Under the pieces are notes generated by a model. That model made no database searches, had not been told where the DNA came from, and saw only the letters and a program-made list of their open reading frames with translations. From positions 1 to 34,183 of the IMG/VR virus record IMGVR_UViG_3300035698_035458: 34,183 nucleotides of DNA; one strand, given 5' to 3'. Of the stretch, positions 1-34,183 are shown one piece after another. Position 1 is the stretch's first letter. Every line of letters begins with the position of its first letter. The stretch is from a virus. Position numbers and translations under genes: made by a program.

Positions 1-1098
1 TCAAACACTTGACTCTTCGTTTTTGGTCGGTAAGTGGTCGGTAAAACTAACAACCTTACCCCTGCGCTCAAGGGCTTCCAGCACACGCCGGGGAGTCCGC
101 TTGACATACTTCCGAGTCATTTTTGTTGATGTGTGTCCATAGATGTCACTAACCATTTCAAGATCAACTCCCTCGTCAAGTAGCTGGCATCCAAGAGAGT
201 GTCGGATAGCGTTCTTCAGATGTATCTTAATGCCCACTTTCCCACACGCCTCTTTCCATATATCCCGCAGTTTTCGCTCATAGTAGGGATGGCTGCCGTC
301 GTATGTGAAAACAAAGTCTGAGAATGACGGGGGCGTTCTTTTTAAAATCTCTTTTGCCCTGGACGTCAGCGGCAATCTTCTGATGCGCTTTGTCTTGGTA
401 GTTTCGCGTAGCTCGAATTGCGAAAACGACCTTTTGATAACCAGTTCACCGTCGACACAATCCTTTTTAATTGCCCTCAGTTCCCCGATCCTTAACCCGA
501 ACTCCATGCCAAACTCAAAGACTGGCCTGTGCCGCTCAGGAATAGCCGGGATCACAAGTTGCTGTTCGTCAAATTCAAGGTATTCAATGTCGGTTTCGGT
601 TGATTCTGGCAGTCGTGGAAACTCTGGCATCCGCCTTAAAACACCGTCCAGGACAGCACACTTGAGCATTGTTTTGAGCGTGTTCAGAGTGTGATATTTC
701 CCTTTCTCGGAAAACGAGAGTTTTTTGTAGAAGATTTTCAGCTCTAAGTGGGAAAACTTTCGTATGTCCTTTTCCTTACCAAAATATTTTATCGACCGTT
801 TAATGCAGGTACGATAAAAGCGAATGGTGTTACTACATACGCTTAAAGCGCTGAGCCATTGTTCTGAGTATTTGTCAAGGGACAGCGGGGAACCTGGGCG
901 CCATGCTTCCGGCTTAAAATCAGCATCATCCACTTGCCCCTGCATGATTGCCAATACTTTCTGAGCATGCCCTTTTGATTCAAACGGATACCACCGATCC
1001 CCGGACTCGAACCGGTAAAACCGCTCTTTTTTCTTGTTCCAATATAGCTGGATAAAGTAGTTCTTAGTCTTGGCGTCTTGCAAGACTGATCCGGCCAT
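1..1098 (-). CDS. int: Tyrosine recombinase (phage integrase)
   Basis: Site-specific recombinase expected to integrate and excise the phage at an att site. With the start at 1098 the protein has 365 residues. It has an N-terminal arm-type DNA-binding region, a SAM-like core-binding region at about 75-150, and a catalytic domain from about 185. Visible catalytic residues are Arg203 (in GLRIGELR), a lysine near 235, Arg299 (in AIRHSLG), His322 (in IYGHTS) and the nucleophile Tyr331 (in RKYV). The position of the usual histidine three residues before Arg299 is Asn296. I chose the start at 1098 because AGGGGGTGG lies just upstream; a longer frame reaches 1149 but has no such site. It is the last gene of the leftward arm. 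The window begins at its stop codon, so an att site would lie outside or could not be recognised. Confidence 0.93.
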   Translation of the reverse strand: MAGSVLQDAKTKNYFIQLYWNKKKERFYRFESGDRWYPFESKGHAQKVLAIMQGQVDDADFKPEAWRPGSPLSLDKYSEQWLSALSVCSNTIRFYRTCIKRSIKYFGKEKDIRKFSHLELKIFYKKLSFSEKGKYHTLNTLKTMLKCAVLDGVLRRMPEFPRLPESTETDIEYLEFDEQQLVIPAIPERHRPVFEFGMEFGLRIGELRAIKKDCVDGELVIKRSFSQFELRETTKTKRIRRLPLTSRAKEILKRTPPSFSDFVFTYDGSHPYYERKLRDIWKEACGKVGIKIHLKNAIRHSLGCQLLDEGVDLEMVSDIYGHTSTKMTRKYVKRTPRRVLEALERRGKVVSFTDHLPTKNEESSV

Positions 1099-1152
1099 GA
1101 AACCACCCCCTTTCAGGGATGGCATACTATATTGACAGGCTAAATTCAAGGG

Positions 1153-1293
1153 TTAATCCTTTGGTAACTGTTCTCTGAGCAATAGGGCTTCGTTCTTTAA
1201 TTTTTTTAGATCAGAATATGTTTCCTTATTTCTACAATTCTGTGCCGTTTTTAATGTCTCGAGACGTGGGATCCACAGGTACCTACGTCCACA
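1153..1293 (-). other. Open frame without a normal start codon, possible gene remnant
   Basis: Between integrase and methyltransferase an open frame of 46 codons encodes a lysine- and leucine-rich helix (for example ETYSDLKKLKNEALLLREQL) that would suit a short coiled coil. It has no ATG, GTG or TTG in frame, only a CTG near 1278. It may be the 3' end of a decayed gene such as an excisionase-sized protein, or chance. I do not recognise it. Confidence 0.25.
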
Positions 1294-1297
1294 TCAC

Positions 1298-2773
1298 CTA
1301 CATTCTGGTAGAAAACGGTAGCAACTCTTTACACAGCGCTGCCGCAGTCCTTACCGGTACGGCATTGCCTATCTGTTTGATGGTTTCCGTTTTGTTCCCG
1401 CTAAACTGATAATCCGGACTAAACGACATAGCTGCGGCGAGCTCGTGAGGCTGAAGCATTCTAAATCTGATGTCATATATTGTTTTACCATCATCAACAC
1501 ATGGTTCTACAAGTCCGAAGCGGTCTTTCGTGGTTATTGTGTCCAGTGGATTATCTATGCTCTGCGTTTTTGCCGTTCCATAATATTTTGTAATAAACGG
1601 TTCACAGAGATACAGATGCGGATTTGTAGTGATGGTTGGTAGCGGACTGTCCAAGTCGCGGGTTTTGCTTTGCCCCTTCATAATGGTTATAAACGGTTCT
1701 ACAAGTGCAATAGCGCCCTTTGTGGCGATTGTCGGCAATGGTTTATCCACTGTCCTGGGCGCACCGCAGGATTGCTGTTGCAGCACAAACGGTTCTATCA
1801 GTGCCATTTCGCCACGGTGCCCGCATGTGATTGTGGGTATAGGCTTATCGAGGTCATGTACCCTTGTGCCACCGGAATGATTCGTGTGAATTAAAAATGG
1901 CTGCGCGAGGCCGATATGGTTGCCACCAGCCGTTATTGTTGGAACGGGCCGGTCAACCGACCTGGCATTATTAGTGCCATACAACATAACAAGGAACGGC
2001 TCTGCATTTTTACCACCGTATTTTTTAAGACCCGCTGCGATTCTGGCCAGTGTTGCGGGTGCGAGCGGTTTTTTTCGGGTGAATATGGATTTCCCCGGGA
2101 GAGACCAATCAATGATTCCACGCGCCGTTTTATATGGGTTTGATTCTGAAAATTTCAGCGTTCCTGGTTCTGTATGTGTTGGATTAGGCCATATAATTTT
2201 TTTCCTTCCACGACGACCAATAATAAACAACCTTCGTCTTGATGTGGGATCTCCATAATCTGCAGCATTTATAATCTTGTCTTCGACCGTATAATTGAGT
2301 GATCGCAGAGCACTTAAAAAGGCGTTATATGTTTCACCCTTGCGTGACTTAATCGGCTTTCCGTTCACCCCGCACGGCCCCCATGATCTAAATTCACTTA
2401 CATTTTCAATTAAAATATTCTCTACTCGCAGAAGTTCCACCCATCGTAAAACATTCCATGCGGAAGCCCTCAGTTGGTCTGATACGGGTTTCCCGCCCCT
2501 GGCAACCGAATGATGCGTACACTCAGGAGAGGCTACCAGAATATCAAGATATCCGGACGGTACCGCTTCGCGCGGATCAACACTTTCAAGTGTGGCACAA
2601 ATATGGCGTGCGTCTGGATGATTTGCTCGATGTGTCTCGATCGCCACTTCCCAATGGTTTATGGCCACTAAACTTAACCTGACACCTGCTTTTTGGCAGG
2701 CATCGTAAAGGCCCGACGATGTGCCACCCGCACCGCAAAACAAATCCGCTGCCTGAATAATTCTACTTCCCAT
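1298..2773 (-). CDS. DNA (cytosine-5) methyltransferase
   Basis: Transfers a methyl group from S-adenosylmethionine to C5 of cytosine in a specific site; in phages this usually protects against host restriction. It has 491 residues. Motif I is DLFCGAGG (10-17). The catalytic cysteine, Cys85, is in ASPECTHHSVARGG, a PEC variant of the usual PC motif IV. Motif VI is ENV (123-125), motif VIII is SRRRLFIIGRR, and the C-terminal motif X is QIGNAVPV. Between motifs VIII and X, in the place of the target recognition domain, are about five degenerate repeats of 30-35 residues of the form EPF...G...(R)..D.P.PTITT. The start follows GGAGGGATGTAATCA and overlaps the preceding small gene by 11 nt, suggesting coupled translation. 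Confidence 0.93.
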   Translation of the reverse strand: MGSRIIQAADLFCGAGGTSSGLYDACQKAGVRLSLVAINHWEVAIETHRANHPDARHICATLESVDPREAVPSGYLDILVASPECTHHSVARGGKPVSDQLRASAWNVLRWVELLRVENILIENVSEFRSWGPCGVNGKPIKSRKGETYNAFLSALRSLNYTVEDKIINAADYGDPTSRRRLFIIGRRGRKKIIWPNPTHTEPGTLKFSESNPYKTARGIIDWSLPGKSIFTRKKPLAPATLARIAAGLKKYGGKNAEPFLVMLYGTNNARSVDRPVPTITAGGNHIGLAQPFLIHTNHSGGTRVHDLDKPIPTITCGHRGEMALIEPFVLQQQSCGAPRTVDKPLPTIATKGAIALVEPFITIMKGQSKTRDLDSPLPTITTNPHLYLCEPFITKYYGTAKTQSIDNPLDTITTKDRFGLVEPCVDDGKTIYDIRFRMLQPHELAAAMSFSPDYQFSGNKTETIKQIGNAVPVRTAAALCKELLPFSTRM

Positions 2774-2903
2774 TGATTACATCCCTCCGCGGCAACTCAT
2801 TCCATTCACGGCCATCAATACGTCTCTGTTCTGGTGATTTTTCCCCGCACATCGCCAGAGGGTTCCAAGTGTAATCTAAATACTCGATGCTTGTTTTGTT
2901 CAT
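2763..2903 (-). CDS. Truncated Gp37/Gp68-like (DUF5131-type) remnant peptide
   Basis: A 46-residue gene. Its first 18 residues (MNKTSIEYLDYTWNPLAM) look like the start of phage Gp37/Gp68-family proteins, which normally continue into a cysteine-rich, radical-SAM-like body of more than 200 residues. Here the sequence passes within a few residues to RRIDGREWNELP, which resembles the C-terminal end of the same family. I read this as an internally deleted but still open gene; the family assignment is from memory. GGGAG lies 8-9 nt before the ATG. The ATG overlaps the preceding stop (ATGA), and the 3' end overlaps the methyltransferase start, so the remnant may survive as a translational link. Confidence 0.55.
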   Translation of the reverse strand: MNKTSIEYLDYTWNPLAMCGEKSPEQRRIDGREWNELPRRDVINGK

Positions 2904-3067
2904 CTATGTTTCTCCCATATTTCCTCGGTGATCTCTTCCTGTTTTCCCGTCAACTCACCCTTCCGCTTCATTCGGCTTTCAACTGATTCTAAAAACTTAA
3001 TGTCCCAATCACTGAGAACATCAAAGTCCAGATGCTTGATAATCATTAGTAGGCGGTCGGGGGTCAT
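2900..3067 (-). CDS. Small phage protein, unknown function
   Basis: A 55-residue charged, mostly helical protein (beginning MTPDRLLMIIKHLDFDVLSD, ending EEIWEKHR). Its ATG overlaps the stop of the upstream gene as ATGA, and its own TGA overlaps the next ATG, so it belongs to a translationally coupled series. There is no metal-binding motif, signal peptide or membrane segment. The pattern FLESVESRM..KGELTGKQEEI is seen in small early phage proteins, but I cannot assign a role. Confidence 0.7.
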   Translation of the reverse strand: MTPDRLLMIIKHLDFDVLSDWDIKFLESVESRMKRKGELTGKQEEITEEIWEKHR

Positions 3068-3582
3068 GCCGGAACGCTCGCCTGGTCCAAGGTATACACC
3101 GTCGTTCCCTGAGCTTTCTTCTCGTCAAAGAGCGGCACCTGCTCACGTTCACCGTTAATATATTTGATGCACTCTTCCTGCAGTCCTATCAGATCATCGA
3201 CGCAATCTCCGGACAGCAGACTTGCCGGATCCCCGTTGTCGCTATCGTTATAGTATTCTTCCGCCTTATGCGGGGTAACGAGATTCAGGTCTGTAACGGA
3301 TTCCTTTAAAATCATCTGCGCGATAATTGTCGCACCCATGGTTTCCGAATCGCCACCGTAGGAGTAAGATACGCCCGATACCCTGATTCTGTCTGTACGA
3401 TCCTTGGGGAGTTCGCACATTTCAATAACGTACTTCGACAGGTCATAGAGCGTAGTGTAGAAGGCCGGTACTGCTTTTTCCGCACACTTCATGGTGAATT
3501 CATCGTATCCGTCTTTTTTGTTCCGTTTCTCGTACTCGATGTAGACCTTTTCGTCCTTTATTTTTACTTTTTTGATTCGCAT
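3064..3582 (-). CDS. Conserved-type phage protein, unknown function
   Basis: A 172-residue soluble protein with a basic N-terminus (MRIKKVKIKDEKVYIEYEKR) forming predicted beta strands, then a mixed alpha/beta middle with YSYGGDSETMGATI, and an acidic C-terminal half. The start has AGGAG six bases upstream, inside the end of the preceding gene. The next gene starts at its stop (ATGA). Its position between helicase and methyltransferase in a leftward early operon suggests an early accessory or nucleic-acid role (inference only). No catalytic motif is visible. Confidence 0.75.
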   Translation of the reverse strand: MRIKKVKIKDEKVYIEYEKRNKKDGYDEFTMKCAEKAVPAFYTTLYDLSKYVIEMCELPKDRTDRIRVSGVSYSYGGDSETMGATIIAQMILKESVTDLNLVTPHKAEEYYNDSDNGDPASLLSGDCVDDLIGLQEECIKYINGEREQVPLFDEKKAQGTTVYTLDQASVPA

Positions 3583-3584
3583 GG

Positions 3585-3788
3585 TTATCTCCTGTTCTCC
3601 CTCCGGCTCATTGCCGCGATCTTGTTTTTGTGATGTCGTTTACTTTTTTGACGTCTGATAGTTTTTGATGTGGGTTTCGAGCCGAACCCTGTTGATGGTG
3701 CTGCTACCCGCTTTCTCCTCGGCGGTTTCAATGTCAACCCGCACGCCGCCGCCAGCATTGCCATTGCGCCTACATTTTTTCTTTCCAC
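3585..3788 (-). CDS. Small basic protein, unknown function
   Basis: A 67-residue, strongly basic protein with a GTG start directly after GGGAGGGATA. The N-terminal 20 residues are mildly hydrophobic (AMAMLAAACGLTL). The rest is rich in Lys and Arg (for example KPPRRKRVAAPSTG and RRQKSKRHHKNK), consistent with nucleic-acid binding. It begins one base after the preceding stop codon and its end contains the ribosome-binding site of the next gene. This tight packing is the main support. Confidence 0.6.
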   Translation of the reverse strand: MERKNVGAMAMLAAACGLTLKPPRRKRVAAPSTGFGSKPTSKTIRRQKSKRHHKNKIAAMSRRENRR

Positions 3789-3789
3789 A

Positions 3790-4221
3790 CTATCCCTCCC
3801 TCAAATCAGGTATCATCTTAAAATGTTCACCCTCAAGTTTTTCGTAAAATGTCTGTTCTCCGAATTGAATATAAGGCATCATAACCTCCAAAAGCGTAGC
3901 CATGCCGGTATCGATCAAGGCAAATTGCGCCTGTACCCATCGAAGCACAATCCTCCATGCTGTACGTTTCGCCTGATCTTCTTTGCAATAGGAGTTCGGC
4001 GTAGATTTGTCCCGTTTCATGGCTTCCAGGCAGGGTCCCCACCTTAGAGGCAGCCGGAAAGGGATTGATTTGCCCCGGACCTCGATCATAAAGGACAGGG
4101 CAGTAACTTCCCCCTCCTCATATTCCGTCAGGATTTGATTTGCGTCCTTCTTGCCCAATAAAGACATGATTTCCCCGGCGGTCTTGTCAGGTGCTATTTT
4201 TGTTGATGCCATGTAGAACAT
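3790..4221 (-). CDS. Phage protein of unknown function, helicase-adjacent
   Basis: About 140 residues. A second ATG at 4212 gives MASTKIAPDKTAGEIMSLLG, which looks like a more natural N-terminus; neither start has a strong ribosome-binding site. The middle has a strand-rich part (SFMIEVRGKSIPFRLPLRWG). It is followed by an aromatic helix (RTAWRIVLRWVQAQFALIDTG) and EVMMPYIQ. This pattern recurs in phage early regions next to recombination genes as I remember it, but no biochemical role is known to me. Confidence 0.72.
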   Translation of the reverse strand: MFYMASTKIAPDKTAGEIMSLLGKKDANQILTEYEEGEVTALSFMIEVRGKSIPFRLPLRWGPCLEAMKRDKSTPNSYCKEDQAKRTAWRIVLRWVQAQFALIDTGMATLLEVMMPYIQFGEQTFYEKLEGEHFKMIPDLREG

Positions 4222-4289
4222 AGGTTATCTTTTAAGGCATACGATCTAATCCCCAGGTATGCCAGCCGGGGGGTTTTCAAAAAGGAGGG

Positions 4290-5153
4290 TTAGCCTTTGA
4301 GTGCCTCTTGAACAAACCGTGATTCTGGATTGTGAAATTCCTTCCCATAGTCAGATGTCGTGATCTCTGGCCTTACCGCGAGGATAAGGTTGTCCTCTGC
4401 TCTGGTCATGGCAACGTACATCAATCGCCGTTCTGCTTCGAGATCGCCACCGTTGATTGCCTGTTTACTTGGCAGGATCCCCTCATTACACCCTGCTATA
4501 ATTACCGTGGGCCATTCAAGACCCTTTGCGGCATGAATAGACATAAGCTGCAACTTCTCTCCATGGGATTCCTCGATCTCGTCTTGAAGGTCGTAGGTAG
4601 CCAGCCAGTCGAGGTAGTCTTGAAGCTTTTTTAATGGATTATTGTCGATCCATTCCATAACAAAGAGCGCCACGTCGAAAAAGATATCGCCCGCCTCAAG
4701 ACGTTCGGTTAATACTTCCACAACCTCATTAAGTGGTATGTCCAGCTCTTCGAATGTTGCTGTCCAGCCAACATCAGACCAGCAGGCAGCTCTCCACGTC
4801 TCAAAATGGTTTTCCCGCTGCTGGATAGCTTTCAACCTAATCTCGTTATATTCCTCTCTCGAAAGCCCGACCAGTTCACGAATTAAAAGAAATGAAAAGT
4901 TGTCATAAGGATTTACTATAAGTTTCAGGAACGCATGAAAGCGCCGGAATTCTTCGGAATTGGTGAGCGCGGTCTTTTTGCCGACATAAACATGATCAAT
5001 TCCTATCGCCGTCAATTCGTCGGAGAGTTTTTTGAGCAGGACGTGGACCCGGGCAATGATGGCATAATTTCCAAGATCTTCTCCTGCTTTTTGTAAATCG
5101 GACAGATGCCGTGCAATGCTCGCACTGTCCATATTTTCCATAATTTTTATCAT
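4290..5153 (-). CDS. UvrD/Rep-type helicase, C-terminal half (split gene)
   Basis: The second half of a superfamily 1 3'-5' DNA helicase, 287 residues from the ATG at 5153. It carries the 2B/2A region and late helicase motifs: motif V in MSIHAAKGLEWPTVIIAGCNEG and motif VI in ERRLMYVAMTRAEDNLIL. It lacks Walker A and B, which lie in the separate upstream gene at 5314-6198. GGGGG precedes the ATG, so it can be translated on its own. Excising the 154 nt between two five-G tracts (5163-5316) would put the two halves in one frame, so they probably derive from one gene of about 585 codons. The two peptides may still assemble into an active enzyme (inference). Confidence 0.85.
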   Translation of the reverse strand: MIKIMENMDSASIARHLSDLQKAGEDLGNYAIIARVHVLLKKLSDELTAIGIDHVYVGKKTALTNSEEFRRFHAFLKLIVNPYDNFSFLLIRELVGLSREEYNEIRLKAIQQRENHFETWRAACWSDVGWTATFEELDIPLNEVVEVLTERLEAGDIFFDVALFVMEWIDNNPLKKLQDYLDWLATYDLQDEIEESHGEKLQLMSIHAAKGLEWPTVIIAGCNEGILPSKQAINGGDLEAERRLMYVAMTRAEDNLILAVRPEITTSDYGKEFHNPESRFVQEALKG

Positions 5154-5161
5154 TGTTCCCC

Positions 5162-5296
5162 CTATGGATAAGCAACGTGAGACCAAGTGCGCCCCACTTT
5201 TATTTGACTAATGGTGCCAAAGTGAATCTTGAACATTTTTGCAATAAGCCTTTGAGACACCTTGCCGGAATGAAGCAACTTTTTAATGAGCCACAC
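5162..5296 (-). pseudogene. Helix-turn-helix fragment inside the helicase split
   Basis: The short segment separating the helicase halves encodes, from a GTG at 5296, 44 residues with the pattern of resolvase-like helix-turn-helix domains: LIKKLLHSGKVSQRLIAKMF followed by a second helix with TISQIKVGRTW and then SHV. This pattern is common at the ends of HNH homing endonucleases and in small phage DNA-binding proteins. The frame remains open upstream into the helicase 3' end without an ATG. Either it is the relic of an inserted homing-type gene or a tiny gene using the GTG, which has AGAGG a few bases before it. It ends 9 bases before the ATG of the C-terminal half. Confidence 0.5.
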
Positions 5297-5313
5297 TTCA
5301 CCTCTTCCATTCT

Positions 5314-6198
5314 TTACCCCCTCGCGCTTTTGGCAATTAGCGGCAATCTGATTTTGTTGTTTTCGATAAGCCTGTTTGACGCTTCAACAATATCAGGAAG
5401 GCTTCTGTAGTTGGTCTCAAGTCGGTAGATGTCGTAGTCGTCTTGGTGTTCGAGCAGATACCTCGGCAAGCCGCCCCGCCATTCGAAGATAGCTTGCGAA
5501 ATATCTCCCACTGTGAACAGCGCCGCCCCGCAAGCTTCCCTTAGCAGGTGAATGATGTCCCACTGCAATTTGTCTAAATCTTGATTCTCGTCCACCAGGA
5601 TATGCTTAAAACTCAAATACTGTTTGATTTGAGGAATTAGCATTTTAAGGCCGATCAAAAGCGATCCGTAGGTAAGGGCATTATTCTCGAAGCATCGCCT
5701 GATAAACTCCTTGAACAGTGGTCTGGTGGGGTCTTTTTCGGCCGGTTCAATGCCACGTTCATAGTAGTTTTTGAATGTCTGGTCGATTGTCTTTTTGGGG
5801 ATTTTCCAACTCTTTTTATATATACCCATATCAATAGCTGTTTCTTTAAGAAGGTACTGCGATTCCCATTCGCCGTAGACCGTGACGCTTTTTTGTTTCA
5901 ATCCGAGAAATTCCCCAAATCGATGGAGATATCTCAGAGCCAAAGAGTGCATGGTGCCCATGGCGACGTTATGCGCCTGCTTGCCTATTCGTGCCTCGAG
6001 GCGGGTTTGTATCTCCTGGGCGGCCTTCCGGGTGAAGGTAAAGGCACATATCTCGTAGGGACTGACCTTTTTGTTTTCTATCAGGTGAGCGATACGCTCG
6101 ATAAGGACAGCCGTTTTCCCAGATCCCGCACCGGCAAGAACGAGCGCCATGCGTGAATCCGTCATGACCGCTTCGGTTTGTTGTTTATCAAGAGTCAT
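5314..6198 (-). CDS. UvrD/Rep-type helicase, N-terminal half (split gene)
   Basis: The first half of a superfamily 1 helicase, 294 residues from the ATG at 6198. It has a Q-motif-like start (LDKQQTEAV), Walker A in LAGAGSGKTAVLIERI (about 20-35), motif Ia (CAFTFTRKAAQEIQ), motif II as VDENQDLDKLQWDII, motif III (VGDISQAIFEWRGG) and motif IV (ETNYRSLPDIVEASNRLI). It stops at KSARG, just where the 2A part would begin. The rest is encoded separately at 4290-5153. The start at 6198 is preceded by GGGGGCGGTG and overlaps the ATPase C-terminal gene by 11 nt. A longer frame to 6219 lacks a better start signal. The role is probably DNA unwinding in phage recombination with the adjacent ATPase. Confidence 0.87.
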   Translation of the reverse strand: MTLDKQQTEAVMTDSRMALVLAGAGSGKTAVLIERIAHLIENKKVSPYEICAFTFTRKAAQEIQTRLEARIGKQAHNVAMGTMHSLALRYLHRFGEFLGLKQKSVTVYGEWESQYLLKETAIDMGIYKKSWKIPKKTIDQTFKNYYERGIEPAEKDPTRPLFKEFIRRCFENNALTYGSLLIGLKMLIPQIKQYLSFKHILVDENQDLDKLQWDIIHLLREACGAALFTVGDISQAIFEWRGGLPRYLLEHQDDYDIYRLETNYRSLPDIVEASNRLIENNKIRLPLIAKSARG

Positions 6199-6805
6199 CG
6201 GCACCGCCCCCCAGGTCAATTACCCGCCAAAGCCCCTCCAGCTCTTCCCCGGTCCGGTCGTCTGGGTCGGAGATTGGATGGCATGTACTGACAATAAACT
6301 GCCCCATATCCCCACTACTCTCCATCATGATCAGGTCTTTTACAATCGCCTTGCCGTCCAGTTCTGCGGCCTCCTGAATAATAACATTCGCACCCAGGGC
6401 TTTGCACAGGGCGGCGTCAAACATGACCTTTTCGCCACCGCTAAGGCCGTCATAGGGTATTGGTATTGCCCCGTTAAACCAGCCAATAAAAGCATTGCCC
6501 TCCTCGCTGATAGTAAAGATCGGGTACCCCATCGGGAGCATTTGTGTCATTTTGTCACCGAGCGACTTGGCGGTTACGGCCACCGCTGCATTCTTTTGAG
6601 CCGTAAGTGTTTTTTTCTCCTCTTTCAGGGTAGCCAATTTGTTTTTGGCCACATCTGTTTCTACTACGAACTTGGCAGCCTCTTCGTCCATTCCCGATGC
6701 TTTAATGAAGACCTTTTCGTTTTCCCTGAGCTCTGCGAGTTTGGCATTGAGGCCGGTTATATGCTGTTCCATGACTTGCATGTCTATCATTGTTTCATTG
6801 CCCAT
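6188..6805 (-). CDS. SMC/RecF-like ATPase, C-terminal part (split gene)
   Basis: A 205-residue protein. The first 80 residues are a predicted coiled coil (VMEQHITGLNAKLAELREN and onwards). Then comes an ATPase tail with the ABC signature YDGLSGGEKVMFDAAL and a Walker-B-like strand ANVIIQEAAELDG, followed by a D/H-loop-like IVSTCHPIS. It lacks Walker A, which is in the gene upstream. The two genes are in the same reading frame, separated only by TGA ATA GTC before this ATG. AGGAGGGGG lies immediately before that TGA and can serve as the ribosome-binding site. The two peptides would need to associate to form the nucleotide-binding site. Confidence 0.82.
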   Translation of the reverse strand: MGNETMIDMQVMEQHITGLNAKLAELRENEKVFIKASGMDEEAAKFVVETDVAKNKLATLKEEKKTLTAQKNAAVAVTAKSLGDKMTQMLPMGYPIFTISEEGNAFIGWFNGAIPIPYDGLSGGEKVMFDAALCKALGANVIIQEAAELDGKAIVKDLIMMESSGDMGQFIVSTCHPISDPDDRTGEELEGLWRVIDLGGGADDS

Positions 6806-6811
6806 GACTAT

Positions 6812-7798
6812 TCACCCCCTCCTGGATAATTTTTGCATTTCACGTTTGATAACCAATCTGGTGGCACATGCAGAGCAACCGGCCTTCTCGATGGTGGCAA
6901 GGATGACATCAAAAGACCCAAGAACCTTCGTTAGTGATATCCCCATGTCCATATCGTAATGCACATTGGGGGCCTTTGGTGATATCTTGGCTTCCTGCCT
7001 TGGTGGAGCAGAGAGGGCTTTCGTCTTCTCAATCGTCGCCTCAAGGTTCTGGACCTTCTCTTCGAGCGTTGATACTTCGGCTTTTTGCTCTGTTTTTTGC
7101 TCGGCTTTGGCTTTCTCCTTGGCCTCTTTTTCGGCAATCCTTACCTTTTCAGCCTGAAGCTCTTTTTGAGCGTCTTCCAGCACAATAGTCGTTTTTTTTA
7201 TCTCTTCCTGTACCTCTGCCAGCGTAGACGCCGGAAGTTCAAGGGCGCTTCTTGCCACGGTTAGGCGATTGGCTGCCTCCGTAGAGGAGTTAATTGTTCC
7301 GTTCAGAGAATTAATCGATTCTTTCTTGGCATCGATCTCAAGGTCAACCTTCTGGATATCATCCCCCGGGGGATACAGGTCAAAGATCGCATCGATCTTC
7401 TTCTGGTCGGATAGGGCCATGAACGCGGATATGTCGATAACTCGCGGCCTACCAGCTTCGGCCATGGCCGTTGTGAAGAAGTCTTTTGCTGATTTCTTCC
7501 CGTTAACCCTGTAATCCTGTGATACGCTCCCGTTTTTCTTGCTCCGGACAAATCTTCGCTCGAACAAATAAGCGGCTACCTTCACCCCGACAACCAACTC
7601 CTCGCCGTCTCCATAAGCGTTAAGGATATCGGCATTGGCTTTCGGTCCACCGGGAATGTTCCCCCTCACGGCCAACTGAATGGCCTGTGTTCGCGCACTC
7701 TTCCCCGATCCGTTAGGGCCAAGGAAGAGGGTATGGTGGTCAAGGGGCGTCTCAAAGGACACCCCCTTAAACCCCTGTGCCGTTACTTTTGAGATCAT
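6812..7798 (-). CDS. SMC/Rad50-like ATPase, N-terminal part (split gene)
   Basis: A 328-residue protein. Walker A is in LFLGPNGSGKSARTQAIQ (about 28-45). A mixed domain follows, then a long Glu/Lys/Ala-rich coiled coil from about 150 to 265 (for example AEKEAKEKAKAEQKTEQKAE). Near the C-terminus it has a CxxC (GCSAC) flanked by helices, where Rad50-type proteins carry a zinc hook. The gene ends 14 residues after the CxxC at a TGA that is in frame with the next gene. Such ATPases in phages usually partner a nuclease, helicase or annealing protein in DNA repair or recombination, and here they sit between a helicase and a candidate annealing protein. Confidence 0.85.
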   Translation of the reverse strand: MISKVTAQGFKGVSFETPLDHHTLFLGPNGSGKSARTQAIQLAVRGNIPGGPKANADILNAYGDGEELVVGVKVAAYLFERRFVRSKKNGSVSQDYRVNGKKSAKDFFTTAMAEAGRPRVIDISAFMALSDQKKIDAIFDLYPPGDDIQKVDLEIDAKKESINSLNGTINSSTEAANRLTVARSALELPASTLAEVQEEIKKTTIVLEDAQKELQAEKVRIAEKEAKEKAKAEQKTEQKAEVSTLEEKVQNLEATIEKTKALSAPPRQEAKISPKAPNVHYDMDMGISLTKVLGSFDVILATIEKAGCSACATRLVIKREMQKLSRRG

Positions 7799-7800
7799 AA

Positions 7801-9030
7801 TTACACCCCCCTTGAATCTATGATGCTGTTAATCTCTGCCATGATTGATTTTGCGTCTTCTGCCGTGGGGTTTTCATCGGCGGGATCGAGGTCAAGTCTT
7901 TCGCAGGCAGTTTCGTATTCTTCGGGGAACTGTTCTTTAGTTGCGTTGAGATTGCTGAAGAGGTTTTTGTCGTCAGCCGACATATCCTTGCCGGAGGCAT
8001 CTGTTTTTGGTTCCTCTTTGCTGTTGTTGTTTTCTGGCGTCACATCAATAACATCGTCTGCAGTAGCTTCATCTTCCTGCTGGGCCTCTACCGCATCTTC
8101 CTCACCGACAAATTCTTTGCCAGCCTGCAGTTCTATTTGCGGGAGATCCTCAAAGTCCTTACCCCCACCATCTACAATATGCGTAACCCTATCCTGAAGA
8201 CCTATGTATTGAGTAGAATCCCACTTAATAATATTGCCTGAAGTCGGACGCCAGCACAAAACGGTCAATCTCCAATCCGGGCCAGGTGCCTTTTGGAGTG
8301 CGGAAAGGTGCTTGAAGGCGTTTCGTCGTGCGAATGTCTGCGCGAAGTCAATGGCCTTCTTTTCCCTGTTGATGATCTGTGAATACCACTGGAGGGCTTC
8401 ATCGTGGGCAGTGTTAATCCATAGGTTTGTTGCTTCATCAAAGACATATTTTGCCCATGTACGCCCATCTGTATCGTCTGGAATCATCTCGATTGGCAAT
8501 AGTTTAAATGCTTGAGGGAACTTTTTGGCCTTTGCAAGCAGGTCGATCATTCGGTAAGAAGGCGTATCAAACATTGTTGTCCAGTCAGCAACCATGGGGA
8601 TTCCTTTTGAGCTAAACCTGAAAGCTATTGCACGGGCATAAATAGTCTTTACCCGCCCATTGTTGGCATCCCGCACGACGTAGGGGTTCATTTTCATTAC
8701 ACCATCTACGAGAACATTCTTGGGGAATACCGCCGTTGCGCCAACCCCCTCCGCCCAATGCTCATAACCTTGCGCCGACAGAACATAAGGGCCAGTAGGC
8801 ACGGGCTGAATAAGCGTCCCTTCCTTTTCTGAAAGGTGAAGAAGTTGTTTAAATGCCCGGATTTCACCGCTTGCGTCTCTGAGGGCAAAGGCCTCGTTGG
8901 TTCCGAGCGCGACGACATCATTAACGACAAACGGGTAGAGTATCGCTGCTTCTTCGGGACATTTCTTTTTTACAATTTCCAACACTTCCATCGGTGTTAA
9001 TTTAACTGCTTCTTGTTTTTGTGTTGCCAT
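7801..9030 (-). CDS. Possible single-strand annealing (RecT-like) protein
   Basis: About 409 residues from the ATG at 9030, which has AGGAG eight bases upstream. A GTG at 9039 is directly adjoining that site and less likely. Residues 1-285 form a folded domain with YARAIAFRFSSKGIPMVADW, a helix with FPQAFKLLPIEM and a later AQTFARRNAFKHL. These resemble the general layout of RecT/Erf annealing proteins but do not prove it. The C-terminal third is acidic and low-complexity (DAVEAQQEDEATADDVIDV), followed by a small helical end. It starts the recombination cluster with the ATPase and helicase, which is the best argument for an annealing or DNA-repair role. Another early DNA-binding role is possible. 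Confidence 0.6.
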   Translation of the reverse strand: MATQKQEAVKLTPMEVLEIVKKKCPEEAAILYPFVVNDVVALGTNEAFALRDASGEIRAFKQLLHLSEKEGTLIQPVPTGPYVLSAQGYEHWAEGVGATAVFPKNVLVDGVMKMNPYVVRDANNGRVKTIYARAIAFRFSSKGIPMVADWTTMFDTPSYRMIDLLAKAKKFPQAFKLLPIEMIPDDTDGRTWAKYVFDEATNLWINTAHDEALQWYSQIINREKKAIDFAQTFARRNAFKHLSALQKAPGPDWRLTVLCWRPTSGNIIKWDSTQYIGLQDRVTHIVDGGGKDFEDLPQIELQAGKEFVGEEDAVEAQQEDEATADDVIDVTPENNNSKEEPKTDASGKDMSADDKNLFSNLNATKEQFPEEYETACERLDLDPADENPTAEDAKSIMAEINSIIDSRGV

Positions 9031-9048
9031 ATCTTTCACTCCTTTCCT

Positions 9049-9174
9049 TTATATAAGTATTTTAATGACTGCCAGGCCGACTACCAATACCAAAACAATC
9101 GCCGACCAGAATTTGAGTTCACTTTTCCGATATTCTTTTGTCGCTCTTAAATATGGTATGGATTCGTTTTTCAT
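9049..9174 (-). CDS. Small single-pass membrane protein
   Basis: A 41-residue gene. The N-terminal 20 residues are charged and the C-terminus is one membrane helix (FWSAIVLVLVVGLAVIKILI). The ATG overlaps the stop codon of the upstream gene (TAATG) and has GGAGG at the right distance. The stop lies just before the ribosome-binding site of the downstream gene. Start signal, overlap and hydrophobic profile together support it. Its role is unknown. Confidence 0.72.
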   Translation of the reverse strand: MKNESIPYLRATKEYRKSELKFWSAIVLVLVVGLAVIKILI

Positions 9175-9485
9175 TATGCTTCCTCCGTGTATCGTGGCGA
9201 AAGACCATGTAATTTAATTTGCTTATCAATAGCTTTTTGCAAGACATCTTTCCCCCTCTTTGCAAGGTTGCTCTCCGCTCTTAATGTTGCGAGATTTAAA
9301 GACTCTCCACTATGGCCGATGCTCATGCCCGTTCTTGCCTCGCAAACATGATAATCGCTGGTTTGCGTGTTGAGATAATGAAAAAAGTCAAAACCTTCAA
9401 AACCTGAGAAGGTTATCTTTTCTCCGTGAACCTCAACAAGTCTTGGGTCTTCATCGGGATTTTTTTGTAATGCGTAATGTTTCAT
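9174..9485 (-). CDS. Phage protein, unknown function
   Basis: A 103-residue soluble protein. The N-terminal strands (LVEVHGEKITFSGFEGFDFF) lead to a central VCEARTGMSIGHSGESLNLA, then a helical lysine-rich part (LAKRGKDVLQKAIDKQIKLHG). The ATG overlaps the preceding stop (ATGA) with GGGGGAATTG upstream. The combination CEARTGMSI..G.S...A...A looks like a conserved small early-phage protein, but I know of no function. Confidence 0.7.
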   Translation of the reverse strand: MKHYALQKNPDEDPRLVEVHGEKITFSGFEGFDFFHYLNTQTSDYHVCEARTGMSIGHSGESLNLATLRAESNLAKRGKDVLQKAIDKQIKLHGLSPRYTEEA

Positions 9486-9814
9486 CTAAACAATTCCCCC
9501 TGTTCATATCTCATGTCCCTTAAAATCTCCCTCGAATCCCTGTGTCTACCCTCTGGAAGCTCAACGTGAAGTGGTGGTAGTGGTGGCGGGTCGTATTTGA
9601 GGCGATACTCATTGAGGCCGTTACCGAGAGGCCTAAAAACGATCTTGAATCCGAGCGATTCAACCTTTTCCCGGATGTCGGATATTCGGCTCGTATATTT
9701 CAGGATACCCATTTTAATAATATTAGTGTTTGTAATTGGTCCATTGCTTAACCGCTCAAGTAGTCGGTGGTTCTGTGATCCGTAAGTAAATGTATTTAAA
9801 GGAGTGGGTTTCAT
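9482..9814 (-). CDS. Winged-helix protein, probable DNA binding
   Basis: A 110-residue protein. Residues about 15-70 read as a winged helix: HRLLERLSNGPITNTNIIKM forms the first helices, then YTSRISDIREKVESLGFKIV is the recognition helix and the start of the wing, and EYRLKY is the last strand. Phage and plasmid proteins of this kind bind DNA. The C-terminus is proline-rich, then charged. The gene overlaps both neighbours by ATGA-type junctions, which places it firmly in the leftward operon. Confidence 0.72.
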   Translation of the reverse strand: MKPTPLNTFTYGSQNHRLLERLSNGPITNTNIIKMGILKYTSRISDIREKVESLGFKIVFRPLGNGLNEYRLKYDPPPLPPLHVELPEGRHRDSREILRDMRYEQGELFR

Positions 9815-10026
9815 AATCCAAAACTTTTCGCTAACTTTTCAGCACTTCCTACTCCATCATGTTCGACACACTGCCTACAAAGTTCAACTTCATTTACAAA
9901 CTCTCTTTTTGACAACCCATCAAGTGTCGAGTTAGCAAGTCTCATATACGCCTCTATGTGTCTCGGATCATATTTGCCAACATAACCCGCCTTTGCCAGC
10001 GTAGTTCGCATTCTGCTTTTATACAT
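9811..10026 (-). CDS. Small conserved-type phage protein, unknown
   Basis: The start at 10026 (MYKSRMRTTLAKAGYVGKYD) has a very strong site, AAAGGAGGAAGCC, before the ATG. The longer frame to 10077 does not, so the protein has 71 residues. It is helical, with DPRHIEAYMRLANSTLDGLS and a C-terminal part with two cysteines (LCRQC). I recognise this pattern from small phage early proteins but not a function. It is followed by the winged-helix gene with an ATGA overlap. Confidence 0.75.
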   Translation of the reverse strand: MYKSRMRTTLAKAGYVGKYDPRHIEAYMRLANSTLDGLSKREFVNEVELCRQCVEHDGVGSAEKLAKSFGL

Positions 10027-10374
10027 GGCTTCCTCCTTTATAGTGGGAGTTGACCTGAGTTTAAGGCATAAAGACAAGCCAGCCCCCTACTTATTACTAC
10101 ACTCTATCCGCTCGCTTTTTAAAATAGGAAGCGTAACCATCTTGTGTGGCGAGAGGTGGGACAAGGAGAGTGTTAACTTATTTCGGCATCTTTCTAAATT
10201 TAACACGGAGGCGTATCAAACTGGAACATGTAGCCAGTGCCGCTACCCCAATATAGCCCTGTCAAATTCCGCCTTTCTCGCCGTGATTGTTAATGGGGGA
10301 GGCAGGATTGATTACCTGCAAAGTGGTACTCAGCGTTTATCCATGGTTTAATAACTGAGCGGTAACAGCACGAC
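10027..10374. other. Gene-free stretch in the leftward arm
   Basis: About 350 bases between the 10375-10545 gene and the strongly initiated gene at 10026. Frames in both directions are broken or lack start signals. A plus-strand frame at 10025-10351 has no ribosome-binding site and opposes all neighbours, so I treat it as chance. I see no clear hairpin terminator or consensus promoter. The stretch may be an untranslated leader or an antitermination region. Confidence 0.4.
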
Positions 10375-10545
10375 TTAGTTCCTTCGGTTAGTCCACCACG
10401 TCTGTACTTCGTAGCCATTGTTTCCAGATGCGTCTAATTCCGCCACTCCCCCAAATTTTAAAAGAACATTACCTTTTTCGGCTTCCCTGCTGTCCCAGGT
10501 CGTGTTGAACTCTGCGATCAGCTCTCCAGCCTGCCGTCTGTCCAT
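10375..10545 (-). CDS. Small protein, first gene after the leftward promoter
   Basis: A 56-residue frame starting MDRRQAGELIAEFNTTWDSR and ending in EVQTWWTNRRN. AAGAGG lies about five bases before the ATG. It is the first gene about 85 bases downstream of the consensus leftward promoter at 10638-10666, the position of early regulators in lambdoid phages. I do not recognise the sequence and see no helix-turn-helix or metal motif. Overlapping frames on the same strand exist, but this one has the best start signal and a balanced composition. Confidence 0.5.
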   Translation of the reverse strand: MDRRQAGELIAEFNTTWDSREAEKGNVLLKFGGVAELDASGNNGYEVQTWWTNRRN

Positions 10546-10637
10546 TGGTGCCTCTTGCGGATGCAATCTCGGTTGCCATCTCGCCTTGGGTACCGGCCAG
10601 CGAACAGGTTAGATTTGGGAATTTGTCTTGTGGTGGT

Positions 10638-10666
10638 ATGATACACAGGTCGTGTATGCTTGTCAA
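10638..10666 (-). promoter_or_regulatory. Leftward early promoter (PL-like)
   Basis: On the minus strand the -35 box is TTGACA (10666-10661) and the -10 box is TATCAT (10643-10638), separated by exactly 17 bp. This is a near-consensus sigma-70 type promoter pointing toward the recombination and integrase genes. The last spacer bases, the -10 box and the following ACCACC match the rightward promoter at 12647-12675 over 16 bp, apart from one T/C difference. The plus-strand T/G-rich stretch at 10700-10850 to its right holds no convincing gene. Confidence 0.8.
10641..10657. promoter_or_regulatory. Palindromic operator in the promoter spacer
   Basis: ATACAC, five bases (AGGTC), then GTGTAT: a perfect 6+6 inverted repeat lying between the -35 box and partly over the -10 box of the leftward promoter. 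A dimeric repressor bound here would block RNA polymerase. The CI-like protein at 12153-12653 is the obvious candidate, with the Cro-like protein as second candidate (inference). Confidence 0.6.
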
Positions 10667-10854
10667 GTAAAGATATTAGTTTTGTGTACTCACTGGTCAC
10701 AACATGGTATGCTGGTGAAAAATTGGATGGGGGTGATTATGGAGTTTTGGGGATTAATTGATGGGGGGTGGGCTTTATTGTGTTGTTGTTGTCGTCGTTG
10801 TGGCGTTGCCGGTGGTGTGGAAGACGTACACGATCCCTTGTTTTGTTAAAAAGA

Positions 10855-11274
10855 TTATTCTTTACACACATGCCATGTGCCGGAGCAGTTGTTTATGGTT
10901 CTCCATTTCCCACTGCCGGAATCGCCTGAGAGTTCCCCTTTCATAATAACGACCGTGTTCCCGCCAGTAATCATTTCCGTAAATACCCTGCCGTCATTCT
11001 TTACAAAGCCTGTTATTTTATAAACATATCCTTTTGTGTCGATTGCCTTACCAGTCACTTTTGAATTTAATATTTTCACCCTGATTGTTGCTGTTCTGCA
11101 GCGAGTGCCTTTTTTGCTATATTGAGTATTGGGTGTTGTTCTGCCAGTGTAAGTACCGTCATATGACGTAAATTCTTTTGGTGGTAGGTCTCGGGCATTA
11201 TGCTTTGGGTGATGGGAAAGCACGCAAGCACATAAAAATACGCACATCGACAATATCCATAAAGGGTTTTTCAT
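10855..11274 (-). CDS. Small lipoprotein, third gene of the cI-linked cassette
   Basis: About 139 residues from the ATG at 11274. The N-terminus MKNPLWILSMCVFLCACVLS is a lipoprotein-type signal with possible lipobox cysteines (FLCAC). The mature part is strand-rich with several Gly-Thr turns (SYDGTYTGRTTP, GYVYKITGFVKNDGRVF) and cysteines that could pair (TINNCSGTWHVC), suggesting a small beta-barrel or beta-sandwich fold in the periplasm. It is the last of three exported proteins following the repressor gene on the same strand. A role in lysogenic conversion or exclusion of related phages is inference from that position. Confidence 0.7.
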   Translation of the reverse strand: MKNPLWILSMCVFLCACVLSHHPKHNARDLPPKEFTSYDGTYTGRTTPNTQYSKKGTRCRTATIRVKILNSKVTGKAIDTKGYVYKITGFVKNDGRVFTEMITGGNTVVIMKGELSGDSGSGKWRTINNCSGTWHVCKE

Positions 11275-11295
11275 GTTGGATTTCCCTTCTTCCAC

Positions 11296-11748
11296 CTATC
11301 CCTTGATGATGGTCTTATAAATTATCATTACAGCGTCAAAACCTGCAGGGCAGGCAAACTGCTTTCTCATTTCCATGGGACGCGTTAAGTCCATGCTCGG
11401 CATGAAGCTTATATAGTCGGTGACGACATAATTCTCGTTCAGTTTTTTTAATAACATTAAAGCAAAATGGCACTGGTCGATTTCCGTGAACAAGCCCGAC
11501 CACTTATATTTGACAACGCCTTTCATCTGGTAGGTTTCCGGGGTGTCGGCATCAACCTTCTTTATGGTAAACGCAAAATCGTAATATTTTGTTTTAATAA
11601 CATATTCATGGTTGCTCTCCATGTAGTAATAGAGGCGGATATGAGGGTTAAAGCCGCTTACCTGTCTGCCGATATAGGGCTTGTAGCACGAGGCAGATGT
11701 GAGCAGCAGGAAAAGAATGAAAATAAAAACAATGGCACGCTTAGTCAT
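11296..11748 (-). CDS. Lipoprotein, second gene of the cI-linked cassette
   Basis: A 150-residue protein. The signal peptide MTKRAIVFIFILFLLLTSAS is followed by a cysteine (lipobox LTSASC at about 17-21), typical of a lipoprotein. The mature part has many aromatic residues (IRLYYYMESN, IKTKYYDFAF) and alternating strands. It starts after GAGGATCACA, and its ATG overlaps the stop of the preceding gene (ATGA). No catalytic motif is visible. Confidence 0.72.
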   Translation of the reverse strand: MTKRAIVFIFILFLLLTSASCYKPYIGRQVSGFNPHIRLYYYMESNHEYVIKTKYYDFAFTIKKVDADTPETYQMKGVVKYKWSGLFTEIDQCHFALMLLKKLNENYVVTDYISFMPSMDLTRPMEMRKQFACPAGFDAVMIIYKTIIKG

Positions 11749-12149
11749 TGTGATCCTCGAGCTTTCTCCAACTCTACATGAGCCTGTTTAAGTTCCGCCT
11801 TTTCCGAGTCATATAGACCTCTAAATAGCTGACATGTCACCTTTATATCTTCCCATTCACAAGCAAATTCCTGCCTTGCTTCTTCTCTACTCATTCCGGC
11901 CAGGATGTTTTGGCGGACGATAATATTTCTGGTTTGTCTGAGCTTTTTAAGTTCAAGGTTACAGGCCGTTACCTGCTTCCTATAAAACTCGACCATTTCT
12001 TCCCTTCTCGCTGTTTCTTCCCCCCAATATTTTACGGGGGAAATGGCCTTTTTTATAAAATCAAACGCAAGGCCTTCATGGATATATTGTTGTATGCTGA
12101 ACAACATCACCAATAATGCCACCAAGCCGATCGATTTAAAACGCGACAT
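11745..12149 (-). CDS. Signal-anchored coiled-coil protein, first gene after cI
   Basis: A 134-residue protein. Residues 5-20 are a hydrophobic segment (IGLVALLVMLFSIQQY) serving as signal peptide or membrane anchor. The rest is helical and highly charged, with long coiled-coil stretches (EEMVEFYRKQVTACNLELKK; SEKAELKQAHVELEKA) and three cysteines. Its ATG is four bases after the stop codon of the repressor gene and it overlaps the following lipoprotein gene. Transcription from the cI promoter would therefore express it in the lysogen. The specific function is unknown. Confidence 0.7.
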   Translation of the reverse strand: MSRFKSIGLVALLVMLFSIQQYIHEGLAFDFIKKAISPVKYWGEETARREEMVEFYRKQVTACNLELKKLRQTRNIIVRQNILAGMSREEARQEFACEWEDIKVTCQLFRGLYDSEKAELKQAHVELEKARGSQ

Positions 12150-12152
12150 AAA

Positions 12153-12653
12153 TCAAATTACCTTCTTTTTTGTACCGGTGGCAAATTCCTCTTTTTTGAC
12201 ACCGGACTGACAGTCCGTGGAGTTTATCGCTTCCAGGTGGCTCACCCTACCCCTAAGCTCACCCACCTCTTTCTTTAGCTCCTTATTGTCTTTTTCCCTA
12301 CAAATCGCTTCCTTAAACGCCTCCAGGTTCGCGAGCAGGGCAGGGACGACAACCTTATCCTTAGATTCCAGGATTCCCCTTACCGCTTGCATCGCTTGTG
12401 TGGTGGCGGGGTCTGCGGTTTTGGTATGTGTGGGCTCTTTGCCGGTGAGTAGCCAGTCAAGAGAAACGCACCTTTCAACAGAAAAGATAAATAGTTCGTT
12501 CCATGGTATTGCGTTTCTGGTTTTCCAATTAGAACATGTATTTGCCCCCGTAGAAAGAGATTTGGCGATATCTACATTTTTTTGAGAGCCTATTACCGTC
12601 CCGACGCGATTAAGGATAGTCTTTGTATTAAGTTTGTGAATATTACTTGACAT
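12153..12653 (-). CDS. CI-like phage repressor without peptidase domain
   Basis: A DNA-binding repressor expected to hold the lytic promoters shut. I choose the ATG at 12653 (166 residues, MSSNIHKLNTKTILNRVG). A longer frame would run through the opposite promoter. Residues about 12-75 match the pattern of the CI-repressor helix-turn-helix family: NRVGTVIGSQKNVDIAKSLS, then the helix with TCSNWKTRNAIPWNELFIFS and SLDWLLTG. The C-terminal part is a charged coiled coil (KDNKELKKEVGELRGRVSHL), probably for oligomerization. There is no S24/LexA-type serine protease, so induction by self-cleavage is not expected. There is no ribosome-binding site before the ATG. A TTAATA box ends 4 bases before it, suggesting a leaderless mRNA as in lambda cI. 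Confidence 0.8.
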   Translation of the reverse strand: MSSNIHKLNTKTILNRVGTVIGSQKNVDIAKSLSTGANTCSNWKTRNAIPWNELFIFSVERCVSLDWLLTGKEPTHTKTADPATTQAMQAVRGILESKDKVVVPALLANLEAFKEAICREKDNKELKKEVGELRGRVSHLEAINSTDCQSGVKKEEFATGTKKKVI

Positions 12654-12675
12654 AAATATTAACAGTGTGTACCAT
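12647..12675 (+). promoter_or_regulatory. Rightward early promoter (PR-like), leaderless
   Basis: The -35 box is TTGACA (12647-12652), then 17 bp, then the -10 box TACCAT (12670-12675). Transcription would begin near 12682-12683, exactly at the ATG of the Cro-like gene, which has no ribosome-binding site. The -35 box overlaps the first codon of the repressor gene on the other strand. The sequence TGTGTAYCATACCACC across the -10 region is shared with the leftward promoter, a likely common operator element. Confidence 0.75.
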
Positions 12676-12682
12676 ACCACCC

Positions 12683-12916
12683 ATGCAGATAGAAACATTA
12701 CGCAAAGAGTGTAAAAAGTTAATGGTTGACCTCGATCTCGACAGCAGGGGTTCTGTAAAGTTTCTTTCCCAGGAATTGCAGGTCAACCCTAAATCCCTCA
12801 ACATGGCCTTGTCCGGTTATCGAACAGGGAAAGCCTCCGAGGATTATTTGTTGCAATTACAAAAACATCTTCAGGAGCTTTTATATCCGAACGCGGAAGG
12901 GAGCAGTCCTTTATAG
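12683..12916 (+). CDS. Cro-like helix-turn-helix regulator
   Basis: A 77-residue protein that starts rightward transcription, divergent from the CI-like gene with only 29 bp between the two start codons. Residues about 22-50 form a helix-turn-helix: RGSVKFLSQELQVNPKSLNM, then ALSGYRTGKAS as turn and recognition helix. The C-terminal helix (LLQLQKHLQELL) could dimerize. No ribosome-binding site precedes the ATG and the promoter places the transcript start there, so translation is probably leaderless. A GTG further upstream at 12665 would lie inside the promoter. By position and fold it is the Cro counterpart. Confidence 0.75.
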   Translation: MQIETLRKECKKLMVDLDLDSRGSVKFLSQELQVNPKSLNMALSGYRTGKASEDYLLQLQKHLQELLYPNAEGSSPL

Positions 12917-12926
12917 CGCAGGCCAA

Positions 12927-12953
12927 GACAGCGTAAGAACCACGCTTACTGTC
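12927..12953 (+). terminator. Bulged hairpin after the Cro-like gene
   Basis: GACA-GC-GTAAG pairs with CTTAC-TGTC around a 7-base loop, with a two-base bulge, followed by TTTCT. It lies just after the cro-like stop codon, the place of tR1 in lambda. The T tract is poor, so it could be a weak terminator, an antitermination control point or only an mRNA hairpin. Confidence 0.35.
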
Positions 12954-13019
12954 TTTCTGTCTGCTCGTTCCCTGGGGATTGTTCCCCTTCCAATAATTCT
13001 TTAACACAATAAGCTAACC

Positions 13020-13250
13020 ATGGATAGCAATAAAAATCTCATTACATTCACCTTCTTGAAAGCTCAAGGCTACCCACTGCTTAACATTGTAAGCTTTCTG
13101 CTGAAAGCAGAGAAAACGAGCCAAGCTCAAATAGCTAACAGGCTCGGGGTAACACGTCCATATATTTCACAAATCATCACCGGCGACAGAAATTCAGAAA
13201 AAGTTAGAAACCAAATTACCGGCGCCCTTGGATTCGATCCCTGGGCGTAA
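13020..13250 (+). CDS. Small XRE-type helix-turn-helix protein
   Basis: A 76-residue protein. The second half is a classical helix-turn-helix: KTSQAQIANRLGVTRPYISQ is helix 2, turn and recognition helix, followed by IITGDRNSEKVRNQI. The first half is a hydrophobic helical region (LNIVSFLLKAE). It is the second gene of the rightward early transcript, where lambda has cII, so it may control integrase or late expression (inference). No clear ribosome-binding site precedes the ATG, so the exact start is uncertain. Confidence 0.7.
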   Translation: MDSNKNLITFTFLKAQGYPLLNIVSFLLKAEKTSQAQIANRLGVTRPYISQIITGDRNSEKVRNQITGALGFDPWA

Positions 13251-13268
13251 TTTTTTGAGAGGGGAACC

Positions 13269-13472
13269 ATGGCAAAGGAACCGACCGATAATATCACGAT
13301 CACCGTACCGGAAACTCTACTGGAACATATTGACGACTACGCACACCGCAACGATCTGAATCGCTCACAGCTTACTTGCCGGGCTCTCCGCCAATTCCTC
13401 GGGGCTTCACTGGCTAAGAATCCCGACTTTTGGAAAGTATATAACGAAATCACCAACAATGGCAAATTTTAG
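13269..13472 (+). CDS. Ribbon-helix-helix (CopG/Arc-like) regulator
   Basis: A 67-residue protein. The strand NITITVPETLLEHIDDYAHR followed by a helix with NLNRSQLTCRALRQFL-like spacing (here DLNRSQLTCRALRQFL) is the ribbon-helix-helix fold, which binds DNA as a dimer through the paired strands. GAGGGGAACC precedes the ATG. It lies between the helix-turn-helix gene and the VRR-NUC gene. No toxin partner is adjacent, so I treat it as a transcription regulator rather than an antitoxin. Confidence 0.75.
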   Translation: MAKEPTDNITITVPETLLEHIDDYAHRNDLNRSQLTCRALRQFLGASLAKNPDFWKVYNEITNNGKF

Positions 13473-13477
13473 ATATT

Positions 13478-13864
13478 ATGAAAATTTTTAAAAATTATAA
13501 AAATTATCCACTTCTCCCCTATGAGCACATCGAGCAGGTCCAACTCTTCTGTTGGTCCGACTATTTTCCCGAACTAAAAAGAATGCACGCCATACCCAAT
13601 GGCGGGAAACGTAACAAGGTAGTAGCGGCGAAACTTAAAGCCGAAGGAGTAAAGCCTGGCATCCCTGATGTTTTTCTACCAAAGGCACGGGGCGGTTATC
13701 ACGGACTCTACATCGAAATGAAGCGGATCAGGAAGTCATCTACGTCTCAAACTCAAAAGGAAGTTCACGCGGATCTGAGAGCTGAAGGGTATAGGGTGGA
13801 AATCTGCAAGGGATGCCAGGCAGCAATACAGGTTATTGAGGAGTATTTAAAGATTGGAGCGTAG
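13478..13864 (+). CDS. VRR-NUC domain nuclease
   Basis: A 128-residue stand-alone VRR-NUC protein, a PD-(D/E)XK-type fold found in phages and in FAN1. Visible motif parts are E19 with Q20 in the first helix (EHIEQVQLFCW), the NGGKRNKVVAAKLKAEGVKP region, PD at 63-64 in GIPDVFLPKA, and the E80-M-K82 strand (LYIEMKRI), followed by Q91 and the helix KEVHADLRAEGYRV. These are the expected metal and catalytic positions. It may process branched DNA during replication or packaging. The sequence before the ATG is A/T-rich, with no strong ribosome-binding site. Confidence 0.85.
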   Translation: MKIFKNYKNYPLLPYEHIEQVQLFCWSDYFPELKRMHAIPNGGKRNKVVAAKLKAEGVKPGIPDVFLPKARGGYHGLYIEMKRIRKSSTSQTQKEVHADLRAEGYRVEICKGCQAAIQVIEEYLKIGA

Positions 13865-13874
13865 GAGGGAAAAT

Positions 13875-14000
13875 ATGCCGCTACGAAACATGTTGATTAG
13901 AGACGAAATGCACGACCGACCGCACGTCGTTCTCCGGATCCTCTGGAAATTAAGCCTCTGGGGATTCGCGATATATGGAGTTTTAACTTTAGTGAGGTGA
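13875..14000 (+). CDS. Small single-pass membrane protein
   Basis: A 41-residue gene with AGGAGGG and a good distance to the ATG. The first 20 residues are charged (MPLRNMLIRDEMHDRPHVVL). The second half is one hydrophobic segment (ILWKLSLWGFAIYGVLTLV). It ends three bases before the HNH gene start. The function is unknown. Start signal and packing between two real genes are the support. Confidence 0.6.
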   Translation: MPLRNMLIRDEMHDRPHVVLRILWKLSLWGFAIYGVLTLVR

Positions 14001-14003
14001 GGT

Positions 14004-14342
14004 ATGGCAACATACGCAAAAGGCGTGAGGGAGGAAGTTTATAAGAAGTGTAAAGGCCACTGTGCTTATTGTGGTGTGAAGATCCCCTTCCGGCAAATGC
14101 AGATAGACCACGCCCAATCAAAGCTCAGGGGTGGTACGGACGGAACAGACAACTATCTCCCGGCATGTGTTTCATGTAATGCGTCAAAGGCAACGTACAC
14201 CCTTGAGGAGTTTAGGGAAAGGCTTGTGGGGGATGTGGCAAGGCTTCGAAGGGATTCTTCGAAGTTTCGAATATTGGAAAGATTTAAGCTCGTTAAGCCG
14301 TGGAAAAACGAAGTTGTTTTTTATTTTGAGAGGGTGGGGTAA
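14004..14342 (+). CDS. HNH endonuclease
   Basis: A 112-residue HNH nuclease with a zinc-ribbon frame: C20-x-x-C23 (CAYC), then I-D35-H36 (QIDHAQSKLRGGTDGTDNYL), N50, and C55-x-x-C58 (CVSC), followed by N59 and an Ala/Lys helix. DH...N...CxxC is the catalytic ββα-metal pattern. GAGGTGAGGT precedes the ATG. In phages such proteins nick or cut DNA in packaging or replication, or act as homing enzymes. The location upstream of the replication and terminase genes fits either. Confidence 0.87.
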   Translation: MATYAKGVREEVYKKCKGHCAYCGVKIPFRQMQIDHAQSKLRGGTDGTDNYLPACVSCNASKATYTLEEFRERLVGDVARLRRDSSKFRILERFKLVKPWKNEVVFYFERVG

Positions 14343-15296
14343 ATGGCAGACGGTAGAATGTTAAAGAAGAAGATATCTTTAAGTCGGAAACTTGCCAAAC
14401 TTGAATCTGACACCGGCAGGCTTATTTACACCTGGCTATTATCACATCTTGATATTGAGGGACGCTACCATGCCGATCCAGACATCATAAAAGGAACGAT
14501 TGTTCCCCGCCTAAAACACATCACCACAGACATAATTGAAGCCACCTTAAGAGATATGGCACAAAACGAGCTCATTATCCTCTATGAGGACAACGGCGAC
14601 CAATACTTACAGTATATCAACTTTAAAAACAATCAATCATTGCGGGAAGGTAAGGAGAAAAAATCAGAGATTTCACCACCAAACAGTACACCGCCCGACC
14701 ACCGCCCGACCACAGACGGGGCACAGACACCACAAGAGAAGATAAGAGAAGATAAGATAAGAGAAGATAAAAGCACCGACGAAGAAATTTCTCTCCCTGT
14801 TGATAACTCCAAGTCTGGCGCAGTCGAGAGTTCACCTGGTATTATCAGCCCGGACAATAACGCTGGTACGAAAAGGTGGATATTAAAACACACATACACC
14901 AACGTCTCGGATACTGCAAACCCGCCCTTAAAAAATGAACCTCCGGAAGAATGGATTGAGGAAATAAATACTGTCTGCCTTGAAGTTCAAAAACTGTTCC
15001 CGATGAAAGAATTTAACCTACCCTTCTTCCTGGCAAACCACAGGCCGGCACCTGGAAACGAACAGGCACACATGAAGGCCTTACCTCATGCGTTGAACTC
15101 TATCATCAAAAAGCGTACCCGAGGTGAACTCTTCACAGATCCACCCTATGGCTATGCTGAAAGGGTTTATAAAGACGAAATCCAAAACTACAACGCGGGG
15201 ATCTTCGAAGATGAAAATAAGAAGTATAAAGACGTTGGGGATTTTAAAACGGTTGGCAATGTCTTGCAAAAGATTCAGGCGGGGGCAGTACCGTGA
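14343..15296 (+). CDS. Replication initiator-like protein with foreign insert
   Basis: A 317-residue protein that begins directly after the HNH stop codon. The N-terminal 100 residues (RMLKKKISLSRKLAKLESDT, then LIYTWLLSHLDIEGRYHADP and EATLRDMAQNELIILYEDNG) have the winged-helix pattern of phage replisome organizers. A disordered, repeat-prone linker with KIREDKIREDK follows. Residues 158-192 are encoded by a 105-bp segment identical to the tail-fibre gene at 32878-32982, in the same reading frame. The protein then resumes at NPPLKNEPPEEWIEE with a C-terminal domain. The insert lies in the linker, so both domains may still work. It probably loads replication proteins on phage DNA. No helicase or loader is seen. 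Confidence 0.72.
   Translation: MADGRMLKKKISLSRKLAKLESDTGRLIYTWLLSHLDIEGRYHADPDIIKGTIVPRLKHITTDIIEATLRDMAQNELIILYEDNGDQYLQYINFKNNQSLREGKEKKSEISPPNSTPPDHRPTTDGAQTPQEKIREDKIREDKSTDEEISLPVDNSKSGAVESSPGIISPDNNAGTKRWILKHTYTNVSDTANPPLKNEPPEEWIEEINTVCLEVQKLFPMKEFNLPFFLANHRPAPGNEQAHMKALPHALNSIIKKRTRGELFTDPPYGYAERVYKDEIQNYNAGIFEDENKKYKDVGDFKTVGNVLQKIQAGAVP
14735..14770 (+). repeat. Tandem AGAGAAGATA repeats
   Basis: Imperfect tandem copies of a 10-base unit, AGAGAAGATA, inside the linker of the replication gene, encoding EKIREDKIREDK. A second short tandem repeat (CCGCCCGACCA twice) lies about 40 bases before it. The stretch is prone to slippage, and it lies just upstream of the 105-bp insert. In lambdoid phages, repeats in this gene often mark the replication origin, which is a possibility here (inference). 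Confidence 0.5.
14813..14917 (+). repeat. 105-bp exact repeat, copy 1 (in the replication gene)
   Basis: Identical over 105 bases to 32878-32982. It starts GTCTGGCGCAGTCGAGAG and ends CTCGGATACTGC, and the flanks diverge at once on both sides. Thirty-five codons are in the same frame in both genes. The encoded motif SPGIISPDNNAGTKRWIL is at home in fibre proteins, so this copy is the likely acquired one. Confidence 0.95.
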
Positions 15297-15331
15297 AAGA
15301 ACTTACATTGTGGATACTTTTGGATAATTAA

Positions 15332-15604
15332 ATGAGTGAGATTAATGACATCACGATCATTGCACAGGTTGTTGGCGCCAAGACCCTAAAAGTTACTGGC
15401 GGGCTTAGAGTTGAACTGGACTGTTTTGAGGCTCGGGAACAGGATGTTTTAAATATGGCTTTGCTCGCGAACAGGAAGGTGACAGCGGAGATCACGTTTA
15501 GGCCACAAGAACAAGAGAAGGACAATAAAGCTCAAAGGAGGCGACCAGGTGGCAAGAGACAAGAAAAAAAAGAAGGTAGCGCCGAAGAAGAAAAAGCTTT
15601 CTGA
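15332..15604 (+). CDS. Small protein before the terminase, unknown
   Basis: A 90-residue protein. The first 60 residues are strand-rich (NDITIIAQVVGAKTLKVTGG; RKVTAEITFRP). The C-terminus is extremely charged (KRQEKKEGSAEEEKAF) and overlaps the small-terminase gene by 56 nt. The ATG lacks a strong ribosome-binding site. It directly follows a possible 12-codon leader frame (GTG at 15293, after GGGGG, stopping at the TAA before this ATG), so translation may be coupled. No known function. Confidence 0.6.
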   Translation: MSEINDITIIAQVVGAKTLKVTGGLRVELDCFEAREQDVLNMALLANRKVTAEITFRPQEQEKDNKAQRRRPGGKRQEKKEGSAEEEKAF

Positions 15605-16181
15605 TAAGCATAAGCTATTCATTGAAAAGTACCTTGAATTGAAATTTGACCGAACAGAGGCGTATATGTCTGTTTATACTACTGTTAAGAGTAGGGACGT
15701 TGCGCTGAAGGCTGCTACTCGGCTGTTGACAAATGTTTACATATTGGACGAGATAGAGCGGCAAACATTAGAGCGTGGCGAAAAAAGCAAAGGCGTTGTT
15801 GATGGTATCCAGGACGAGTTAAAGAAGTTGGGATTTTCTAACATTGGCAACTACTTATCGTTCGGGCCTGATGGTGTCACGCTGAAAGACTCAAGTGAGC
15901 TCACCCCTGAAATGCTTGCCTGTGTCTCTGAGGTGGTCGAGACGATCACTGAACACGGCGGTACTGTCCGGTTTAAGCTGCACCCCAAAGAGAAGTCACT
16001 TGAATTGTTAATGAAGTATCACGGCCTGATCGTCGAGAAAAGCGAGGTCACTGGGAAGGGAGGCGGTCCGGTAGAGATGAAAATGGTGGACTTTCCCCCA
16101 GAGCCTAAAAATATCGAGGAGTGGCTGGAGATGTGCAAGAAGGTAGACGAGGCCGCGAAGAAAGACAAAGCGGAGGAGTAA
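15549..16181 (+). CDS. terS: Terminase small subunit
   Basis: The DNA-recognition part of the packaging motor. It has 210 residues with a GTG start seven bases after AGGAGG. After a lysine-rich N-terminus comes a helix-turn-helix typical of Terminase_2-like small subunits: LSDKHKLFIEKYLELKFDRT, then EAYMSVYTTVKSRDVALKAA and NVYILDEIERQTLE. A central helix and oligomerization part includes LGFSNIGNYLSF and the region TPEMLACVSEVVETITEHGG. The acidic C-terminus probably contacts the large subunit. The large subunit follows after one small gene. Confidence 0.85.
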   Translation: MARDKKKKKVAPKKKKLSDKHKLFIEKYLELKFDRTEAYMSVYTTVKSRDVALKAATRLLTNVYILDEIERQTLERGEKSKGVVDGIQDELKKLGFSNIGNYLSFGPDGVTLKDSSELTPEMLACVSEVVETITEHGGTVRFKLHPKEKSLELLMKYHGLIVEKSEVTGKGGGPVEMKMVDFPPEPKNIEEWLEMCKKVDEAAKKDKAEE

Positions 16182-16188
16182 GTGGCAA

Positions 16189-16482
16189 ATGCTCAGTAGA
16201 CGACAATTCCTAAAACTAACAACGTGCCTAACCCTTATCATGGCAATTCCTAAATGCCTATTGCCGGGAAGAATCACAACCGTACAATCAGAAGTATGCC
16301 GGCGGTTTACAGCAATAGACTTTGATGAGCTTATGAGCTTAGTGATAGATAAGTGGGAGCCAATGATGGCGGACCTGTATTTTACAGAAAACCATCTCCT
16401 GGCGGCGCTTCTCGACAAGCAAAGTAAAGAGATTAGCGGGGGAAAGCTTATCAATATTCCCCTGAACTATTCGGGGGAATAA
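16189..16482 (+). CDS. Tat-signal protein with capsid-arm-like segment
   Basis: A 97-residue gene. The N-terminus MLSRRQFLKLTTCLTLIMAI is a twin-arginine type export signal (SRRQFLK followed by a hydrophobic stretch). The rest, from about residue 43, aligns by eye with the N-terminal part of the major capsid protein encoded at 24168: here ADLYFTENHLLAALLDKQ then SGGKLINIPLNYSGE, there VDIYFNDSFLLDWLMNKK then AGGERIRVPLSYDGQ. It stops precisely where the capsid protein continues into its E-loop and body. It could be a truncated capsid paralogue that gained a signal, or a small exported phage protein. It lies between the two terminase genes; GGAGGAG lies about 10 bases upstream. Confidence 0.6.
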   Translation: MLSRRQFLKLTTCLTLIMAIPKCLLPGRITTVQSEVCRRFTAIDFDELMSLVIDKWEPMMADLYFTENHLLAALLDKQSKEISGGKLINIPLNYSGE

Positions 16483-16487
16483 ACTGC

Positions 16488-18047
16488 ATGGGTAGTATTA
16501 GGAGACCAAGCTTCTGGAAACCACAACCCGGGCCACAGCTCAAGGCCGCGACAAGCCCTGTTGACTTCACGTTCTTTGGAGGAACTCGCGGTGGTGGTAA
16601 ATCTGATTGTTTGATCGGGAGACAACTGAACGGCGCCGAGAGATACGAACACAACTGGAACGGCCTTGTTGTGCGTCGCAAATACAAAGATTTCCTTGAG
16701 CTGCGCCTGCGTATTGATGGCCTGATCAGGGCAGGGTTGCCAGCCGTGAGGGTTGGTGGAGAGGCACAGCCGAATTATATCCGTTTTAAAAATGGAGCAC
16801 GGTTTGTGATGGTGGCAATTCACCGGCTTGATATGGTGGATGACTTTGTGGGGCATCAGTACACGGAAATCAGTATCGATGAATGTACCACCTTCCCGTT
16901 CTTTACCAAGATGGTTGATAAACTCAAGGGCTCTAATCGATCACCTCATGGCGTACCTTGCCACATGTTTGGCACAGGGAACCCGGGCGGACCCGGACAC
17001 ATGTCGGTTAAGGGTTTTTTTAAGCTTGGCACACAGTATGGGATTAAGCCCGAGACGGTTCTCTATGACGACAACGACGAGTCAAAGATATACATACCCT
17101 CGTTCCTCGATGATAATAGAATCCTGTGTGAGAATGACCCGAAGTACGTAATGCGCTTGAAGTCAATCACTGACTCGGTGTTAAGAAAAGCATGGTTGCT
17201 CGGTGACTGGGATGTGTTTATCGGACAGGCATTTGTTATTCGTGAAGATGTTCATATTATCGAACCGATCTGGCCAATACCGGATGGCGCCAAGATATAT
17301 ACCACGTTTGACTGGGGATTTGGTGCCCCATTCTCCTGGGGATGGTGGTGGGTAGATGCTGATGGCAGGGTTTATCGTTTCGCTGAGTGGTACGGCTGGA
17401 ACGGCACAGAAAACGAGGGGCTGCGGTTAGAGGATTCAAAGATCGCAGAGGGGATTTTGAAGCGTGAACAGGAAATGGGCATAAACAACCGGAAGATTAT
17501 CAGACTTGCTTCCCCGGACTGCTTCTCCAAGAAGCCAGACTATAAGGGCGGAGGCCAGGGGCCAAGCACTGCTGAGGTATTTGCCAATAAGAAAATCTAT
17601 GTCACACCAGCCGACCATCGGAGAGACTTGAAAATACGGCAGCTAAGGGAGCGGCTAAGGTTTGACATCACAGAGGCCGGTGGTCTTATTGAACGGCCAA
17701 TGATGCAGATATACAACACCTGCGACCAGTTTATACGCACAATGCCGGCACTGTCTGTTGATGAGACCAATCCTGAAGACATCGATACGGAACAGGAGGA
17801 TCATATCTATGACGAGGTGTGCGAGATATGTATGGCCAGGCCGATGAAGCTGATACATGACAAGCCACAGCGCACAATGGCCGAGATGCACATCGACGTT
17901 ATCACCAAACAGTCACCCGGAATGTCATACGCCGAATATGCGGCACTGGAGCAGTTGCATGGATCGGCACAGTTCAGACAAGAGATGCGGAGGACACAAG
18001 ACCGCCCAGAGATGCCAAAAGAATTTACAATACCAACAGTGGATTGA
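16488..18047 (+). CDS. terL: Terminase large subunit (packaging ATPase-nuclease)
   Basis: Powers DNA translocation into the procapsid and cuts the concatemer. It has 519 residues. The Walker A-like sequence is GGTRGGGKS (31-39), Walker B is EISIDECTT with Asp131-Glu132, and the coupling motif is GTGNPGGPGH (162-171). An RNase-H-type nuclease domain begins with TTFDWGFGAPFSWGW (Asp275 as first metal ligand). Further acidic residues follow, including the region around LASPDCFS. Length and motif order match Terminase_6-type large subunits of short-tailed phages. It starts six bases after the preceding stop codon. Confidence 0.95.
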   Translation: MGSIRRPSFWKPQPGPQLKAATSPVDFTFFGGTRGGGKSDCLIGRQLNGAERYEHNWNGLVVRRKYKDFLELRLRIDGLIRAGLPAVRVGGEAQPNYIRFKNGARFVMVAIHRLDMVDDFVGHQYTEISIDECTTFPFFTKMVDKLKGSNRSPHGVPCHMFGTGNPGGPGHMSVKGFFKLGTQYGIKPETVLYDDNDESKIYIPSFLDDNRILCENDPKYVMRLKSITDSVLRKAWLLGDWDVFIGQAFVIREDVHIIEPIWPIPDGAKIYTTFDWGFGAPFSWGWWWVDADGRVYRFAEWYGWNGTENEGLRLEDSKIAEGILKREQEMGINNRKIIRLASPDCFSKKPDYKGGGQGPSTAEVFANKKIYVTPADHRRDLKIRQLRERLRFDITEAGGLIERPMMQIYNTCDQFIRTMPALSVDETNPEDIDTEQEDHIYDEVCEICMARPMKLIHDKPQRTMAEMHIDVITKQSPGMSYAEYAALEQLHGSAQFRQEMRRTQDRPEMPKEFTIPTVD

Positions 18048-18056
18048 GGAGGGGAG

Positions 18057-18440
18057 ATGCAGCATAGTTTTTCTTCATATACAGGCAGTAATGCAAAGGC
18101 ACAGGAAAAGCCATTATCACTTGAAAACATGATAGCAACGGCAGACCAGATTAAAGCTATTGGCCCACCAAGGGGTTGCCTTCCACCCAAATTCCTTACA
18201 AGCGCGTGGTTGACAGTTACAAAATCAAAGCAAACCTTCTTCTCGCGCAGCAAAAAGAAGAGGATTGTTAAGAAGTGTGCGAAGAAATACAGGATAACAT
18301 GGGAAGAACCCGACCCCTGTATCTACTTCCTCTCAAAGGAGGGTATTTATTTGGGGCATAGGGAGACGGTGGAGGTAATTTCAAGGGCTCTGCCCGGAAT
18401 GTGTAACGCAAAGGAGGGGAATCCATGGACACTACTGTAA
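18057..18440 (+). CDS. Phage protein, unknown function
   Basis: A 127-residue protein with a strong start (GAGGAGGGGAG before the ATG). Features are a helix LSLENMIATADQIKAIGPPR, a central basic stretch (FFSRSKKKRIVKKCAKKYRI), and a strand-like DPCIYFLSKEGIYLGHRETV. The basic stretch could bind DNA or RNA. It lies between the large terminase and a membrane protein and overlaps the latter by 16 nt. I do not recognise a family. Confidence 0.7.
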   Translation: MQHSFSSYTGSNAKAQEKPLSLENMIATADQIKAIGPPRGCLPPKFLTSAWLTVTKSKQTFFSRSKKKRIVKKCAKKYRITWEEPDPCIYFLSKEGIYLGHRETVEVISRALPGMCNAKEGNPWTLL

Positions 18441-18670
18441 GCATTTTACTAATTATGTGCTTTGCAATACTAAACCTGTGCCTGGGTTACTGGATGGGCC
18501 GTAACTCTGCCGGGTTGCCAATATCTCAACAGCCGGTTAAGCAGAAAAAACCAGACAAGAAGTACACCTATGCGCAGGAGGATCCGTACACGTTGGCCAT
18601 GCAGAAACCAGCAAAGACCGAGACAGTGTTTGAAGAAGAGCGCATCGTCACGATGCCGGAGGATAAATGA
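18425..18670 (+). CDS. Small membrane-anchored protein
   Basis: An 81-residue protein. Residues 5-25 are a membrane segment (VSILLIMCFAILNLCLGYWM). A Lys/Pro/Glu-rich soluble tail follows (PVKQKKPDKKYTYAQEDPYT). AAGGAGGGG precedes the ATG, and the gene overlaps the previous one by 16 nt. One-pass membrane proteins of this size occur as spanins or holins, but there is no partner or lysin nearby, so no role is assigned. Confidence 0.65.
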   Translation: MDTTVSILLIMCFAILNLCLGYWMGRNSAGLPISQQPVKQKKPDKKYTYAQEDPYTLAMQKPAKTETVFEEERIVTMPEDK

Positions 18671-18796
18671 ATGGACAGAAAGATAATATGCCCAAGGTGC
18701 GAGAGAGTCACCAAACTGCACCTTAACGCAAGGTTCGTGGAAGAGCTTGTGGAATATGAGTTTTGCGATAAATGCAAGAAAGAGATGGGTTATTAA
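18671..18796 (+). CDS. Small zinc-ribbon protein
   Basis: A 41-residue gene with GGAGG eight bases before the ATG, beginning right after the preceding TGA. Two CxxC knuckles, C8PRC11 and C32DKC35, are 20 residues apart and form a likely zinc ribbon. It probably binds nucleic acid or stabilizes a larger complex. It is one of four small zinc-binding proteins in the head gene region. Confidence 0.72.
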   Translation: MDRKIICPRCERVTKLHLNARFVEELVEYEFCDKCKKEMGY

Positions 18797-18807
18797 AAGG
18801 AGGAATA

Positions 18808-19212
18808 ATGCTACTGAAAATATATTGTGAGATATGTGGGGAACACATTGCTAATGCGGAACAGGACGAACTGATTTCTCCGATGATGGGGAACATGTTT
18901 CTATCACCGAAGCCGGAGCGGAAAATACCATCACCGTTCCACCCGACCATTGACTGGGTACACATGCGTTGCCCCTATGGCCCGCATAGGCCATTCACCC
19001 AGACGAACAGGGTAATGACAGACAGAGGGTATATTCCGGTTAAGGCGAAGGCTCCTGCCCTTGTGCCGGACGCAGAGGGCAACACTGATACACACTCGAG
19101 CAAGCTGATTGAAGAACTCATCTGTCCGTACTGTGACAGGAGAGACTTTGAAAAAAAGTCAGGCTATATCTCACACGTCAAGGCATGTGCAGGAAAGAAG
19201 AAGGAGGGCTAA
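18808..19212 (+). CDS. Zinc-finger protein with two metal sites
   Basis: A 134-residue protein from the ATG at 18808, which has AGGAGGAATA in front. The longer frame to 18772 overlaps the previous gene and has no start signal. The N-terminus has C7EIC10GEH, with a further HMRC near the middle as possible fourth ligand. The C-terminus has C-PYC...H...C (ICPYCDRRDFEKKSGYISHV, then KAC), a C2HC finger. It is directly upstream of the portal gene with three bases between, so it may act in head assembly or be DNA-binding. Confidence 0.7.
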   Translation: MLLKIYCEICGEHIANAEQDELISPMMGNMFLSPKPERKIPSPFHPTIDWVHMRCPYGPHRPFTQTNRVMTDRGYIPVKAKAPALVPDAEGNTDTHSSKLIEELICPYCDRRDFEKKSGYISHVKACAGKKKEG

Positions 19213-19215
19213 CCA

Positions 19216-21462
19216 ATGTCAGAGAATAAAGCAACCAATAAAGAGGCGACAAACACAGACGAACTGTTGCCACCAGAGGGGCACGAGGATGTCGGTGTAA
19301 AGGTGTTTGAGGTATTGCGCATAATCCTGAAAGACAAGGAAGTTCTGGGACTAAAGGAGCGCTATCTGCGACACCATCAAATGAGAAAGGGCGAACACTG
19401 GCGAAATCCCAGCAGCGATGTACCGTTTGTAACAGCCAACCTGATATTTAAGCACATGCAGAGAGACGTAAACCTGCTGACAGACAACAATCCGATCTTT
19501 AACGTAGCCAAGATGGGCGATGTTTCTGAGGAACAAGAAGAGAAGTTCGAAGATCTACAGAAGGCTGCTGAACACTGGTGGATTGATCAGGAACAGCAGG
19601 ACGTGCTCGAATCGTCTGTTTTACAGGGCGAAGAGTACGGGGTAACGATCGAGCATCCAATATTCAACCGTGAACTGGCCCAGGGATTAGGTGAGGTTGA
19701 GGTTATTGTTGTGGACCCCCTACACTTCGGCTTTTATCCGGTTAAGTTGCGAAACCCCCGGGATCTGCAAAAGTCTGAAGCTGTTTTGTATTATTATCCG
19801 ACCACTGTGCGAAGCCTTAAACGTAAATATCCTGCAATGGCAGCACAGATTAAGGCCGATGTTGATATGCTAAAAGAGCTGGCTGATGATGACAGGAGAG
19901 AGGTCGGGGCAAAGCAGGATACGGAGAACACCTTTTATGGCAAGCTGATATCGCTTGCAAATGACATTAAACAGATGTTGTCTTTCCGGACAGAGAGCGA
20001 GTCAGACGAAGAGGAGACGCTGGTAGTTGAGGCATGGGTGCGAGACCGCACGAGGGTAAAGAGAGATAAGGAAACTGTGCCGAAATACACCGGTGAGATT
20101 CGCCGGGTTATTACATGTAATGCCGGCAAGACAGTGTTAAGCGATGTAAGCAACCCGAGCATAAACCCAACCCTTCCCATTGAGCATGCAATGAGGACTT
20201 ACCTGTTCGACAAGTTCCCGTTCTATATGGGGAATTCAGTCAAGGATACAGTTAACGCCTGGGGAATGAATGATACTGACCAGCTGGAAGCACTTAATAT
20301 GGAGTTTGATAAGTCGCTTTCACAGTTAACGCTGATGAAAGACAAGGTGGCACGGCTGAAAGTTGTCAATCCACTGACCTCCGGTGTAGATAATTCCGAA
20401 TTTACAAACTATCCAGGCATCATCAATCCGTCCAACTCAATGGAGGCAAAGGCCATTACCTACCTTAGCCCGGACGTTCCCATTCAAGACATCCTTGCCT
20501 CAATCAACCTATTCAAAGACTTGTTTTATACCATTGCCGGATCGTTCGAGCTCGAACAGGCCAGTACGCCGGGCAAGGACGTTGTTGCTTATAAAGCCAT
20601 TGCTTCCCTGATCGAGCAAGCCGCAACCATGAGAAAAGGCAAGGTGCGGAGTTATAGCCGGATAATCAGGGAACGTGGCCGGATGTACCTGTCGTATGTC
20701 CAGAATTTCTACACCGAGAACAGATGGATTACATATCCGGATGACGACGGTATTGACGTAGCAAGGCAGTTTAAGGGTAGTGATTTAATCTTCCCGGCGA
20801 AGCTGACAGTTGTCACCGGTTCAACAATGCCAGTCTCGAAGGTACAGAAGAGAGAGGAAGCGCTGGCAATGTTTAGCGCGAAGGCTGTTGACCTGCGACA
20901 CCTGCACAATGCGCTTGAAACCCCGGGAAGAAAAGCACTGATAGAGCGTATGGAGGCCGGGCCGTTTGGCATGATGGCTGAGAGGCTGGGGCAGCTCGGG
21001 TTCCCGCCTGACCTGGTGAAGTACATCCATGGAGTTGCAACAATGGACGGGAAGGACTTTGAGAAGGCGGTTAAGGACGGAGAACTTCCGGGATTTGAGC
21101 AGATATTTAAGGCGCTTGTGGCCGCTACACAGGGACAAGAACAGCCCATACCACCACTGGAACAGCTCGAAATCGAGCTGAAGGAGGCAGAGATTGCCGA
21201 CAAACAGATGGATATTGCCAAGAAGGAGGCAGAGATTGCCAGTGAACAGGCGGATGCGGCACTTGTTGCTGAGAAGATCACGACGGAACGAGTAGAACAG
21301 CACGTCAAGATAAAAGGACTTGATTTCGATGAAGCGAAACTTGAAATCGAGAGGACAAAGGTTGTGAACGCATTACGGGCTTCACTTAAACCTGAGGAGG
21401 GTAAGGCGTCTGGGAGCACTCCCGGATATGTGGAGAGAGGACTGGTAAGTAATAATGAGTAA
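19216..21462 (+). CDS. Portal protein (P22-like)
   Basis: Forms the dodecameric ring at the head vertex through which DNA enters and leaves. It has 748 residues, the size of P22-type portals. The N-terminal part has HHQMRKGEHW and VPFVTANLIFKHMQRDVNLL. The middle has EYGVTIEHPIFN, VVDPLHFGFYPVKLRN and FDKFPFYMGNSVKDTVNAWG, the core and stem region. From about residue 640 a Glu/Lys/Ala-rich helical barrel follows with the repeat KEAEIADKQMDIAKKEAEIA. GAAGGAGGG precedes the ATG. Its position after the terminase and before scaffold and capsid fits. Confidence 0.88.
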   Translation: MSENKATNKEATNTDELLPPEGHEDVGVKVFEVLRIILKDKEVLGLKERYLRHHQMRKGEHWRNPSSDVPFVTANLIFKHMQRDVNLLTDNNPIFNVAKMGDVSEEQEEKFEDLQKAAEHWWIDQEQQDVLESSVLQGEEYGVTIEHPIFNRELAQGLGEVEVIVVDPLHFGFYPVKLRNPRDLQKSEAVLYYYPTTVRSLKRKYPAMAAQIKADVDMLKELADDDRREVGAKQDTENTFYGKLISLANDIKQMLSFRTESESDEEETLVVEAWVRDRTRVKRDKETVPKYTGEIRRVITCNAGKTVLSDVSNPSINPTLPIEHAMRTYLFDKFPFYMGNSVKDTVNAWGMNDTDQLEALNMEFDKSLSQLTLMKDKVARLKVVNPLTSGVDNSEFTNYPGIINPSNSMEAKAITYLSPDVPIQDILASINLFKDLFYTIAGSFELEQASTPGKDVVAYKAIASLIEQAATMRKGKVRSYSRIIRERGRMYLSYVQNFYTENRWITYPDDDGIDVARQFKGSDLIFPAKLTVVTGSTMPVSKVQKREEALAMFSAKAVDLRHLHNALETPGRKALIERMEAGPFGMMAERLGQLGFPPDLVKYIHGVATMDGKDFEKAVKDGELPGFEQIFKALVAATQGQEQPIPPLEQLEIELKEAEIADKQMDIAKKEAEIASEQADAALVAEKITTERVEQHVKIKGLDFDEAKLEIERTKVVNALRASLKPEEGKASGSTPGYVERGLVSNNE

Positions 21463-21491
21463 GGGCATAAAACATAAGGAGGATAACCAGA

Positions 21492-21842
21492 ATGAAGTTA
21501 ACAGACCTGAAGAGGACAAAGGTAGAGGCTAAGAAAGAACGGGGTATGGAGGTACCGGAAGCGGTGGGAAGCGTTGATTCGTACCCGTACGGGCTTGAGC
21601 TAAGGCTGGAGACTGAATCTCTCAAAAAGCTTGGCATTGACCTGAGCAAGTTCAAGATCGGACAGAAAGTGCAGATTGTTGCCTCGGCAGCCGTGGATGA
21701 AATAAGAACATCAGAGCGTCATAATGGAAAAGAGAGCAGAACCCTGGGCCTTCAAATCCAGAAGCTCGCACTTGATGGCAGCAAGGGCAAGTCAAAGTTT
21801 AGCAAGTTCACGGATGCTATGGACGGGGAGCCGGGGGGATGA
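21492..21842 (+). CDS. Capsid staple-like protein
   Basis: A 116-residue protein starting MKLTDLKRTKVEAKKERGME, with a central beta-domain SYPYGLELRLETESLKKLGI, then KIGQKVQIVASAAVDEIRTS and a strand with RTLGLQIQKLAL. The YPYGL motif and length resemble small phage proteins described as capsid staples, which clamp the shell from outside. I give this as likely from memory. The C-terminal tail is Lys/Gly/Ser-rich. It starts after AAGGAGGATAACCAGA and overlaps the next gene by ATGA. Confidence 0.6.
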   Translation: MKLTDLKRTKVEAKKERGMEVPEAVGSVDSYPYGLELRLETESLKKLGIDLSKFKIGQKVQIVASAAVDEIRTSERHNGKESRTLGLQIQKLALDGSKGKSKFSKFTDAMDGEPGG

Positions 21843-22081
21843 AGGCCGAGTACGATTGGAAGACCGTCTCGGCATCTGTAATTATAGATCCACGCCATTA
21901 CGAGAAGCGATATGGCAAGGTGTATCGAAACGGAAAAAGGTTCTTTCGTGACTATGGACGCATACTTAAGAACGGTAAAGGGCTTTCCTATATAGATGTT
22001 GCGGGCGAGAGAATGTCTGAAGCGCACAAGAAGATAATCAAAGAGCTTGCAGATATTATGTTTGAGAATACGGAACTATAA
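21839..22081 (+). CDS. Small phage protein, unknown function
   Basis: An 80-residue basic protein. The N-terminal strand region (WKTVSASVIIDPRHYEKRYG) is followed by a Lys/Arg/Tyr-rich part (RNGKRFFRDYGRI) and a C-terminal helix (AHKKIIKELADIMFENTEL). Its ATG overlaps the stop of the staple-like gene (ATGA), with GGGGG just before. No known family. Confidence 0.65.
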   Translation: MKAEYDWKTVSASVIIDPRHYEKRYGKVYRNGKRFFRDYGRILKNGKGLSYIDVAGERMSEAHKKIIKELADIMFENTEL

Positions 22082-22100
22082 CCTAACGGAGGAATTGACA

Positions 22101-22361
22101 ATGCCAAGAATTGAGAGGTGTTTTTTTTGTGAGAGGAAGTGTGTTGAGGGAAACATAAAGGCCAGCGATTTCAAAAAAGATGTTGGTGGTTTGGAGATGG
22201 TAGCAGGTCATATCGGCGGGAAGGCTGTATGTGTTGGTTGTGCTTCCGATATGGAAAGTATGCTGGTTCTGCGGATCGGTGGCGTTGCGAAGGCAAAAAT
22301 GCCCGCCCCAAAACCGGCAGGTTCCGGCTCAAAGAGGAAAATTAAAGCTGGAGAAAAATAA
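22101..22361 (+). CDS. Small zinc-binding protein
   Basis: An 86-residue protein from the ATG at 22101, with ACGGAGG upstream. Cysteines C7, C10 and C14 (CFFCERKC) and C44 and C47 (CVGC) suggest one zinc site with a spare ligand. The C-terminus is a Lys/Pro/Gly-rich tail (AKMPAPKPAGSGSKRKIKAG), probably disordered. It lies one base before the FmdB-like gene. Function unknown, possibly assembly or nucleic-acid binding. Confidence 0.65.
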   Translation: MPRIERCFFCERKCVEGNIKASDFKKDVGGLEMVAGHIGGKAVCVGCASDMESMLVLRIGGVAKAKMPAPKPAGSGSKRKIKAGEK

Positions 22362-22362
22362 A

Positions 22363-22803
22363 ATGCCTATCCTGTTCGACTTTGAATGTGAAGATTGCGG
22401 GATGATCGAGGAGCGTCTTGTTAATACAAGCGCTGTTGGTGCGCAGAGGTGTGTAGAGTGTCGGGGTTATATGCGTATGATCATTACCCAGGCCCCGACA
22501 TATCAGCACGTCGGCAATCAGGATGCTCAACATGTCAGGGATGGACGGATTGCCTTTGATCCGGAAGATAGACGTCCGGCTATCAGGGAATATCTTGACA
22601 GGCCGTCCAGGGATACAAAGTCTGCTGCCATGCAAGCAGCGAACATCAGGCACCTTGAAGACGGCGAGAAGCCGGAGAAGAAAGAAGACCCGGACAAGCG
22701 GGTAACACGCCTGACTGATAAGGTTATGAACATGAGGCGGGAGCGAAGGTCGTTTAAGGTATCGTCGTCGTCCGGCACAAGTGTAGCAAGTTCGGAGGCT
22801 TAA
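22363..22803 (+). CDS. FmdB-like zinc-ribbon protein
   Basis: A 146-residue protein from the ATG at 22363. The N-terminus (MPILFDFECEDCGMIEERL) carries C9 and C12, and QRCVEC carries C30 and C33. This two-knuckle ribbon is typical of the FmdB regulatory family, in which the first residues are usually MP.Y.Y.C..CG. After it comes TQAPTYQHVG and a long charged tail (EKPEKKEDPDKRVTRLTDKV). In phages such proteins occur near head genes and their function is unsettled. Confidence 0.72.
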   Translation: MPILFDFECEDCGMIEERLVNTSAVGAQRCVECRGYMRMIITQAPTYQHVGNQDAQHVRDGRIAFDPEDRRPAIREYLDRPSRDTKSAAMQAANIRHLEDGEKPEKKEDPDKRVTRLTDKVMNMRRERRSFKVSSSSGTSVASSEA

Positions 22804-22962
22804 GTGACCCTAAAAAGCCTGCTAAAAAAATGTGTTGACATTATCAAAGACTTGGCAGACAATAAGTTCTCAGGTAAGTTAAGTATTATTATCACATTCC
22901 ATGAAGGAGGTGTCAGAAAGGCAGAAAAAGCTGTTAAAGATTCGTTTCTTCAGGATTCTTGA
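22804..22962 (+). CDS. Small phage protein (DUF2292-like)
   Basis: A 52-residue gene with a GTG start directly after the preceding TAA, and GGAGG six bases before it. The sequence VTLKSLLKKCVDIIKDLADN forms an N-terminal helix, KFSGKLSIIITFHEGGV a strand pair, and a helix ends it. The pattern helix, then G.L.I.F..GGV resembles small DUF2292-type proteins. This is the last gene before the terminator at 23052. Confidence 0.6.
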   Translation: MTLKSLLKKCVDIIKDLADNKFSGKLSIIITFHEGGVRKAEKAVKDSFLQDS

Positions 22963-23051
22963 GCGGCCTTCCGAGGAAGCCCTGGTCAAGCCCTGCTGAT
23001 CGAACATACCTTTCGGATTCTTAAATTACCTTTAAGTAAAGCATAATTTAA

Positions 23052-23091
23052 GCCCGATTGAGTGCTAACCGCACTTGATCGGGCTTTTTTT
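23052..23091 (+). terminator. Factor-independent terminator
   Basis: A 14-bp stem, GCCCGATTGAGTGC pairing with GCACTTGATCGGGC (two G-U wobbles), with a five-base loop TAACC, followed by TTTTTTT. It ends the packaging/portal transcript just before the scaffold gene. I see no clear promoter between it and the scaffold gene, so partial read-through or antitermination must supply the late genes, or a late promoter of unusual type lies nearby. Confidence 0.88.
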
Positions 23092-23131
23092 GTGCTTTTT
23101 TTTCAAACACCAAAAACAAGGAGAACATCAC

Positions 23132-24142
23132 ATGACAAAGCAAGCAACAGACGCTAATCCTGCTACCGATGGCATCAACCAGCTCAAAACTGATGTCGAC
23201 ACCGGTGGGGCAGACTCGTCACCTGCTCCGAGCACAAATATCGACAATGAGCATTTCAGCCCTGACTCCGAAAACCTGATCGATACCGTCGATGATACAC
23301 CTGGCGGAATTGATCTTGCCACGGGTGGAGCAGCAAAACAGGGAGAAGCAGTGAAAGAAGGTGGCGAAACAAAAGGCGAGGAAGGTATTGTCGCCGATGG
23401 AAAAAAGGCAGACGGTGAAGGTGATGGTAAACCCGCTGTTGATGACAAAGACAAGGAATATCACGAAATCCCTCGATTTAAAGAGCTTGTAACTGAGAAG
23501 AACAATGCGGACTCGGCGAGGGATAGCGCTATTGAACGGGCCAATAAGGCCGAGGCTACTCTGGCATCTTTAATTGAGAGCAAGGGGGCAACCCCTGCTC
23601 CAAAGAAAGAAGAGGAACTGCCGTATGTTCCTATTGAAGGACTATCGGTAGAGGAAATCGCAGAGTGGCAGAACGACGATCCTAAAGGGTATGAACTAAA
23701 CCGACTTGCCCAGGCAAAGCACGAGGTTACAACAGCGATACGGGCCGACTCAGCGAAAGCTGACAAGCTCTCTTCAGTAGATCAAACCTACAATTCTTAT
23801 CAAGAAAAAAATCCAGACAACGCAGAAGGCACAGGATTCCAGCAGATGTGGGGTTCGGGGGCTGTCAAGGAGTACATGGCAGCTAACCTTGGCCATAATG
23901 CCATGTCTGCGCATTTAATGTTGACGGGTACGACAACTGTAGAGAAACAGATCGCTGTTGCTGTTAAGGCAGCCGAAGAGAAGGTTATCGCTAATTTCAA
24001 GGCTAAACGTGTCACGGACGGACTTGATGCCGGACCGAGCCACGTTCCTATCGAGACAGCCGATACGGAGCTTGCCGATACGGGTAAAAGAGGAGGTTTG
24101 GTTAATGCCATTGCGGGTCGTTTGCTTCGCAGCAGACAATAA
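23132..24142 (+). CDS. Scaffolding protein (probable)
   Basis: A 336-residue protein, from the ATG at 23132 with AAGGAGAACATCAC upstream. The first 110 residues are acidic and low-complexity (for example EGVKEG-like runs and DGKKADGEGDGKPAVDDKDK). A helical part follows (NADSARDSAIERANKAEATL) and a Glu-rich segment KKEEELPYVPIEGLSVEEIA. The C-terminal part has VEKQIAVAVKAAEEKVIANF. Acidic helical proteins directly upstream of the capsid gene serve as internal scaffold for procapsid assembly. No protease motif is seen. Confidence 0.7.
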   Translation: MTKQATDANPATDGINQLKTDVDTGGADSSPAPSTNIDNEHFSPDSENLIDTVDDTPGGIDLATGGAAKQGEAVKEGGETKGEEGIVADGKKADGEGDGKPAVDDKDKEYHEIPRFKELVTEKNNADSARDSAIERANKAEATLASLIESKGATPAPKKEEELPYVPIEGLSVEEIAEWQNDDPKGYELNRLAQAKHEVTTAIRADSAKADKLSSVDQTYNSYQEKNPDNAEGTGFQQMWGSGAVKEYMAANLGHNAMSAHLMLTGTTTVEKQIAVAVKAAEEKVIANFKAKRVTDGLDAGPSHVPIETADTELADTGKRGGLVNAIAGRLLRSRQ

Positions 24143-24167
24143 CTAATTATTAAGGAGGACGCAGACA

Positions 24168-25142
24168 ATGGCTTTAACATTTACGGAACTTGAAAGTATA
24201 ACCAACGACTACTTTAAGGCCGACAACAAGAAGGCGGTAGATATCTATTTCAACGATTCTTTCCTTCTCGATTGGCTTATGAATAAGAAAAAGGGCCTGT
24301 GGGAGAGACCTGCGGGCGGTGAAAGAATACGAGTTCCCCTGTCATACGATGGGCAAGAGGGTGGCTTCTACTCCCGCTCCGATGCTCTGTCAAGTGACGA
24401 CAGGGAATCCGTCAACGCTGCTTTCTTTGACTGGAAGCATGCTTATGGTAACGCAACGATTTACCGTACCGACGAACAGAAAAATGCCGGTGAATATGCA
24501 GAAGTGCAGTTGACCGTACAGAAGTTGGAAGGTGCGCAGAAGACTTGCAGGAAATCCCTTGCAAGTAATCTCTATTCAAATGTTGCAGATTCCTCGAAGC
24601 TCATAACCGGGCTACGGTCTATGACCAGCGAGACAGCTACCGCCACGTATGGGAACCTTGCCGAGAACGACCTTGTTGCCGCCGATGGCACGAAGCCGTG
24701 GGAAGGTAAAACTACCGTGACAGTAGAGGCAATCACTCTCGATGTCATTCGGGACCTTGCCTCACTTGCAAAGATCGGTGACGGACCCGGCGGGAAGCCG
24801 GATATAGGCACAATGAAGGAGGCGCTGTTCAATACGATTGTTGCCATTCTCCAGGTGCAGCAGCGCTTTAAAGAGAATACCGAAGTAAAAGCTGGATTTA
24901 CCCATGTTTATTTTGAGGGTAAAACGCTTGCTGCTGATGATTACTGTCCCGACGAGCATCTCTTCCTGAACAACACCAACTATGTAGGATTTGCGGTGCA
25001 TCAGAAGGGATATTTTGTAAGGACGCCTTGGGCGAACCTGTTGGCTGCCAATGTGGTAGGTCGTTCCCTCAAGGTTTTGTGGGACGGGAACCTGATTTGT
25101 TCCAATAGAAAAGCACAGGCTGCGCACAGTAACCTGACGTAA
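24168..25142 (+). CDS. Major capsid protein
   Basis: Probable HK97-fold shell protein with 324 residues. The N-terminal arm and E-loop region contains MALTFTELESITNDYFKADN, then AVDIYFNDSFLLDWLMNKKK and a Gly-Glu-rich turn (AGGERIRVPLSYDGQEGGFY). Later parts include AAFFDWKHAYGNATIYRTDE, a helix with EYAEVQLTVQKLEGAQKTCR, and a C-terminal WANLLAANVVGRSLKVLWDG. AAGGAGGACGCAG precedes the ATG. It follows the scaffold and precedes a decoration protein. Its N-terminal part resembles the 97-residue Tat-signal gene at 16189. Confidence 0.85.
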   Translation: MALTFTELESITNDYFKADNKKAVDIYFNDSFLLDWLMNKKKGLWERPAGGERIRVPLSYDGQEGGFYSRSDALSSDDRESVNAAFFDWKHAYGNATIYRTDEQKNAGEYAEVQLTVQKLEGAQKTCRKSLASNLYSNVADSSKLITGLRSMTSETATATYGNLAENDLVAADGTKPWEGKTTVTVEAITLDVIRDLASLAKIGDGPGGKPDIGTMKEALFNTIVAILQVQQRFKENTEVKAGFTHVYFEGKTLAADDYCPDEHLFLNNTNYVGFAVHQKGYFVRTPWANLLAANVVGRSLKVLWDGNLICSNRKAQAAHSNLT

Positions 25143-25167
25143 AAACAACAAGGAGGAGGACAAACAG

Positions 25168-25890
25168 ATGAACGAACCTGTTAAAATAAATGGATGGGCG
25201 CAGGGACTTTTGGAGATTTCCAAAACTCAAAAAGAAGTGCTGGGCTCTCTCAGGCTTACGGCAGATGGTCGTAAGTTCAGATATGCGAAGGCAGGAGCAG
25301 CCGCTCTTGGCGCTGGACTGATGGGTATTCTCGCGCCCGTTATCGCGCTACATATTAACTGCTCAGTGGCGAAAGCGGCAGCGATTGGGGATAGAGAGGT
25401 GCAGATCACGGTTGGAGCAACAGCGGTAACCGTTGATCAGTACAAAGACGGATACCTTCAGATCAATGATGGTACTGGCGAAGGGATGCAGTACGGTATT
25501 GAAAGCAATACGGCATGTGCCGTCAACGGGACTACCGTCGTTTCGCTTAAAGACCCGATACAGGTAGCGCTTGTAGCTGCTGCCACTTCCGAAGTCTCTC
25601 TTATTCCTAACCCGTGGAATGGTGTTACGGAGAGTGCGACTTCTGAAAGCGGCGCGGCTGGCATTGCGCCGGTGGCCGTAACTATAGCTTATTACTACTG
25701 GTGTCAGACTGGTGGGGTTGCGGTTGTGCTGGCCGAAGGAACTGATGCAATTGGCACTACGCTGGAGCTTGGCGCTGGTGCCGGTGCGGTAAAGGTTCAG
25801 GCTGGATATACCTGTAATCTTGTCGGTACTATTTTCGGGACGGCCTTCATTGCCGCAGAATATAAACCGATTTGGCTCACTATCGACTAA
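25168..25890 (+). CDS. Head decoration or capsid-associated protein
   Basis: A 240-residue protein. A short N-terminal region includes NEPVKINGWAQGLLEISKTQ, then an Ala/Gly-rich hydrophobic part (AAALGAGLMGILAPVIALHI). Repeated beta-strand segments follow, such as DREVQITVGATAVTVDQYKD and GYLQINDGTGEGMQYGI, then SEVSLIPNPWNGV. The composition is low in charged residues and rich in Ala, Gly, Thr and Val, as in capsid surface proteins. AAGGAGGAGG precedes the start. Its position right after the capsid gene supports a decoration role, but a structural assignment is inference. Confidence 0.65.
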   Translation: MNEPVKINGWAQGLLEISKTQKEVLGSLRLTADGRKFRYAKAGAAALGAGLMGILAPVIALHINCSVAKAAAIGDREVQITVGATAVTVDQYKDGYLQINDGTGEGMQYGIESNTACAVNGTTVVSLKDPIQVALVAAATSEVSLIPNPWNGVTESATSESGAAGIAPVAVTIAYYYWCQTGGVAVVLAEGTDAIGTTLELGAGAGAVKVQAGYTCNLVGTIFGTAFIAAEYKPIWLTID

Positions 25891-25903
25891 GAAGGCTCTT
25901 GGG

Positions 25904-25947
25904 TGTTGATAAGGGAGGGGAGGGTTTCTCTCCCCTTTCCCTCAACA
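25904..25947 (+). other. Strong intercistronic hairpin in the head operon
   Basis: TGTTGATAAGGGAGGGGAG pairs imperfectly with CTCCCCTTTCCCTCAACA around a short loop, making a long stem between two head genes. It is not followed by a T run, so it is not a typical terminator. It may protect the highly expressed capsid mRNA from 3' decay or weaken downstream expression (inference). Confidence 0.6.
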
Positions 25948-25975
25948 TTCGGGATTAACGAGGAGGACTAAAAAA

Positions 25976-27127
25976 ATGGCTTTAACTGTTAGCGATTTAG
26001 ACCATGCAGTTTTTGGCAATAAGCGCGCCGTTCTTGCTAATGTTGCGTTTGATAGCTCCTATGCCGCAGGTGGTGAGGAGTTGCTGGCGAGGACGATTGG
26101 TCTTAGAAATATACAGCGGATGGAGATTGCCCCGGTTAAGGGGTATAGTTTTGAATTTGACTACGCCAACAAAAAGATAAAGGCATTTCAGGCAGCGCCT
26201 CCGATAGTTTACGAAGAGGCACATACCATCGCAAGTAATGCCATTACCCTGGACTATCCTGCGGCTGCAATTATCAGTATTTCATACGCTGATCATGCAA
26301 TCAGCATGATTGACATTGACGATACACTGGCTGCTACTTACGAGGCGCAGCTTACTGCTGCTATTGCATGGGGTGTGAGAACAGGAATAACCTTCGCCGC
26401 TACACCGGCGGACACTACTGTTGTCTATGTCACCTATATCACCCAGGCATGGAAGGAAGTCTTTGATAATCGTGCAAGGGTAGCAGACATGGAGACCGCC
26501 ACACACGTTGCCAGCCCTGGAAAGGTTCTTTGCTTTATTGAAAGTTGCAACTGCAAGACTGCTGTTCCGGCGTCTGTTATGAGCAAGCCGGGATATATCC
26601 GTGGCGGTGATGCGGCTGCGACTACCGAGGCGGAGATCGACTGGACGGATGCAGGTGGGAGTAACCTTACCACGCTGACATTTGCTGCTGGTGATGCGAT
26701 TGATACTATCGACATCACATATATTGCACTTCCGTCAACTGGATTCCTTTCAACAAGGATGGTTGAGGATGAAGACTGTGAGATAGGTAGCGAGATCGGT
26801 GCTTCTGCCAAACCAATGCTGTTTAACAGCTTTGGTGGTGGCATCCCTGACTATACGGCAGCAAACGAAGAGGCTCCTTATACTATGGCAATGCTGCGAG
26901 ATGATGCTTGTGCCACTGAACGGGAGTTTAAGATTGAGTTTGGCTTCACAAAGACCCTTGTAGGCACCCCGGTTAAGGTCAAAAGTACGGCTTCTGATGC
27001 TGTATCCCTGACCTATATATGGGGGATCCCCTCGGAGATTCCGGGGCTTGTGCCTCTCGAGGTGAGGAATACCGAAGACCTGTCGAATGTCCTGTCCACT
27101 GTTAAGGTGATGGCTTTAGGTTACTAA
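25976..27127 (+). CDS. Structural protein, probably head-associated
   Basis: A 383-residue protein beginning MALTVSDLDHAVFGNKRAVL, with an N-terminal domain containing the strand YSFEFDYANKKIKAFQ, found in other phage virion proteins. A beta-rich middle has cysteines (LCFIESCNCKTA), and the C-terminus reads YIWGIPSEIPGLVPLEVRN. It is Ala/Thr-rich with few charges. AACGAGGAGGACT precedes the ATG. It lies between the decoration protein and the first adaptor, so a head-fibre or vertex-protein role is possible. I know of no closer assignment. Confidence 0.65.
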   Translation: MALTVSDLDHAVFGNKRAVLANVAFDSSYAAGGEELLARTIGLRNIQRMEIAPVKGYSFEFDYANKKIKAFQAAPPIVYEEAHTIASNAITLDYPAAAIISISYADHAISMIDIDDTLAATYEAQLTAAIAWGVRTGITFAATPADTTVVYVTYITQAWKEVFDNRARVADMETATHVASPGKVLCFIESCNCKTAVPASVMSKPGYIRGGDAAATTEAEIDWTDAGGSNLTTLTFAAGDAIDTIDITYIALPSTGFLSTRMVEDEDCEIGSEIGASAKPMLFNSFGGGIPDYTAANEEAPYTMAMLRDDACATEREFKIEFGFTKTLVGTPVKVKSTASDAVSLTYIWGIPSEIPGLVPLEVRNTEDLSNVLSTVKVMALGY

Positions 27128-27157
27128 AGGAAACACCAACATACAGGAGGATAGGCC

Positions 27158-28012
27158 ATGTCAACGGGTCAGTCTATTATTGACAAGGTTCAGTTCCAAA
27201 TTGATATCAATGCGGACCTGATCCCGCTATTAAATCGTGCGGTAAACACGATTACCAAGCGCCTGTATTTACTTAGGTCTACGCTGGTGCAGAGTGAACT
27301 CTCTGTGCCAGTATGGGCCAAGGTAACTGTCACGGCGGACGATATTGCCTTCGTGGACAGCGATCCGGACACTATTACCAGTGTTGCGACGGACTTTGTT
27401 GACGAAGGCCTTGTTGCCGGTATGCACATAACAGGCAGCGCTATCAATCCCGGGCCGTTTGAGATCGCTACGGTGGCCATCAATGCTATAACCCTTATCG
27501 CCGCTGATTCTGTAACAGCCGAAGCAGCCGGGGACGATATTACCCTGACATCAGATGACGAATATGGAGACCTGCCCTCTGGCTTTTGGGGACTTATTCT
27601 TACCGAGAAGCCCTATATCTCTGGGAAAAGGTGGCCATTAGACCCACTGCCAAGCCAGGATACCGAGCTTGCCTACTCAAATCAAACAGGAACTCCACTC
27701 TTTTACAAGATAGAAGGCACTCGTATCTATGTGATTCCGGCAACCGGTTCAGATGTAACAATCAAGGGCGGGTACTGGATTAAGCCTACTGCCCTGACAG
27801 CCCTAACAGAAACGATGCCATACAATGAGTTATTCGACGATGCGATAGCTGAATATCTTCTGGCGTTTTACGAGGGCGGGGACAAGGGCAAAAAGGCGAT
27901 AGCTTTCACAGAATCGTTCCTGCGTGAAAACATAGACCCGATTGTTGCGCTACGGGAGAGACCAGCCCCCAAGAGGATGCCGGGCGGCATAAATTACAAT
28001 AGGTGTATGTGA
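27158..28012 (+). CDS. Head-tail connector protein with inserted beta domain
   Basis: A 284-residue protein. The N-terminal helix (NADLIPLLNRAVNTITKRLY) and the C-terminal part (YNELFDDAIAEYLLAFYEGG, then a helix KAIAFTESFLRENIDPIVAL) are typical of connector or adaptor proteins attached under the portal. Between them, about residues 50-130, sits a strand-rich domain (VTVTADDIAFVDSDPDTITS; GLVAGMHITGSAIN) that looks inserted. The strand YKIEGTRIYVIPATGSDVTI follows. AGGAGGATAGGCC precedes the ATG. The stop overlaps the next start as TGATG. Confidence 0.65.
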   Translation: MSTGQSIIDKVQFQIDINADLIPLLNRAVNTITKRLYLLRSTLVQSELSVPVWAKVTVTADDIAFVDSDPDTITSVATDFVDEGLVAGMHITGSAINPGPFEIATVAINAITLIAADSVTAEAAGDDITLTSDDEYGDLPSGFWGLILTEKPYISGKRWPLDPLPSQDTELAYSNQTGTPLFYKIEGTRIYVIPATGSDVTIKGGYWIKPTALTALTETMPYNELFDDAIAEYLLAFYEGGDKGKKAIAFTESFLRENIDPIVALRERPAPKRMPGGINYNRCM

Positions 28013-28668
28013 TGGCATGGCCGAGCTTGTCAGACCAGAGAACAAGGGTAAGGGATTTACTGAATGAGGCCACCGCTGCGTTCTATACAGACGCACAGAT
28101 TAACCGCTGGTTGAATGATGGGGAACGTGACGTAGCGGCCAAAGGCCTTTGTATTGAGAACATCCGAAGCGTTGCTACTGTAGCAACTGAGCGAATGGTT
28201 GACATCTACTGTGTCAAGGTTCTTTCCGTTGAGTATATTCCCGCTACCGGAAAATCGAAGGGGCTTATCAAGGCATCACCGTTACAAATAGGCCGTAATC
28301 CGCAGCTATTGCCAGACAATGCGCCACAGCTCTGGTTTTCGTGGGGGAAGCAGGTAGGGATAGAACCCAGGCCGACAGCAGCTTATGCTCTTAACGCCTA
28401 CGTTGCCGACCTTCCAAGCATCGAGATGAGCGAGGACACCGATGTTCCACAGGTACCATACGCATTTCAGCCATGGATTATACAGTACGCTTTTTGCCGT
28501 GGGTTGTTAAAGGCCAGGCTGTTTGCAAGCGCTGCAAAAGTATATTCCGAATACATAACGAACCTTCAGGTAATTAGGGGCGACGTTATGTCTAAATACT
28601 TTGACACCATACAAGACACAAGGGTTCCCGGAAGAGTGCAGGTTTCGGGAGGTGGGGGAAGGCAGTGA
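28012..28668 (+). CDS. Head-tail adaptor, paralogue 1
   Basis: A 218-residue protein taken from the ATG at 28012, which overlaps the preceding TGA; an ATG at 28003 is possible. The N-terminal helical part (RVRDLLNEATAAFYTDAQIN, then RWLNDGERDVAAKGLCIE) matches P22 gp4-like adaptors, which join portal and tail. The middle has QLWFSWGKQVGIEPRPTAAY. The same module occurs in the next gene, indicating a tandem duplication with divergence. It probably forms a ring below the portal. Confidence 0.7.
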   Translation: MAWPSLSDQRTRVRDLLNEATAAFYTDAQINRWLNDGERDVAAKGLCIENIRSVATVATERMVDIYCVKVLSVEYIPATGKSKGLIKASPLQIGRNPQLLPDNAPQLWFSWGKQVGIEPRPTAAYALNAYVADLPSIEMSEDTDVPQVPYAFQPWIIQYAFCRGLLKARLFASAAKVYSEYITNLQVIRGDVMSKYFDTIQDTRVPGRVQVSGGGGRQ

Positions 28669-28670
28669 GA

Positions 28671-29875
28671 TGAGTACGGCACAGGACTACACGACATATA
28701 CCGAAACCGATACGCCCGCAAAGCTCACGGTGACAGCTAAACAGATAGCCGTAGCGGCACTTGGTGACGATGAAGAGGCGTATGTCAGCAAGGACTTTAC
28801 TGGCGGGTATTTTGCCGAAGACATCGAACATACGTTTAATTTCATTGTTACGGCACAGGTGGGAGCAGGGACATGTTTCCTGTGGGGACTTTGCGATACT
28901 GACGATGAGCTTGGTGTTTCCATGGCCAGCGATATCGACCTTCTTGCCCTTTACTGGCTCAACTCTACGCTTGTCCTTGTTGAGCAAAACGGAATCGCGG
29001 CAACAGATGATACATCCGCCGCATTGGCCCTTAACACCAGATATTATATCCGGATAGTACGAGACGAGGATATCGGAGATTATGGGACGCTCTTCTGCTA
29101 CATCTACACTGACCCATATTACATGAACCTTGTCGAGAAGCTGGAAGTTACGCTTACCGAAAGCAAAAACTTCCAATACCTGTTCGGGATGAGCGGAAAG
29201 GGTAATGGCGGTGGAGCGGTAGCATGGACAGGGAACATTAAGGACCTTGCGCTTGACGCGTATCCGTACACATTGGCAAACATACGGTTAAGGGTACGTG
29301 ACCTTGTGAGCGAGGCCACAGCGGACTTCTTTACCGATGCACAAATAAACCGGTGGATAAATGACGCAGAGCGTGAGATCGCGGCAATATCGCAAAGCAT
29401 TAAACATGTCGACACCATCTCTACTGTTAACGGGATCAGGACAGTAGCTTTCACTGGCCAAAGGGTAGAGTTCCTCGAATATAGCAATCTTGCACTATTG
29501 CGTATTTTGCAAACACATCTTGGACGACGACCAGATAAGGGTACTGCACCCGCAAGATGGTTTCCGAACGGTGCAACGGTCGGAATCGACCCACTTCCTG
29601 ATGGTGTCTATGGTCTTGATGCGTATATTGCCGATTACCCATCAGCAGAGATGAGCGACAACCCGGACATCCCGGAAATACCTCCAGAGTTTAGACCACT
29701 CATAGTTGTTTGCGCCTACGCGAAGGCGAACGTAAAAGATCAGCGTGGAGGGGCGGCCTCCCAGATGTTGTTTATGCTTGAGAACGAGCTGGCATTTCAC
29801 AGGTTCGATGATGTTGAGACGGTCCCGGACGGGCTCGATGTGACACAGTATCCAGATTCAAATGTGCGAGGATAG
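28671..29875 (+). CDS. Adaptor paralogue 2 fused to a lectin-like N-terminal domain
   Basis: About 401 residues from the ATG at 28671, with a GGAGGTGGGGGAAGG stretch upstream. Residues 1-200 are a beta-sandwich-like domain (AEDIEHTFNFIVTAQVGAGT; LALYWLNSTLVLVEQNGIAA; LNTRYYIRIVRDEDIGDYGT; FLFGM-like SKNFQYLFGMSGKGNG), resembling ConA/laminin-G folds. From about 205, RLRVRDLVSEATADFFTDAQ and INRWINDAEREIAAI repeat the adaptor motif of the previous gene, with a C-terminal part rich in Pro, Asp and Glu (EMSDNPDIPEIPPEF). The duplication plus lectin fusion suggests a surface-exposed connector, which is inference. Confidence 0.68.
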
Positions 29876-29879
29876 GTAG

Positions 29880-32531
29880 ATGAGCGGAAAGCAATTAATA
29901 AAGACAGTCCCCGCAGAGGTAGCCAACCCAAGGCTTTCCCGGATGAACGCTATGGCTCGGGACGAGGTACTTATCGATGCGCAATATGGATTCACCGGTG
30001 AGTGGTTGCCTGATGTTGACCCATCCAAGATCGGTCCGAAGAACTTTAAACGGTTACAGAATAGCCGGTATGGAGACGGGCATCCCGAGGGGATACAGGG
30101 ATATACGAAGATAAATACGACTGCCATTACCAACTTTACAAAAATACGGAACGGAGTACAGTTCAGGTCTGACCGCACACAGGAACCATATACTCTTGTC
30201 TCTGCCGAACATGGCACAGACCCGGTAACGAATCCGGCAAAGATATTCCAAAACCTTACAGAAATTCCAGACCAGGGAGACTTTGAGGCCACAGAACTTC
30301 ATCAGGACGCGAGTGGTGCCGGCGCTGGTCGGTTCTCTGGGGCTCCGCAAGGGAACATGTCTTACTGCAACGAGAAGGAATCTTGCATATTCGCAGGCAG
30401 TGAGATGCGCATAGCGGTAATGTTCACTATTGACGATGCGGCATACGCGAATCCGATCGAGCAGACAGAAGCGATAAACAACACTCTCGATACCGCCGCT
30501 AACCTTGTAGCAATAGGGGCAAAAAGGTTTTGGCTTCTCTTTACTACACGACCTATCCAGGCAGCAAAGTTTTATGTAGAGACAGTAAACGGAACAGCTT
30601 CCGTATCTACTGCAAAGGTATGGACAGGGGCGGCCTTCGCAGCGGTAGCAGGATTTAACGACGGGACAAGCGCTGGAGGTATTTCGTTTGCTCAGACCGG
30701 CATAATGTCATTCGATTCGACGGTTGCAACTGCTAAACCATTTCACTTTCAGGAGATTTACCTCTATGCCTACCTGTTTGAATTGAGCGCCGGCACTACG
30801 GAACTGTATCACGGTTCGGTAGATGCGCCGTTTCAGGACATGGTAGATGTGTGGGATGGTGTTTACCGGCAGCCGACACAGCTTCAGGTCTACCGTAACG
30901 CCGCAGTCAACTTCGAAGATTACACTCTTGAGGTCAACGAACCGTCGAACATCGACACTCCGATAGGGGCAGTGTATGACGAGATGGACACTGTGGACTA
31001 CGCTGTTGCCGTTTTCGATGACAGGATGGCAGCAATTCACCATACCATGCTGGCAACATACCTCAATGTTAATGCCGCAACAGTCACGATCTATTACTGG
31101 AATGGAAGCGCCTGGGCAACGGTTGGCACTGTAACCGACGGATCTCTGAGTGGTGGTAAGTCTTTAGCTCAAAGTGGATTGATGAGCTGGAATCCACCGG
31201 CACTTAGCCTGGAACACAAAAGAACCATGTTCGGGACATACGGATACGCCTACAAGTTTGTCTGGAGCGCAAAGCTTTCCGGAATTGCTGGCGGAGACCT
31301 TGACATCCTTGTGGATATTGTAAAGGGCGTTCCTGCACAGAAGGTCATAAAACCGTTCAAGTTTCCAGCGGTTTACAAGGACAGGACGTTTCTCTTCGGA
31401 TACACAGCAGGCAAAGAGGGGAACAGGGCCGACTATACGATGTCAAACGCTCCTGATGTAATGAACGGGTACGAGACAAGCAACGACGGGCAGCAAAGTT
31501 TATTTTTCGGTGGTGTTGAAAGCTGTACCTGCGCAGCGCAACTATATAATCGGTTCGGATCCAACATCTACGCAAACCAGCTTGTGCTTAAAGCTGCCCA
31601 AACGTATCTCATGACCGGGGACGGGCCGGAAGATTACCGTATATATCCTGTTTCTCTTACGGTTGGCTGCCCTGCACCGCTTACCCTGGACACGGCAGAG
31701 GTGGGCTTTGAGATGGCCGAGGATGTGGTGAGAAACATTGCTATATGGTTGTCGGCATCAGGGCCGGTGATTTTTGATGGCGCGATCCTTTCTCCGGTAA
31801 AGAAAATCAAGAAATACTTCGATCCTACCAATCCCCTGTGCGTCAATTATGAATATATTCACAGGTCAAGGGGCAGATATGACGCTATTCATAAGGAATA
31901 CAACCTGACAATGCCCTGCGGGGTGGGTGTCGAAGAGCCCAACGTGTGGCTTGTCTATGATCTGTTAAGAGAAAGATGGTACGAAAAAGACACAGGTGCC
32001 GCAAAAATGCCGCTATCGCTTATTCCTGCCATGGATGACAGTGGGGTGAGGTACCTCTATGCTGGCCGTGATGATGGGCATGTGATGCGTCTCGAGAACG
32101 GGAACAACTGGGACGGCGTAGGCATAAGGCAAAGAATAGAGATGGGAGACTTCTGGCCGTCGAACAATATATGGGACAAGACTCGGATAAGAAGGTTAAA
32201 GCTTGTTGCTAAGCGAATAACCGAAGACCGTTCGGTTGATATCTACTACAGCAAGGATACAGACGATGGGGATGGCGTAGAGGTTGTGTGGGCCGAGGGT
32301 GATGTGGCCTTTGCTGATTGGGAGGATATCGAATGGGGTGCTCCGGCACTTGCCGATATGGAACTTGCCATAGATGAAGGACTTGCCAGGCTGGCAAGGA
32401 CAACGAAAGATCTTGACCTGCTGGCATGGTGCCATGGATTCGGGTTCAGAATAACAACGTCTGATACCATTAAAGGGTTTCAGCCTATGATGTGGGGGAT
32501 ACAGTATGTCTTTGAGCGAAAAGATATCTGA
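29880..32531 (+). CDS. Tail nozzle-like protein
   Basis: A large structural protein of 883 residues. The N-terminal part reads VLIDAQYGFTGEWLPDVDPS and KNFKRLQNSRYGDGHPEGIQ. Central repeated strand regions follow (for example KFYVETVNGTASVSTAKVWT and the related TVTIYYWNGSAWATVGTVTD). The C-terminal half has KPFKFPAVYKDRTFLFGYTA, VNYEYIHRSRGRYDAIHKEY and VEEPNVWLVYDLLRERWYEK, typical of nozzle or stabilization proteins of short-tailed phages. Low cysteine and high aromatic content agree. AGGATAGGTAG precedes the ATG. It follows the adaptors and precedes the fibre gene. Confidence 0.75.
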   Translation: MSGKQLIKTVPAEVANPRLSRMNAMARDEVLIDAQYGFTGEWLPDVDPSKIGPKNFKRLQNSRYGDGHPEGIQGYTKINTTAITNFTKIRNGVQFRSDRTQEPYTLVSAEHGTDPVTNPAKIFQNLTEIPDQGDFEATELHQDASGAGAGRFSGAPQGNMSYCNEKESCIFAGSEMRIAVMFTIDDAAYANPIEQTEAINNTLDTAANLVAIGAKRFWLLFTTRPIQAAKFYVETVNGTASVSTAKVWTGAAFAAVAGFNDGTSAGGISFAQTGIMSFDSTVATAKPFHFQEIYLYAYLFELSAGTTELYHGSVDAPFQDMVDVWDGVYRQPTQLQVYRNAAVNFEDYTLEVNEPSNIDTPIGAVYDEMDTVDYAVAVFDDRMAAIHHTMLATYLNVNAATVTIYYWNGSAWATVGTVTDGSLSGGKSLAQSGLMSWNPPALSLEHKRTMFGTYGYAYKFVWSAKLSGIAGGDLDILVDIVKGVPAQKVIKPFKFPAVYKDRTFLFGYTAGKEGNRADYTMSNAPDVMNGYETSNDGQQSLFFGGVESCTCAAQLYNRFGSNIYANQLVLKAAQTYLMTGDGPEDYRIYPVSLTVGCPAPLTLDTAEVGFEMAEDVVRNIAIWLSASGPVIFDGAILSPVKKIKKYFDPTNPLCVNYEYIHRSRGRYDAIHKEYNLTMPCGVGVEEPNVWLVYDLLRERWYEKDTGAAKMPLSLIPAMDDSGVRYLYAGRDDGHVMRLENGNNWDGVGIRQRIEMGDFWPSNNIWDKTRIRRLKLVAKRITEDRSVDIYYSKDTDDGDGVEVVWAEGDVAFADWEDIEWGAPALADMELAIDEGLARLARTTKDLDLLAWCHGFGFRITTSDTIKGFQPMMWGIQYVFERKDI

Positions 32532-32730
32532 GATAGACGAATTTAACGTGGATAAAGTTTATCCACGAACACAATATTCTGGGATGGAGGAGTTTCAGGA
32601 ACTTGGAGACAAGATAACAGAGATGCCGAAAGCTGTTAATCACGTAAAGACGGGACAGAGAACGCCAGCTTTGGCACATCTCGTATCCTCAAGGCAGGTA
32701 GAAGCTATCAAGCAAAGGAAGGGTATATAA
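32506..32730 (+). CDS. Small protein between nozzle and fibre
   Basis: A 74-residue protein (MSLSEKISEIDEFNVDKVYP at the start; HLVSSRQVEAIKQRKGI at the end). It overlaps the nozzle gene by 26 nt in another frame. GGGGGATACAGT precedes the ATG, and it ends one base before the fibre start. It is soluble, mostly helical and has no recognisable motif. It could be a tail chaperone or small structural part; this is inferred from its place only. Confidence 0.65.
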   Translation: MSLSEKISEIDEFNVDKVYPRTQYSGMEEFQELGDKITEMPKAVNHVKTGQRTPALAHLVSSRQVEAIKQRKGI

Positions 32731-32731
32731 A

Positions 32732-34183
32732 ATGGCTAATAATATTTATGGAGCAACTTCCCTGATCGGGGGTGGAACCGGAGCATTAGATGCAATCAAT
32801 GGCAATCTGCTGAACGATGGTGACGGGGCTGTAGTTATAAGTGGAACATATTCATACTTTTATCGATTAGATGCTACGTCTGGCGCAGTCGAGAGTTCAC
32901 CTGGTATTATCAGCCCGGACAATAACGCTGGTACGAAAAGGTGGATATTAAAACACACATACACCAACGTCTCGGATACTGCCTATAACGAAGAAACATG
33001 GAACGGAGTAATAAATGTAGCCCCAAGTAAAAATGCTGTGAGAGATAAGTTTGAATCACTTTACATCACTAACCACTACAACGCATCACGTTCTTTACGC
33101 CAAAAGGGATTCGGTTTAGACATCGATAGTGGTGCGGCTCAGGCAAATCACAACACAGCAGCCAATCGCTATACGATTGAAACTCCTGATGGTATGGAAA
33201 TTAATATTGGGGGTGTGAATTATAGGGCTGTTGCCGAGACAGAAATCAGCTTGAACGTAACCGCCAACTGGGACGCAGCAGGACAGACCGCTGTTTACGA
33301 GACTGCCGCAAATAGAGCAGGCAAAGATTTCTATGTTTACGCGGAAGAACCAGTCAGTGGAACGGCTCCGGCTTTTATCTTATCAGCTAATTCTACTAAT
33401 CCTGGTGGCAATACTCCGGCAGGCAATGCCAGAAGCACGAGCAATACACGTAAGATAGGTGGGTTTCATTGCCTCGGCGTTTCAGTCGGAGATATAGCCA
33501 ATCATGCCCTCTGTGATTATGTTGCAGGAGACGTTCTGTTTATGAGCGTGTGGGATTTAGAGAATAGACCGATTTCCTCTCCCGAAGGTATGGTGAAATC
33601 AATCAAGCACAGCATGACCAATGCAGACGATGCGGCAGTAGTAATTTTGGGTGCAGGGGTTTGGGTAGATATTTATCTCGCAAGTGGCACAGGGGCTTCT
33701 ACCGTGAGTGTGACTGGTGGAACGATTAGCGATACACGTGACTGGATGGACTTCAATGATGACTTTGCCGCAGTAGATAAGCAAATGCTGGGTGATGATG
33801 AATTTTCCCATATTGCTGCTGGAAGTAATGCTGAAACCAATATCTCAACATCCGCAGATCCAGTAACAACAGGTGGGCATTCCGACACAGCTGGACGTAG
33901 AATGATCTCAAATATCGGCTGTGAGGATTGTTGTGGGGCGATGATGCAATGGCTGAGAGACACGTCCGCCAATTATGATGATTCCATTGCAGCGGGCTGG
34001 CTTGCTCTTGCTGGAGATAAAGGAGATTTTTACCTACCCGTGGACACAGATGAAATTAAGCTGCTCGCGGGCGGTGGTTGGGCGTATGCGGCGTATTGCG
34101 GGTCGCGGTGTCGTTTAGCGCTTTATGGTCGCGTGTATACGGGTGCGTATAGCGGCGGGCGCGGGCGGAGCCGCGGGCTGTAA
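32732..34183 (+). CDS. Receptor-binding fibre with DGR-type variable C-terminus
   Basis: A 483-residue protein. The N-terminal part has fibre-like strands with a repeat-prone motif (YRLDATSGAVESSPGIISPD then NNAGTKRWILKHTYTN). The middle is Thr/Ser/Ala-rich (AEEPVSGTAPAFILSANSTN). The C-terminal 90 residues carry GCEDCCGAMMQWLRDTSANY, then LLAGGGWAYAAYCGSRCRLA and a tail GGRGRSRGL. This matches the C-type-lectin fold used by diversity-generating retroelement target proteins such as the tropism determinant of Bordetella phage BPP-1. It probably binds the host receptor. The window ends with its stop codon. A GGAAGGG-type site precedes the ATG. Confidence 0.85.
   Translation: MANNIYGATSLIGGGTGALDAINGNLLNDGDGAVVISGTYSYFYRLDATSGAVESSPGIISPDNNAGTKRWILKHTYTNVSDTAYNEETWNGVINVAPSKNAVRDKFESLYITNHYNASRSLRQKGFGLDIDSGAAQANHNTAANRYTIETPDGMEINIGGVNYRAVAETEISLNVTANWDAAGQTAVYETAANRAGKDFYVYAEEPVSGTAPAFILSANSTNPGGNTPAGNARSTSNTRKIGGFHCLGVSVGDIANHALCDYVAGDVLFMSVWDLENRPISSPEGMVKSIKHSMTNADDAAVVILGAGVWVDIYLASGTGASTVSVTGGTISDTRDWMDFNDDFAAVDKQMLGDDEFSHIAAGSNAETNISTSADPVTTGGHSDTAGRRMISNIGCEDCCGAMMQWLRDTSANYDDSIAAGWLALAGDKGDFYLPVDTDEIKLLAGGGWAYAAYCGSRCRLALYGRVYTGAYSGGRGRSRGL
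32878..32982 (+). repeat. 105-bp exact repeat, copy 2 (in the fibre gene)
   Basis: Identical to 14813-14917 and in the same reading frame. The encoded motif fits the surrounding fibre sequence (preceded by YRLDAT and followed by YNEETWNG), so this is probably the original copy. Confidence 0.95.
34070..34180 (+). other. Probable DGR variable region with GC-rich 3' end
   Basis: The last 37 codons of the fibre gene, starting at GGGW, contain only 9 adenines in 111 bases, and the final 30 bases (34151-34180) are 27 G or C. In diversity-generating retroelements, the template's adenines are changed at random in the variable region, and a GC-rich initiation site lies at its 3' end. The neighbouring part of the gene has a normal adenine content. 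Template repeat, reverse transcriptase and any accessory protein are absent from this window. Confidence 0.75.

Follow-up and report, generated by a model that had tools for sequence, protein, structure and literature searches.

We analyzed a virus record of 34,183 nt in its entirety (the window), which looks like a prophage cut off at gene boundaries. An integrase lies at the left edge of the record and a gene for an Mtd-like tail fibre stops at its last base; the genes between the two include those for a CI-like repressor, a VRR nuclease, an HNH nuclease, a replication initiator, a terminase, a portal protein and a capsid protein. The features that concern us are collected in Table 1. Elsewhere in the window, a UvrD-type helicase (4290-6219, minus strand) that is a single ORF in relative L006 occurs in two pieces. 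The stretch of about 150 nt that splits it encodes a helix-turn-helix tail like that of HNH endonucleases (phrog_59, E 6e-7) in a different reading frame, and is probably a homing-endonuclease remnant or a second small insertion.

Table 1. Position and supporting evidence of the features in the window
Feature	Position	Strand	Evidence
HNH endonuclease gene, directly upstream of the replication gene	14004..14342	+	PF01844, E 1.4e-8
Replication initiation protein gene	14343..15296	+	phrog_1408, E 9.1e-12; AlphaFold2 model
11-bp tandem repeats (iteron-like), CACCGCCCGAC x2.3	14689..14713		Repeat detection and family comparison
A-rich pentamer/15-bp array (possible unwinding element)	14734..14770		Repeat detection and family comparison
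DnaA-box-like site TTATCAACA, 6 bp before the insert	14798..14806	-	Aligned sites in L030, L046 and L044
Putative inserted copy (recipient), replication protein residues 158-192	14813..14917	+	Exact match to 32878-32982; absent from 59 relatives
Mtd-like tail-fibre/receptor-binding protein gene	32732..34183	+	PF21916, E 3.6e-11; phrog_11262, E 2.8e-35
Putative donor segment, fibre gene residues 50-84	32878..32982	+	Exact match; context conserved in other phages' fibres

An exact-repeat search of the record showed that a segment of the replication gene and a segment of the fibre gene are identical at 105 of 105 nt. Extension of the match was 0 to the left and to the right, with the flanks diverging at the first base on either side, just as an earlier note on this DNA had claimed. 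The pair is the sole exact direct repeat of at least 20 nt in the 34,183-nt record, in which no inverted exact repeats of at least 20 nt were found; by chance, a record this long would be expected to have a longest repeat of about 15 nt. With no differences over 105 sites, the rule of three puts the divergence of the copies under about 2.9% (95% bound). Both ORFs translate the segment as SGAVESSPGIISPDNNAGTKRWILKHTYTNVSDTA, so that the same frame and the 35 codons described before are correct. The shared frame carries little weight, however, because both of the remaining forward frames hold stops, and a forward insertion that kept the ORF had to use this one; it cannot count as independent evidence. 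The reverse strand is open in just one frame. An exact scan of IMG/VR with the core of the segment gave no further record, and a DNA search of annotated phages gave no match. The idea of a palindromic element was rejected, as the segment is non-palindromic (fold z-score of -0.03) and has only two copies in the record.

The AlphaFold2 model of the replication protein has a winged-helix-like domain (residues 4-97) and a helical domain (residues 202-297), with residues 117-196 lying between the two at pLDDT <50. The segment falls wholly inside this predicted disordered linker, in agreement with the position between two domains proposed for it in the earlier note. A PDB structure search with the model returned weak winged-helix matches alone (best E 0.03), and the C-terminal domain searched by itself gave no relatives. 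An alignment-based search yielded 60 loci of the replication protein family; together with those obtained earlier, sequences that take in the linker are available for 59 relatives (50 distinct). The 35 residues were sought in these proteins, as had been suggested, and are absent from all 59. Relative L030 aligns over the whole protein, both halves included, yet is without the segment. L030 has DNA in common with the window on both sides of the site, CTGTTGATAACTC.AA before it and AAACCCGCCC after it, and the 10-nt match on the right flank stands in a shifted frame. Minus the segment the linker of the window is shorter than that of L030, and plus the segment it is longer; both the length and the sequence of the linker vary freely among the relatives.

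The fibre gene offers a different picture. Residues 1-73 of the fibre are 55% identical to the fibre of L093, a sibling phage that also encodes a replication protein of the same family as that of the window, and they align at lower identity with L094 and with cyanophage S-SSM4. The left part of the segment is conserved in the fibre of L093 and in S-SSM4. Residues 79-110, VSDTAYNEETWNGV..APSKNAVRDKFESL, constitute a motif present in many other phages, and the motif VSDTAYNEETW, which crosses the right end of the segment, is likewise conserved in other phages. The N-terminus of the fibre (32732-33061) is itself a fusion of two modules, residues 1-73 and 79-110, each found separately in other phages. 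A search for the fibre module in plasmids found none. Since the repeated segment runs from the last part of the first module across the join into the second, and since both modules are known from other fibres, the fibre gene is the donor, and the comparison shows that copying went from the fibre gene to the replication gene. The reverse, with the replication protein as the ancestral owner of the segment and the fibre as the recipient of a copy, is hardly credible, and so is an old domain common to both: such a reading has the identity itself in its favour, nothing more, against 59 replication relatives that are without the segment and fibre relatives in which each half of the segment continues in the normal way. 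The recent copying from the fibre put forward in the earlier note is the best-supported reading.

We then considered how unusual such a repeat is. Among the 1.74 Mb of 50 related records, the long exact repeats proved to be overlaps of the record ends, 55-127 bp in length and resembling assembler k-mers; in one record, G048, matches between the two ends over 2 kb were also read as an end overlap. The longest interior exact repeat in this set is 79 bp, with a spacing of 0.9 kb (record G010, L141:15146 and 16064), and takes in the start codon of each of two small ORFs on the minus strand. A 56-bp exact repeat in record G044 (L134:2624 and 3896) is in the same frame, inside one ORF of 1,458 codons. 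The 105-nt copy is a true outlier in the 50-record sample. When 40 replication genes were compared with the rest of their own records in search of decayed self-copies, a copy from another gene was found in the window alone, and there was no sign that such inserts recur among them. Self-copy matches in L047 and L065 were chunk-boundary effects, that in L074 is the second origin-like copy (see below), and those in L039 and L073 are weak protein matches. The literature search, partial in coverage and so weak as evidence, found no described fibre-derived insert in a replication gene.

The reading as an insertion rests on one assembled metagenomic record, and the k-mer-like terminal overlaps of the related records invite the suspicion that the assembler, gap filling or a chimeric amplified molecule brought the fibre segment into the replication gene. 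However, a de Bruijn assembler swaps flanks at repeats but needs reads that bear the junction to place the segment beside replication sequence. Moreover, the flanks are paired correctly by homology, the two halves of the replication protein with L030 and the fibre context with L093 and L016; the ends are abrupt, the length preserves the ORF, and the repeat lies 18 kb inside the record. It is improbable that two chimeric joins would precisely keep an ORF. As both junctions are inside genes whose halves go together by homology, we regard an artefact of this kind as quite unlikely.

The tandem repeats that had been noted upstream of the segment are real, and their origin-like nature is new beyond the earlier note. 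The insert starts 42 bp past the pentamer array. Linkers of the family contain 10-11-bp tandem repeats, the unit of which differs in sequence between phages, followed by A-rich pentamers (AAGTT, AAGTA, AAGAT); wherever both were detected, the pentamer array comes after the 10-11-bp array. Arrays were found in 40 of 51 distinct replication ORFs, and array bases make up 5.9% of these ORFs as against 0.8% elsewhere. The lag-11 self-match score was 17.0, compared with 12.8 in synonymous-codon shuffles, with 11 strong cases against 0. Repeats in the protein cannot explain the 11-bp periodicity, as 11 is not divisible by 3. A combined detector run over 51 records (about 1.78 Mb) returned six sites, five in replication genes and one, in relative G030, intergenic and beside a DnaA box. 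The intergenic array follows CCTGTGGATAA, a perfect DnaA box. This iteron-pentamer copy (L123:10588-10662), preceded by CCTGTGGATAAG, is 81% identical to the element in the replication gene, and is a probable second origin about 20 kb from the first.

The DnaA-box-like site in the linker is restricted to four aligned family members, namely the window and three relatives, in which a Pro-Val-Asp-Asn stretch at the same alignment position is encoded as TGTTGATAA or TGTGGATAA. Enrichment of DnaA boxes across the family is not significant (6 of 51 genes, with 2.6 expected and a maximum of 7). Also in the window, an A+T-rich 19-bp repeat followed by the DnaA-box-like TTATCCACT (13467-13512) lies near the minimum of the cumulative GC skew at 13597, which coincides with a change of gene direction. 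Tandem repeats thus occur within the initiator gene with an A+T-rich stretch beside them, and we think that the linker of the replication protein probably also holds the replication origin of the phage.

The position of the segment, 6 bp from a DnaA-box-like site and in an origin-like linker, together with the lack of any difference between the copies, raises the possibility that the insertion was directed or selected, with the fibre peptide or its DNA working in the initiator or the origin (in spacing or in a protein contact) and identity being kept by recombination between the copies. We consider this unlikely, as the segment is absent from every relative examined, is predicted to be disordered and straddles two unrelated modules of the fibre, and the linkers of the relatives vary freely. 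It is more probable, and the explanation that we favour with fair confidence, that the segment is a recent, one-off templated insertion of about 105 nt of the fibre gene into the initiator linker beside the origin-like element, made by illegitimate, probably replication-linked copying through template switching or fragment capture and then tolerated. The donor is retained along with an exact copy, the recipient site is without the segment in the relatives, and the junctions show no long homology; about 4 nt at most are possible inside the ends, as judged against L030.

Under the templated-insertion explanation, a nascent strand or a broken end near the origin would most likely have taken the fibre gene, in its own or a sister genome, as a temporary template before switching back, or else a short fragment of the fibre gene would have been captured at a break. 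Either way, the fibre segment would have been copied to the edge of the origin-like element with the donor left intact, and joining would have used a few nucleotides of homology at most. The insert may have survived because this frame is open and because the linker is disordered and tolerant of length. We infer the template switch, the function of the origin and the neutrality of the insert from the sequence. That the HNH and VRR nuclease genes just upstream could be a source of breaks is speculative.

The copied DNA could also have passed through a reverse transcriptase, as cDNA from a diversity-generating retroelement that targets the Mtd-like fibre and that became integrated at the wrong place. 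The donor is of the Mtd type, the classic target of such elements, and the C-terminus of the fibre (33960-34183) resembles the variable region of an Mtd-type target. The window holds no template repeat and no reverse transcriptase was found among the scanned genes; as the record stops at the stop codon of the fibre gene, a retroelement may adjoin its end, outside. The segment, however, is N-terminal and does not come from the variable C-terminal end, and none of its 32 adenines is changed, although these enzymes mutate adenines. Mainly for the latter reason copying by such an element is disfavoured, and we hold it to be very improbable.

Mosaicism in phages is usually put down to exchange between phages. 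The window presents a datable and sequence-clean case in which a phage would have pasted a piece of its own gene into an unrelated gene, with both kept open, at a place where the DNA probably opens for replication. The event is single, well resolved and mildly surprising; a general hypothesis can be tied to it, with no support yet for recurrence. The hypothesis, which at present we think distinctly improbable, is that fragments of a phage's own genome are captured in frame at intragenic origins, and that part of the diversity of the initiator-family linkers is recycled self-DNA; it predicts that small self-derived inserts are enriched at intragenic origins. The linker of this family may also be usable to locate replication origins in uncultured phages. 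More speculatively, the direct repeats, being in frame, could recombine with each other to give a circle of 18 kb and to join the N-terminal part of the initiator to the C-terminal part of the fibre.

Several known systems invite comparison. Rickettsia palindromic elements, of about 100-150 bp, are tolerated in frame within genes; the segment shares this tolerance, but lacks the palindromic structure and is not a multicopy mobile element. Diversity-generating retroelements act on Mtd in BPP-1, and the donor gene in the window is similarly Mtd-like; the differences are the unaltered adenines, the wrong end of the gene and the lack of a reverse transcriptase among the scanned genes. Closer parallels are the templated insertions made by template switching or MMBIR in eukaryotes, which like the window show a short copy from a distant locus, abrupt joints and a retained donor (PMC8421209, PMC11724301). 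The window differs from these in that it is a phage genome, in that the same frame is open in two unrelated genes, in the origin-like site, and in that the process is read from sequence. Abrupt joints without evident homology are also found in the mosaicism of temperate phages by illegitimate recombination (discussed in PMC2327257), but in the window the copied DNA comes from 18 kb away in one and the same genome, and a copy was added instead of homologous modules being swapped.

Intragenic origins are established for the O gene of lambda (PMC3985674) and for gene 38 of SPP1, a phage with an AT-rich region for unwinding as well and with another origin at a different place (PMC6316719). Like lambda and SPP1, the window has tandem repeats inside the initiator gene; as in SPP1, an AT-rich stretch lies next to them, and the family to which the window belongs includes one relative with a second copy of the repeats. 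Unlike either, the putative origin of this family is made up of 10-11-bp repeats and A-rich pentamers, sometimes with a DnaA-box-like site.
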